From an uncultured Pelagibacteraceae bacterium (GTDB lineage Bacteria; Pseudomonadota; Alphaproteobacteria; Pelagibacterales; Pelagibacteraceae), in NCBI GenBank assembly GCA_902569735.1, contig CACFVE010000007.1, forward strand, positions 1-49,638: a stretch of DNA of 49,638 bases. Direction: 5' to 3'. The notes beneath the pieces were generated by a model, which had not been told where the DNA came from, did not search any database, and was given only the letters and a program-made list of their open reading frames with translations. The position numbers and the translations under genes are program-made. Within the stretch, counting starts at the first letter, position 1. Each line of letters opens with the position of its first letter. This document shows positions 1 through 49,638 of the stretch, piece by piece.

Positions 1-142
1 ACCTTTTTGTGACGGATCACATGATGGATCAAAATTTGGTCCAAAGACTTATAAGGCTGAACAATCAAAGAAAGTTTTTTTTTGCACTTGTAAACAAACT
101 GATGATCCTCCTTTGTGTGACGGCTCTCACAATAAAAAATGA
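1..142 (+). CDS. CDGSH iron-sulfur protein, C-terminal part (partial)
   Basis: Only the last 46 residues and the stop are in the window; the gene begins upstream. The fragment carries two CDGSH motifs: an incomplete first one (PFCDGSH) and a complete second one in the order C-T-C, eight residues, C-D-G-S-H. Each such motif binds a 2Fe-2S cluster through three Cys and one His, so this is a tandem CDGSH protein of the bacterial type. Its stop overlaps the start of the next gene (ATGA), which suggests translational coupling to the dehalogenase. The physiological role is unknown; redox or iron-sulfur transfer is the family expectation. Confidence 0.85.
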   Translation, partial: PFCDGSHDGSKFGPKTYKAEQSKKVFFCTCKQTDDPPLCDGSHNKK

Positions 143-798
143 AAACTAAATCTGTAGTTTTTGATGCTTACGGCACATTATTTGATGTAAATTCTGCTGC
201 TGAAAAATGCAAAGATAAAATCGGAGATAAATGGGAAGGATTTGCAAATTTCTGGAGAACAACTCAATTAGAGTATACTTGGCTAAGAAGTTTAATGAAA
301 AGACACAAAGATTTTTGGCAAATTACAGAGGATAGTTTGGATAAATCAATGAAAGTTTTTGGAATCGATATGAGTATGAAAAATGATCTACTAAATCTTT
401 ATAAAGTTTTATCTCCATATCCTGAAGTTAAGAAAGTTCTAGAAAATTTAAAAAAGAAAAACTTTAAACTTGCTGTACTTTCAAATGGAACCCCCGCTCT
501 TCTAGATCGATTAGTTCAAAGCAATAACTTGAAAGATTTGTTTGACGATATTTTCTCGATTGAATCCGTGAAAGTTTATAAGCCTGATGCAAAAGTTTAT
601 AATTTGCCCTTAAAAAAATATAAGATTAAACCTCAAGAAGTAACTTTTTTAAGTGCTAATACATGGGATGTTTCCGGATCTGGAAACTATGGTTATAACT
701 CTGTTTGGGTTAATAGGAATAATGGAGTTTTTGATAATTTAGATTTTAAACCTAAAAATGAAATAAACAATTTAACGCAGTTACTAGATTTAATTTAA
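139..798 (+). CDS. L-2-haloacid dehalogenase (type II, HAD superfamily)
   Basis: Hydrolyses the carbon-halogen bond of S-2-haloacids such as 2-chloropropionate or haloacetates to the 2-hydroxyacid. The 219-residue length is typical. All landmarks of the type II dehalogenases are present: nucleophile D9 in FDAYGTLFD, R40 in WRTTQLEYTWLRSLM, S115-N116-G117, K148 with Y154, and S172, N174 and D177 in LSANTWDVSGSG. These match the L-DEX catalytic set at a constant offset of three. It overlaps the CDGSH gene by 4 bp and is followed 15 bp later by pirin, so it probably sits in a small redox or detoxification operon. Family is certain; the natural substrate is not. Confidence 0.9.
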   Translation: MKTKSVVFDAYGTLFDVNSAAEKCKDKIGDKWEGFANFWRTTQLEYTWLRSLMKRHKDFWQITEDSLDKSMKVFGIDMSMKNDLLNLYKVLSPYPEVKKVLENLKKKNFKLAVLSNGTPALLDRLVQSNNLKDLFDDIFSIESVKVYKPDAKVYNLPLKKYKIKPQEVTFLSANTWDVSGSGNYGYNSVWVNRNNGVFDNLDFKPKNEINNLTQLLDLI

Positions 799-813
799 GC
801 GTTATTATTTATT

Positions 814-1656
814 ATGACTCAAATTGAAGTTAGAAAGATAGTTAAAGCCTTAAACGCATCAGATGGTGCTGGTGTTAAATTAAAAAGAAGCATTGGCACA
901 CCAGAAGCAGATTATATTGATCCATTTTTAATGCTTGATGAATTTGGATCTGAAAATAAGGACGATTATGTAGCTGGATTTCCTCCTCATCCTCATAGGG
1001 GTATAGAAACTGTAACTTATATGTTGCACGGCCAATTCGAACACGAAGATAGCATAGGATCAAAAGGAAAGATGGTTCCTGGAGATGTCCAGTGGATGAA
1101 AACCGGAAGAGGGATAATTCATTCCGAAATGCCTGCTATGTCAGGAGGTAAACTATTAGGTTTCCAACTCTGGATTAACATGCCAGCAAATTTAAAAAAG
1201 AATAAACCAGAGTACATTTATATTAAAGGTAATGAGCTTGGTATTCACGAAGATAGTGAAAAGAAAGTAAAAGTTATAGCAGGAAAATATGAAAATGCTG
1301 AGGGTCCTCAAAAAAAACATAACGTAGAACCAATTTATTTTCATATTGTTCTAAATGAAAAAAAAGAATTTAAATGTGAAGTTCCTCAGGAACATAATTC
1401 TTTTATTTATTTGTTAAAAGGTGAACTAAAAATTGGGGAAAAAGAACATGATAAAACTAAGGACTCCAATTTAATTTTACTTGGGAGAGGAAATAAACTT
1501 AAAGTAAAAGCCAATAAAAAAACTGAATTCCTTTTTATTGCAGGTAAGCCAATTGGTGAGCCAATCGCTAGAGGTGGTCCATTTGTTATGAATACTAAAG
1601 CAGAAATACTTGAAGCCATTCAAGACTATAATAATGGAACATTTGCTAAATATTAA
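814..1656 (+). CDS. Pirin family protein
   Basis: A cupin-fold protein of 280 residues. The N-terminal cupin has the pirin metal site, H59 and H61 in FPPHPHRG and H103 and E105 in GIIHSE, matching the iron ligands of human pirin. A second cupin-like half follows, and the conserved GEPIARGGPFVMNT segment lies near the C-terminus. Some bacterial pirins act as quercetin 2,3-dioxygenases and others bind metabolic enzymes or regulators; the sequence does not decide between these. It lies in the same direction as the haloacid dehalogenase and a quinone oxidoreductase, with 15-24 bp spacers, consistent with co-transcription. Confidence 0.9.
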   Translation: MTQIEVRKIVKALNASDGAGVKLKRSIGTPEADYIDPFLMLDEFGSENKDDYVAGFPPHPHRGIETVTYMLHGQFEHEDSIGSKGKMVPGDVQWMKTGRGIIHSEMPAMSGGKLLGFQLWINMPANLKKNKPEYIYIKGNELGIHEDSEKKVKVIAGKYENAEGPQKKHNVEPIYFHIVLNEKKEFKCEVPQEHNSFIYLLKGELKIGEKEHDKTKDSNLILLGRGNKLKVKANKKTEFLFIAGKPIGEPIARGGPFVMNTKAEILEAIQDYNNGTFAKY

Positions 1657-1680
1657 AAGTTCAAGTACGTTTCTTCAATA

Positions 1681-2655
1681 ATGGCTAAATCAATTGTTAT
1701 AAAAAAAAATGGTGGACCCGAAGTCTTGGAAATTCAAGATACCGATATAAAATCACCAGGACCAGATGAAATAAAAGTTACCAATCATGCGATTGGGTTA
1801 AACTATATTGATACCTATCATAGGTCAGGTTTGTATCCTTTACCTTTACCTAGCGGTATAGGATTAGAAGCATCAGGAAAAGTTGATGAAATTGGTTCAA
1901 ATATTAAAGAGTTTAACAAAGGAGATAACATTGCTTATGCATCCATGCCCATAGGAGCTTACTCTCAACAAAGAATAATACCAGCAAAAATTGCAGTAAA
2001 AATTCCTGAATGGATTTCACATAAATTAGCAGCAACATTAATGACAAAAGGTTTAACGACTAATTATTTATTAACTAAGACTTACAAGCTAAAACCTAAT
2101 GAAACTATTTTGTTTCATGCTGCAGCTGGTGGTGTTGGTCAAATATTCGCTCAATGGGCTAAAAGCATTGGAGCAAAAGTTATTGGTACTGTAGGTTCAG
2201 ACGAAAAAATTGAAATTGCTAAAGCAAATGGATACGAGAATGTTATTAACTATTCAAAAAATGATTTTGCAAAAGAAGTTATGAAATTGACGGATAATAA
2301 TGGAGTTTCTGCAGTTTTTGACGGAGTTGGAAAAAATACATTTAAAGGATCAATAGCATGCTTGAAACCAAGAGGTATGATGATAAGTTTTGGAAATGCT
2401 TCGGGACCTTTAGATCCTGTGAATGTTACAAAAGATATTCAATCTAAAAGTCTTTTTTTGACAAGACCAACTATTGGGCATTATTTCACAAGCAGAAATG
2501 AAATCCAAAAAGGGGCTGATGAAATATTTGAAAAAATAAAATTTGGAATGATAAAAATAAAAATATTTAAAGAATATAAGTTAGAGGAAGCAAAACAAGC
2601 TCATCAAGATTTAGAGTCTAGAAAACTGACTGGTCCAGCCATACTTGTTCCCTAA
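1681..2655 (+). CDS. NADPH:quinone oxidoreductase, zinc-independent MDR family
   Basis: A 324-residue medium-chain reductase that transfers hydride from NADPH to quinones or related electrophiles in the cytoplasm. The substrate-domain signature NYIDTYHRSGLYP (41-53) and the nucleotide-binding turn AAAGGVG (147-153) closely resemble bacterial Qor. There is no structural-zinc cysteine cluster, which separates it from the zinc alcohol dehydrogenases. Its stop shares one base with the ATG of the DUF1289 gene, so the two are translationally coupled. A qor symbol would be reasonable, but the substrate cannot be read from the sequence. Confidence 0.88.
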   Translation: MAKSIVIKKNGGPEVLEIQDTDIKSPGPDEIKVTNHAIGLNYIDTYHRSGLYPLPLPSGIGLEASGKVDEIGSNIKEFNKGDNIAYASMPIGAYSQQRIIPAKIAVKIPEWISHKLAATLMTKGLTTNYLLTKTYKLKPNETILFHAAAGGVGQIFAQWAKSIGAKVIGTVGSDEKIEIAKANGYENVINYSKNDFAKEVMKLTDNNGVSAVFDGVGKNTFKGSIACLKPRGMMISFGNASGPLDPVNVTKDIQSKSLFLTRPTIGHYFTSRNEIQKGADEIFEKIKFGMIKIKIFKEYKLEEAKQAHQDLESRKLTGPAILVP

Positions 2656-2918
2656 TGGAAAAAGAAGTTATATCACCTTGTATAAGTATTTGTAAAACTG
2701 ATCCAGTAACTGGTTATTGTTATGGATGTGCAAGAACTAATGATGAGAAAAAAATGTGGAAAAATGAAAATACAAAAAAAGAATGGAAAATTAAGAATTT
2801 AGAAGAAATCACTTCTAGAATGAAAGGCTGGCAATTAAAAACTTTTAAAGAGTCTTATAAATATAAGATAAATAACGGTATATCATTATTTAAAAAAAAA
2901 CTTCAGGAAACTAATTAA
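2655..2918 (+). CDS. DUF1289 small cysteine-rich protein
   Basis: An 87-residue protein with the DUF1289 pattern SPCISICKTDPVTGYCYGCA near the N-terminus; cysteines at 9, 13, 22 and 25 suggest a metal or iron-sulfur site. A conserved Trp follows in KKMW, and the rest is basic. The family is widespread in proteobacteria and often sits beside oxidoreductases, as here, but has no established function. Its start overlaps the reductase stop (TAATG). It ends 1 bp from the end of the convergent DUF2721 gene. Confidence 0.85.
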   Translation: MEKEVISPCISICKTDPVTGYCYGCARTNDEKKMWKNENTKKEWKIKNLEEITSRMKGWQLKTFKESYKYKINNGISLFKKKLQETN

Positions 2919-2919
2919 A

Positions 2920-3330
2920 TTATAAGTCTTTCTTCATAGAATCCATGTCACTTAAATGAAATTTTAAGGCCTGATTAGAAAGTCTTATTTCTTGCAAAAA
3001 TAAAAAAATAGAAATTATCATACACACACAACAGGCTGCAAAATTTAAACGAGCTACTTGGAGGGTATTAACATAAAGCATTAAAACTGTTGTCATATTA
3101 AAAAGAAATCCAAAGGCTCCAAAACCCATTACATATTTTAGTAAATTTGCTCTTTTGTTTAAAACATGTAATTGATTTTCCCATTCTGGAGGAACTTTTT
3201 TTTCAAATGTATACTGATCATGTATCTGTCTAATAAGAGCACTTAGTGTGTGAAACCTATTGCTATACATAGTCATCATTAGAGGTATAGCCGGAAACAT
3301 TAAGGCTGCAACTGTGTAATCTATATCCAT
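2920..3330 (-). CDS. DUF2721 membrane protein
   Basis: A 136-residue inner-membrane protein with three hydrophobic segments, roughly residues 7-24, 62-90 and 94-115. The N-terminal half contains the DUF2721 pattern around RFHTLSALIRQIHDQY. No enzymatic motif is visible and the family has no assigned function. It is transcribed away from ubiA with a spacer of at most 53 bp and converges tail-to-tail on the DUF1289 gene. Confidence concerns the family, not a role. Confidence 0.75.
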   Translation of the reverse strand: MDIDYTVAALMFPAIPLMMTMYSNRFHTLSALIRQIHDQYTFEKKVPPEWENQLHVLNKRANLLKYVMGFGAFGFLFNMTTVLMLYVNTLQVARLNFAACCVCMIISIFLFLQEIRLSNQALKFHLSDMDSMKKDL

Positions 3331-3356
3331 AGCGAATCAAATTGATTATGTAGATA

Positions 3357-4238
3357 GTGTTTGATATTTACAAGTCATATTTCATGGAACATTTAAAAAT
3401 ATTTATAGAATTAACAAGATTAAATAAACCTATAGGCTTTATGCTTTTATTTTGGCCATGTTCTTGGGGTTTAGCTTACGGGTATGGCTTAGATCAAGAC
3501 TTAAATATTTTCTTATACTATACTTTATTATTTTTTTTAGGCTCGGTACTTATGAGAAGCGCGGGGTGTATATTTAATGATATTGTAGATAAAGATTTCG
3601 ATAAAAAAGTTCAAAGGACTAAGCTAAGACCTATTGCTTGTGGCAAAGTTTCAATTAAACAATCTATTATTTATGTTTTGATACTTTGTTTAATAGCTTT
3701 TTTAATCTTAATTCAATTTAATCTTAAAACAATTTATTTAGGTCTCGGATCAATGCTGTTAGCTTTTTCATACCCTTTTATGAAAAGAATAACATATTGG
3801 CCTCAATTGTTTCTTGGTCTAACTTTTAACTGGGGCATGATAATGGGTTATACGGCCATATTAGATCAAATATCTTTTGAAATTGTCCTGCTTTATTTAT
3901 CAGCCATATTTTGGACATTGGGTTATGACACCATTTATGGAGTACAGGATATAGCAGATGATGAAATTATAGGAATAAAATCTACTGCTATAAAATTTAA
4001 AGAAAATATTAAACTTTTTGTTGGAACATGTTACCTAATTACTTTTTTGTTAATAGTTTATGTTTTCAAAACAAATATTGGAATTAATTTATCAACTTTT
4101 TTTATTTTGATGTTTTCAATTAGCTTAATTTATCAGATAAAAATTTTTAGTGAAAATAATCCTATGAATTGCCTTAAGGCTTTTAAAGTAAACAATTACT
4201 CTGGTATTTTCATGTTCACAACAATTCTTTTTTCTTAA
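3357..4238 (+). CDS. ubiA: 4-hydroxybenzoate polyprenyltransferase
   Basis: Prenylates 4-hydroxybenzoate in ubiquinone biosynthesis, within the inner membrane. The first aspartate-rich motif is N74-D75-I-V-D78 followed by KDFD, and the second is around YDTIYGVQDIADDE (190-203); these bind the Mg-diphosphate of the prenyl donor. About eight hydrophobic helices fill the rest. The RLNKPIGF entry motif is typical of UbiA. The start is uncertain: GTG at 3357 gives 293 residues, while ATG at 3384 (MEHLKIF) gives 284 and leaves more room from the divergent DUF2721 gene. It is separated from msbA by 3 bp. Confidence 0.9.
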   Translation: MFDIYKSYFMEHLKIFIELTRLNKPIGFMLLFWPCSWGLAYGYGLDQDLNIFLYYTLLFFLGSVLMRSAGCIFNDIVDKDFDKKVQRTKLRPIACGKVSIKQSIIYVLILCLIAFLILIQFNLKTIYLGLGSMLLAFSYPFMKRITYWPQLFLGLTFNWGMIMGYTAILDQISFEIVLLYLSAIFWTLGYDTIYGVQDIADDEIIGIKSTAIKFKENIKLFVGTCYLITFLLIVYVFKTNIGINLSTFFILMFSISLIYQIKIFSENNPMNCLKAFKVNNYSGIFMFTTILFS

Positions 4239-4241
4239 ATT

Positions 4242-5984
4242 ATGAAATTTCAAGAATTAAAGCTTATTCTAACAAGACTTTATAAAGAACACATACGATT
4301 CCACTTAAAGAGAATATTGTTATGTTTAATCTTATCAGTAGTTATTGCAGGAACTACTTCAGCAATAGCATGGTTGCTTGATCCAGCGGTTAAAAAAATA
4401 TTTATAGATAAGAACGAAACACTTGCCTGGGTAATACCTATTGCTATAATTGTTACATTTGGAGCCAAGGGGCTATCCCTATATTTTGCTAGAACAAATA
4501 TTAATATTGTTGGAGAAAGAATTGCAGGAGAATTACAAAAAAGAATTGCAAAATCAATTTTATTTTCGGACATTCAAACTTTAGATTCGAGACATTCGGG
4601 AAGATATATTTCTAATATACAGTATGACTCTGGTCAAGTTTCACACTTGGTTAGCACTGGTGTCTTAAACTTAATGAAAGACTCTTTTTCAGTTATTTTA
4701 TTGGTTGGACTAATGTTTTATCAAAATTGGAAATTAGCCTCTTTTGCAATTTTTATGATTCCTCTTGCTGGAGGACTAGCAAAAAACCTCGGAAAGCAAG
4801 TTGGTAAAGCTACTCTTCAAGCCAGTAAATTATCTGGAAATTTAGTTTCATTTTTATCAGATATCTTAAGAGGATCTAGAATGATTAGAATTTTTCAAAA
4901 AGAAAATCAGGAAAGTGACAATGCTAATAATGTAATCACAGATTTAGTAAATAAAAATATTAAAATTCAAGCTATTATGCTCAGAGCTACTCCAATTATG
5001 GAAGGTTTAACTGGAATTATGATAGCGGGATTTATCTTCTTTTCAGGAAAACTAATTAATGCAGGAGAGCTCGGGATTAATAATTTTTTTTCTTTCTTGG
5101 CGGCTATGATGTTAGCCTATCAGCCGATTAGATCTCTAGCTACTATAAACATGGTTGCTTACCAAGGAGCAGCAGCAGCAAAAAGAATCTTTTCTATAAC
5201 AGATAAACCTATAAATATAAAAAATGAGGATCATCTACCAGAACTAAAAATTAAAGACTGCAATATACTATTTGAAAATGTTAGTTTTAAATATGAAACT
5301 ACAGCTGAAAAAGCTATAAATAATATTGATCTACAAATAGAAGGAAACAAAGTTACAGCATTAGTTGGCAAGAGTGGTGCTGGAAAAAGCACTATAATTA
5401 ATCTTTTACCAAGATTTTATGACCCTCAAGATGGCATAATTAAAATAGACAATCAAAATATAAAAAATATAAATCTGAAATCCTTAAGAAACAAAATATC
5501 TTTAGTCAGCCAAGATGTAATTTTGTTCGACAGCTCAATTAAGAATAATATTGCTTATGCAGACTCCACAGCAACACAAAAAGATATTGAGGAAGCATGT
5601 AAGTATGCTGCCGCAGATGAGTTCATTAATAAACTACCAAATAAATATGATACGTTAGTTGGTGAAAATGGGGTAAGGCTTTCAGGCGGGCAAAAACAAA
5701 GAATTTCTATAGCTAGAGCCATACTTAAAAAATCTCCTATAATTCTGTTAGATGAAGCTACTTCTTCTCTAGACACAGAGTCTGAAAGAATAGTTCAAAA
5801 TGCTATAAATAATCTAATAAAAGGAAGAACTACGATAGTTATTGCACATAGGATGTCTACTATTCATAATTCTGATAAAATATTTTTGTTAGAAAGTGGA
5901 AAAATAATTAATTCAGGTAACCATGAACACTTAATAAATAATAGTGAAGAATATAAGGCTTTATATAAAAATCAATTAAAGTAA
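4242..5984 (+). CDS. msbA: Lipid A export ABC transporter, ATP-binding and permease protein
   Basis: A 580-residue half-transporter that flips core-lipid A across the inner membrane. The N-terminal ~310 residues form a six-helix ABC exporter domain. The nucleotide-binding domain has Walker A GKSGAGKST (376-384), signature LSGGQ (480-484), Walker B ending at D504-E505, and a switch His in VIAHR. The length equals E. coli MsbA. The assignment rests on the operon: waaA starts on the next base and lpxK and an acyltransferase follow, all lipid A genes. Without that context a generic multidrug exporter would be possible. Confidence 0.88.
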   Translation: MKFQELKLILTRLYKEHIRFHLKRILLCLILSVVIAGTTSAIAWLLDPAVKKIFIDKNETLAWVIPIAIIVTFGAKGLSLYFARTNINIVGERIAGELQKRIAKSILFSDIQTLDSRHSGRYISNIQYDSGQVSHLVSTGVLNLMKDSFSVILLVGLMFYQNWKLASFAIFMIPLAGGLAKNLGKQVGKATLQASKLSGNLVSFLSDILRGSRMIRIFQKENQESDNANNVITDLVNKNIKIQAIMLRATPIMEGLTGIMIAGFIFFSGKLINAGELGINNFFSFLAAMMLAYQPIRSLATINMVAYQGAAAAKRIFSITDKPINIKNEDHLPELKIKDCNILFENVSFKYETTAEKAINNIDLQIEGNKVTALVGKSGAGKSTIINLLPRFYDPQDGIIKIDNQNIKNINLKSLRNKISLVSQDVILFDSSIKNNIAYADSTATQKDIEEACKYAAADEFINKLPNKYDTLVGENGVRLSGGQKQRISIARAILKKSPIILLDEATSSLDTESERIVQNAINNLIKGRTTIVIAHRMSTIHNSDKIFLLESGKIINSGNHEHLINNSEEYKALYKNQLK

Positions 5985-7256
5985 ATGTTTCTTATTTATC
6001 GTTATCTCATTAATATCTGTTTTCCAATAATAATATTTATAATTTTTTTAAGAACGTATTTTAACAAAGAAGATAAAAATAGATTTAAAGAAAAACTATT
6101 TAGCTCATCATTTGATGTAAAAAAAAATCATAATAAAAAACTAATTTGGTTTCATGCTGCTAGTATAGGAGAGCTTAAAAGCATTATACCTTTAATTAAA
6201 AAATTGAATAGAAAAAATAAGTTTGAATTCCTAATTACAACCATAACATTAAGTTCTTCTCATTTAATTTCAAAAGAATTATCTGGTGAACAAAACATAA
6301 CTCATAGGTTTCTTCCAATTGATAAACTTAATCTAGTAAAAAAATTTTTAGATAATTGGTCTCCAATCTTAACAATATTTGTAGACTCAGAATTATGGCC
6401 AAATTTTATTCTAGAAATTAAAAAAAGAAAAATACCATTGGTACTTCTAAATGGGAGAATAACTAAAAAAACATTTTTAAGATGGGGTCTTTTACCAAAA
6501 GTAGCGGAAAAAATTTTTCAATCTTTTGAATTATGTTTACCAGCCAGTAAAGAATCAAAGCAATACCTTGAAAAATTTAAAGTTAAAAACGTTAAATATT
6601 TAGGAAATTTAAAGTTAGCTTTTGAAAATAAAACTAATAGTTTAAATGATAAAAATAAAGAGATTTTAAATTTTAGCAAATTTTGGTGTGCAGTTAGTAC
6701 TCATAAAGAAGAAGATATTTTTTGTTTAAAAACTCATTTAAAAATAAAAGCAATCCATCAAGATATAATAACAATTATTATTCCACGACATATTGATAGA
6801 GTTCAAAATATTGAAACATCTTGCAAAAAATTTAACTTAACTTGTCAAATTTTATCAAAAGATGAATTAATTAAGGATGATAAAGAAATTATTGTAATAA
6901 ATTCATACGGGATGACATCAAACTACTTAGAACTTTGTAAGAGTGTTTTTATTGGCAAGTCTATGATAGAGAAACTTAAAAGTGTAGGAGGGCAAAATCC
7001 TATAGAGGCAGCCAAACTTAAATGTAAAATTTATCATGGTCCATATGTATACAATTTTCAGGAAATATATAATCTTTTTAATAAATATAAAATATCTGAG
7101 GAAATTCATAATGAGATCGAATTATCTAATAAAATAAGTATGGATTTAAGTAAATCTAATGCAATTAATAATGAAAAAATAGAAATTATAAATAATTTAG
7201 GAAAAAAAATATTAAATGATACATGTGATGAATTAGATAAAATTATTAATAAATGA
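5985..7256 (+). CDS. waaA: 3-deoxy-D-manno-octulosonic acid (Kdo) transferase
   Basis: Adds Kdo to the lipid A precursor at the inner face of the inner membrane (GT30 family). An N-terminal membrane anchor (residues 3-24) is followed by IWFHAASIGE, with the presumed catalytic base E63. FVDSELWPNFI and LLNGRITKKTF follow, and the C-terminal domain has the donor-binding GGQNPIEAA and HGPYVYNF. The 423 residues are normal. The gene begins directly after the msbA stop with no visible Shine-Dalgarno and overlaps lpxK by 4 bp (ATGA), so translation is probably coupled throughout. It is also known as kdtA. Confidence 0.92.
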   Translation: MFLIYRYLINICFPIIIFIIFLRTYFNKEDKNRFKEKLFSSSFDVKKNHNKKLIWFHAASIGELKSIIPLIKKLNRKNKFEFLITTITLSSSHLISKELSGEQNITHRFLPIDKLNLVKKFLDNWSPILTIFVDSELWPNFILEIKKRKIPLVLLNGRITKKTFLRWGLLPKVAEKIFQSFELCLPASKESKQYLEKFKVKNVKYLGNLKLAFENKTNSLNDKNKEILNFSKFWCAVSTHKEEDIFCLKTHLKIKAIHQDIITIIIPRHIDRVQNIETSCKKFNLTCQILSKDELIKDDKEIIVINSYGMTSNYLELCKSVFIGKSMIEKLKSVGGQNPIEAAKLKCKIYHGPYVYNFQEIYNLFNKYKISEEIHNEIELSNKISMDLSKSNAINNEKIEIINNLGKKILNDTCDELDKIINK

Positions 7257-8182
7257 AAATTTTAAAACCTAAATTCTGGGAAAAAAATAATAACTTAATA
7301 TCTTTATTGCTCTTTCCTATCTCATTTTTTTTACAATTATTATTTACGATCAAAAAAAAGATTACCACGGAATATTCTTTTGAAATTCCAGTTATTTGTG
7401 TCGGAAATATATATTTAGGAGGAACTGGAAAAACACCTTTGTGCATTTTTATAACTAAAGAATTAATAAAACATAATAAAAAACCAGCTATAATAAAAAA
7501 ATTTTATCCTGATCAAGCTGATGAACATAGTCTAATTAGCAATAATCTTGACTGTCTGTTCTTAAATACTCAAAGATATAAAGCTATAAAAAGCGCCGAA
7601 AAAAAACAACATGACATAGCAATTCTTGATGATGGTTTTCAGGATTATTCAATTAAAAAAAACTTAAATATACTATGCTTTAATAGCAATCAGTTAATTG
7701 GCAATGGTATGACATTGCCTTCTGGTCCATTGAGAGAAAACATTAATGCTATAAAAAAAACCCAGATAGTCATAATTAATGGGGGAAAAAATAAAATTTT
7801 TGAAAAGAAAATTTTAAATATTTCAGATAAAATTAAAATTTTTTATTCAAAATATTTGCCTATAAATATTAAAGAGTTTGAAAATAAAAAACTTTTTGTT
7901 TTTGCTGGAATTGGGAACCCAAGTAATTTTTTTAAATTATTAAAAGAAAATAATCTTGATATTCACAAACAAATTGCATTTCCAGATCATTATAAATTTA
8001 GTAAGTCAGAAATTCAAAAAATGATTAAGGAATCTTCTGAGAATAACTTGGAGCTTGTAACAACAGAAAAAGATTATTGTAGGATTAAGGATCTTGGATT
8101 TAAACACGTTAAATTTTTAAAAATAAAATTAGAAATTTTGGAAAAAGATAAATTTATAAATCAAATTTTAAGTTACTCATGA
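7253..8182 (+). CDS. lpxK: Tetraacyldisaccharide 4'-kinase
   Basis: Phosphorylates the 4' position of the lipid A disaccharide. A hydrophobic N-terminus (residues 15-33) is followed by the P-loop LGGTGKTP (55-62), the LDDGFQ motif with D126-D127, the GPLRE segment and the FPDHYKF histidine. At 309 residues it is shorter than E. coli LpxK. The stretch after the P-loop, where the family usually has SRGYGG and a variable loop, is reduced to KKFYPDQADE. It overlaps both neighbours by 4 bp. Family and pathway are secure; the shortened loop is unusual. Confidence 0.9.
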   Translation: MKILKPKFWEKNNNLISLLLFPISFFLQLLFTIKKKITTEYSFEIPVICVGNIYLGGTGKTPLCIFITKELIKHNKKPAIIKKFYPDQADEHSLISNNLDCLFLNTQRYKAIKSAEKKQHDIAILDDGFQDYSIKKNLNILCFNSNQLIGNGMTLPSGPLRENINAIKKTQIVIINGGKNKIFEKKILNISDKIKIFYSKYLPINIKEFENKKLFVFAGIGNPSNFFKLLKENNLDIHKQIAFPDHYKFSKSEIQKMIKESSENNLELVTTEKDYCRIKDLGFKHVKFLKIKLEILEKDKFINQILSYS

Positions 8183-9036
8183 TAAAACCAATTAAATATT
8201 TTTTTGAAGCAATGTTTGTTTATTTGTTTTTTGCAATTGCAAAATTAATTGGTCTTTCGTTAAGTAGAAAAACCTTTTCTTTTATTTTTAAAAAGATTGG
8301 TCCAATAATCAGATCAAAAAATATTATAGATAAAAATCTACTGAAGTTTTCTAATAAACTTTCTGATCAAGAAAAGAAAGAAATAATATCAAACATGTGG
8401 TCAAATTACGGAATGACTTTTATTGAGTATGTTTTTTTAAATGATTTTAAAAAAGGACAAAAACATGTAAATATTGAAGGAGAAGAAATATTACAAAAAA
8501 TATTTTTAAATAACAAACCGGTAATCTTTATTTCAGGTCACTTTGCAAACTTTGAAATTATGTCTATGGAAATTACTAAAAAAAAGATTAATCTTGCAAC
8601 TATTTATAGACCTTTGAATAATTTTTTTCTTAACCCATTGATGGAATATTTAAGAAAAAAATACGTATGTAAAAATCAAATTAAAAAGGGAAGAATAGGT
8701 GTAAAAGAGTCTATTGAATATATTAAAAATCAACACAGTATAGCCCTTATGGTTGATCAAAGAGTTAGTGAAGGAGAAAAAATTAAATTTTTCAATGAGA
8801 AAGCTTTTACAACAACCTTGCCAGGACAATTAGCTCTAAAGTATAATCTGGATCTGGTTCCTATATTTATTGAAAGAAAAAATAATATTTCATTTAAAAT
8901 GAAAATTTATGAGCCTATTAAATCTTCAAAATTTAAAGACAAAATTCAAATTTCTGAGAAATTAAATCAAATAATAGAAGATATGATCAAAAAAAATCCT
9001 AACCAATGGATTTGGACTCATGACAGATGGAAGTAA
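8179..9036 (+). CDS. Lipid A lauroyl/myristoyl acyltransferase family (LpxL/HtrB-like)
   Basis: Transfers a secondary acyl chain from acyl-ACP to Kdo-lipid A at the membrane. There is a hydrophobic N-terminal anchor (residues 10-28) and the HX4E catalytic motif H121-F-A-N-F-E126 in SGHFANFE. Further family blocks are IYRPLNNFFLNPLM, MVDQR and NPNQWIWTHDRWK at the C-terminus. The 285 residues are normal. It is the last gene of the ubiA-msbA-waaA-lpxK run and overlaps lpxK by 4 bp. Which chain and position it acylates cannot be told. Confidence 0.9.
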   Translation: MIKPIKYFFEAMFVYLFFAIAKLIGLSLSRKTFSFIFKKIGPIIRSKNIIDKNLLKFSNKLSDQEKKEIISNMWSNYGMTFIEYVFLNDFKKGQKHVNIEGEEILQKIFLNNKPVIFISGHFANFEIMSMEITKKKINLATIYRPLNNFFLNPLMEYLRKKYVCKNQIKKGRIGVKESIEYIKNQHSIALMVDQRVSEGEKIKFFNEKAFTTTLPGQLALKYNLDLVPIFIERKNNISFKMKIYEPIKSSKFKDKIQISEKLNQIIEDMIKKNPNQWIWTHDRWK

Positions 9037-9045
9037 ATATTAAGA

Positions 9046-9246
9046 TTAATCTTTGTCCTTAATTTTTTTATAACTTTCTTTAACTTCTAAAGGTGAAAAG
9101 TACGCCTCTTGTAACTCTACATTCCAGTAATTTAAATTTTCTAATGGGATTTCTTTTCCTGAAATAGCACAAACTACAAAGTTTCCCTCTTCAATAACAT
9201 CAAATGAGTTATGTTTATATTGAAGTTTAGCTTTTTTTTTATTCAT
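9046..9246 (-). CDS. DUF2093 protein
   Basis: A 66-residue protein with the alphaproteobacterial DUF2093 pattern: an AKLQY start, FVVCAISGKEIPLENLNYW in the middle and a VELQEAYFSP tail. Its single cysteine lies in the central motif. The function is unknown. It is transcribed away from purD with only 30 bp between start codons, all A/T except for two C, and no Shine-Dalgarno sequence on either side. Small but real, because the whole family pattern is conserved. Confidence 0.82.
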   Translation of the reverse strand: MNKKKAKLQYKHNSFDVIEEGNFVVCAISGKEIPLENLNYWNVELQEAYFSPLEVKESYKKIKDKD

Positions 9247-9276
9247 CTATAAATTATATATAATATATCTTTTCAT

Positions 9277-10557
9277 ATGAATATTGCTTTAATAGGTAGC
9301 GGAGGTAGAGAGCATGTTTTATGCCAAAAAATATGTGAGTCAAAATTATCTAAAAACATTCTATGTATTCCAGGAAATGCAGGTACTGCAAAAATTGCTA
9401 AAAATATAGACATAGATTTTCTAAATTTCAAACTATTACTAAAAACCATTAAAAATCATAAAATAGATTTAGTAATTGTTGGCCCAGAAGAACCTTTAGT
9501 AAAAGGAATGGTTGATTTCTTAAATAAACATAAAGTTAAAGTTTTTGGGCCAAATAAATATGCAGCAAAATTAGAGGGTTCAAAAGCATTTATGAAATCT
9601 ATTTGCAAAAGGTACAAAATTCCAACAGCCAAATTTAAAACATGTAAAAATAAAAAAGATGTAATTAAATTTTTAAAAAAGACTCAATTTCCATTAGTCG
9701 TCAAAGCAGATGGTTTAGCTGCTGGTAAAGGGGTAACTATCTGTAAAACAAAAAAAGAAATATTAAATGTTTCAAACGAGATATTTAAGGGTAAATTTAA
9801 AACATCTAAAAAACTAGTCCTTGAAGAATTTTTAAAAGGAGAAGAGGCTAGTTATTTTCTAATTGTAGACAAAAAAAGTTATAAATTTTTTGGTTCAGCC
9901 CAGGATCATAAACGTGTAGGTGAGAGGGAAAAAGGACCTAATACTGGAGGGATGGGAGCATATTCTCCAGCTCCAATTATTAATAAAAATTTGGAAAAAA
10001 AGATTATTAATAAAATTGTAAAACCTACTTTACTGGCCTTAAAAAATAAAAAAAAACCATATACAGGATTTTTGTATGTTGGTTTAATGATAAAGAATAA
10101 TGAGCCTTATCTAATAGAATATAATGTCAGAATGGGAGATCCAGAATGCCAAGTAATCTTACCTAGATTAAATACAGATCTAGTTAAAATTTTTAATGCA
10201 ACTATAAATAATAAGCTTAATAAAATTAAAATAAATTGGAAAAGACTTAAATGCATGACTATTGTTTTGTGCTCTAAAGGATACCCGGGTAAAATTAAAA
10301 AGAATAAATTAATAAAAAATATTGATAAATTAAAACTTATGAAAAATTCATTTATTTTTCACGCAGGAACAAAATTTATAAATAATAAATTGGTCTCCAA
10401 TGGCGGAAGAGTATTAAATATTACTTCTACTGGAAGTATGTACAAAAAAATACGGACGAATATCTTTAAAATAATTAAAACAATTAATTGGAAGCATGGT
10501 TTTTATAGAAAAGATATTGGCTGGAGAGTGATTAAAAAAACTTATGCGAATAATTAG
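9277..10557 (+). CDS. purD: Phosphoribosylamine-glycine ligase (GARS)
   Basis: Joins glycine to 5-phosphoribosylamine with ATP, the second step of purine synthesis. The N-terminal domain begins with IGSGGREHVL. The ATP-grasp core has VVKADGLAAGKGV, the PNTGGMGAYSP block and the metal-binding EYNVRMGDPECQ. The 426 residues are standard. Lysine is heavily used, as expected from the base composition. It overlaps rsmD by 14 bp, so the two are probably co-transcribed. The divergent DUF2093 gene lies 30 bp upstream. Confidence 0.95.
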   Translation: MNIALIGSGGREHVLCQKICESKLSKNILCIPGNAGTAKIAKNIDIDFLNFKLLLKTIKNHKIDLVIVGPEEPLVKGMVDFLNKHKVKVFGPNKYAAKLEGSKAFMKSICKRYKIPTAKFKTCKNKKDVIKFLKKTQFPLVVKADGLAAGKGVTICKTKKEILNVSNEIFKGKFKTSKKLVLEEFLKGEEASYFLIVDKKSYKFFGSAQDHKRVGEREKGPNTGGMGAYSPAPIINKNLEKKIINKIVKPTLLALKNKKKPYTGFLYVGLMIKNNEPYLIEYNVRMGDPECQVILPRLNTDLVKIFNATINNKLNKIKINWKRLKCMTIVLCSKGYPGKIKKNKLIKNIDKLKLMKNSFIFHAGTKFINNKLVSNGGRVLNITSTGSMYKKIRTNIFKIIKTINWKHGFYRKDIGWRVIKKTYANN

Positions 10558-11101
10558 TGGAAAACTAAAAGGAAAGACTCTATCTTTTTTAAAATCTGCA
10601 ACAACTAGACCTTTAAAAGACTCGGTAAAAGAAAGTATCTTTAATATTTTAAATCACTCAAATATCTTGGACATAAACCTTAAAAATTCAAATATTTTAG
10701 ATCTTTATTCTGGTATAGGTTCTTTCGGATTAGAATGTATTTCAAGAGGAGTAGAAAAAATTACATTTGTAGAAAAAGATAAAAATGTTATTGAAATTTT
10801 AAAAAAGAATTTATTTAATCTTAATATAAATAAAAATGTTACTATCATAGTCGATGAAATAGAAAATTTTTTAAAAAAAGATTTTTTAGAAAAATTTGAA
10901 ATAATTTTTCTTGATCCGCCCTTTGCGAGTAATGATTATCTTCAAGACCTAAAATTGATTAAACAAAAAAAAATTTATAATAAAAATCATATTGTGATTA
11001 TTCATAGGGAAAAAAAATCTCCCGAAGATTTTAAAGACGTTTTAAATCCCATAATCATTAAACAATATGGTCGTTCAAAAATAATATTTGGAAAATTTTA
11101 A
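10544..11101 (+). CDS. rsmD: 16S rRNA (guanine(966)-N(2))-methyltransferase
   Basis: Methylates G966 of 16S rRNA using S-adenosylmethionine. The N-terminal MRIISGKLKGKTL and TTRPLKDSVKESIFNIL match the family's start and its RPT/VRE(A/S)LFN block. The SAM-binding motif is LDLYSGIGSFGLE (52-64), and the catalytic motif is D-P-P-F at 124-127. The 185 residues are normal. It starts inside the end of purD and converges with pgi, overlapping its stop by 4 bp. Confidence 0.92.
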   Translation: MRIISGKLKGKTLSFLKSATTRPLKDSVKESIFNILNHSNILDINLKNSNILDLYSGIGSFGLECISRGVEKITFVEKDKNVIEILKKNLFNLNINKNVTIIVDEIENFLKKDFLEKFEIIFLDPPFASNDYLQDLKLIKQKKIYNKNHIVIIHREKKSPEDFKDVLNPIIIKQYGRSKIIFGKF

Positions 11102-12234
11102 GATAAAATTCTTTTAGTATTAATTTTTACTTCTTCTACCGCTGGCTGATTAAATGGATCGATGTTAATCAATTTTCCTACAATTGCTGTTTCCAATATA
11201 AAATATGAAAAGAGCTCTCCCAAAACTTTTTCAGTAAAGTCTCTGATTTTAAATTCTCTAAATGGAATTCTTTTCTTTTTTAATGATTTTAAAAAAGCAT
11301 TTTTTTGGGCTAACTTAATTTGACTTAAGCTTTTATTATTTAAAGAAACTAATTTTTTTTTGCTACCTATATCAGTGCTAAAAACATAAAACAGTTTGTC
11401 TTCAGGTCCATCTAAATAAAGCTGTAACAAGCTATGATGATCTTTTGGTGCTGGAGATATTATTGGCAGAAAACCCTTTCCTTTTTTTCCTAAACTTTCA
11501 GCAATTAATTGTTGATTCCAATATAGAAATTGATTCAATTGTGGAACATAATTAAAAAAAATTAGAGTTTTCAATTTCTTTTTTTGTAAAATTTTAGCTA
11601 GTTTTGTTGAGTTATATTTTAGGTAAAATTTATTTTTACCTCTAAAGTGATTTAGTAATTTTTCTCTTAATTTAAAAATATTAACTCCCATCAAGTAAGC
11701 TGGAACTAAGCCGACTTCTGACAAAACAGAATATCTACCTCCAATATAATTTTTATGCTCAATATGAAAAAGTTTCATTTTCTTTGCCATTAAATAAAGA
11801 GGATTTTGTTTTTTTTCTGAAATTATAATTATATTTTTACTTCCTTTTTTAATAATTTTAAGAGCTCTAATATTAGATAAGGTTTCAACTGTATTTCCTG
11901 ATTTAGATATTATTATGAAAAGTATTTTATTAAAATTTTTTTTATTTTTAATCCCCTGTAATTCTTCTTCATCAATATTATTCAAAAATACAAATTCCTT
12001 TTTTATTTTTCTTTTTAAAAACTGATAGATTGCCTCTGCTCCTAGTATTGAGCCTCCCATACCTATGATAACAACGCTATTAAATTTTTTAAATTTTTCT
12101 AAATCTTTTAATTTACAATTTAATTCAAATTTCTTACTTAAAGAATGAAATGCATTTTTAGATTTATCTATATTTATAAAAATATTCTTTAAAATATTAG
12201 AAAATTTCTTGTTTATTTTTTTATTACTATTCAC
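11098..12234 (-). CDS. pgi: Glucose-6-phosphate isomerase, short form
   Basis: Interconverts glucose-6-phosphate and fructose-6-phosphate. The protein has 378 residues against about 550 in E. coli, resembling the compact form of Thermus-type bacteria. The sugar-isomerase blocks are intact: GMGGSILGAEAI, ISKSGNTVETLSN (109-121), IGGRYSVLSEVG (164-175), catalytic E246 in QQLIAESLGKKGKG, His266/267 in KDHHSLLQ, and the C-terminal DPFNQPAVEEVK. Its start overlaps the lipoprotein stop by 4 bp, placing it at the end of the ribF-ileS-lspA operon, an unusual home for a glycolytic gene. Confidence 0.9.
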   Translation of the reverse strand: MNSNKKINKKFSNILKNIFINIDKSKNAFHSLSKKFELNCKLKDLEKFKKFNSVVIIGMGGSILGAEAIYQFLKRKIKKEFVFLNNIDEEELQGIKNKKNFNKILFIIISKSGNTVETLSNIRALKIIKKGSKNIIIISEKKQNPLYLMAKKMKLFHIEHKNYIGGRYSVLSEVGLVPAYLMGVNIFKLREKLLNHFRGKNKFYLKYNSTKLAKILQKKKLKTLIFFNYVPQLNQFLYWNQQLIAESLGKKGKGFLPIISPAPKDHHSLLQLYLDGPEDKLFYVFSTDIGSKKKLVSLNNKSLSQIKLAQKNAFLKSLKKKRIPFREFKIRDFTEKVLGELFSYFILETAIVGKLINIDPFNQPAVEEVKINTKRILS

Positions 12235-12548
12235 TTTCTGATATTTTTCATAATGGATTCTTCTACCGATGAAGAACCTTTTGTTGTAGGCGTTTGTTCA
12301 TCTGGAAGTTTTAAAATTTTATTTATTTTATTACTTTCATTTTGTTTAGATTTTTTGACAGAATTTGGTTCGGGCAATGTGTTATATTCAGGTGGCAATA
12401 TTAATGGATCTCTCTTTTTAACCAAAAATTCATCAGTGTTTGTAATTTTTTCATTTTTTAACACTTTGGCTGCATCCGAGGCGCCTCCACAAGAATGAAG
12501 AAAAGATATTAATATAAAATGTAAGAATATTATTTTAATTTTTTTCAT
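12231..12548 (-). CDS. Small lipoprotein, DUF3035/BamF-like
   Basis: A 105-residue predicted lipoprotein. The signal peptide ends in a lipobox L-H-S-C with Cys20 as the lipidated residue. The next segment, DEFLVKKRDPLILPPEY, matches the core of the alphaproteobacterial DUF3035 family, some members of which are named BamF, a partner of the outer-membrane assembly machine. The remainder is low-complexity and charged. It overlaps lspA, the peptidase that would mature it, by 14 bp and pgi by 4 bp. Lipoprotein nature is clear; the BamF role is inference. Confidence 0.75.
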   Translation of the reverse strand: MKKIKIIFLHFILISFLHSCGGASDAAKVLKNEKITNTDEFLVKKRDPLILPPEYNTLPEPNSVKKSKQNESNKINKILKLPDEQTPTTKGSSSVEESIMKNIRK

Positions 12549-13050
12549 CTTTTAGAAATAGTTCTTTAATAATCAGTAAAAATATTCCTGATGTAATAAA
12601 TATATCTGCGATATTAAATGTAAACCAGTGAAATCTTTGATAATGAATATCTATAAAATCTGGAACAGCGAAATATACTATCCTGTCATAAAAATTCCCC
12701 AAAGCCCCTCCAAGAATTATGGAGTATAGAATTTTTTCAAATAAATTAGATTTTATAATCATAAATACTATTATAACTAAAATAGCGGCTATTAATGCTG
12801 TAATTGAATTGTAGATCAGATTAGAACTTGAGCTTAAAAATCCAAAACCAATACCAGTATTCCATACTAATTCAAAATTCATAAAATCATTAATATAAAC
12901 TCGTTCATTTTCAAGCTGATGTTGGATTATTTTGATTTTAGAAATTCTATCAAAAAAAAATACTATTATAACAAATAAAAAGCAGAATAAATTGTTTTTT
13001 TGAAACAAAAATGAAAAATTATTTTTATCAAATTGTTTTATAACATTCAT
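12535..13050 (-). CDS. lspA: Lipoprotein signal peptidase (signal peptidase II)
   Basis: Cleaves prolipoprotein signal peptides in the inner membrane. Four hydrophobic helices are visible. The family blocks are WNTGIGFGF, GGALGNFYDRI, PDFIDIH and FNIADIFI; the last two carry the catalytic aspartates. I chose the ATG at 13050 (171 residues), close to the usual ~165. A GTG at 13080 would add ten residues and overlap ileS by 20 bp. It lies between ileS and the small lipoprotein gene, the conserved ribF-ileS-lspA order. Confidence 0.9.
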   Translation of the reverse strand: MNVIKQFDKNNFSFLFQKNNLFCFLFVIIVFFFDRISKIKIIQHQLENERVYINDFMNFELVWNTGIGFGFLSSSSNLIYNSITALIAAILVIIVFMIIKSNLFEKILYSIILGGALGNFYDRIVYFAVPDFIDIHYQRFHWFTFNIADIFITSGIFLLIIKELFLKDEKN

Positions 13051-13060
13051 ATTAAATAAT

Positions 13061-15790
13061 TTACGTTGTAGCTTTTTCACATCTAACGCACTTATTGTCT
13101 AAAATTTTCCAGCATCTGGGACATTTGGTGCCATTTGTTTTTGAAACTTTAATTTTTAATTCTTCTTTATTTTCACTTTTAAATTTTTCAGCTTTTGATG
13201 TGATAAAATATTCTGCCAAATCTAAACCTTCTAATAATTTAAAATTTTTACTATCTGTAGTAATTTTTAATTCTGCTTCTAAACTTGAACCAATTTCTTT
13301 ACTTGCTCTCTTTTCTTCAATTGCAATATTGGCTTCTTGCTTAATTTTAAAAAGCTGTTTCCATTTTTCATTTAAAATTGGATTATTAAATTCTTGAGGT
13401 ATTTCAGGAAATTTATACTCATGAATACTGTTACTATCTTTACTGACCAGGCTATAAATTTCATCAGTTGTAAAAACTAAAATGGGAGCAAACCATTTTA
13501 ACAAACAATCCAGAATTACATTTAAAACAACGATGCAGTCTTTCCTTTTTTTTGAGTTTAAATTATCACAATATAAAACGTCTTTTCTAATATCAAAATA
13601 GAATGATGAAAGATCTAAAGCACAAAAATTTAAAAGTTCTTTATATAGTTTGTGAAAATTATAATTCTTTAAACTTTCTTTAACAGAGTTATTTAGTATA
13701 AAAAGTTTATGCAAAATATACTGCTCTAACTCATTAAAGTTTTTGATATTTAAAGACTCAATTTTCTGTTTTTCAAAATTGTCTTTTATGTTCCCTAGAA
13801 TAAATCTAAAAGTATTTCTTATTTTTCTATAAGATTCAGCATGTTGGGTTAAAATAGACTTATCTATTCGTAAATCCTCAGAATAATCTGAGGAAGCCAC
13901 CCAAGCTCTTAATATATCGGCACCATAATTTTTAAGTATATCTTCTGGAGAAATAACATTGCCTGAAGACTTTGACATCTTTAAACCTTTGCCATCTACA
14001 ACAAACCCATGAGATAAAATACTATTAAAAGGAGCTCTACCCCTAGTACCACAAGACTCTAATAAAGAGGAGTGAAACCATCCTCTGTGTTGATCGGATC
14101 CTTCTAGATACATGTCGGCAGGCCACTTTAAATCTTTTCTTTTTTCCAAAACAAAACTATGAGTTGAACCGCTATCAAACCAAACTTCTACAATATCATT
14201 AAGTTTTTCATAATCATTAGGATTATAATCTTTTCCTAAAAATTTTTTAGGTTCATCAGTAAACCAACAGTCGGAGCCTTCTTTTTCATAAATTTCAGCA
14301 ATTCTATCTATTACTTTTTTATCTCTTAAAGGTTCTTTAGTTTTTTTATTAATAAAAATAGGTAATGGTACTCCCCAAACTCGTTGTCTTGAAACACACC
14401 AGTCAGGCCTATCTTCAATCATTGAAAGCAATCTTTCTTTTCCTTTCTTTGGAAAAAAGTCAGTATCATTGATGGCCTTAATGGCTTTACTTCTTAAAGA
14501 ATTTTTTTCCATAGAAATAAACCATTGAGGTGTGGCTCTATATATTAAAGGTGCTTTTGATCTCCAAGAGTGAGGATAACTATGATTTAATTTTCCATCT
14601 TTCAATAATTTATTTTGTTCCTTAAGTTTTTCTATTACTAAAGGATCAGCTTTAAAAACATGTGTATCAGTAAAGTAAGGCACTTCTTTTGTGTACAAAC
14701 CAGCGTTATCAACTGTATAGCTTGAAGAAATATTGTTCTTTAAACATAAATTAAAATCATCCGGGCCATGACTCGGAGCACAATGTACTATTCCAGTTCC
14801 TTGATCAAGATCTACAAAATTTGCTTCAAGCATTGGAATATCATAATCAAATTTCATCTTTAAAAATGGATGACTGCAAATAGTTCCTTCGAATTCAGAG
14901 CCTTTAAAAGTTTTTAAGATTTTATGACTTTCTATTCCACAAGTTTTAATAACAGAGTCAATTAAATTTGAAGCAACAATTATTTTTTTATCTTTAAAAT
15001 GATCTAACTCATCAATTTCTACTAGTGAATATTCTATTTTGTTATTAAATGCTAAAGCTTTATTTGCTGGAATAGTCCAAGGAGTTGTAGTCCAAATTAT
15101 TATGCTAGCATCTTTAAGAAAATCTTTTTTGGTATCTTTAACTTTAAAAGCAACAAAAATAGTATTAGAAGTATGATCTTTATACTCAACTTCTGCATCT
15201 GCTAAAGCAGTTTTTTCAACTGTAGACCACAAAACAGGTTTAAATCCTTGATATAAACTACCATCTAAAAGAAATTTACCTAGTTCTCTAACAATTTGAG
15301 CTTCAGCCCCATAGCTCATGGTTGAATAGTAATTTTCAAAATCTCCAACAACACCTAATCTTTTAAATTCTTTTACGTGAACCTTTATCCAGTTTTTTGC
15401 AAACTCTCTACACTCTTGCCTAAAATCTTTTATAGCTACTTCGTCTTTATTTTTTTTCTTTTTTTTATATTGTTCTTCAATTTTCCATTCTATGGGAAGA
15501 CCATGACAATCCCACCCAGGCACATAAACAGAATCCTTTCCATTCATTTGGTGAAATCGGGTTATTATATCTTTTAAAATTTTATTAAGAGCAGTTCCCA
15601 TATGAATGTGGCCATTAGCATAAGGTGGCCCATCATGCAGAATAAATTTTTCTTTGCCTTTAGAATTTTTTCTTAGCTTTTGAAAAATATTATTTTTTTC
15701 CCATTTTTCTAGGATTAATGGTTCTTTAGTAGGGAGACTTGCCTTCATAGAAAAAGCTGTTTTTGGAAGATGTAAATTATCTTTAGACAT
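13061..15790 (-). CDS. ileS: Isoleucine-tRNA ligase
   Basis: Charges tRNA-Ile. The 909-residue class I synthetase has the HIGH-type motif HIHMG (61-65) in PPYANGHIHMGTAL, the editing domain with TTTPWTIPAN, and KMSKS at 604-608. A C-terminal zinc finger has Cys at 890, 893, 901 and 904. This is the eubacterial mupirocin-sensitive architecture with the zinc module. It overlaps ribF by 8 bp and is followed by lspA. Confidence 0.96.
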   Translation of the reverse strand: MSKDNLHLPKTAFSMKASLPTKEPLILEKWEKNNIFQKLRKNSKGKEKFILHDGPPYANGHIHMGTALNKILKDIITRFHQMNGKDSVYVPGWDCHGLPIEWKIEEQYKKKKKNKDEVAIKDFRQECREFAKNWIKVHVKEFKRLGVVGDFENYYSTMSYGAEAQIVRELGKFLLDGSLYQGFKPVLWSTVEKTALADAEVEYKDHTSNTIFVAFKVKDTKKDFLKDASIIIWTTTPWTIPANKALAFNNKIEYSLVEIDELDHFKDKKIIVASNLIDSVIKTCGIESHKILKTFKGSEFEGTICSHPFLKMKFDYDIPMLEANFVDLDQGTGIVHCAPSHGPDDFNLCLKNNISSSYTVDNAGLYTKEVPYFTDTHVFKADPLVIEKLKEQNKLLKDGKLNHSYPHSWRSKAPLIYRATPQWFISMEKNSLRSKAIKAINDTDFFPKKGKERLLSMIEDRPDWCVSRQRVWGVPLPIFINKKTKEPLRDKKVIDRIAEIYEKEGSDCWFTDEPKKFLGKDYNPNDYEKLNDIVEVWFDSGSTHSFVLEKRKDLKWPADMYLEGSDQHRGWFHSSLLESCGTRGRAPFNSILSHGFVVDGKGLKMSKSSGNVISPEDILKNYGADILRAWVASSDYSEDLRIDKSILTQHAESYRKIRNTFRFILGNIKDNFEKQKIESLNIKNFNELEQYILHKLFILNNSVKESLKNYNFHKLYKELLNFCALDLSSFYFDIRKDVLYCDNLNSKKRKDCIVVLNVILDCLLKWFAPILVFTTDEIYSLVSKDSNSIHEYKFPEIPQEFNNPILNEKWKQLFKIKQEANIAIEEKRASKEIGSSLEAELKITTDSKNFKLLEGLDLAEYFITSKAEKFKSENKEELKIKVSKTNGTKCPRCWKILDNKCVRCEKATT

Positions 15791-16697
15791 TTTTTTTAGC
15801 TTGAATTATATCAATTTTTATTTGTTTTTTTAATTGTTCTAACCCTTTAAATTTTTTTTCAGATCTAATAAATTTTATAAAGTTAATGTTAAGCTCTTTA
15901 TTATATAAGTTTTTGTTAATTCCAAATATATTAACTTCTAATAGCAAATTTTGACCATTAAATGTTGGTCTATAACCTATATTAGCAATACCTTTTTTTT
16001 TAAAATTGTTTGTTTCAACTATTACTGAATAAACTCCAAGTTTAGGGACTATATAATCGTTCAACTTAATATTACAGGTTGGAAAACCAATCATTCTTCC
16101 TCTTCTTTGCCCTTTAATAACTAATCCTTTAATACACCATGGTCGACTCAATAATTTGTTAGCCTCTTTAATTTTACCTAAAGATATTTTTTTTCTTATT
16201 AAAGAAGAAGAAATGGTCTTTTTTGAACTTCTTAAAGGTGATGTGATAATTGTTTTAAATTGAAAAATACTCTCAAATTTTTTTAAAGTATTAATATTAC
16301 CTTTTCTATTTCTTCCAAATTTAAAATTTTTGCTTACAAACACATATTTAGATTTAATTTTTTTGTAAATAATTTTTTTTATAAAATGTTCTGCGCTTAA
16401 TAAAGAAAATAATTTATTAAATTTTATTATAACTAAAAAATCTATCTTAAATTTATTCAAATAATTTTTTTTTTGTGTTAAAGAATTTATCCTATGATTT
16501 TTAATTTTTGGATTAAAAAACATTACTGGTACTGGTTCAAAAGTAATTAATCCAAAAGGTAGTTTGTTTTTTTTAGCTTTTTGTTTAGCTTGTAGTAAAA
16601 CTTTTTGATGGCCTAAATGAATGCCATCAAAATTACCGATAGCAATTACTGAATTCGTATGAGTTTTCCTAATATTAAGATTATTATAAATTTTCAT
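15783..16697 (-). CDS. ribF: Bifunctional riboflavin kinase / FAD synthetase
   Basis: Converts riboflavin to FMN and FMN to FAD. The N-terminal FAD synthetase domain has GNFDGIHLGH (21-30) and SSSLIRKKISLG. The C-terminal kinase domain has GRMIGFPTCNI, GVYSVIVET and IANIGYRPTF. The 304 residues are normal. A run of ten A in the coding strand falls near residue 75, with no sign of a functional frameshift. It overlaps ileS by 8 bp, and the HAD gene ends 1 bp upstream. Confidence 0.94.
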   Translation of the reverse strand: MKIYNNLNIRKTHTNSVIAIGNFDGIHLGHQKVLLQAKQKAKKNKLPFGLITFEPVPVMFFNPKIKNHRINSLTQKKNYLNKFKIDFLVIIKFNKLFSLLSAEHFIKKIIYKKIKSKYVFVSKNFKFGRNRKGNINTLKKFESIFQFKTIITSPLRSSKKTISSSLIRKKISLGKIKEANKLLSRPWCIKGLVIKGQRRGRMIGFPTCNIKLNDYIVPKLGVYSVIVETNNFKKKGIANIGYRPTFNGQNLLLEVNIFGINKNLYNKELNINFIKFIRSEKKFKGLEQLKKQIKIDIIQAKKNV

Positions 16698-16698
16698 A

Positions 16699-17505
16699 TT
16701 ACCAAGTAAGTTCTGGTTGAAAGTAATTTGCTTTTACTTTGTATTTTTCTAAAAGAAGTTTCAATTCATTTTCCTCTTTAAATTCATTTCGATGGACTCC
16801 ATTAGAAATAAAAATAGAGTCAATATTTAAATTATTTGCTCCTTGTATATCTGTTCTAAGATTATCTCCAATTGCTAATACTTTTTCTTTATCGTTAAAA
16901 CACATCTTATAAATTTCTTTATGAGGTTTTCCAAAATATATTACTTTCCCACCTAAAGACTCAAAAACTTGAGCAATTGATCCAGCACAATATTCCTCTT
17001 TGTCTCCTCTATGGACGGTTAAATCAGGATTAGTGCAAACTAACTTCTTTGTTATAGAGTCTTTAAGAAAATTTTTGTAAAAATTTAAATCATTCTCATA
17101 TTCATCGAAAAGTCCTGTACATAATATAAAGTCACTATTTTCTAATTTAGTTTTATTCCTTTTAATTTTATAAAAAATTGAATCATCTCTTGATGGACCC
17201 AGATGATAGAATAATTTTCCGAATCTATTTTCATTTATTGCTGTCATTGCTGCTTCCCCTGAAGTGATAATATTTTTTAAATATTTTTCACCCATTTTCA
17301 TTTTTTTTAAAAATTCCCTTACTTTTTCACTAGGTCGAGGAGCGTTAGATAAAAATACAATTTTTTTTGATTCTTCTAGTAATTTATCAGTTGCCTCCAT
17401 TGCTTTATTGTTAAGCAAAATACCATTATGCATTACCCCCCATAAATCTATTACAAATGTGTCATAGAAACTGTAAATTTCAGATAGGTGTTCTAATTTT
17501 TTCAA
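16699..17505 (-). CDS. HAD-superfamily IIA hydrolase, TIGR01459 type
   Basis: A 268-residue HAD phosphatase. Motif I is IDLWGVMHNG with D20; the Trp two residues on is normal for the TIGR01459 group. Motif II is FLSNAPRPS and the C-terminal motifs are FGKPHKEIY and AIGDNLRTDIQGANN. It is the first gene of the ribF-ileS-lspA run, a linkage common in alphaproteobacteria. The substrate is not established; NagD-like sugar or nucleotide phosphates are possible. It is divergent from groES, with 143 bp between them. Confidence 0.87.
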   Translation of the reverse strand: MKKLEHLSEIYSFYDTFVIDLWGVMHNGILLNNKAMEATDKLLEESKKIVFLSNAPRPSEKVREFLKKMKMGEKYLKNIITSGEAAMTAINENRFGKLFYHLGPSRDDSIFYKIKRNKTKLENSDFILCTGLFDEYENDLNFYKNFLKDSITKKLVCTNPDLTVHRGDKEEYCAGSIAQVFESLGGKVIYFGKPHKEIYKMCFNDKEKVLAIGDNLRTDIQGANNLNIDSIFISNGVHRNEFKEENELKLLLEKYKVKANYFQPELTW

Positions 17506-17586
17506 TTTTTTTAGTCCTCATTCAATTTATCAGAAATTAAGCCTTAAAACACAGCAATTCCGCCTATTTTTTTAGTATTAACAACC

Positions 17587-17615
17587 CTTGAAATTTTATT
17601 AAAACACACCATATC
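17587..17615 (+). promoter_or_regulatory. Sigma-32-like heat-shock promoter for groESL
   Basis: CTTGAAA (17587-17593) and CCATATC (17609-17615) are separated by 15 bp, close to the RpoH consensus CTTGAAA and CCCCATnT. The site is about 34 bp from the groES start. No CIRCE inverted repeat was seen in the 143-bp spacer, so heat control is more likely by RpoH than by HrcA. This is inferred from sequence match only. Confidence 0.65.
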
Positions 17616-17648
17616 AGCCGTACACAAAAATTTATAGGAGAAATACAT

Positions 17649-17945
17649 ATGAAATTTAGACCCTTGCACGATCGTGTGCTTATTAAAGTGTTGGATAGTG
17701 ATGAAAAAACAGCTGGGGGAATAATTATTCCTGATACTGCCAAAGAAAAACCTCAAGAAGGAGAAGTTGTAGCGATTGGCCCTGGAGCTAAGAATGAAGA
17801 AGGAAAACTGATACCAATGGATGTTAAAATAGGTGATATTGTTCTTTTTGGGAAATGGTCAGGAACAGAAGTAAAAATTGACGGTAAAGAATATAGCATT
17901 ATGAAAGAGTCAGACATAATGGGAATTTCAAAAGGCAAAAAATAA
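17649..17945 (+). CDS. groES: Co-chaperonin GroES
   Basis: The 98-residue lid of the GroEL chaperonin. It starts [15 protein letters not shown] and contains the mobile loop around [17 protein letters not shown] (19-35) and the GPG turn in [11 protein letters not shown]. One of the few clear Shine-Dalgarno sequences in the window (AGGAG) precedes the ATG, consistent with high expression. The sigma-32-like promoter lies just upstream, and groEL follows after 19 bp. Confidence 0.97.
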
Positions 17946-17952
17946 CTTTTAG

Positions 17953-19623
<1,671 letters not shown>

Positions 19624-19658
19624 TGTCCCTTTACTTCTAGACAATCTTAGAAAATTCT

Positions 19659-19694
19659 AAAACCCTCGAAACGAAAGTTTCGGGGGTTTTTTTT
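19659..19694 (+). terminator. Rho-independent terminator of groESL
   Basis: A 14-bp stem (one T-G pair) closed by a GAAA tetraloop (19673-19676), followed by a run of T to 19694. It lies 35 bp after the groEL stop and is the clearest intrinsic terminator in the window. Confidence 0.92.
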
Positions 19695-19718
19695 ATTTAA
19701 TCTGTTAAGTTGTCCTAA

Positions 19719-20471
19719 ATGAAAATTAAATCTAAATTTTTTTATAACTTATTTAAGATTTTTCCTAAAAAATTTATTAAATTATTTAATAAGTTTTATA
19801 GTCATAAATTAAATTATAATTTACTCTATTTAATTGAAAGAGGAGTTAAAATTGATGTTGTATACGATATTGGTGCATTTAGAGGCGAATGGAGTTATTT
19901 CTTAAATAACACATCTTTAAAAGATAGAAAATTTTTTCTAGTAGAAGCAAATGAAGAAAATGAAGAATATTTAAAAAAATTAAATTTCAAATACTTTATT
20001 GAAGTTTTATCAGATAAAGAAAAAAATGTTGAATTTTTTTCTAAAGTTTCTACTGGAGATTCTTATTATATTGAGCAAACCAGTGTTTACAAAAATGACT
20101 CTAAGTCTAAATTAAAAAAAACAAATACAATGGATAACATAATAAAGAGTAACAACTTACCTTTACCTAATCTTATTAAAATAGACACTCAAGGTAGTGA
20201 ATTAGATATATTGAGAGGTGCAAAAGATAGTATTACTGATTGCTCTTTAATATATTTGGAGTGTCCAATAATTGAATATAATTTAAAGTCTCCTAATTTA
20301 AATAATTATATCGAACATTTGAATTCAATTGATTTTATTCCATATGATATTTGTGAAACTCATAAAATTGATAACATTTTAATTCAAATAGATATTCTTT
20401 TTATTAAAAAATCAATTTTTCATAAAATTCATCCTGAAAGAAAAATTTTAAATATCTTAAAATCAAATTAG
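19719..20471 (+). CDS. FkbM family methyltransferase
   Basis: A 250-residue SAM-dependent methyltransferase. The SAM motif is VVYDIGAFRGEWS (48-60), with the acidic FLVEANEEN after it. The FkbM C-terminal block LIKIDTQGSELDILRGA is present, followed by LIYLECPIIEY. Such enzymes often O-methylate sugars of surface polysaccharides or glycolipids. It stands alone between the groEL terminator and the convergent hisG, whose end it overlaps by 9 bp. The very AT-rich sequence and lack of a functional partner suggest a mobile accessory gene, though transfer is not proven. Confidence 0.85.
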   Translation: MKIKSKFFYNLFKIFPKKFIKLFNKFYSHKLNYNLLYLIERGVKIDVVYDIGAFRGEWSYFLNNTSLKDRKFFLVEANEENEEYLKKLNFKYFIEVLSDKEKNVEFFSKVSTGDSYYIEQTSVYKNDSKSKLKKTNTMDNIIKSNNLPLPNLIKIDTQGSELDILRGAKDSITDCSLIYLECPIIEYNLKSPNLNNYIEHLNSIDFIPYDICETHKIDNILIQIDILFIKKSIFHKIHPERKILNILKSN

Positions 20472-21140
20472 AGAGTTGATAAATGAAGAAACTTTTAAAA
20501 TTCTTTTTTTTGATACAAAAAGACAAGCTGTTGATCTTAATATTAATCCGTCCTTTAAAACTCTAAGATTATTATCCTGTAATGTCTTTCCAGTAGATGT
20601 AATGTCTGTAATTATCTCTGAAGATCCAATAAAAGGATACGTTTCTGTTGCTCCAAGGCTTGGAATTAATTTATATTGAGTTACACCTTTTGAAATTAAA
20701 AAATTGTTAGTTAAATTAGGATATTTTGTTGCCACTCTTAACCTTGTATTTTTTTTAGATCGTAGATCAAAAGATATTTCCTCTAAATCTGCAACTGTCT
20801 GAACATCTATCCAATCATCCGGCACTGCAACTACTAAATCTGCATTCCCAAAATTTAATTTTTTTTTTATAGTTATTTTGTTTTGTAAATTTTTCTCCGA
20901 CTCATTTAAAAGATCAAGACCAGAAACTCCTATATCCAGAGTTCCATCGCTTAATCTTTGGATAATTTCTTTAGCATGAAGATATATAATTTTAAAATTG
21001 GGTTTGCTGTCAATTAAAGCAAAATAGTTTCTATCTTTATCACTAGATAAAATTTTTAAACCATTATTATTAAAAAATTCCTTAGACTTGTCTTTTAATC
21101 TTCCTTTGCTGGGTAATCCAATTGTAATTAAATTTTTCAT
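20463..21140 (-). CDS. hisG: ATP phosphoribosyltransferase, short form
   Basis: The first step of histidine synthesis: ATP plus PRPP gives phosphoribosyl-ATP. The 225 residues make this the short HisG, which lacks the C-terminal ACT-like regulatory domain and needs HisZ; hisZ lies 1 bp upstream. Family blocks are IGLPSKGRLKDKS, GTLDIGVSGLDLL and LIPSLGATETYPF with the phosphate-binding DITSTGKTL. It is the last gene of the tRNA-His-hisS-hisZ-hisG run. Confidence 0.93.
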   Translation of the reverse strand: MKNLITIGLPSKGRLKDKSKEFFNNNGLKILSSDKDRNYFALIDSKPNFKIIYLHAKEIIQRLSDGTLDIGVSGLDLLNESEKNLQNKITIKKKLNFGNADLVVAVPDDWIDVQTVADLEEISFDLRSKKNTRLRVATKYPNLTNNFLISKGVTQYKLIPSLGATETYPFIGSSEIITDITSTGKTLQDNNLRVLKDGLILRSTACLFVSKKRILKVSSFINSLI

Positions 21141-21141
21141 A

Positions 21142-22188
21142 TTAATTTAGATTGTTTAAATTTATTGCAGCTCCAACAGCTTGTAAATTTTTCTTAGCTC
21201 CTAGACTTTTTAATAAATTATCGTACCGTCCCCCTCTAGCCAATTCTTTTTTACCAGCATAAACTTCAAATACCAGGCCGGTGTAGTATTCAATTTCTCT
21301 TCCAAAATTTGTATTAAACTTAATCTCTTTCTTTAATTTTTTTAAATCTTTTATAGATTTATAATCCTTAAAAATATTTTTCTTTAATTTGTTTTTTTTT
21401 TCAAAACTAGAAAGATTTTGATTTAATTTTTCTAATTTACAATTTATTTTCAAAAAAGATCTTATTATCTTAACAATTTTTTTTCCCTCATTAAATGATC
21501 TTGGGTCTCTAATTTTTTTATCAAATCTTTTTAAAATATCTAAAACTGATCTACCGGCAATATTTTTTTCTTTGTCCATCTTTTTCATCTCATAAAATCT
21601 TTTTTTATCTGCATCGAAAGCTATAGAATCAATATCAGAATTTTTTTCCAATCTTTTTAGTAATTCCTCAAAATAATCAGGACGCCAAAAATGTCTAATC
21701 AATCTTAGTTTCCATCTCTCAGGCATCTCAAGTGTATTAATTAATTTCTTAAACAGACTAACATCCCCAACTTTTATTGAAATTTTCTTAAATTTAATTT
21801 TTTCAATGGAATTAATAATTGTTTTTAAAACCTTTAAATCATCTGAAGTTTTTTTTTTAGAACCTAGTATCTCTATTCCAAGCTGATCATTTATTATTTT
21901 ATCTTTAGAATTATTTGATCTTCTGTAAGCTTGTCCGGAATAGAAAACTTTCGAATTTTTCCTAGATTTATCCTTTAAATATTTTATACAAGAAGCAATG
22001 GTCAGATCTGGTCTAAGACACATGCTTTTTCCAGAGTCATCTTCAAAGCTTAGCATTAACTTTCTAAAATTTTCTCCTGATCTTTGAATAATATAGTCTG
22101 AGTCCAAAAGAACATCTGGTTCGGATAAAACAAACCCTTCTTTCTTAAAAACCTTAATTATATTTTCAGAATATTTTTTTGATTTCAT
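21142..22188 (-). CDS. hisZ: ATP phosphoribosyltransferase regulatory subunit
   Basis: A HisRS-like paralogue without aminoacylation activity that forms the hetero-octamer with short HisG and confers feedback control. The 348 residues contain MCLRPDLTIASCIKYL in place of the synthetase motif 2 region, and GREIEYYTGLVFEVYAG and LARGGRYDNLLKSLG in the C-terminal half. It overlaps hisS by 23 bp. The pairing with a 225-residue HisG confirms the assignment; a second HisRS is unlikely because the full one is adjacent. Confidence 0.9.
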   Translation of the reverse strand: MKSKKYSENIIKVFKKEGFVLSEPDVLLDSDYIIQRSGENFRKLMLSFEDDSGKSMCLRPDLTIASCIKYLKDKSRKNSKVFYSGQAYRRSNNSKDKIINDQLGIEILGSKKKTSDDLKVLKTIINSIEKIKFKKISIKVGDVSLFKKLINTLEMPERWKLRLIRHFWRPDYFEELLKRLEKNSDIDSIAFDADKKRFYEMKKMDKEKNIAGRSVLDILKRFDKKIRDPRSFNEGKKIVKIIRSFLKINCKLEKLNQNLSSFEKKNKLKKNIFKDYKSIKDLKKLKKEIKFNTNFGREIEYYTGLVFEVYAGKKELARGGRYDNLLKSLGAKKNLQAVGAAINLNNLN

Positions 22189-23500
22189 TTGTTAGATCAT
22201 TAATTTTAACTGAATTTTCATTTCCAGTTACAAGATTTCTTAAAGTTATTTTTCCAGATTTTATTTCATCTTCACCATATAAAATTACTGCTGGGGAACC
22301 TATCTTATTTGCATACTCCATTTGTTTTTTTAATTTGCCTTCTCCTGGATAAATTTCAGAGCTAATATTTGAAGCTCTAAGTGTAGTTAATATCTGAACA
22401 TATTCTTTAATTTTATCTTTATCAAAAACACATATTACTATTGGCCTCTTATTTTTTATTTTAAAATCTTTTTTCTGCATTAAAGCAAACACAAGTCTGT
22501 CAATACCGATCGATATTCCTGTTGCTGGACAATCAAGATTTCCAAAATTGCTCACTAGATTATCATATCTTCCTCCTCCACCTATTGATCCAAATTGAAT
22601 ATTTTTTCCTTTTGAATTTCTAACTTCAAAATTTAAATTTACTTCAAAAATTGGTCCAGTATAATATTCTAGTCCTCGTATAACTGAGGGATCAAACTTA
22701 TAATTTTCAAAGTTATAAGTTTTGAATATTTTGATAATTTCTATAACATCTTCACTATTAGCTAATTTATTTTTTAAAGCATCTTCTATTTTTTTAATCT
22801 GCTCTTCTTTAAGTTTTGCACCTTTTGTGTAATCTCCAGAATTATCTTTTCTTCCTTCTCCAAGAAGTTTCTTAGCTTCTTCCCAACCAAGTCTATCTAT
22901 TTTGTCTAGCGCTCGTAGTGTAATAGATATTTGGTCTTGTGATGTAACATTCAATTCTTTGAACAATTTATCTGTAAATTTTCTAGAAGATATCTTTACT
23001 GTATAGTCAGTTTTATCTAATCCACATTTTTCTAATATCTCCGATATTAATACGCAAAGTTCTGCATCAGCTTGCAGATTCTTTGTTCCGACGTAGTCTG
23101 CATCAAATTGTAAAAATTCTCTAAATCTTCCAGGTCCTGGTTTTTCATTTCTCCAAACTGAACCTAATTGATATCGCTTAAATGGTTTCGGAATCTCCAG
23201 ATAATTTTTAGCTACATACCTTGCCAGAGGAGCAGTAAGATCATATCTAAGTGACAACCATTTGTTTTCATCCTTAAAAGAAAATACGCCCTGATCTGGT
23301 CTATCTTTGTCAGGTAAAAATTTTCCAATACTATCCGTGTACTCGAAACTTGGTGTTTCGAGATATTGAAAACCGTACTTAATCATAACTTCCTTGATAT
23401 TGGAAATTACAAAGTCACGGATTAATAGTTCCTTTTCTTGTCTATCTACAAAACCTAAAGGTAATTCCTTAGAAGGTTTTTTCTTTTTATCTTTTGCCAT
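22166..23500 (-). CDS. hisS: Histidine-tRNA ligase, alphaproteobacterial type
   Basis: Charges tRNA-His. I chose the ATG at 23500 (MAKDKKKK, 444 residues); the open frame extends 22 codons further up but only by reading through the tRNA gene. The class II core reads SLRYDLTAPLARYVA rather than the canonical bacterial LRPEGTA type, then YQLGSVWRNEKPGPGRFREF (motif 2), RGLEYYTGPIFEV, and GGGRYDNLV with motif 3. A C-terminal anticodon domain follows. This divergent, eukaryote-like HisRS is known in alphaproteobacteria together with a tRNA-His lacking G-1, which is what the adjacent tRNA gene shows. Confidence 0.94.
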   Translation of the reverse strand: MAKDKKKKPSKELPLGFVDRQEKELLIRDFVISNIKEVMIKYGFQYLETPSFEYTDSIGKFLPDKDRPDQGVFSFKDENKWLSLRYDLTAPLARYVAKNYLEIPKPFKRYQLGSVWRNEKPGPGRFREFLQFDADYVGTKNLQADAELCVLISEILEKCGLDKTDYTVKISSRKFTDKLFKELNVTSQDQISITLRALDKIDRLGWEEAKKLLGEGRKDNSGDYTKGAKLKEEQIKKIEDALKNKLANSEDVIEIIKIFKTYNFENYKFDPSVIRGLEYYTGPIFEVNLNFEVRNSKGKNIQFGSIGGGGRYDNLVSNFGNLDCPATGISIGIDRLVFALMQKKDFKIKNKRPIVICVFDKDKIKEYVQILTTLRASNISSEIYPGEGKLKKQMEYANKIGSPAVILYGEDEIKSGKITLRNLVTGNENSVKINDLTNEIKKIF

Positions 23501-23504
23501 TTTT

Positions 23505-23581
23505 TGGTACAGCAGGGTGGATTCGAACCACCGACCCCTAGTTCCACAAACTAGTGCTCTAACCAACTGAGCTACTGCTGC
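23505..23581 (-). tRNA. tRNA-His (GTG anticodon)
   Basis: A complete cloverleaf with encoded CCA. D stem GCTC/GAGC, anticodon stem CTAGT/ACTAG with loop TTGTGGA (anticodon GTG), a 5-nt variable loop, and T stem GGTGG/CCACC with loop TTCGAAT. The acceptor stem pairs G1 with U72, the discriminator is A73, and the base encoded at -1 is T, so the canonical G-1:C73 identity pair is absent. It lies 4 bp upstream of hisS and is probably transcribed with it. Confidence 0.95.
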
Positions 23582-23640
23582 ATGACTCCTTTTTATATTA
23601 TTTGTTAATAAATTTATATTTTAAAATATGTAATGATTTA

Positions 23641-23676
23641 GCTAAGCAATAGCCTAGCGTGCATTCTGTGAGAATG
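23641..23676 (-). other. Tandem hairpins in the cspA to tRNA-His spacer
   Basis: Read on the minus strand, CATTCT-CAC-AGAATG (23676-23662) is followed three bases later by GCTAGGC-TATT-GCTTAGC (23658-23641), a 7-bp stem with one G-U pair. On the plus strand that G-U pair would be an A-C mismatch, which favours minus-strand RNA. They sit in the largest spacer of the window (23582-23819), 60 bp before the tRNA. They may belong to a small RNA, the cspA 3' region or the tRNA-hisS leader. Function unknown. Confidence 0.4.
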
Positions 23677-23759
23677 TGATTTAAGAATAGAAACTAGTCT
23701 TTTTATAATCATTGATGTGTATTTAAGAAATAATTGTGTCTTTTTCAAGTAAAAATTAC

Positions 23760-23793
23760 CGGGACAAAAAACTTACTAAAGCCTAATGTCCCG
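23760..23793 (-). terminator. Possible cspA terminator hairpin
   Basis: Seven-bp arms CGGGACA and TGTCCCG are separated by 20 nt, beginning 27 nt after the cspA stop. On the minus strand a short T run follows a few bases later, so it could end cspA transcription, but the loop is large and the U tract weak. It could equally be the first element of a structured RNA with the two hairpins further on. Confidence 0.4.
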
Positions 23794-23819
23794 TTAATCT
23801 GTGATTTTGGAAATAAGAT

Positions 23820-24032
23820 TTAAGATGTTTTCTGCAATTTAACTGCGGAAGGACCTTTTTCTCCATTCTCCACTTCAAACGTTAACTCATCACCTTCGTT
23901 TAAGTATTTTAAACCAGCTTCTCTAACTGCTGAAGAATGAACGAACACGTCTTTTTCTTTGTCTTCTCTTTCAATGAAACCATATCCTTTAGTACCATTG
24001 AACCACTTTACTTTACCTTTTAGTGTACTCAT
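23820..24032 (-). CDS. Cold-shock domain protein (CspA family)
   Basis: A 70-residue single cold-shock domain that binds single-stranded RNA or DNA. RNP1-like KGYGFIERE and RNP2-like DVFVHSSAV are intact, after the typical [14 protein letters not shown] start. An AAGGAAAAG ribosome binding site precedes the ATG. It has its own likely promoter and a roughly 65-nt leader with a hairpin, so it is probably a separate, strongly expressed and leader-regulated gene. Whether it is cold-inducible cannot be told; many family members are constitutive. Confidence 0.94.
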
Positions 24033-24054
24033 ATTATTTACTTTTCCTTATTTG

Positions 24055-24074
24055 TTATTAACTTTAGTTAATAA
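24055..24074 (-). promoter_or_regulatory. Hairpin in the cspA leader
   Basis: Perfect 8-bp arms TTATTAAC and GTTAATAA with a 4-nt loop, ending about 12 nt before the AAGGAAAAG ribosome binding site of cspA. An all-A/T-rich helix of this kind next to the start could respond to temperature. This is a structural observation; regulation is inferred. Confidence 0.45.
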
Positions 24075-24104
24075 TTACATTGGTAAATATTAACTTGAGA
24101 TCGT

Positions 24105-24131
24105 TAAATAGATTTGTCTCTAAAATGTCAA
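24105..24131 (-). promoter_or_regulatory. Likely sigma-70 promoter of cspA
   Basis: On the minus strand a perfect -35 box TTGACA (24131-24126) is followed after 15 bp by TATTTA (24110-24105). The spacing is short but tolerable. Transcription from here would give a leader of about 65 nt that includes the hairpin at 24055-24074. It lies in the 144-bp spacer after accA. Confidence 0.45.
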
Positions 24132-24176
24132 TAGAAGATTAAAATAATTCAAAAAATTGTCTTTTTGCAACAGTTA

Positions 24177-25283
24177 TTAATAAATAATCGATACAAAGCC
24201 TGCTAAAAACACCAAACCAATACCTATATAAAGTAGTTTATTTTTGACTATATGAGTTTTTATTTTCTGAATATCTGATCCTTTGTAACTTAATCCAGTA
24301 TTATCCGACTCTGATGATTTACTGAAACCTTGATCTCGACCAATTTGTAAAAATTTTGCCTTTCGATTATCATAGATTTCTTCTTTTGAAAGGTGATCAA
24401 AACTTCTTAAATTTTTAATAATAGAATATTTGATATCTGCAGCAATTACTTCTGGATCTCTATGTGCACCCCCTGTGGGTTCAGAAATTATTTCATCAAT
24501 AATACGAAGTTTTAATAAATCTTTTGCAGTCAATTTCATAGCTTCTGCTGCCTGAAGAGATTTTCTTGGATCCCTCCAAAGAATAGAAGCACAGCCCTCT
24601 GGAGATATAACTGAATAAATTGAATTTTCTAACATAATTACTTTGTTTGATGATGCTAATGCTATTGCACCTCCAGACCCACCCTCGCCAATTATTATCG
24701 AAATATTTGGAACAGTTAAAGACATGCAACACTCTATTGAATTAGCAATTGCTGAAGCTTGCCCTCTTTGTTCTGCACCAATACCAGGATAAGCTCCCGG
24801 AGTATCTATAAAACTTATAACAGGAATCTGAAATCGATCAGCTAATTTCATTAGTCGAATACATTTTCTATATCCTTCGGGACGCATCATCCCAAAATTT
24901 CTATCTATTCTTGAGTTAAGATCTTCACCTTTTTCTTGCCCTATAATTAAAACTGATCTGTTATCTATCAAACCAAATCCGGCTATGACAGATTTATCGT
25001 CTCCGAAATATCTATCACCTGATAACAGTGTAAATTGAGTGAATATCTTTTTTATATAAAAATTAGCTTTAGGTCTATCTTCATGTCTAGCAACTAAAGT
25101 TTTCTGCCAGCTATTTAGATTAGCATAAGTTTCTTTTAGCTTTTCATTAATCTCAGCTTCTGTGCTTTGAATTTTTTTGGTATCTACCTCAGAAATACCT
25201 TCAGAACCAAAAGGGCTCTTCAGTCCCTCTACTTCCTCTTCCAAAGCTTTAATCTCTTTTTCAAATTCTAAATAATTTTTCAT
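24177..25283 (-). CDS. accA: Acetyl-CoA carboxylase carboxyltransferase subunit alpha with C-terminal membrane tail
   Basis: Part of the carboxyltransferase that makes malonyl-CoA for fatty acid synthesis. Residues 1-320 align with the whole of ordinary AccA: FTLLSGDRYFGDD, GRNFGMMRPEGYRK-like blocks, FIDTPGAYPGIGAEQRGQ, GEGGSGGAIAL and SPEGCASILWRD. A further 48 residues follow, a polar linker and then a hydrophobic segment (about 350-368) ending in Tyr, predicted to be a single membrane helix. E. coli AccA has 319 residues and no such tail. It is divergent from malate synthase. The core assignment is firm; membrane anchoring is inference. Confidence 0.93.
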   Translation of the reverse strand: MKNYLEFEKEIKALEEEVEGLKSPFGSEGISEVDTKKIQSTEAEINEKLKETYANLNSWQKTLVARHEDRPKANFYIKKIFTQFTLLSGDRYFGDDKSVIAGFGLIDNRSVLIIGQEKGEDLNSRIDRNFGMMRPEGYRKCIRLMKLADRFQIPVISFIDTPGAYPGIGAEQRGQASAIANSIECCMSLTVPNISIIIGEGGSGGAIALASSNKVIMLENSIYSVISPEGCASILWRDPRKSLQAAEAMKLTAKDLLKLRIIDEIISEPTGGAHRDPEVIAADIKYSIIKNLRSFDHLSKEEIYDNRKAKFLQIGRDQGFSKSSESDNTGLSYKGSDIQKIKTHIVKNKLLYIGIGLVFLAGFVSIIY

Positions 25284-25296
25284 AAATTTCGATAAT

Positions 25297-25338
25297 AATT
25301 CTACTACTATTAGAATTCAATTGCGTCAATAAATTGAC
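25297..25338. promoter_or_regulatory. Two dyad elements in the accA-glcB divergent spacer
   Basis: AATTCTA (25297-25303) and TAGAATT (25311-25317) form a 7-bp inverted repeat with a 7-nt spacer. GTCAAT-AA-ATTGAC (25325-25338) is a second dyad whose right half provides a TTGACT -35-like box toward glcB. These look like operators or promoter elements for the divergent pair. No glycine-riboswitch core was found in the 114-bp spacer. Confidence 0.4.
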
Positions 25339-25397
25339 TTAAAAAAATTGATTTGGTACCTGTTTACTTTTAAAAAACAAGATAAAAATAATCAATT

Positions 25398-27542
25398 ATG
25401 AGTTATATTAAAAACAACAACCTAAAAATAAACTCAGTTTTATACGAATTTATTAATGAAAAGGTCATTCCAGGTACTAATGTAAAATCAGATGAATTTT
25501 GGAATAAATTTGAAAAAGCGGTTCACGAACTAGCGCCAATAAATAAAAATCTAATTGAAAAAAGAGAAATTATTCAAAAAGAAATCGATAAATGGCATAA
25601 AAGCAAAAAAGATAAGGATTTTAATAAGAGAGAATATACAGATTTTTTAAAGTCTATCTATTATATCTCTGAAGAAAAAGAAGATTTCAAGATTGAAACC
25701 TCTGATGTTGACCAAGAAATTGCTTCTATAGCAGGGCCTCAATTAGTTGTACCAGTAGATAATGCAAGATATGCTTTGAATGCTGCAAATGCTAGATGGG
25801 GAAGTTTGTATGATGCCTTATATGGAACAGACGTTATTCCTGGAGATAAAGGTGAAAATTTTAACGAAGATAGAGCTAAAAAAGTTATTACTTATGTAAG
25901 AAACTTTTTGGATGAAGCCGCTCCTATTATAGATATTAGCTGGAAAGAAATAACTAGTATAAAAGTAAAGGATAGTGATATTGTTTTTTTTTCAACTAAC
26001 AAAGAAAGCTATTTAAAAGATAAAAAACAATTTATTGGTTTTAATGGAAAAAAAGATAATCCAACCTCAGTTTTAATCAAAAATAATAACCTTCACATAG
26101 ATATTTTAATTGATTCAAATCATAAGATCGGAAAATCAGATAAAGCTTCCATCTCCGATATTATCATAGAATCTGCTTTGTCAACCATTATTGATAATGA
26201 GGACTCTGTAGCAGCAGTCGACGGTGAAGATAAAGTTAAATGTTACCGGAATTGGTTGGGGTTAATGAAAGGTGACCTAACAGCCAATATGGAAAAAAAT
26301 GGGAAAAAATTTGTTAGAAAACTAAATCCTAACCGAAACTATATTTCTAAAGATGGAAAAAAAATAAGCTTGCATGGTAGAGCTCTTCTTTTGAATCGAA
26401 ACGTAGGTCATTTAATGACTAATCCTGCAATAATCTTAAAAGATGGAACAGAAATACCTGAGGGAATAATGGATGCTTTTGTATCCACTCTTTGTGCCCT
26501 TCATGATTTTAAAAACCAGAAAAATTCACGAACTGGATCTGTTTATATTGTTAAGCCAAAAATGCATGGACCAGAAGAAGTTGCGTTTACTAACAAGCTT
26601 TTTGCAAAAGTTGAAGAGGTTTTAGGAATAAAAAAATATTCTATTAAAGTTGGAATTATGGATGAGGAAAGAAGAACCACTGTAAATTTAAAAGAATGTA
26701 TAAGACAAGTTAAAAATAGAATTGTTTTTATTAATACTGGTTTCTTAGATCGAACTGGAGATGAGATGCACACTTCTTTTGAGTCTGGTCCAATGATTTT
26801 TAAAGGAGAGATGAAAAAATCGACCTGGCTCAATACTTATGAAAATTGGAATGTAGATATTGGTTTGAGCTGTGGTTTTTCTGGTAAAGCTCAAATAGGA
26901 AAAGGAATGTGGGCAATGCCTGATCAGATGGCAAATATGATGGAACAAAAAATAGGTCATCCAAAGTCTGGAGCTAATTGTGCATGGGTTCCTTCACCAA
27001 CTGCAGCAACTTTACATTCGATGCATTACCACAAAATAGATGTCTTTAAAGAACAAGATAAGATTAAATCTCGAAGTAAAGCAAAATTAGAGGATATATT
27101 AGAAATACCGAAGGCAGATAGACCTAACTGGCCAATGGATGATATTAATCGAGAGTTAGAAAATAATGCTCAAGGTATTTTAGGCTACGTTGTTAGATGG
27201 GTTGACCAAGGCGTAGGTTGTTCTAAAGTTCCAGACATAAATAATGTAGGTTTAATGGAAGACAGAGCAACGCTAAGAATTTCTTCACAACATATTGCTA
27301 ATTGGTTGCACCATGGAGTTTGTAAAAAAGATCAAGTTATGGATGTAATGAAAAAAATGGCTAAGATAGTAGATGATCAAAATAAAAACGATCCTAGCTA
27401 TCAAAAAATGTCTGATAACTTTGAAAAATCTATAGCTTTTTCAGCTGCATGTGATTTGGTTTTTAAAGGAAGAGTTCAACCTTCTGGATATACAGAACCT
27501 CTTCTCCATCAAAAACGTTTAGAAAAAAAATCATCAGTTTAG
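25398..27542 (+). CDS. glcB: Malate synthase G
   Basis: Condenses glyoxylate with acetyl-CoA to malate, the glyoxylate bypass and glycolate assimilation step. The 714 residues match the monomeric G form (about 720) rather than the shorter A form. Recognisable blocks are [46 protein letters not shown] containing the substrate-binding Arg region, [12 protein letters not shown] with the Mg ligands, and [16 protein letters not shown]. It is monocistronic, converging with recR by 4 bp. The 114-bp leader lacks a recognisable riboswitch. Confidence 0.96.
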
Positions 27543-28144
27543 TCACCAGTAACTGGCACTCGATTTTTGAAAGCTGAGAATAACGTTCCATCATCAAGTT
27601 GTTCTATCTCACCACCAACGGGCAAGCCTTGAGCTAGTTTCGTAATTTTAATTTTGCCGTTCTTAATTGTATCTTCTATGTAATGGGCTGTAGTTTGACC
27701 TTCTACAGTTGCGCTAGTAGCAATAATGACTTCTTTAAGACTATTTTTTTTAATCCTTTTAACTAGAGAATCTATAAGCAAATTCTTTTGTTCATAATTT
27801 TCACTAGAATTTAAAGTTCCACCTAAAATATGATAATGGCCTTTATAAATATTTGCAGAGTCAATCACCCACATATCTGCTAGATTTTCAACAACACAGA
27901 TTTTATCATAAGCATTGTTGGTTGAACATATGCAAACTTTATCCATTATCTTTAAGTTTCCACAATCAACACAACGCACAACACTTTTGTACACTTGAGC
28001 TAATGACTTAGCCAAAGGTTTTACCATGCTGTCTTTATTATTAATTAATTTTAAAATAATTCTCTTTGCCGATTTAGGCCCTAAACCGGGTAGCTTAGAG
28101 AATTGTTTTATAAGCTCGTTTATTTCAGGAATGTTATTATCCAT
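27539..28144 (-). CDS. recR: Recombination protein RecR
   Basis: Acts with RecO and RecF to load RecA at single-strand gaps. The 201 residues show the helix-hairpin-helix [12 protein letters not shown], a cysteine zinc-finger region [17 protein letters not shown], the CVVE strand and a TOPRIM domain with [15 protein letters not shown]. The second Cys pair reads C-I-C where the family normally has C-x-x-C, so one zinc ligand appears shifted by one residue. It follows the usual dnaX-ybaB-recR order and shares one base with ybaB. Confidence 0.93.
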
Positions 28145-28470
28145 TAAAAAGGTAATTTAAAATCTGAAGGTAAATTTAACCCACCTGTAACCTTAGAGAG
28201 TTCTTCAGCAGATTTCTTTTTTAAATTTTCTTTTGCATTATTGTACGCCGCTTTAATTAAATCATTTATGATTTCTTGATCTTCTTTTTTTGCTTTATCG
28301 CTAATGATAATTGATTTTAGTTCATAGTCTCCTGTTAAAATTACTTTAACTAAACTACCGCCTGCTTCACCTTCTACTTCAATCTTTTTAATTTGTTCTT
28401 GAGCCTCTTTCATTTTATCTTGCATGGCTTTTGCTTTGGAAAGCATGTCAGAAAAATTAGTCATTGTCAC
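28144..28470 (-). CDS. YbaB/EbfC family nucleoid-associated protein
   Basis: A 108-residue DNA-binding dimer of the YbaB family. It has the typical FSDMLSKAKAMQDKMKEAQEQ start, the central GEAGGSLVKVILTGDYELKSI block and a GLNLPSDFKLPF end. ATG at 28464 (MTNFSD) is an alternative start two codons down. It overlaps dnaX by 14 bp (8 bp with the later start) and recR by one base, the classical dnaX-ybaB-recR cluster. Confidence 0.93.
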   Translation of the reverse strand: MTMTNFSDMLSKAKAMQDKMKEAQEQIKKIEVEGEAGGSLVKVILTGDYELKSIIISDKAKKEDQEIINDLIKAAYNNAKENLKKKSAEELSKVTGGLNLPSDFKLPF

Positions 28471-30142
28471 TTTCCTCCTGAATATTTACAAGTTTTGCAT
28501 CAGGAAAAGCTGCTTCTATTTCTCGTGCCAAATCACCTTTTTTAAAATCTTCTAATTTAGACGATTGTTTTTCCATATTTTGTTCGTACACACTTTTCGC
28601 ATCGTTATTTTTACTTAAGGAAATAATCCATCTTTCTCCAGTCCAGAGTAATAGTTTTTCGGTAAGGTTTTTAATAAAACTTTGATTTAATTTTTCATTA
28701 AAACTAATATCAATTTTTCCTTTATTAAAACTAACTAGTTTAACGTTTCTTTCTAAATCAAATTTGAGTTCAACTTCTTTTTCTTTATTAGCTTGATTAA
28801 TCAAATCTTTAAAACTTGTAATTTCTATTTTTTTTTTATTAAGTTCGGGAGATAAATCTTTTATTGGATTATTTTTTATTTGATCGGTACTTTTTAATTG
28901 GTTCTTTACCTGAGTAGATAAATTCGTTTCTAAATTTTCTTCTTTTAAATTTTCTCCAATCAAATTCTTCTGCTTAGGGTTTGCATTGCTTTCAATATTA
29001 TAATTAGAAATTTCTTTTGTGGACTCAATTTTTTTAAGATGAATTAACTGCATGATATACATTTCTAAAGTCAAGTTTTCATTTCCAACAATTCTTAGAT
29101 CATCAATTGTTTTGATAGTAAGTTGCCAAAATAATCCTATGTCCTGCATATCTATATTTTTGGAATACTCTTCTACCATTTTTACTTCTGATTCAGATAT
29201 TGTCATATCTTTTTCAATATGACCTAAATTTATTCTTCTGCTAAAAAGATAAAGAATTTCTAAAATGTCATTTAAAAATATTTTAGCATCTATTCCATCG
29301 TTAATAAGTTCTTTTAAATGTTGTATGGACTCTTTTTCATTGCCGCTTAAAACTTCTCTAAATAAAGATATAACTTTGCTTCGATCAGCAAGCCCCAGCA
29401 TTTCTCGAACATTTGTTTCTTCTATAAAATTACTCTTGCTAATAGATTGAGAAATTAAGGCTCGATCTAAAAGTGATATTGCGTCTCTTACTGAACCTTC
29501 TGATGTTCTTGCAATTAATTTAATTGCATCGTCAGAAATTTTTCCATTTTCATTTTTTGAAATATTCTCTAAATGAACACAGAGTTTGTCAATACTAACT
29601 CTCTTAAGATCAAATCTTTGACAACGAGATAAAATAGTTACAGGTATTTTTCTTACCTCAGTGGTAGCTAAAATAAATTTTAAACTAGGAGGCGGTTCCT
29701 CTAATGTTTTAAGTAAACCGTTAAAAGCTTGTTTTGAAAGCATATGAACTTCATCAATTATAAAAATTTTATACTTTGCACTGGTAGGGCTATATTTTGA
29801 ATTTTCTATTAATTCTCTTATATCATCTATTCCTGTTTTTGAAGCTGCATCCATTTCTAAAATGTCCATGTGATTAGAATTAATAATTTCAGAGCAGTGG
29901 CAGTATTCACCAGTCTTACATTTTTCTCCTTTAGAAAAATCCTTGCTACAGTTTAAAGCTTTAGCAATTAATCTTGCTGTTGTTGTTTTTCCAACTCCTC
30001 TGATCCCAGTTAAAAGATAGGCATTAGGAGTTTTTCCTAGCTCTATTGCGTTCGTAATAGTTTGAGACATTAACTCTTGACCTATTAAATCTTTAAATTC
30101 CTGTGGCCTATATTTAAGAGCTAAGATTTTATTTTCTTTCAT
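28457..30142 (-). CDS. dnaX: DNA polymerase III subunit tau (gamma/tau)
   Basis: The clamp-loader ATPase. The 561 residues contain Walker A GIRGVGKTTTA, the four-Cys zinc module around CKTGEYCHC, Walker B IDEVHML, and the arginine-finger SRC motif in ILSRCQRFDL, followed by the oligomerisation domain. The region beyond about residue 385 is a variable linker and a tau-specific C-terminal domain. A run of ten A in the linker (codons 436-439) is a possible slippage site for making a gamma-like short form. The SRP RNA gene lies just upstream. Confidence 0.95.
   Translation of the reverse strand: MKENKILALKYRPQEFKDLIGQELMSQTITNAIELGKTPNAYLLTGIRGVGKTTTARLIAKALNCSKDFSKGEKCKTGEYCHCSEIINSNHMDILEMDAASKTGIDDIRELIENSKYSPTSAKYKIFIIDEVHMLSKQAFNGLLKTLEEPPPSLKFILATTEVRKIPVTILSRCQRFDLKRVSIDKLCVHLENISKNENGKISDDAIKLIARTSEGSVRDAISLLDRALISQSISKSNFIEETNVREMLGLADRSKVISLFREVLSGNEKESIQHLKELINDGIDAKIFLNDILEILYLFSRRINLGHIEKDMTISESEVKMVEEYSKNIDMQDIGLFWQLTIKTIDDLRIVGNENLTLEMYIMQLIHLKKIESTKEISNYNIESNANPKQKNLIGENLKEENLETNLSTQVKNQLKSTDQIKNNPIKDLSPELNKKKIEITSFKDLINQANKEKEVELKFDLERNVKLVSFNKGKIDISFNEKLNQSFIKNLTEKLLLWTGERWIISLSKNNDAKSVYEQNMEKQSSKLEDFKKGDLAREIEAAFPDAKLVNIQEESDND
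28828..28837 (-). other. Ten-A run in dnaX, possible gamma-producing slippage site
   Basis: The coding strand reads AAT, ten A, then TAG in a shifted frame. In frame this is N-K-K-K-I. Losing one A puts TAG directly after the run; re-reading one A gives a stop (TAA) six codons later. Either slip would end the protein near residue 438-444, the size and place expected of a gamma subunit. Slippage itself is not demonstrated. Confidence 0.4.
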
Positions 30143-30150
30143 TATATATA

Positions 30151-30240
30151 GAGGCAGGCAACAACCTGAATAATTTTCACTACGGCTGCTTCTTTTCAGA
30201 CCTGACCGGGTTTATGAAACATCCACCTGATGCCAACCTC
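30151..30240 (-). ncRNA. ffs: Signal recognition particle 4.5S RNA
   Basis: The minus strand carries the conserved apical hairpin with GGTCAGGTC, a tetraloop and bulge region, and AAGCAGCC, which bind Ffh. The ends pair over ten positions: GAGG-GGCA at 5' against TGCC-CCTC at 3'. The predicted RNA is 90 nt, the small bacterial form. It lies 8 bp upstream of dnaX, a frequent neighbour. The ends are set from the terminal helix and may be off by a few bases. Confidence 0.92.
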
Positions 30241-30298
30241 AATATGAGTATATCAAGATCAATTTAAATACTACAAGACTAGATTTGAATTTTGTGGA

Positions 30299-31141
30299 CT
30301 ATTTTTGCCTAAATGTTGAGGCTTCATAAACACCCAAAATCTGCAAGGTTACAGTATGGAAACCAAGTTCTTCCATAGCCTTTTTTACTCCAGATTGATC
30401 TAAATGGCCTTCTAGGTCTAAATAAAAATTTGCTTGATCAAAAGTATTTTTGACCGAAAAACTTTCTAGCTTGGTTAAGTTTACCTGGTTAGTTGCAAAT
30501 CCTCCTAAACATTTATATAGAGCGGATGGCTCACTTTTAACTCTAAAAATACAACTAGTAATGAATTTTTTTTCCTTATTAAATTCTGGTTGTTCTATAT
30601 TTTTTCCCATTATTAGAAAGCGTGTAACATTGCCCTTTTCATCTTCTATATTCTTTTCTAAAATTTTTAATTTATAAATTTTAGCTGAAAGGTCTGAAGC
30701 AATTGCGGCAATAGATTTATCATTTCCTTCTGCTAACTCTTTGGCAGATCCCGCTGTATCAGCTGAAATGATTGGTAGAAATTTATTTTTATTAATTATT
30801 TTTTGACACTGTCCAATGGCTTGGGCATGGCTTCTAACAAATTTTATATCTTTAATTTCTGCTTCTGGTTTAGAAAGTAAATTATGTTCTACGTTTAAAA
30901 AAAATTCTCCATGGATCTGTAATTTATATTTTGGAAGTAAATAATGAATATCAGCAACTCTTCCAGCTAAAGAATTTTCTATGGGAATGATGATTTTGTA
31001 GGTATCATCATCATAAGCTTTTTTAAATGTTTCTTCAAAAGTTGAACAAGTTGTAATTTCTGCATCTTTAAATAAATTATTAGCAGCAATATGGGAATAA
31101 GCACCTAGCTCTCCTTGAATAGCAATTTTAACTTTTTTCAT
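30299..31141 (-). CDS. pheA: Prephenate dehydratase
   Basis: Converts prephenate to phenylpyruvate in phenylalanine synthesis. The 280-residue monofunctional enzyme lacks a chorismate mutase domain. It starts with IQGELGAYSHIAA, has IPIENSLAGRV and the catalytic T173-R174-F175 in GNVTRF. A C-terminal ACT domain (about 190-275) carries PSALYKCLGGF and LTKLESFS, which correspond to the phenylalanine-binding GAL and ESRP regions. It overlaps kdsB by 14 bp, so the two are co-transcribed. Confidence 0.94.
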   Translation of the reverse strand: MKKVKIAIQGELGAYSHIAANNLFKDAEITTCSTFEETFKKAYDDDTYKIIIPIENSLAGRVADIHYLLPKYKLQIHGEFFLNVEHNLLSKPEAEIKDIKFVRSHAQAIGQCQKIINKNKFLPIISADTAGSAKELAEGNDKSIAAIASDLSAKIYKLKILEKNIEDEKGNVTRFLIMGKNIEQPEFNKEKKFITSCIFRVKSEPSALYKCLGGFATNQVNLTKLESFSVKNTFDQANFYLDLEGHLDQSGVKKAMEELGFHTVTLQILGVYEASTFRQK

Positions 31142-31871
31142 TTTTCTCCATCAAATTTTTAACTTTGATTAGATCTTCCTCAGTGTCAATACTTAACGGT
31201 GATGATTTCATATAACCAACATGAATCGACATTTTATTTTCTAAAGCCCTAAGTTGCTCAAGTTTTCTTTCTAATTCAAATTTAGATCTTTTTAAACTTA
31301 CATACCTTATCAAGGCTTTATTAGTAAAGGCATAAATGCCGATATGATGATATAAATTATAAGCGGAATTTTCATCTATTCTAAAAAAATCAAATACATT
31401 TAAAAACTTATTATTTAAAAGTTTTTCTTTTACAGCGACTTTTACTACATTTGGATTATCTAATTCAGTCTTAGAATTAAATTCACTCGCTAAAGTTCCA
31501 ATATCACATTTCTTTTGTTGCATATAAGAAACTAAGTCAGAAATTGCCTGGGGTTGAATGTTGGGCATATCCCCTTGCAAATTAATAACTATATCTGGTT
31601 TGCTATTTAATTCTTTTTGAAAAACTTCAAATATTCTATCTGTACCGGTTTGATGATCATCTGATGTTTTAATCGCTTTGCCCCCAGCATTTTTAACAGT
31701 ATCAATTATCCTTTGATCAGGTGTAGCAACAAAAACCTCCCCCGCTTTAGACTTAATAGCTTGATCGTGAACATGTAGTATCATTTCTTTGTTGTTTATA
31801 AGTTTCAAAGGTTTGTTGGGTAATCTTTGAGCTTGAAGCCTGGAAGGTATTATTATTGCAATTTTATTCAT
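31128..31871 (-). CDS. kdsB: 3-deoxy-manno-octulosonate cytidylyltransferase
   Basis: Activates Kdo as CMP-Kdo for lipopolysaccharide synthesis, supplying the WaaA encoded elsewhere in this window. I chose the ATG at 31871 (247 residues); an upstream TTG would add five residues and disrupt a hairpin. Landmarks are IIPSRLQAQRLPNKPL, ATPDQRI, QTGTDRI, INLQGDMPN and HIGIYAFTNKAL. It heads a kdsB-pheA operon divergent from the cytochrome c gene. No Shine-Dalgarno sequence is visible. Confidence 0.93.
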   Translation of the reverse strand: MNKIAIIIPSRLQAQRLPNKPLKLINNKEMILHVHDQAIKSKAGEVFVATPDQRIIDTVKNAGGKAIKTSDDHQTGTDRIFEVFQKELNSKPDIVINLQGDMPNIQPQAISDLVSYMQQKKCDIGTLASEFNSKTELDNPNVVKVAVKEKLLNNKFLNVFDFFRIDENSAYNLYHHIGIYAFTNKALIRYVSLKRSKFELERKLEQLRALENKMSIHVGYMKSSPLSIDTEEDLIKVKNLMEKNEKS

Positions 31872-31876
31872 AATTG

Positions 31877-31893
31877 TGCGTCTCAAAGACGCA
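31877..31893 (-). promoter_or_regulatory. Hairpin directly before kdsB
   Basis: TGCGTC and GACGCA form a 6-bp stem around a 5-nt loop, ending 5 nt from the kdsB ATG in place of a ribosome binding site. On the minus strand a T run precedes it, so it is not a terminator for this direction. It could affect initiation, or be the 3' end of a plus-strand structure. Confidence 0.3.
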
Positions 31894-31965
31894 AAAAAAT
31901 ATTAAGTAATTTTAAGTATTTTTTATGTAGTCGTGCTATATGTCAACTAAGTATTTGTCAAATTT

Positions 31966-32499
31966 ATGAACGGTTTTGAATTAAATAAAATTATAGCAGC
32001 AATCTTAGCTACAGTGGTGATGGTTTTTGGTATTAACAAAGTTACAGATATAATATTTATTCCTGATAAGCCTCAACAATCAGCATACAAGGTTGAAAAA
32101 ATTGAACCAGCTTTAGCTTCTGCTTCTAACACTGGACAGGCAACCGTTGGAATTAGTGAATTATTAGCTATGGGAACTATTGAACATGGAGAAAAAGTTT
32201 TTAAGAGATGTAGTGCTTGCCATATGATTGCAACTGGAGGAAAAAATATGATCGGTCCCAATCTATGGAGTATAATAGGAAAAAAAACTGGTGCTGCATC
32301 TGGTTATAAGTATTCTAAAGCTTTAGCCGCTTATGGAAAAGAATGGTCATTTGAAGAAATGAATGGATTCCTAATTAAACCTTCTGCTCATATTAAAGGA
32401 ACAAAAATGGCATTTGCAGGTTTAAAAAAAGAAAAAGATAGAGCTTCAGTTATTTTATATATGAACTCTAAAAGCGATAAACCTCTTCCGACACCTTAA
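31966..32499 (+). CDS. Membrane-anchored class I cytochrome c
   Basis: A 177-residue electron carrier resembling CycM/cytochrome c552. An uncleaved N-terminal helix (about residues 8-24) anchors a periplasmic domain with a linker. The haem site is C82-S-A-C85-H86 and the axial Met is probably M148 in KGTKMAF, with IGPNLW after the haem site. In alphaproteobacteria such proteins carry electrons from the bc1 complex to the terminal oxidase. It is transcribed alone; its end overlaps argF by 4 bp. Confidence 0.9.
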   Translation: MNGFELNKIIAAILATVVMVFGINKVTDIIFIPDKPQQSAYKVEKIEPALASASNTGQATVGISELLAMGTIEHGEKVFKRCSACHMIATGGKNMIGPNLWSIIGKKTGAASGYKYSKALAAYGKEWSFEEMNGFLIKPSAHIKGTKMAFAGLKKEKDRASVILYMNSKSDKPLPTP

Positions 32500-33422
32500 T
32501 CTAGACACCAGTTAATTATACTTTTTTGAGCGTGTACTCTGTTTAACGCTTGTCTCCAAACTACTGATTGTTTACCATCAATAACATCATCTGTTACTTC
32601 TTCCCCTCTTCCTACAGGCAAACAATGCATGAAGATCGCATCGGATTTAGCTTTTTGCATTAACTTTTTATTGACTTGATAGTTTTTTAAATTTTTCTTT
32701 TTTATTTTTTTGTTCACTTTATCATTCATTGAAACCCATTTATCAGTCATAACACAATCGGAGTCTTTGACTGCTTCTTCAGGTTTTTTTGTTATTAGGA
32801 GATTTACTTTATTTTTTTTTGCCCAATTTAATATTTTTTTATTTGGCATATATTGTTTAGGGCAACCTATTTTTAATTGAAAACCGAATTTACCAGCAGC
32901 TTCTATCAAAGAATTTGACATATTATTATTGCCATCTCCTAACCAAGAAACAATTTTTCCAGTAATCAAACCTTTTGTTTCTTCAAAAGTCATTATATCT
33001 GACATAATTTGACAAGGATGGCTTTTATCTGAAAGTCCATTGATTATTGGTATATCTAAATGTTTTCCAAACTCCTCTAAATTTTTATGGGAAGATGTTC
33101 TAAGCATAACAATATCAACATATTCGGTTAATACTTTTGCAGTATCTTTTAAAGTTTCATCACCTTTTCCATAATGAATTCCATCAGGATTTAAGATTAT
33201 TGAAGATCCACCAAGTTGTTTGACGGCAATATCAAAAGACATTCTTGTTCTTGTTGAGGGTTTTTCAAAAATCATTGCCATCGATTTTCCTTTAAAAGGT
33301 TTGTCTTCATCGGGTGCAGATTTATTTAAATTTTTTCTATTTATTTTTCTAGATTTAGCGTCTTCGATAATCGCTCTTAAATCTTTTGAGGATAAATCAG
33401 AAATATCAATAAAATTTTTCAT
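32496..33422 (-). CDS. argF: Ornithine carbamoyltransferase
   Basis: Forms citrulline from ornithine and carbamoyl phosphate. The 308 residues have the carbamoyl-phosphate site S56-T-R-T-R60, the HPCQ-type motif in SHPCQIMSD, the ornithine-binding DKWVSM region and HCLPVGRGEEV with the catalytic Cys. It overlaps argD by 4 bp, so argD-argF is an arginine operon. No ARG box could be identified with confidence. Confidence 0.95.
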   Translation of the reverse strand: MKNFIDISDLSSKDLRAIIEDAKSRKINRKNLNKSAPDEDKPFKGKSMAMIFEKPSTRTRMSFDIAVKQLGGSSIILNPDGIHYGKGDETLKDTAKVLTEYVDIVMLRTSSHKNLEEFGKHLDIPIINGLSDKSHPCQIMSDIMTFEETKGLITGKIVSWLGDGNNNMSNSLIEAAGKFGFQLKIGCPKQYMPNKKILNWAKKNKVNLLITKKPEEAVKDSDCVMTDKWVSMNDKVNKKIKKKNLKNYQVNKKLMQKAKSDAIFMHCLPVGRGEEVTDDVIDGKQSVVWRQALNRVHAQKSIINWCLD

Positions 33423-34585
33423 TTATAATTCTCACATACATTATTTAGGATTTTTAAAGCTAAATTAATTTCCTTTTTTGTAACGTTTAAAGGAGGCAAA
33501 AGTCTGACAACATTTTCTGAAGCCCTCACAGTAAGAAGCTTTTCTTTTAATAACTTATTTATAAAATTTGTTTGATCTTTATAAAGTGCAAGTCCTATCA
33601 GTAATCCTTGTCCTCTTACTTCTTTAATAATTTTTGGATATTTGTCTTTAAGTTTTCTTAATTCTTGTTGAAAATATTTTCCATTTTTTCTTACATTACT
33701 TAAAAATCCTTTTTTAGATAATACATCAATAACTGCATTTCCAACACTCATTGCTAAAGGATTGCCTCCAAAAGTGGACCCGTGAGTTCCAGGTTTCATG
33801 CAGGAAGCAACTTTTTTATTAACTAATACTGCTCCGATTGGAAAACCTCCTCCAATTCCTTTTGCGATAGGTACAATATCAGGTTTAATTTTAGCATGTT
33901 CAAAAGATAAAAATTTTCCAGTTCTTCCAATTCCACATTGAACCTCATCTAATATTAACAATATCTTTTTTTTATTACATAGTGTTCTTAGTCCTTTTAA
34001 ACAATAATCTGGAATCACTTTTATTCCTCCTTCTCCTAATACTGTCTCAACCATAATTGCTGCAGTTCTGCTAGTAATTGCTTTTTTTAATCCTTTATGA
34101 TCTCCAAAATTAAAATGATCGAAGCCTTCAACTTTTGGATAAAAACCTTCAGTTAATTTCTTACTATTGCTTGCAAATATAGTGGCTAAAGTTCTTCCAT
34201 GAAAACTATTATTGATACATAAAATTCTATTTTTTCTACCTTGGCCTTTAGAATAAAAATATCTTCTAGCAATTTTTATTGCAGCTTCCGTTGCTTCTGC
34301 TCCTGAATTTTGAAAGGAGACATAGTCTGCAAAGGTTTTTTGTTTAAGTCTTTTTGCTAATTTTTCTTGTTCGGGAATTGTAAATACATTTGATACATGC
34401 CATACTTTTTTACCTTGTTTTTGAATAGCCTTGTTTAAATAATCATTTGCATGTCCTAAGCAATTCACCGCGATGCCTTGAACAAAATCTAAATATTTTT
34501 TTCCATTTGTGGAATATAAAAAGCTTCCTTTTCCTCTTTTAAAAGAAATTTTTTTTCTATTATAAGTATTTAATATTGCGCTCAT
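33419..34585 (-). CDS. argD: Acetylornithine aminotransferase
   Basis: A PLP enzyme making N-acetylornithine, and often also succinyl-diaminopimelate. The 388 residues show NSGAEATEAAIKIAR, NSFHGRTLAT, LDEVQCGIGRTG and the PLP lysine in PIAKGIGGGFPIGA. It overlaps argF by 4 bp and starts 2 bp after the ABC permease stop, so a three-gene transcript is likely. Dual use in lysine synthesis is possible but not visible. Confidence 0.94.
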   Translation of the reverse strand: MSAILNTYNRKKISFKRGKGSFLYSTNGKKYLDFVQGIAVNCLGHANDYLNKAIQKQGKKVWHVSNVFTIPEQEKLAKRLKQKTFADYVSFQNSGAEATEAAIKIARRYFYSKGQGRKNRILCINNSFHGRTLATIFASNSKKLTEGFYPKVEGFDHFNFGDHKGLKKAITSRTAAIMVETVLGEGGIKVIPDYCLKGLRTLCNKKKILLILDEVQCGIGRTGKFLSFEHAKIKPDIVPIAKGIGGGFPIGAVLVNKKVASCMKPGTHGSTFGGNPLAMSVGNAVIDVLSKKGFLSNVRKNGKYFQQELRKLKDKYPKIIKEVRGQGLLIGLALYKDQTNFINKLLKEKLLTVRASENVVRLLPPLNVTKKEINLALKILNNVCENYK

Positions 34586-34587
34586 AT

Positions 34588-35400
34588 TTATGATTTTATC
34601 TTATATCCTTTTTTAAATAAAATATAAGTAGCTACCCAGCTTAAAAAGCTCAAAATTACTAAATAAATTATCCCAAACTTAATTGAACCATCTGCTACAC
34701 CAATAAAACTATATCTAAACCCATCTATCATATAAAAAAAAGGATTAGCTTCACTAATAGTTTGTAAAAAACTAGGCAACCTATCTATCGAATAAAATGT
34801 ACCTGATAAAAAAGATAATGGCACTATCACAAAATTCGTCACTGAAGCCATATGATCAAATTTCTCAGCCCATAAACCTGCAATTGTGCCTATGTTTCCT
34901 AATATAAAAGATGATAAAAAAGTGAATAAAACTAAAGTAAAAAAATGCTTTATTTGAATATCAATAATCAAATAAAAAGTTAAAATTGAAATAGCAGCTA
35001 TCATAAAGCTTCTGGTAACCGCGGCTAAACAAATAGAAATCGTAACTTCTGTAGCAGATAAAGGTGCATAAAGAAGATCTAAGATATTTCCTTGTATTTT
35101 ACCAATCATAAAGGATGAGGATGAGTGTGAAAAAGATTGCTGTATCACCTGCATAGCAATTAATCCTGGAGCTAGAAAAATAATAAATGGAACACCTAAT
35201 ACTTCTCCTCTGTCAGTGCCAATAGCTAAGGATAAGACTAGTAAAAACAAAAGTGATGAAATTAAAGGAGAAAAAATAGTTTGAATCCAAACAATTAAAA
35301 ATCTCAACACTTCTTTTTTGTATAAAGTCCAAGCTCCAACCCAATTAATTAAACCAAATCTTCTTGATCCAATTTTATATTTTTTTGAAATTTCAACCAT
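34588..35400 (-). CDS. ABC-2 type transporter permease
   Basis: A 270-residue inner-membrane protein with six hydrophobic segments and the ABC-2 permease pattern, including the re-entrant NPFFYMIDGFRYSFIG block near the C-terminus. The family exports drugs, polysaccharides or lipids with a separate ATPase. No ATP-binding partner is adjacent: the next genes are argD and, divergently, gcrA. Its substrate is unknown. It leads the run into argD and argF. Confidence 0.85.
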   Translation of the reverse strand: MVEISKKYKIGSRRFGLINWVGAWTLYKKEVLRFLIVWIQTIFSPLISSLLFLLVLSLAIGTDRGEVLGVPFIIFLAPGLIAMQVIQQSFSHSSSSFMIGKIQGNILDLLYAPLSATEVTISICLAAVTRSFMIAAISILTFYLIIDIQIKHFFTLVLFTFLSSFILGNIGTIAGLWAEKFDHMASVTNFVIVPLSFLSGTFYSIDRLPSFLQTISEANPFFYMIDGFRYSFIGVADGSIKFGIIYLVILSFLSWVATYILFKKGYKIKS

Positions 35401-35470
35401 TGATAGTCTTATAACTCCTTATTAAAAAAAACTGTGTAAAACTAATGCTATTAACAGCCTTAAATCGTTT

Positions 35471-35500
35471 TAATGTTTTAAACTACAACATAATGTTTTA
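35471..35500. repeat. Direct repeat upstream of gcrA
   Basis: TAATGTTTTA occurs at 35471-35480 and again at 35491-35500, exactly 20 bp apart, about two helical turns. It lies 38 bp before the gcrA start in the 137-bp divergent spacer, where a regulator of gcrA or of the ABC permease could bind. Chance is possible because the sequence is AT-rich. Confidence 0.45.
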
Positions 35501-35537
35501 GTCATAATAAAAATACTAAATATAGCAAAGTTATACA

Positions 35538-36032
35538 ATGAGTTGGACTAACGAGAAAGTTGAAAAATTAAAAGAACTTTGGTCAAAAGGACATACGGCT
35601 AGTCAGATAGCTGAAATGTTAGGAGACACCACTCGTAACGCTGTAATTGGTAAAGCTCATAGATTAAACTTGGAAGCGCGGGCTCCTTCAAAACAGTCAA
35701 GCTTACCTAAATCCAGAGAAAACAAGCATATAATAAAGCGTAGTCCAGCCCCAATGTCTAGAAAGGCAAAATTCCAATCAATTCTACTTGATAAGAATTT
35801 TGAAGCAGAAAACCCTAAATCTTTAGAGGAATTAACGGAAGAAACTTGTAAATGGCCTATAGGTCATCCTAATGAAGAAAAATTTTATTTCTGCGGGAGA
35901 AAACCTGAGGGTGATTTTCCCTATTGTAAACTTCATGTTTTGTATGCTTTCCAACCTAAAAACCAAAAAGAAGATGATCTGGGCGATGAAATTCCAGAAT
36001 TAATAGAGAAGAAAATAAAATCTGCAGGCTAG
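35538..36032 (+). CDS. gcrA: GcrA family cell cycle regulator
   Basis: A transcription regulator that recruits sigma-70 RNA polymerase to promoters with methylated GANTC sites. The 164 residues start with the diagnostic MSWTNEKVEKLKELW and the helix-turn-helix around SASQIAEMLG-type sequence (TASQIAEMLGDTTRNAVIG), followed by KAHRLNL. The C-terminal CKWPIGHP, FYFCGRKP and YCKLH form the sigma-binding, Cys-rich domain. The length is normal. Its partner methyltransferase CcrM is not in the window. Confidence 0.93.
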   Translation: MSWTNEKVEKLKELWSKGHTASQIAEMLGDTTRNAVIGKAHRLNLEARAPSKQSSLPKSRENKHIIKRSPAPMSRKAKFQSILLDKNFEAENPKSLEELTEETCKWPIGHPNEEKFYFCGRKPEGDFPYCKLHVLYAFQPKNQKEDDLGDEIPELIEKKIKSAG

Positions 36033-36033
36033 A

Positions 36034-36435
36034 TTATTTGCACTTTTTACAAAGACCGAAAAATTCTAAATTAAATCTTTTGAACTTCATTCCTTTTTTA
36101 TGATTAAAACTAGATAAATATTTTGAGAGTTTAACATCACTAATTTCATCAACCACTTCACAACTTTCACAAATTGAAAACGCTGTAGCTTTTGAAATTT
36201 CACAATCAGAATTTTTACATGCAACAAAAGCATTTTTACTTTCAATTTTATGAATTTTTCCTATCTCAACTAATTTATCTAATGCTCGATAAACTTGTGG
36301 GGGAGCATTAATGCCTTTCTTCTGAACATTATAAAGTATCGTATATGCTTTTAAGGGCTCTGGAGATTTATCAATTAAATCAAAAATTATTTGCTGATTT
36401 TTGGAAAGATTGTTTTCTTTATGCATTCTAGTCAT
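36034..36435 (-). CDS. zur: Fur family regulator, probably zinc-responsive Zur
   Basis: A 133-residue metalloregulator. An N-terminal winged helix contains APPQVYRALDKLVEIG. The C-terminal dimer domain has two CxxC pairs, C89/C92 and C129/C132, for a structural zinc, plus C73 and C78. It lies 15 bp after znuB in the znuCB-zur run, and a Zur-type operator sits before znuC and znuA, so zinc is the best guess. An ATG three codons down is an alternative start. Fur or Mur function is less likely given the context. Confidence 0.85.
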   Translation of the reverse strand: MTRMHKENNLSKNQQIIFDLIDKSPEPLKAYTILYNVQKKGINAPPQVYRALDKLVEIGKIHKIESKNAFVACKNSDCEISKATAFSICESCEVVDEISDVKLSKYLSSFNHKKGMKFKRFNLEFFGLCKKCK

Positions 36436-36450
36436 TGTACTGATTCTTCA

Positions 36451-37254
36451 TTAATTTTTCAATTTAATCGATTGTTTAATTTTTACTAATGAGAGTATGA
36501 ATAAAAACAAGGAAGCCGCAATGATTGATGGTCCTGAAGATGTATTAAACTGTAACGAAGTAAACAAACCCAAAATTACAGACAACAAACCTCCAAGTAC
36601 TGAACAAATTACCATACTCTGGGGGCTTGAAGAAATATTTCGTGCCATTGCAGCTGGTATGATTAACATTCCTGTAATTAATAATAGTCCAACCATTTTA
36701 ATTGAAATAGCAATTATCCCAGCCATTAAAATTGTAAATATAGCTTTAGCTCTATCAGGATTTAAACCTTCGGCTTCTGCTAATTCATAATTTACTGTTG
36801 ATGCAAATAAAGGTTTCCAAATCAATTTAAGAATCAATAACATTAATGGCCCCCCTATCCATATAATTAATAAATCATCAGCTGTAACTGCTAATATATC
36901 CCCAAATAATAATCCCATGATATCGAACCTTATGAATGTTAAAAAACCAATTACAACCAGTCCAACTGCTAAAGATGAATGAGCCAAGAGTCCTAATAAA
37001 GCATCACCTGGTAAATTAGTTCTTTTTTGAAGTTGTATCAAAATTAATGCAATTAAAGATGAAATTATGAATACTGAAAGAGCAATGTTAAATTCCAAAG
37101 TATAAGCTAGTGTAACTCCAAGTAAAGCAGAGTGGGCAAGAGTATCACCAAAATATGATAGTCGTCTCCATATAACAAAACATCCAAGAGGCCCAGTTAC
37201 AAATGCAATACCAAGTCCAGCTAATAAAGCTCTTATAAAAAAATCATCTAACAT
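36451..37254 (-). CDS. znuB: Zinc ABC transporter permease
   Basis: The 267-residue membrane subunit of a family 9 metal transporter. It has about eight hydrophobic helices and begins MLDDFFIRALLAGLGIAFVTGPLGCFVIWRRLSYFGD-like sequence (the first half matches ZnuB/ZnuB-like proteins). The conserved LFGDILAVT and ILKLIWKPLFAST blocks follow. Its ATG directly follows the znuC stop, so the two are coupled. Specificity for zinc rather than manganese rests on the neighbouring ZnuA and Zur. Confidence 0.9.
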   Translation of the reverse strand: MLDDFFIRALLAGLGIAFVTGPLGCFVIWRRLSYFGDTLAHSALLGVTLAYTLEFNIALSVFIISSLIALILIQLQKRTNLPGDALLGLLAHSSLAVGLVVIGFLTFIRFDIMGLLFGDILAVTADDLLIIWIGGPLMLLILKLIWKPLFASTVNYELAEAEGLNPDRAKAIFTILMAGIIAISIKMVGLLLITGMLIIPAAMARNISSSPQSMVICSVLGGLLSVILGLFTSLQFNTSSGPSIIAASLFLFILSLVKIKQSIKLKN

Positions 37255-38001
37255 TTAATTTTTTTTTATTTCACCTTCACTTGTATGAATATGATCATGA
37301 CTATGTTTATATCTTGTTAGTGTTTGAGAGGCTTGTTCTCCAAATAAAGCTTTATATTCATTATTTTTTGCGACATCTGATGGAGAGCCTGAACAACAGA
37401 CATGACCGTTTAGGCAAACAACATGGTCAGTAGCACTCATTACGGTATGTAAGTCGTGAGAGATTAATAGTATTCCGCAATTTAATTCATCAGAAATTTT
37501 CTTTATAAGTTCGTATAAAGCAATTTCGCCAGTAAAATCCACTCCTTGTACTGGTTCATCAAGTACTAAAAGATCTGGTTTTTTTGAGATAGCTCTTGCA
37601 AGCAATACTCTTTGAAACTCACCGCCTGATAAGTCGCCCAAATTTTTATCTTTAAGATGAATAACGCCTGTTAAAGATAAAGCTTCGTTAATAGCTTCAT
37701 CTTTAAGATTTTCAGTTAGTACCATGAAATCATTCACTCTAAGTGGCAATGTCCAATCAATTGAAATTTTTTGAGGAACATATCCAACTTTATTCGTATA
37801 TTTCTCAACTTCTCCATCGATTTTTTTATAAATTCCTAAAGCAATTTTAGCTGTTGTGCTTTTTCCAGAACCATTAGGGCCAATAAGAGTAACTATTTTA
37901 CCCTTTTCAATTTGTAATGACACTCCTTTAACGAGCCATTTGCCGTTTATACGAAAACCAGCTTGTTTTAATTTTACTAAAATATTTTGATTTAAGCTCA
38001 T
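37255..38001 (-). CDS. znuC: Zinc ABC transporter ATP-binding protein
   Basis: The 248-residue ATPase. Walker A is GPNGSGKST (41-49), the signature is LSGGEFQRV, Walker B is LLVLDEPVQGVD, and the switch His is in LISHD. The C-terminus is His-rich (HSHDHIHTSEGE), a common trait of zinc uptake ATPases. It is first in znuC-znuB-zur, divergent from znuA across a 72-bp spacer with Zur-like operators. Confidence 0.93.
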   Translation of the reverse strand: MSLNQNILVKLKQAGFRINGKWLVKGVSLQIEKGKIVTLIGPNGSGKSTTAKIALGIYKKIDGEVEKYTNKVGYVPQKISIDWTLPLRVNDFMVLTENLKDEAINEALSLTGVIHLKDKNLGDLSGGEFQRVLLARAISKKPDLLVLDEPVQGVDFTGEIALYELIKKISDELNCGILLISHDLHTVMSATDHVVCLNGHVCCSGSPSDVAKNNEYKALFGEQASQTLTRYKHSHDHIHTSEGEIKKN

Positions 38002-38021
38002 TTTATCTCTTGACTCTAAAA

Positions 38022-38054
38022 CGTTATATTATTACATACTGTTATATTATAACA
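38022..38054. promoter_or_regulatory. Zur operator(s) between znuC and znuA
   Basis: TGTTATATTATAACA (38040-38054) is a perfect dyad with 7-bp arms around one T and closely resembles the Zur boxes of proteobacteria. CGTTATATTATTACA (38022-38036) is a weaker copy 18 bp away with two arm mismatches. They sit in the 72-bp spacer between the divergent zinc uptake genes, 20-52 bp from the two start codons. Repression by zinc-loaded Zur of both directions is the expected outcome. Confidence 0.8.
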
Positions 38055-38073
38055 ATTCTAACATACTATTATT

Positions 38074-39120
38074 ATGAAAAACATTAAAAAATTACCATTT
38101 ATATTATCAATATTATCTCTATTTATTATTTTCTCACCAGCAAAAGCTGACATCAAAGTAGTTGCATCAATAAAACCTATACACTCATTAGCAAGTTATT
38201 TGATGGATGGGGTAGGTAAACCAGATTTAATAGTAGATGGATATGCTTCACCACACGGATTTGCAATGAAACCGTCTCACGCAAAAATGTTACAAAATGC
38301 TGACTTAATCTTTTGGGTTGGCGAAGACTTAGAAAGTTTTTTAGAAAAACCATTAAATTCAATAGCAAAAAAAGCTGAAAAAATAGAGTTAATGGAAATT
38401 AAAGGATTAAATAAATTAGAATTTAGAGAAAGAAACATATTTGAAGGACATGATGATCATGGACACGACGAGCATAAAAAAGAAGATGAACATAAAGAAC
38501 ATGGTCATAAAGAAGATAAACACGATGAACATGGTCATGACGAACATAAAGAAGACGAACATAAAGAACATGGTCATAAAGAAGATAAACACGATGATCA
38601 CCATGAGCATGCTCACGGTGAACATGATCCGCACATCTGGTTAGATCCAATGAACGCAAAAGTGATTTTAAAAGAAATGGCAGAACATTTAATAGAAAAT
38701 GATCAAAAAAATGCATCTACATATAAAGCTAATTTAAAAAAAGCACTCAAAGATTTAGATAAACTTACAAAAAAAGTTAAATCTGAGTTAAATAAAGATT
38801 TTAAATCGATTGTTTTCCATGACGCCTATCAATATTTTGAAAAAAGATTTGATGTAAATGTTCTAGGAGCTTTTACAGTAAATACAGATGTATTGCCTGG
38901 AGCTGAACAATTATCTGAAATCAGAGAAATAATTGAACATGACAAAGTAAGTTGTGTGTTTTCTGAACCTCAATTTAATCCTGACATAATCAATGCAGTA
39001 GCGAAAGATATGAATATTAAAACTGGTGTTTTAGATCCATTGGGAGCCACTTTAACCCCAGGAAAAACTTTATATTTTGATCTAATTAGCAATATGTCTA
39101 AGTCCTTTAAAAGTTGTTAA
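38074..39120 (+). CDS. znuA: Zinc ABC transporter substrate-binding protein
   Basis: The 348-residue periplasmic zinc receptor. A signal peptide ends at about residue 25 (SPAKA). Probable zinc ligands are H61 in ASPHGF, H187 in DPHIWLDP and H249 in VFHDAYQYF. Between them is a long loop (about 127-182) rich in His, Asp, Glu and Lys, made of a near-exact duplication of a 23-24 residue unit. Such loops are seen in ZnuA and are thought to collect zinc. It is divergent from znuC, with the Zur box between them. Confidence 0.95.
   Translation: MKNIKKLPFILSILSLFIIFSPAKADIKVVASIKPIHSLASYLMDGVGKPDLIVDGYASPHGFAMKPSHAKMLQNADLIFWVGEDLESFLEKPLNSIAKKAEKIELMEIKGLNKLEFRERNIFEGHDDHGHDEHKKEDEHKEHGHKEDKHDEHGHDEHKEDEHKEHGHKEDKHDDHHEHAHGEHDPHIWLDPMNAKVILKEMAEHLIENDQKNASTYKANLKKALKDLDKLTKKVKSELNKDFKSIVFHDAYQYFEKRFDVNVLGAFTVNTDVLPGAEQLSEIREIIEHDKVSCVFSEPQFNPDIINAVAKDMNIKTGVLDPLGATLTPGKTLYFDLISNMSKSFKSC
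38458..38598 (+). repeat. Tandem duplication inside the ZnuA His-rich loop
   Basis: A 72-bp unit (38458-38529) is followed by a 69-bp copy (38530-38598), differing by one AAA codon and a few substitutions. Each copy encodes HGHDEH-KEDEHKEHGHKEDKHD, with seven or eight histidines. High nucleotide identity suggests recent or continually refreshed expansion of the loop. Confidence 0.9.
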
Positions 39121-39125
39121 TTACT

Positions 39126-40568
39126 TTATCTTTCAATAACTAAAGTATCTTTTGATCCACCACCCTGCGAACTATTAACAATCGTACTTCCTTTTTTTAG
39201 AGCAACTCTTGTTAATCCCCCTGTAGTTACCCATGAAGTTTTACCAGCTAAGATGAAGGGCCTTAAATCTAGATGCCTTGGCTGAATTCCTTCCTCTGAA
39301 ATTGTTGGTGTAGTTGAAAGTATCTCTAATGGTTGTGCAATATAATCCTCTGGTTTAGATTTAATTTTTTCTATCATTTTATTTCTCTCATCTTTTGAGG
39401 ATTTTGGTCCAATCAATATTCCATTTCCACCTGATCCGTTAGTGGGTTTTACTACTAATTTTGAAATATTTTCAATTACATGGTCTTTATGAATTTTTTT
39501 TCTACATAAAAAAGTTTGAACTTGTTTTAGTTTCGGCTCTTCATCCAAATAAAATTTTATCATTTTATCTACATAAGAGTAAATTGCCTTATCGTCTGCA
39601 ATTCCTGTGCCAGGAGCATTAATTATACCAACATTTCCTTTTCTCCAGCACTTAAATAATCCTGGCACACCAAGAACTGAATATTTATAAAAAACTTTCG
39701 GATCTAAAAAATTATCGTCAATTCTTCTATAAATACAATCAACTTTAAGAGGGCCTTTTACAGTTTTCAAATAAACAAAATCTTTTTCTACAAATAAATC
39801 CTTACCTTCAACTAAAGCTATCCCCATTTGCTCAGCAAGAAATTTATGCTCGAAATATGCAGAATTGTAAATTCCTGGAGTAAGTACGCACATGTGAGGA
39901 TTTTTAGTTCTTCTTGGAACACACTCGAGCATGCAGTGATATAATTTATTTGGATATTGATGAATTGATGCAACTTTATATTTTGTAAACAATTCAGGAA
40001 AAACATCTCTCATTACCATTCGATTTTCTAGCATGTACGAAACCCCTGATGGAACTCTAAGATTGTCTTCAAGAACCTTGAATTCACCATCAATATTTCT
40101 AATTAGATCAACACCAGATATATTAGACCAAGCTTTGTATTTTGGTGAAAAACCATAACATTCTCTTAGATAATAGGGTGACTTAAAAACAAGTTCTTCA
40201 GGTATAATATTATCTTTAAAAATTTTTCTATCGTTGTAAACATCATCTATAAAAAGATTCAAAGCTTTTACTCTCTGTAGCAACCCCTTTGAAACTTTAG
40301 CCCAATCTTTCTTGAGTAATATTCTTGGTATAATATCTAGAGGCCATTTTTTTTCATGAAGCTTTTTACCAGATTCATAAACTCTAAAATTAATACCTCG
40401 AGCACTAATCGTGCTTACACAGTTTTTTTCTATTTCATTTAATTTTTTAATACCGTGTCTATCTAGTATATGAGATATTATTATTGCTTGTCTTCGTAGT
40501 TTACGGTCTGAATTAAGATACTCGTCGTAAGTCTTTTTAGATTCGTATTTTTTCCATAAATTATCCAT
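39126..40568 (-). CDS. Circularly permuted ATP-grasp protein (DUF404/DUF407)
   Basis: A 480-residue protein of the circularly permuted ATP-grasp type 2 family. Recognisable blocks are GSGGNGILIGP (nucleotide binding), VDCIYRRIDDNFLDP, NAPGTGIADDK and RPFILAG. It probably forms an amide or peptide bond by an acyl-phosphate route, but no substrate is established. In many bacteria it is linked with alpha-E, transglutaminase-like and Anbu protease genes. Here only Anbu is next to it, divergently, with 106 bp between them. Confidence 0.87.
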   Translation of the reverse strand: MDNLWKKYESKKTYDEYLNSDRKLRRQAIIISHILDRHGIKKLNEIEKNCVSTISARGINFRVYESGKKLHEKKWPLDIIPRILLKKDWAKVSKGLLQRVKALNLFIDDVYNDRKIFKDNIIPEELVFKSPYYLRECYGFSPKYKAWSNISGVDLIRNIDGEFKVLEDNLRVPSGVSYMLENRMVMRDVFPELFTKYKVASIHQYPNKLYHCMLECVPRRTKNPHMCVLTPGIYNSAYFEHKFLAEQMGIALVEGKDLFVEKDFVYLKTVKGPLKVDCIYRRIDDNFLDPKVFYKYSVLGVPGLFKCWRKGNVGIINAPGTGIADDKAIYSYVDKMIKFYLDEEPKLKQVQTFLCRKKIHKDHVIENISKLVVKPTNGSGGNGILIGPKSSKDERNKMIEKIKSKPEDYIAQPLEILSTTPTISEEGIQPRHLDLRPFILAGKTSWVTTGGLTRVALKKGSTIVNSSQGGGSKDTLVIER

Positions 40569-40674
40569 TTTTTAAATTTTTAATAAATTGAGCAGATTAT
40601 CAAATGCACAAATTAGATAGTAGGTATGATAATAAAGAATTGAATAATTGATGTTTTTTAAATAATAATTAATT

Positions 40675-41400
40675 ATGACTTATTGTGTAGGCATAAAAAC
40701 TAATGAAGGAATAGTCCTAGCATCAGACTCGAGAACTAATGCGGGTTTAGATAACGTTAATATTTACTCTAAAATGCTGACATACGATGTTGGAGATAGA
40801 ACCGTCATTATTGTTACCTCAGGAAACTTAGGAACGTCTCAGGCAGTATTTAAATCTATCGAGAAAGACATCAATGATAAAAAAGCCTCTATCAGTCTTA
40901 ATACGTGTAAAGATTTCGAACAAATTGCATCTTACATTGGTAAACTTAATACAAAACATTCTTCGCCGGATGGCATAAATACTGACAGTCTAGTTTTAGG
41001 ATCTACATTTATTATAGGAGGTCAAATACGTGGGAAAGATTTAGAATTATATATGGTTTATCCTCAAGGAAATTACATTAGGCCTGCAGACAGCAAACCT
41101 TACTTAGTTATAGGCGAAGTAAAATATGGAAAACCTATTCTTGACAGAGTTATAACTCCAAATGTTTCAATTGGGGATGCATCTAGATGTGCCTTAATTT
41201 CAATGGACTCAACTCTTAAGAGCGACTTAACAGTCGGTCCTCCAATAGATATTGCTGTTTACAAAAAAGATCAGCCAAAGATATCTTATCTTAAATGCCT
41301 TAACACTAGTGATGAAGACTATTCTAGAGTTTGCAATCAGTGGTCAGAAAAAGTACTACAAGTATTTGATACCTTTCCTAAATTTGATTGGGAAAAATAA
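40675..41400 (+). CDS. Anbu-type proteasome-like peptidase
   Basis: A 241-residue Ntn-hydrolase of the Anbu (ancestral beta subunit) family, related to HslV and the proteasome beta subunit. It begins MTYCVGIKTNEGIVLASDSRTNAG, where Thr2 would be the catalytic residue after Met removal, with the conserved D and K (SDSRTN and YSKML) behind it. Length is normal for Anbu. It faces the ATP-grasp gene, consistent with the proposed peptide synthesis and degradation system. Substrates are unknown. Confidence 0.9.
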   Translation: MTYCVGIKTNEGIVLASDSRTNAGLDNVNIYSKMLTYDVGDRTVIIVTSGNLGTSQAVFKSIEKDINDKKASISLNTCKDFEQIASYIGKLNTKHSSPDGINTDSLVLGSTFIIGGQIRGKDLELYMVYPQGNYIRPADSKPYLVIGEVKYGKPILDRVITPNVSIGDASRCALISMDSTLKSDLTVGPPIDIAVYKKDQPKISYLKCLNTSDEDYSRVCNQWSEKVLQVFDTFPKFDWEK

Positions 41401-41468
41401 TCTTCAGTCTTAAAATTTAAAAAAATTGTAATAAATCTTTCACAAATAACAATTACAAAGGAGATTAA

Positions 41469-41693
41469 ATGTTTATTAAAAAATATCTTAAATGGATAAG
41501 TACTTTTTTAGTTCTTACAGGTATTTTATTAACAAATTTGAATATGTATCCAATAAATATAATGTTTCATGGTGCTGGAGTTGTTGGTTGGACTATTGCA
41601 GGTTTTATTTCTAAGGATAAAGCAATATTAACTAATTTTGGGTTACAGATACCATTATTTATTATTGGTTTTTATCAAATTTTGGTTCCTTAA
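41469..41693 (+). CDS. Small two- or three-helix membrane protein, unknown function
   Basis: A 74-residue protein with hydrophobic segments at about 9-25, 30-46 and 53-72, and a lysine-rich N-terminus (KKYLK). I do not recognise a characterised family with certainty; it resembles small uncharacterised membrane proteins of marine alphaproteobacteria. The AAAGGAG Shine-Dalgarno sequence at ideal spacing is one of the strongest in the window. It lies 68 bp after Anbu and 26 bp before the arsC-type gene. Confidence 0.7.
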   Translation: MFIKKYLKWISTFLVLTGILLTNLNMYPINIMFHGAGVVGWTIAGFISKDKAILTNFGLQIPLFIIGFYQILVP

Positions 41694-41719
41694 GTTCGGG
41701 ACACTTCAAAACATTTTTT

Positions 41720-42163
41720 ATGAGGAAAACAAAAACAATATTGTTTGTTTGTACTGGAAACTCTGCGAGAAGCATAATAGCAGAAAGTATTGTAAATAAA
41801 AATTACCGAAATCAATTCATCGCATTTAGTGCCGGAAGTAATCCTTCAGGAAAAATCAATCCTTACATTAAAGAGTATCTTGAAGGAAAAAAATTTAATT
41901 TAGACACTTATTATTCAAAAAATTTTGATGAATTTTTAAAAAATGATATTGATATTGATTACGTGATTACAGTTTGTAATAACGCTAATAAAGAAGTTTG
42001 TCCTGTATGGCCCAAAAAAAAGACCATTACACACTGGGATATTGAGGACCCTGTTGAAAAATTTAAAAAAACTAAAAATAAAGATAAAATAAATTTAATA
42101 GCTGAAGAAACTTATAATATAATTAATGAAAAAATTAAAAATTGGATAAAAAATGAAAAGTAA
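41720..42163 (+). CDS. ArsC-type arsenate reductase / low-molecular-weight phosphatase family
   Basis: A 147-residue protein with the P-loop CTGNSARS (C11). Two further cysteines, C86 and C94, in ITVCNNANKEVCPVWP match the redox triad of thioredoxin-linked ArsC rather than a plain tyrosine phosphatase. It would reduce arsenate to arsenite. It overlaps the aquaporin gene by 11 bp, the arrangement of AqpS-type arsenic detoxification in which arsenite leaves through the channel. No ArsR or ArsB gene is present nearby. Confidence 0.86.
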   Translation: MRKTKTILFVCTGNSARSIIAESIVNKNYRNQFIAFSAGSNPSGKINPYIKEYLEGKKFNLDTYYSKNFDEFLKNDIDIDYVITVCNNANKEVCPVWPKKKTITHWDIEDPVEKFKKTKNKDKINLIAEETYNIINEKIKNWIKNEK

Positions 42164-42800
42164 AAAAATATTTATTGGTGAATTTATAGGAAGTTGTTTT
42201 TTAGTCATGATAATTGTTGGTTCAGGTATTATGGCTCAAAATCTAACTGATGACGTCGCTGTAATGTTAATAGCGAATACTTTAGCTACAGGTGCAGGAT
42301 TATTTGTTCTGATTACTTCAATCGGTGATATCTCTGGAGCACATTTCAATCCTGTCGTTACTTTAGCAATGTATTTTACCAATAAGATTAAAAAAAATTT
42401 AATTATCATTTATATCTCAGCTCAAATCTTAGGTTGCATGTTAGGAGTAATGTTGGCTAATTTTATGTTTGATCTTCCTTTGTTACAGCTATCAGAGAAG
42501 ATTAGACCTGGAATAAATATTTTTACAGCTGAGATCATTGCAACTTTTGGATTAATTTTTGTGATATTCGGATCTTTAAAAAGTGGTAAACTTGCAGTCG
42601 CCTCATCAGTTGCTACTTTTATTACAGCAGGTTATTGGTTTACCTCTTCAACTTCATTTGCAAATCCAGCGGTAGCAATTGCAAGAACTTTTACAGACAC
42701 ATTTACTGGAATAAATTACTTAAATACTCCTAGTTATATCATTGCTGAAATTATTGGTGGAATATTAGCTGTCTATTTAATTAGAAAAATTTTTTTATAG
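42153..42800 (+). CDS. Aquaporin (MIP family), ArsC-linked
   Basis: A 215-residue six-helix channel. The first NPA box is NPV (66-68 in SGAHFNPVVTL) and the second is NPA (171-173 in FANPAVAIAR). The Arg that normally follows the second NPA and narrows the pore is V174. These traits recur in ArsC-linked channels and suggest a wider pore suited to As(OH)3 or other small solutes. It starts inside the arsC-type gene, so the two are co-translated. Two hairpins follow the stop. Arsenite efflux is inference. Confidence 0.87.
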   Translation: MKSKKIFIGEFIGSCFLVMIIVGSGIMAQNLTDDVAVMLIANTLATGAGLFVLITSIGDISGAHFNPVVTLAMYFTNKIKKNLIIIYISAQILGCMLGVMLANFMFDLPLLQLSEKIRPGINIFTAEIIATFGLIFVIFGSLKSGKLAVASSVATFITAGYWFTSSTSFANPAVAIARTFTDTFTGINYLNTPSYIIAEIIGGILAVYLIRKIFL

Positions 42801-42809
42801 TTGGAGGGC

Positions 42810-42838
42810 AGCCCAAGGTAATATTAATACCTTGGGCT
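42810..42838 (+). terminator. Strong hairpin after the aquaporin gene
   Basis: Perfect 11-bp arms AGCCCAAGGTA and TACCTTGGGCT flank a 7-nt loop, starting 10 nt after the stop. No U tract follows on either strand, so it is not a classical intrinsic terminator; it may stabilise the mRNA 3' end. It lies between convergent transcripts (aquaporin and ppx). Confidence 0.6.
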
Positions 42839-42852
42839 AATTAATTAACAAA

Positions 42853-42866
42853 CAGTCGGGAGACTG
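42853..42866. other. Second small hairpin between aquaporin and ppx
   Basis: CAGTC and GACTG form a 5-bp stem with a GGGA loop, 14 bp after the first hairpin in the same 131-bp convergent spacer. Orientation is not determined because no U tract flanks it. Confidence 0.45.
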
Positions 42867-42931
42867 ATGAACATTTAATAATATAAAAATGCTAAAAAAA
42901 TATTTAAATTAAGTTAAAGATTTATTAATTT

Positions 42932-44437
42932 TCAAGAATAAATGATATTAGAGTCGACATTCATCTCTCCTGCTAGATTTTTAAGTCTTTTAGTTACTTG
43001 TTTTGAGACTATATCACTATGATTTTTAGGTATTTTCAAAAAAATAGTCTTATTTCTTTTATAAATTTTAAATTCATCTAACAACAACGAAGACATGCTT
43101 GTAAGTGACTCTGCTAACCTTAAAGCAGATCCCACTTGCTTTGAGGATAAAATCTCCTTGTTATTTAGTAAGGTTAGAAACTGATAATTCGGATTATATT
43201 TTAAACCACAATGTCTCCAAAAACTTGCTGATGCAACTTTTACTCTATCTCTATGTTCTAGTTTTAGTAATGGAGTATTTAACACTTCCATAAAAACTAA
43301 CTCTGCTTTTTGAAAAGCTCCTAGGCCCCAATCCATTTTACTTAAGATACAAGCCAAGGTTAGTAATCTTCGATTAAAATATTCGTTGTCTTCAAATAAT
43401 GGTGAAATAAAATTAAAATATTTCTCAAAACTCTTTCCATAGTCCCCTTTTTTAAAAGATATACCATCAGTTTTTAATTTGAAAATTTCATCCTCACTCA
43501 TTCCTTGGTTTATAATTGTATTCATATGCCCCTCTCTTAGTCCACTGATTGAGCAAATAACTTTTGAGGGGCTTGCTACTTCAATTATTTCGTTAAGTAT
43601 TATAGAGCTAAAAGGTAAATAGGGAGTTCTAGATTTAGTAATATATTCCATTGATTTCAAAGATGATTTATTAAATTTTGAAATTCTGTTTAAGTATTTA
43701 ACTGCTGCATCTTTTGAGAGCTTATATTGATGCAAAATATGTAATGGGTGTTTTTCTTTAAAGAGATGATATTTAAATAATGATCTCCAAGTCCCTCCTA
43801 CCAAATATATATTTTTAAATTTCTTTTTAGAAAGCCATTTTTCATCTCTTAAACATTTTCTAACATATTTTCCCAAATTTCTTTTTTTTATAATAGGATT
43901 ATTTTCAAGTCTTAATACTCCAAGAGGTAAAGAGGTTGTTTCAAAAATTTGATTGTTAGAAACTCTGGCAAGTTCTAAACTTCCACCTCCTAAATCTGCA
44001 ACAAGTCCATCTACTTCATCAAATCCTACCATTACACCGTTTGCTGATGTTCTTGCTTCTTCCTCGCCAGATAACACTAGTGGTTTTTTATTAAATATTT
44101 TTTCAATTTCTCTTAAAAATTCACTTGCATCAGTGGCCTCTCTAAAAGCTGCTGTAGCAATAATTTCTAAATCTTGAACGTCTGAAATATCTAAAATTTC
44201 TTTAAATCTATTTAGAACTTTTAAAGAACTTTTAATTCCATCAGGATTTAGTTTTTTAGATTTATCTAGATTTTTTCCAAGTTTGCAAACTGCTTTTTCA
44301 TTAAAAACTGGAATTGGAGAAATTTTAAAATTATCGTATATGAGCATTCTTATTGAATTTGATCCAAGATCTATTATGGCTTGCTTAGACTTTTTATTAG
44401 ACTGAAATTTAAAAAGATTTTTTAATTCTGGTTTCAT
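42932..44437 (-). CDS. ppx: Exopolyphosphatase (Ppx/GppA family)
   Basis: Degrades polyphosphate from its ends, or hydrolyses pppGpp. The 501 residues start with an ASKHA phosphate loop, AIIDLGSNSIRMLIYD. The ADLGGGSLELA block and an HD-like C-terminal part follow. It overlaps ppk by 4 bp, so synthesis and breakdown of polyphosphate are encoded together. Ppx rather than GppA is favoured by this linkage. Confidence 0.92.
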   Translation of the reverse strand: MKPELKNLFKFQSNKKSKQAIIDLGSNSIRMLIYDNFKISPIPVFNEKAVCKLGKNLDKSKKLNPDGIKSSLKVLNRFKEILDISDVQDLEIIATAAFREATDASEFLREIEKIFNKKPLVLSGEEEARTSANGVMVGFDEVDGLVADLGGGSLELARVSNNQIFETTSLPLGVLRLENNPIIKKRNLGKYVRKCLRDEKWLSKKKFKNIYLVGGTWRSLFKYHLFKEKHPLHILHQYKLSKDAAVKYLNRISKFNKSSLKSMEYITKSRTPYLPFSSIILNEIIEVASPSKVICSISGLREGHMNTIINQGMSEDEIFKLKTDGISFKKGDYGKSFEKYFNFISPLFEDNEYFNRRLLTLACILSKMDWGLGAFQKAELVFMEVLNTPLLKLEHRDRVKVASASFWRHCGLKYNPNYQFLTLLNNKEILSSKQVGSALRLAESLTSMSSLLLDEFKIYKRNKTIFLKIPKNHSDIVSKQVTKRLKNLAGEMNVDSNIIYS

Positions 44438-46560
44438 TTTACCAATCTTAAATTTTGAGGTTTAGCTCTTAAAATTGACTTACCACGACCTGATAAACTT
44501 GGGTTCTTCATGAAATAGGAATGTGCGGAAAAGCCTTTTTCTTGTTCTTTATTATAGTTTCCTAAGCTATCTAAATACCATGTTTCTGATTTATCTTTAA
44601 AGTTGGCTAACATAATTTGATCTAAAATTTGCTCATGCACAGTATTGTTTTCTATCGGAATTATAATTTCAATTCTTCTATCTAAATTTCTAGGCATTAA
44701 ATCTGCAGATGAAATATATACCTGATTCTCTCGAGAAGGCATAGAATTACCATTTGCAAAACAATAAATTCTTGAGTGTTCTAAAAATCTGCCAATAAGG
44801 CTTTTTACTTTTATATTTTCAGATTGACCTTTAACTCCAGGTCTTAAGCAGCATACGCCTCGTACTGATAAGTTTATTTTTACTCCTGCGTTTGAAGCTT
44901 CATAAAATTTCTTAATAATTCCAGGGTCTACAAGAGAATTCATTTTTGCCCATATTTCTGCAGGTTTTCCTTTACTTGCATTTACAATTTCATTTTCAAT
45001 TTTTTCTTCAAAAAAATTCCTACTATTTAATGGAGACATAAAAATTTTATTCAATTTTTTGGGTTTTGCATAACCAGTTACATAATTGAAAAATTTTTCA
45101 ACATCTTTGGCCAAGTCTTGATTAGAGCTAAACAGTGATAAGTCAGTATAAATTTTTGCGTTAATTGGATGATAGTTTCCTGTGCCTAAGTGAACATAGC
45201 TTCGCGTTTTTGCTCCTTCTTTTCTTAAAACTAAACTTGCTTTTGCATGCGTTTTGTATTTTGCGAATCCGTAAACAATTTGAACGCCAGCTTTCTCTAG
45301 TTTCCTAGATAATTCAATATTAGCTTCCTCATCAAATCGAGCTTTTATTTCTATTACGGCTGTAACAACTTTTCCGTTTTCTGCTGCTCTACTTAGTGCT
45401 TTTACGATAGGAGAGTCAGGTGTGGTTCGATACAAAGTTTGTTTGATACCGATAACTTTGGGATCTTTTGCTGCAGCTTCTAAAAATTGAATTACTACAT
45501 CAAAAGTTTCAAAAGGGTGGTGTACAACAAAATCTTTACTTCTTATAGCTGAAAAAAATTTATCATCAAATTCCTTCAATCTTTCAACTTCTCTAGGATT
45601 AAACTTTTTAAATCTCAGCTTTGGATCTTTCTTTTTACAAATTTCATCTATATCTTGTATTCCAACCAATCCTTCAACCTCATAAATATGATCTTCGTCC
45701 ATTTTAAATTTTTTTGAAATAAAATTTAAAAGGTTTTTATTTGAATTAGTGAGTACTTCAAGTTTAACTACGTTTCCCCTTCTTCTTTTCTTAATTGCTT
45801 TTTCAAAATATCTCACAAGATCAGCAGCTTCATCATCTATTTCAATTTCGCTGTCTCTAATTATTTTAAACTGCAAACTTGCCTCGATATTATGGTCTGG
45901 AAATATTTCATTTGCAAATTTACAAATTACGTCATCAATTGTGACAAATTCATTTATTGTTTCAGAATTTTTTAGAGATATAAATTTTGGAAGTGCTCTT
46001 GGTATAACTATAATTGCGTTTAGTTCTCTTTTTTTTTTAATTCTGCTCATTCTTAATAAGATTGCTTGGCCTTTATTTGGTATAAAAGGAAAGGGATGTG
46101 ATGGATCGATGGCAGTAGGTGTTATTATAGGATAAATTGTTTCCTGAAAATATTCTCTTAGATACATAAGATCCTTCTTATTTAGTTCTGACATTTTTCG
46201 AATGAAAATTTTTTCTTTTGATAGCTCTTTTTTCAACTCTAGGAACGCTTCGTTTTGCTTCTTTAATAGATCTTTAGTTTTTAATACGACCCTGTTTAAT
46301 TGATCCTCTGCAGTTAATCCATCTGCGCTTAATTCGTCAAAACCATCTTTAATTTGATTAAAAAGTCCAGCGACTCTTACCATAAAAAATTCATCTAAAT
46401 TTGTACCTGCGATTGATAAAAATTTTACTCTTTCAAATAGAGGATTTGTTTTATCTTTTGACTCTTCTAAAACACGATCATTAAACTGAAGCCAAGATAA
46501 TTCTCTGTTTATGAGTTGATTGCTAATATTAGCGTTTTCTGAAAATGATGCTTTCGACAT
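44434..46560 (-). CDS. ppk: Polyphosphate kinase 1
   Basis: Polymerises the gamma phosphate of ATP into polyphosphate, reversibly, at the membrane. The 708 residues begin with NRELSWLQFNDRVLEE and the N-terminal domain ends in SIAGTNLDEFFMVRVAG. The autophosphorylated histidine is H438 in YKTHAK, and the C-terminal phospholipase-D-like domain has HLGTGNYHP and EHSRIYCF. It starts only 22 bp from the divergent sixA. Confidence 0.95.
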   Translation of the reverse strand: MSKASFSENANISNQLINRELSWLQFNDRVLEESKDKTNPLFERVKFLSIAGTNLDEFFMVRVAGLFNQIKDGFDELSADGLTAEDQLNRVVLKTKDLLKKQNEAFLELKKELSKEKIFIRKMSELNKKDLMYLREYFQETIYPIITPTAIDPSHPFPFIPNKGQAILLRMSRIKKKRELNAIIVIPRALPKFISLKNSETINEFVTIDDVICKFANEIFPDHNIEASLQFKIIRDSEIEIDDEAADLVRYFEKAIKKRRRGNVVKLEVLTNSNKNLLNFISKKFKMDEDHIYEVEGLVGIQDIDEICKKKDPKLRFKKFNPREVERLKEFDDKFFSAIRSKDFVVHHPFETFDVVIQFLEAAAKDPKVIGIKQTLYRTTPDSPIVKALSRAAENGKVVTAVIEIKARFDEEANIELSRKLEKAGVQIVYGFAKYKTHAKASLVLRKEGAKTRSYVHLGTGNYHPINAKIYTDLSLFSSNQDLAKDVEKFFNYVTGYAKPKKLNKIFMSPLNSRNFFEEKIENEIVNASKGKPAEIWAKMNSLVDPGIIKKFYEASNAGVKINLSVRGVCCLRPGVKGQSENIKVKSLIGRFLEHSRIYCFANGNSMPSRENQVYISSADLMPRNLDRRIEIIIPIENNTVHEQILDQIMLANFKDKSETWYLDSLGNYNKEQEKGFSAHSYFMKNPSLSGRGKSILRAKPQNLRLVK

Positions 46561-46582
46561 ATATAAATGTTAAATTAAAAAT

Positions 46583-47107
46583 ATGTTTAAATTATATGCG
46601 ATGAGACACGCTAAATCTAGTTGGGATTTTCCAGATTTAGATGATCATGACAGGCCATTGAATAAAAGAGGGGTAAATTCAGCAAAATTAATTTGTGAAT
46701 TTTTTATTAAAAAGAAATTAAAATTTGATTTAGTTTATTGCTCGTCCTCTAAAAGGACAATACAAACATTAAATATATTGTCAGAAAAAATCAGTTTTAA
46801 GAAAATTATTAAAAAAAAAGCGCTTTATCATGCTAGTGAGGATGAAATTATTCATATCTTAAAACAAACAGTTGATAATTATAAAACTTTACTTTTAATC
46901 AATCATGAACCTTCAATTAGTGAACTCATAAATCGAATCTGTCTTAAAGAAAACTCTGATCAATTTGAAAATTTAAAAAGAAAATTTCCTACTGCAGCCG
47001 TTGCTGAAGTAAGTTTTAATTTCAATGATTGGAAGAAGTTATCAAAAGTTAAAGGAAAATTAATATCATTTATAAAGCCAAAAGATCTTCAAGAATCTAA
47101 GGAATAG
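46583..47107 (+). CDS. Phosphohistidine phosphatase (SixA-like)
   Basis: A 174-residue histidine phosphatase with the RHA catalytic motif (R8-H9-A10, in AMRHAKSSWDFP) and the DHDRPLNKRG block; a second His lies in LINHEPS. SixA-type enzymes dephosphorylate His-phosphorylated carriers. It is a single gene divergent from ppk and ends 19 bp inside the end of phoB. A direct role in phosphate control is only suggested by its position. Confidence 0.85.
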   Translation: MFKLYAMRHAKSSWDFPDLDDHDRPLNKRGVNSAKLICEFFIKKKLKFDLVYCSSSKRTIQTLNILSEKISFKKIIKKKALYHASEDEIIHILKQTVDNYKTLLLINHEPSISELINRICLKENSDQFENLKRKFPTAAVAEVSFNFNDWKKLSKVKGKLISFIKPKDLQESKE

Positions 47108-47772
47108 CCAGCAGATCTTACTGTTCTGATAAGATCTTTCTTGCCATCAATATTTATTGCTTTTCTTAGTCTTCTTATATGAACATCTATAGTTCTGGAC
47201 TCCACATAAATATCATCTCCCCATACAGAATTTAGAAGTTGCTCACGCGAATATACTCTTTTTGGATTCTTTATTAAAAAATCAATTAGTTTAAATTCTG
47301 TAGGACCAACTATAACTTCTTTATCTGCTCTATAAACTCTTCGTTGAACTCTATCTACTTTTAGATCCTCAAATACTACAACATCAGCGGCAACACTTGG
47401 TTTAGATCTCTTTAATAAAGCGTTAACTCTTGCAATAAGTTCTTTTTGGCTGAATGGCTTAGTTACGTAGTCATCAGCTCCTGTTTCAAATCCTTTCAGT
47501 TTGTCTTCCTCTTCACCTTTGGCTGTTAACATAATGATTGGGATATTTTTGTGAAGATTGCTTCTTTTCAAATTTTTACAGACTTCAACACCTGAGATAT
47601 CTGGCAACATCCAATCTAATAAAATTAAATCAGGATTTTTTTCCTTTATATTTCTAATAGCGTCTTCTCCATTGACTGCATAATCAACTTTGTGACCCTC
47701 TTTTTCTAAATTGTATTTAAGCAAAGTTACGATGGGCATTTCATCTTCAACTATGAATAAATTTGCCCTCAT
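47089..47772 (-). CDS. phoB: Phosphate regulon response regulator
   Basis: A 227-residue OmpR-type regulator. The receiver has acidic residues E9, D10 and E11, the phosphorylated D53 in LLDWMLPD, and K in VTKPFS. The winged-helix domain has RVYSREQLLNSVWG and RTIDVHIRRLRKA, typical of PhoB. Phosphorylated PhoB activates pst and other genes at low phosphate. It shares one base with phoU. The kinase phoR is not in the window and probably lies upstream of pst or elsewhere. Confidence 0.92.
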   Translation of the reverse strand: MRANLFIVEDEMPIVTLLKYNLEKEGHKVDYAVNGEDAIRNIKEKNPDLILLDWMLPDISGVEVCKNLKRSNLHKNIPIIMLTAKGEEEDKLKGFETGADDYVTKPFSQKELIARVNALLKRSKPSVAADVVVFEDLKVDRVQRRVYRADKEVIVGPTEFKLIDFLIKNPKRVYSREQLLNSVWGDDIYVESRTIDVHIRRLRKAINIDGKKDLIRTVRSAGYSLDS

Positions 47773-48452
47773 TATCCTTTTGGTCGGTCTCCCTCTAAAT
47801 AATCTCCTGTAATCAGAAAATAAACTTGCTCTGCAATATTGGTTGCATGATCTCCAATCCTCTCAATATTTTTAAGCATGAAAAGTAGTTGGGTTACTTT
47901 TTGTATATCGTTTTTATTTTTTTCTAAATGCTTTATTGCAGCTTCCATATTAGCATTAGTAATTTGATCTATTTCTTCATCAGAATTCCAAACATTTTCT
48001 GCTGTATCTTTAGCTCTATGTAAATACGAATTTAAAACTGCATTGACTTGTTTTGATGCTTTTAAACCAGCTATTTCGAAATTTTTAGTTATATCATTAG
48101 GTAAATCAGTTCCAATTATAGTTAATCGTTTTGAGATATTTTTTGCTAAATCACCAATTCTCTCTAAGTCTGAAGAAACTTTTAAAGCAACAACTGTCTC
48201 TCTTAAATCAATTGCCATAGGTTGCCTTAAGGCAATCAAATTTACAACTTGCTCTTCTATATTTAATTCATACTTATCGATTAATTCGTCATCTTTAATA
48301 GATTTTTCTGCTAAGCTAATATCTTTTTTAACTAAAGATTGAATGGAGTTTTCTAGCTGTTTCTCAACACCCGCTCCCATTTTCGCTATTGTATCTTTTA
48401 ACAACTGAAGTTGCTCTTCGTAAGATTTTACTATGTGCGGTTTTTCACTCAT
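47772..48452 (-). CDS. phoU: Phosphate signalling protein PhoU
   Basis: The 226-residue negative regulator linking Pst transport to PhoR. Two helical PhoU repeats are visible, each with the metal-binding ERIGDLAKNI or ERIGDHATNI motif. It overlaps pstB and phoB by one base each, so pstA-pstB-phoU-phoB is one transcript. Confidence 0.94.
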   Translation of the reverse strand: MSEKPHIVKSYEEQLQLLKDTIAKMGAGVEKQLENSIQSLVKKDISLAEKSIKDDELIDKYELNIEEQVVNLIALRQPMAIDLRETVVALKVSSDLERIGDLAKNISKRLTIIGTDLPNDITKNFEIAGLKASKQVNAVLNSYLHRAKDTAENVWNSDEEIDQITNANMEAAIKHLEKNKNDIQKVTQLLFMLKNIERIGDHATNIAEQVYFLITGDYLEGDRPKG

Positions 48453-49207
48453 TAACCAAACCTCCCTGTAATGTAATCCTGAGTTTGTTGTTTGTCAGGA
48501 TTTTTAAATATTTTATCTGTTGATCCAAATTCTATAAGTTTTCCCAAATGAAAGAAACCCGTTTTTTGAGATACCCTAGCTGCTTGTGACATTGAGTGGG
48601 TAACTATTACAATTGTGACCTCTTTTTTAAGATCATCAATAAGTTCTTCAATTTGAGCTGTTGCTATTGGGTCAAGCGCTGAACATGGTTCGTCCATAAG
48701 AATCACTTCTGGGCTTACAGATATAGCTCTTGCAATACATAGTCGTTGCTGTTGACCGCCTGATAAACCAGTTCCGATTTCATCAAGTCTATCTTTAACT
48801 TCGTTCCACAGGGCAGCTTTTTTCAAACTTGTTTCAACTATTTGATCCATTTCTTCTTTGCTCTGTGCAATACCGTGAATAGTAGGCCCATAAGCTACAT
48901 TTTCATAAATTGTTTTAGGGAACGGATTGGGTTTTTGAAAAACCATACCAACGTTTTCCCTAAGTCTCACAACATCTAATTTTCTTGAGTTCAGTTCTAG
49001 GTTGTCCATTTTAATACTGCCTTCAACTCTACAAATATCTATAACATCGTTCATTCTGTTCAAGCATCTTAAGAAAGTAGACTTTCCACACCCAGATGGC
49101 CCAATTAAAGCTGTAACTTCTTTTTCTGCTATATCTATAGAGACATCAAATAATGCCTGTTTAGATCCGTAATATACATTTACATTTTCCGCTTTTATTT
49201 TACTCAT
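48452..49207 (-). CDS. pstB: Phosphate ABC transporter ATP-binding protein
   Basis: The 251-residue ATPase of high-affinity phosphate uptake. Walker A is GPSGCGKST (36-44), the signature is LSGGQQQR, Walker B is [13 protein letters not shown] and the switch His is in VTHSM. The [19 protein letters not shown] stretch is specific for PstB. It starts on the base after the pstA stop and shares one base with phoU. Confidence 0.96.
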
Positions 49208-49638
49208 TTAACTCCATTTCTTTTCAAATTTGTGTCTAACTATTTGAGCTGCCAAGTTCATTAAAATTAAAAAAGCTAGAAGCACCATAATACATGCGGA
49301 TACTTTTTCAACAAAACCTCTCTCAGCACTTTCTGACCATATATATATCTGTACTGGTAAACTTGCAGCAGGATCAACTGGCGTGCCAGGAATTGTATTC
49401 ACGAAAGCAACCATTCCAATTAAAATTAAAGGAGCTGTTTCTCCTAAAGCTTGAGCTAAGCCAATTATCGTTCCAGATAAAGTTCCAGGCATTGATAGTG
49501 GCACAGTATGATGCATGGTCGTTTGCATATTGCTTGCACCCATCGCTAAAGCAGCTTCTCTTATACTTGGAGGAACAGCTTTTAAAGAGGCTCTTGCAGC
49601 AATAATTATTGTTGGTAATGTCATAAGTGACAGAGTAA
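49208..49638 (-). CDS. pstA: Phosphate ABC transporter permease PstA (partial)
   Basis: The C-terminal ~143 residues are in the window; the gene continues past 49638, and the ATG at 49624 is an internal Met, since the frame stays open to the edge. Blocks are TLPTIIIAARASLKAVPPSIREAALAMGAS, the permease EAA loop, and QALGETAPLILIG, followed by two transmembrane helices. It precedes pstB in the expected order; pstC and pstS should lie just beyond. Confidence 0.93.
   Translation of the reverse strand, partial: TLSLMTLPTIIIAARASLKAVPPSIREAALAMGASNMQTTMHHTVPLSMPGTLSGTIIGLAQALGETAPLILIGMVAFVNTIPGTPVDPAASLPVQIYIWSESAERGFVEKVSACIMVLLAFLILMNLAAQIVRHKFEKKWS

Follow-up and report, generated by a model that had tools for sequence, protein, structure and literature searches.

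A predicted C-terminal membrane anchor on the acetyl-CoA carboxylase subunit AccA throughout the Pelagibacterales examined

Fatty acid flux is set by acetyl-CoA carboxylase, which in bacteria is generally regarded as a soluble enzyme; in this family AccA pairs with AccD as an alpha2-beta2 carboxyltransferase. The closest described systems bring a membrane helix to this same subunit from a separate protein, and of these we take YhcB and the protein described as LapD to be one and the same. The inner-membrane protein YhcB (ZapG-like, family PF06295) of Escherichia coli binds AccA as cells enter stationary phase, probably sequestering it in an inactive form, and E. coli AccA is also proteolysed (PMC12977641), while LapD suppressors map to accA, accC, and accD (PMC12652820). 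In plants, CTI1-3, which are single-helix proteins of the plastid inner envelope, bind a non-catalytic C-terminal extension of alpha-CT, a predicted coiled coil, in trans and in a light-dependent manner, and lower flux (PMC7712654). A third point of comparison is provided by bacterial tail-anchored proteins (e.g., DjlC, Flk, and ElaB), in which a cytoplasmic body is followed by a lone hydrophobic segment at the extreme C-terminus (PMC6794478, PMC6389858). Synthetic tail anchors with a GRAVY of only 1.04-1.57 have been described to insert in E. coli (PMC6794478).

The stretch of DNA analysed in this work (the window) comprises 49,638 nucleotides from an uncultured bacterium of the family Pelagibacteraceae, whose genome assembly is 74% complete and falls in family f1 of its order, its named neighbours being Pelagibacteraceae or Pelagibacterales. 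The gene accA, which encodes the carboxyltransferase alpha subunit with a C-terminal extension in an open reading frame of 368 amino acids (aa), is located at positions 24177..25283 on the (-) strand. In profile searches, PF03255 covers residues 4-315 of this protein (24339-25274) with 436.7 bits against a cut-off of 23, TIGR00513 (NCBIfam accA equivalog) covers residues 2-316 with 389.2 bits against a cut-off of 319.3, and NF004344 scores 431.1 bits against a cut-off of 357; both accA equivalog models stop at residue 316. The full-length ACCA domain, above its curated cut-off, places the protein in the AccA family, and an AccD match just below its cut-off lies in the same genome. The EGGSGGA region is invariant in 30 aligned AccA sequences, as are many other residues of the core. 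The protein is thus an ordinary AccA up to about residue 315 (core residues 1-315; 24339..25283, (-) strand), and what follows is a tail of 53 aa (residues 316-368) beyond the end of the Pfam match, which a preliminary description of this DNA had given as 48 residues by counting from about residue 320. Its report of a polar linker and a final hydrophobic helix of about 19 residues is confirmed. The polar linker consists of residues 316-349 (24237..24338, (-) strand) and ends in a lysine-rich patch (residues 340-349), and the predicted transmembrane helix consists of residues 350-368 (24180..24236, (-) strand), which form the best 19-residue window of the protein, with a Kyte-Doolittle mean of 2.34 and no charged residues. 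The stop codon (24177..24179, (-) strand) adjoins the hydrophobic segment directly.

The tail is found in every relative that we have read. The tail is joined to the core without an intervening stop or frameshift, in the window as well as in these relatives. The presence of the same tail in each of them rules out an assembly artefact and also a frameshift, which the preliminary description had named, alongside absence from close relatives, among the findings that would undo it. A separate reading frame running into accA is also ruled out, by the absence of an intervening stop and by a dN/dS well below 1. In a first set of loci from the window's own genome, its relatives (the best 80 of 289), and a collection of genome contigs, sets which overlap, all 111 carry the tail. 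The AccA profile matched in 53 of 61 genomes, in two of them (G055 and G059) as weak paralogues only, and the 8 genomes that gave none have an assembly completeness of 57-86%. When the order was sampled evenly, 145 of 148 genomes gave a match; once the weak matches of G055 and G059 had been dropped, AccA remained in 143, and in each of these its open frame is 362-406 aa long, whereas the Pfam match spans only about 311. In three Pelagibacteraceae of 90-95% completeness (G492, G546, and G554) the AccA match is absent, probably because of assembly gaps. C-termini were read across all 9 genera of this sample, in families f1 (g1, g5, g6, g280, g281, and g282) and f2 (g2, g3, and g4). In these overlapping collections, all 173 full-length loci have a tail closed by a stop, and the 133 distinct tails among them extend 44-55 residues after residue 316, with best 19-residue hydropathy means of 1.77-3.54 (mean 2.39); in 13 further Pelagibacterales genomes this value is 2.07-3.13. 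No AccA without a tail was encountered among the Pelagibacterales C-termini read (173 loci and 13 genomes; 9 genera, 2 families). The linkers keep their own motif within each genus group and those of g1, g6, and f2 are mutually unalignable, yet each still ends in a hydrophobic run of membrane length. The f2 linker (L030, L031, L142-L173) has a conserved start just after the core, approximately GLFSxxxxx[AV]NxxLxxK[YF]G, which is unlike the linkers of f1 and may bind something.

Outside the order no such tail was seen. AccA matches were obtained in 376 of 386 genomes in a class search, of which 80 genomes beyond the matches listed, mostly one for each family still unseen, were searched again, and in 147 of 150 genomes in a phylum search. 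The C-termini read from these other Pseudomonadota number 127, viz. 30 full loci from each of the two class searches and 67 C-terminal stretches picked because their frames were long enough to accommodate a tail, and none of the 127 has a hydrophobic tail. In contrast to the Pelagibacterales proteins, they end 1-36 residues after the core, all but 3 of them within 11, and the three longer tails (16 residues in G125, a polar 34 in G634, L332, and a very basic 36 in G111, L236) are not hydrophobic either. Among the matches listed, the unread AccA have frames that exceed the Pfam match by no more than about 37 residues, counted over both ends. A tree of the AccA core was obtained by a quick search from an alignment without the tail columns, in which the Pelagibacteraceae had first been thinned. 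One branch of this tree separates the 64 rows with a tail from the 60 without, with an SH-aLRT of 93, which is below the strong-support mark of 95; elsewhere in it, 7 end branches are long and support is weak for 60 of the 121 inner ones. This tree is most simply explained by a single gain of the tail in the ancestor of the order.

A hydrophobic tail is cheap to acquire with AT-rich codons. Random tails with the composition of the window reach the mean of 2.34 in 0.5% (25 residues) and 1.4% (53 residues) of cases, and the value of 1.77, below which no relative falls, in 4.2% and 11.3%, respectively, so that a single such tail might arise by chance. The last of these figures speaks for a neutral run-on, in which loss of the ancestral stop in an AT-rich genome would have given a functionless hydrophobic extension. 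Chance does not account for an arrangement that recurs in all relatives read with linkers that cannot be aligned. Several points speak against a neutral run-on: the change occurs once on the tree, after which both the length of 44-55 aa and the hydrophobicity have been kept in two families, no tail-less AccA turned up among the Pelagibacterales, and the dN/dS of the tail is well below 1. Neutral run-on is on these grounds very improbable indeed. The pooled Nei-Gojobori dN/dS is lowest in the core (0.03) and higher in residues 316-347 (0.18) and 348-368 (0.24). These values derive from the 60 closest of 1448 pairs (85-99% DNA identity) among 75 distinct gap-free sequences, and are rough, since sequences recur from pair to pair and independence is lacking. 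With a rough dN/dS of 0.2 the tail is under purifying selection, and it is a real, maintained trait of the order. The helix has a dN/dS about 8 times that of the core, its letters changing while its hydrophobic character is kept; this ratio and the lack of letter-by-letter conservation are among the points that count against an anchor.

The composition of the tail is that predicted for a tail anchor with the N-terminus inside and the C-terminus outside. In the 133 distinct tails, the 12 residues before the helix contain 2-6 K/R (mean 3.8) and on average 0.4 D/E, whereas no K/R follows the helix in any of the 133 and only 0-5 residues (mean 0.3) lie beyond it. The best 19-mer is free of charged residues in 124 of the 133 tails and includes a charge in the other 9, a further point against an anchor. 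By a simple hydropathy rule, on which the following counts rest, only one segment of the window AccA passes the threshold, and it begins at residue 350 of 368. Of the 47 open reading frames of the window, this is the only one whose hydrophobic segment is both single and C-terminal. Such proteins are rare: in a second genome (G255), 400 kb of sequence contains 4 of them among 372 frames of at least 120 aa, AccA being the most hydrophobic. Another of these four, we presume, resembles UbiB. The protein thus shows the hallmarks of a tail-anchored protein, viz. a lone hydrophobic segment at the C-terminus, K/R on the cytoplasmic side, and almost nothing after the helix. As the synthetic anchors mentioned above insert at a GRAVY of 1.04-1.57, the AccA tails at 1.77-3.54 are amply hydrophobic. 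The AlphaFold model of the protein is poor (mean pLDDT 45.9), probably because the 30 sequences behind it are too alike, and it is silent on membrane insertion; its best local pLDDT is that of a helix at residues 349-367, which lends weak support to the anchor.

A hydrophobic helix of this kind could also be buried in a protein interface, either in a higher-order carboxylase assembly or in the groove of another protein, leaving AccA soluble. The solved AccA chains include the recent entries 8uxz, 8uz2, 9e4n, and 9e4o beside 2f9y and 2f9i, the recent ones being, as we understand them, E. coli AccA, some as filaments, and the linker motif that is kept within each genus group would suit such a contact. 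The mean Eisenberg moment of the helix over the 133 tails is 0.09; it is therefore not amphipathic, and the want of a polar face and the fast change at the level of letters are unlike an interface helix. The K/R patch before the helix, with no charge after it, likewise fits a membrane, and we regard burial in an interface as quite improbable.

The main rival to anchoring is a turnover signal. The tail might mainly serve to take AccA to a membrane protease (e.g., FtsH), thus setting the level of AccA and the fatty acid flux, with any anchoring transient or incidental. FtsH takes some soluble substrates by their non-polar C-termini, which counts in favour of this possibility, and such C-terminal turnover signals are short, which counts against it. 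The proteolysis of AccA described in E. coli (PMC12977641) is compatible with a turnover signal, whereas the hydrophobic run of 19 residues and the preceding basic patch are kept in 133 of 133 distinct tails and it is the last residues of the tail that vary. Turnover as the main role of the tail is hence unlikely. We infer membrane insertion and its orientation from the hydrophobicity, the charge pattern, the lone C-terminal position, and the selection acting on the tail, all of which fit a tail anchor, and the AccA of Pelagibacterales is, on this sequence evidence, very probably a tail-anchored protein of the inner membrane; the tether proposed in the preliminary description is thus supported in part, with the location itself being a prediction.

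The partner subunits seem to bring no anchors of their own. The preliminary description had raised the question of matching anchors on them, and none was found: no 19-residue window exceeds 1.3 in 12 AccD, 11 AccB, and 6 AccC loci. Among 13 genomes (the window's own and 12 relatives), AccD was matched in 12, in one of them above the cut-off, AccB in 11, of which 10 above the cut-off, and AccC above the cut-off in 11. The AccD of the window's own genome scores 312.1 bits, just below the cut-off of 317.45, and AccB and AccC gave no match in this 74%-complete assembly, so that the AccB and AccC sequences examined come from relatives. Ten of the 12 AccD loci are full-length, two (L279 and L284) are the C-terminal part only, owing to a crude choice of start, and one (L285) codes for a divergent protein. 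Any membrane attachment of the enzyme would therefore be by way of AccA and not of the partners read.

In the arrangement that we envisage, the catalytic core of AccA would stay in the cytoplasm, followed by a linker of about 25-35 residues, the K/R patch would lie at the inner face, and one helix would span the membrane and end at or just past its far side. Each alpha2-beta2 carboxyltransferase would carry two AccA anchors, AccB, AccC, and AccD contributing none, and malonyl-CoA would be made at the inner membrane, near the place where acyl chains are used. We likewise infer that the enzyme is active while anchored and that the tail has a purpose, the likeliest being constitutive docking in cis that would couple the supply of malonyl-CoA to the membrane; though favoured, this purpose is a serious possibility that stops short of being probable. 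One polypeptide would then do what YhcB in E. coli and CTI in plastids do as separate proteins, and the flux-setting step would be placed where the state of the membrane can tune it or couple to it. Both of those systems resemble that of Pelagibacterales (SAR11) in acting through the same subunit, YhcB by way of an inner-membrane helix (PMC12977641) and CTI by way of a C-terminal extension of alpha-CT (PMC7712654). They differ from it in that YhcB acts in trans and according to growth phase, and the plant extension binds its single-helix partner in trans, whereas the SAR11 helix is within AccA itself. SAR11 AccA also differs from DjlC, Flk, and ElaB in that its cytoplasmic body is a subunit of a core metabolic enzyme. 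The analogy in purpose may fail, because the published docking in trans lowers flux and because an anchor that is always present offers no binding step by which to switch it. The fuller proposal, that SAR11 has hard-wired a membrane dock into AccA, making the carboxyltransferase obligately membrane-bound so that in these minimal cells the inner membrane itself, with no switchable docking protein, would be both the site where fatty acid synthesis starts and what tunes it, is one that we advance slightly more tentatively.

The family PF06295 of YhcB has no match in 58 Pelagibacterales genomes, including the window's own, and its absence may mean little, since only 1 of 14 control genomes (that of E. 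coli) matches. The preliminary description had called the arrangement unfamiliar for AccA. The fused (cis) form does appear to be new, while the enzyme and the idea of docking are known, docking through AccA or alpha-CT having been published in trans (PMC12977641, PMC7712654). No bacterial AccA carrying a transmembrane segment of its own was found in the open-licence PMC literature, as far as titles and the starts of abstracts among the matches listed go, and a SAR11 proteomics study reports AccB, the term 'AccA' being absent from its main text (PMC2864753).

SAR11 bacteria are very abundant in the sea, and a whole order of them appears to tether its acetyl-CoA carboxylase via the enzyme's own subunit. 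If this is correct, the same subunit would be docked in enterobacteria, plastids, and SAR11 in three unrelated ways. Docking of AccA would then look like a general control point, and in SAR11 the dock would be separable by removing 19 codons rather than a partner gene.

Two minor observations concern the AccD sequences and the surroundings of accA. The zinc motif of AccD has CxC as its first half in Pelagibacteraceae (L275, L276, L277, L280, and L283) and CxxC in f2 (L274, L278, L281, and L282), the second half being CxxC in Pelagibacteraceae too. L285 (G005:C1:112003-112863), the only AccD found in that genome of the same genus, is 36% identical to L280, scores 124.5 bits as against 301-316 for others of the genus, and has its cysteines as CxxC then CxC; it may be either a divergent copy or a foreign contig. 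Elsewhere in the window, a tRNA-His gene (GTG) is located at 23505-23581 on the (-) strand, immediately upstream of an open reading frame at 22166-23566 (-) that presumably encodes histidyl-tRNA synthetase; the TTG start listed for this frame falls inside the tRNA-His gene, and the protein-coding gene therefore probably begins at a later ATG.
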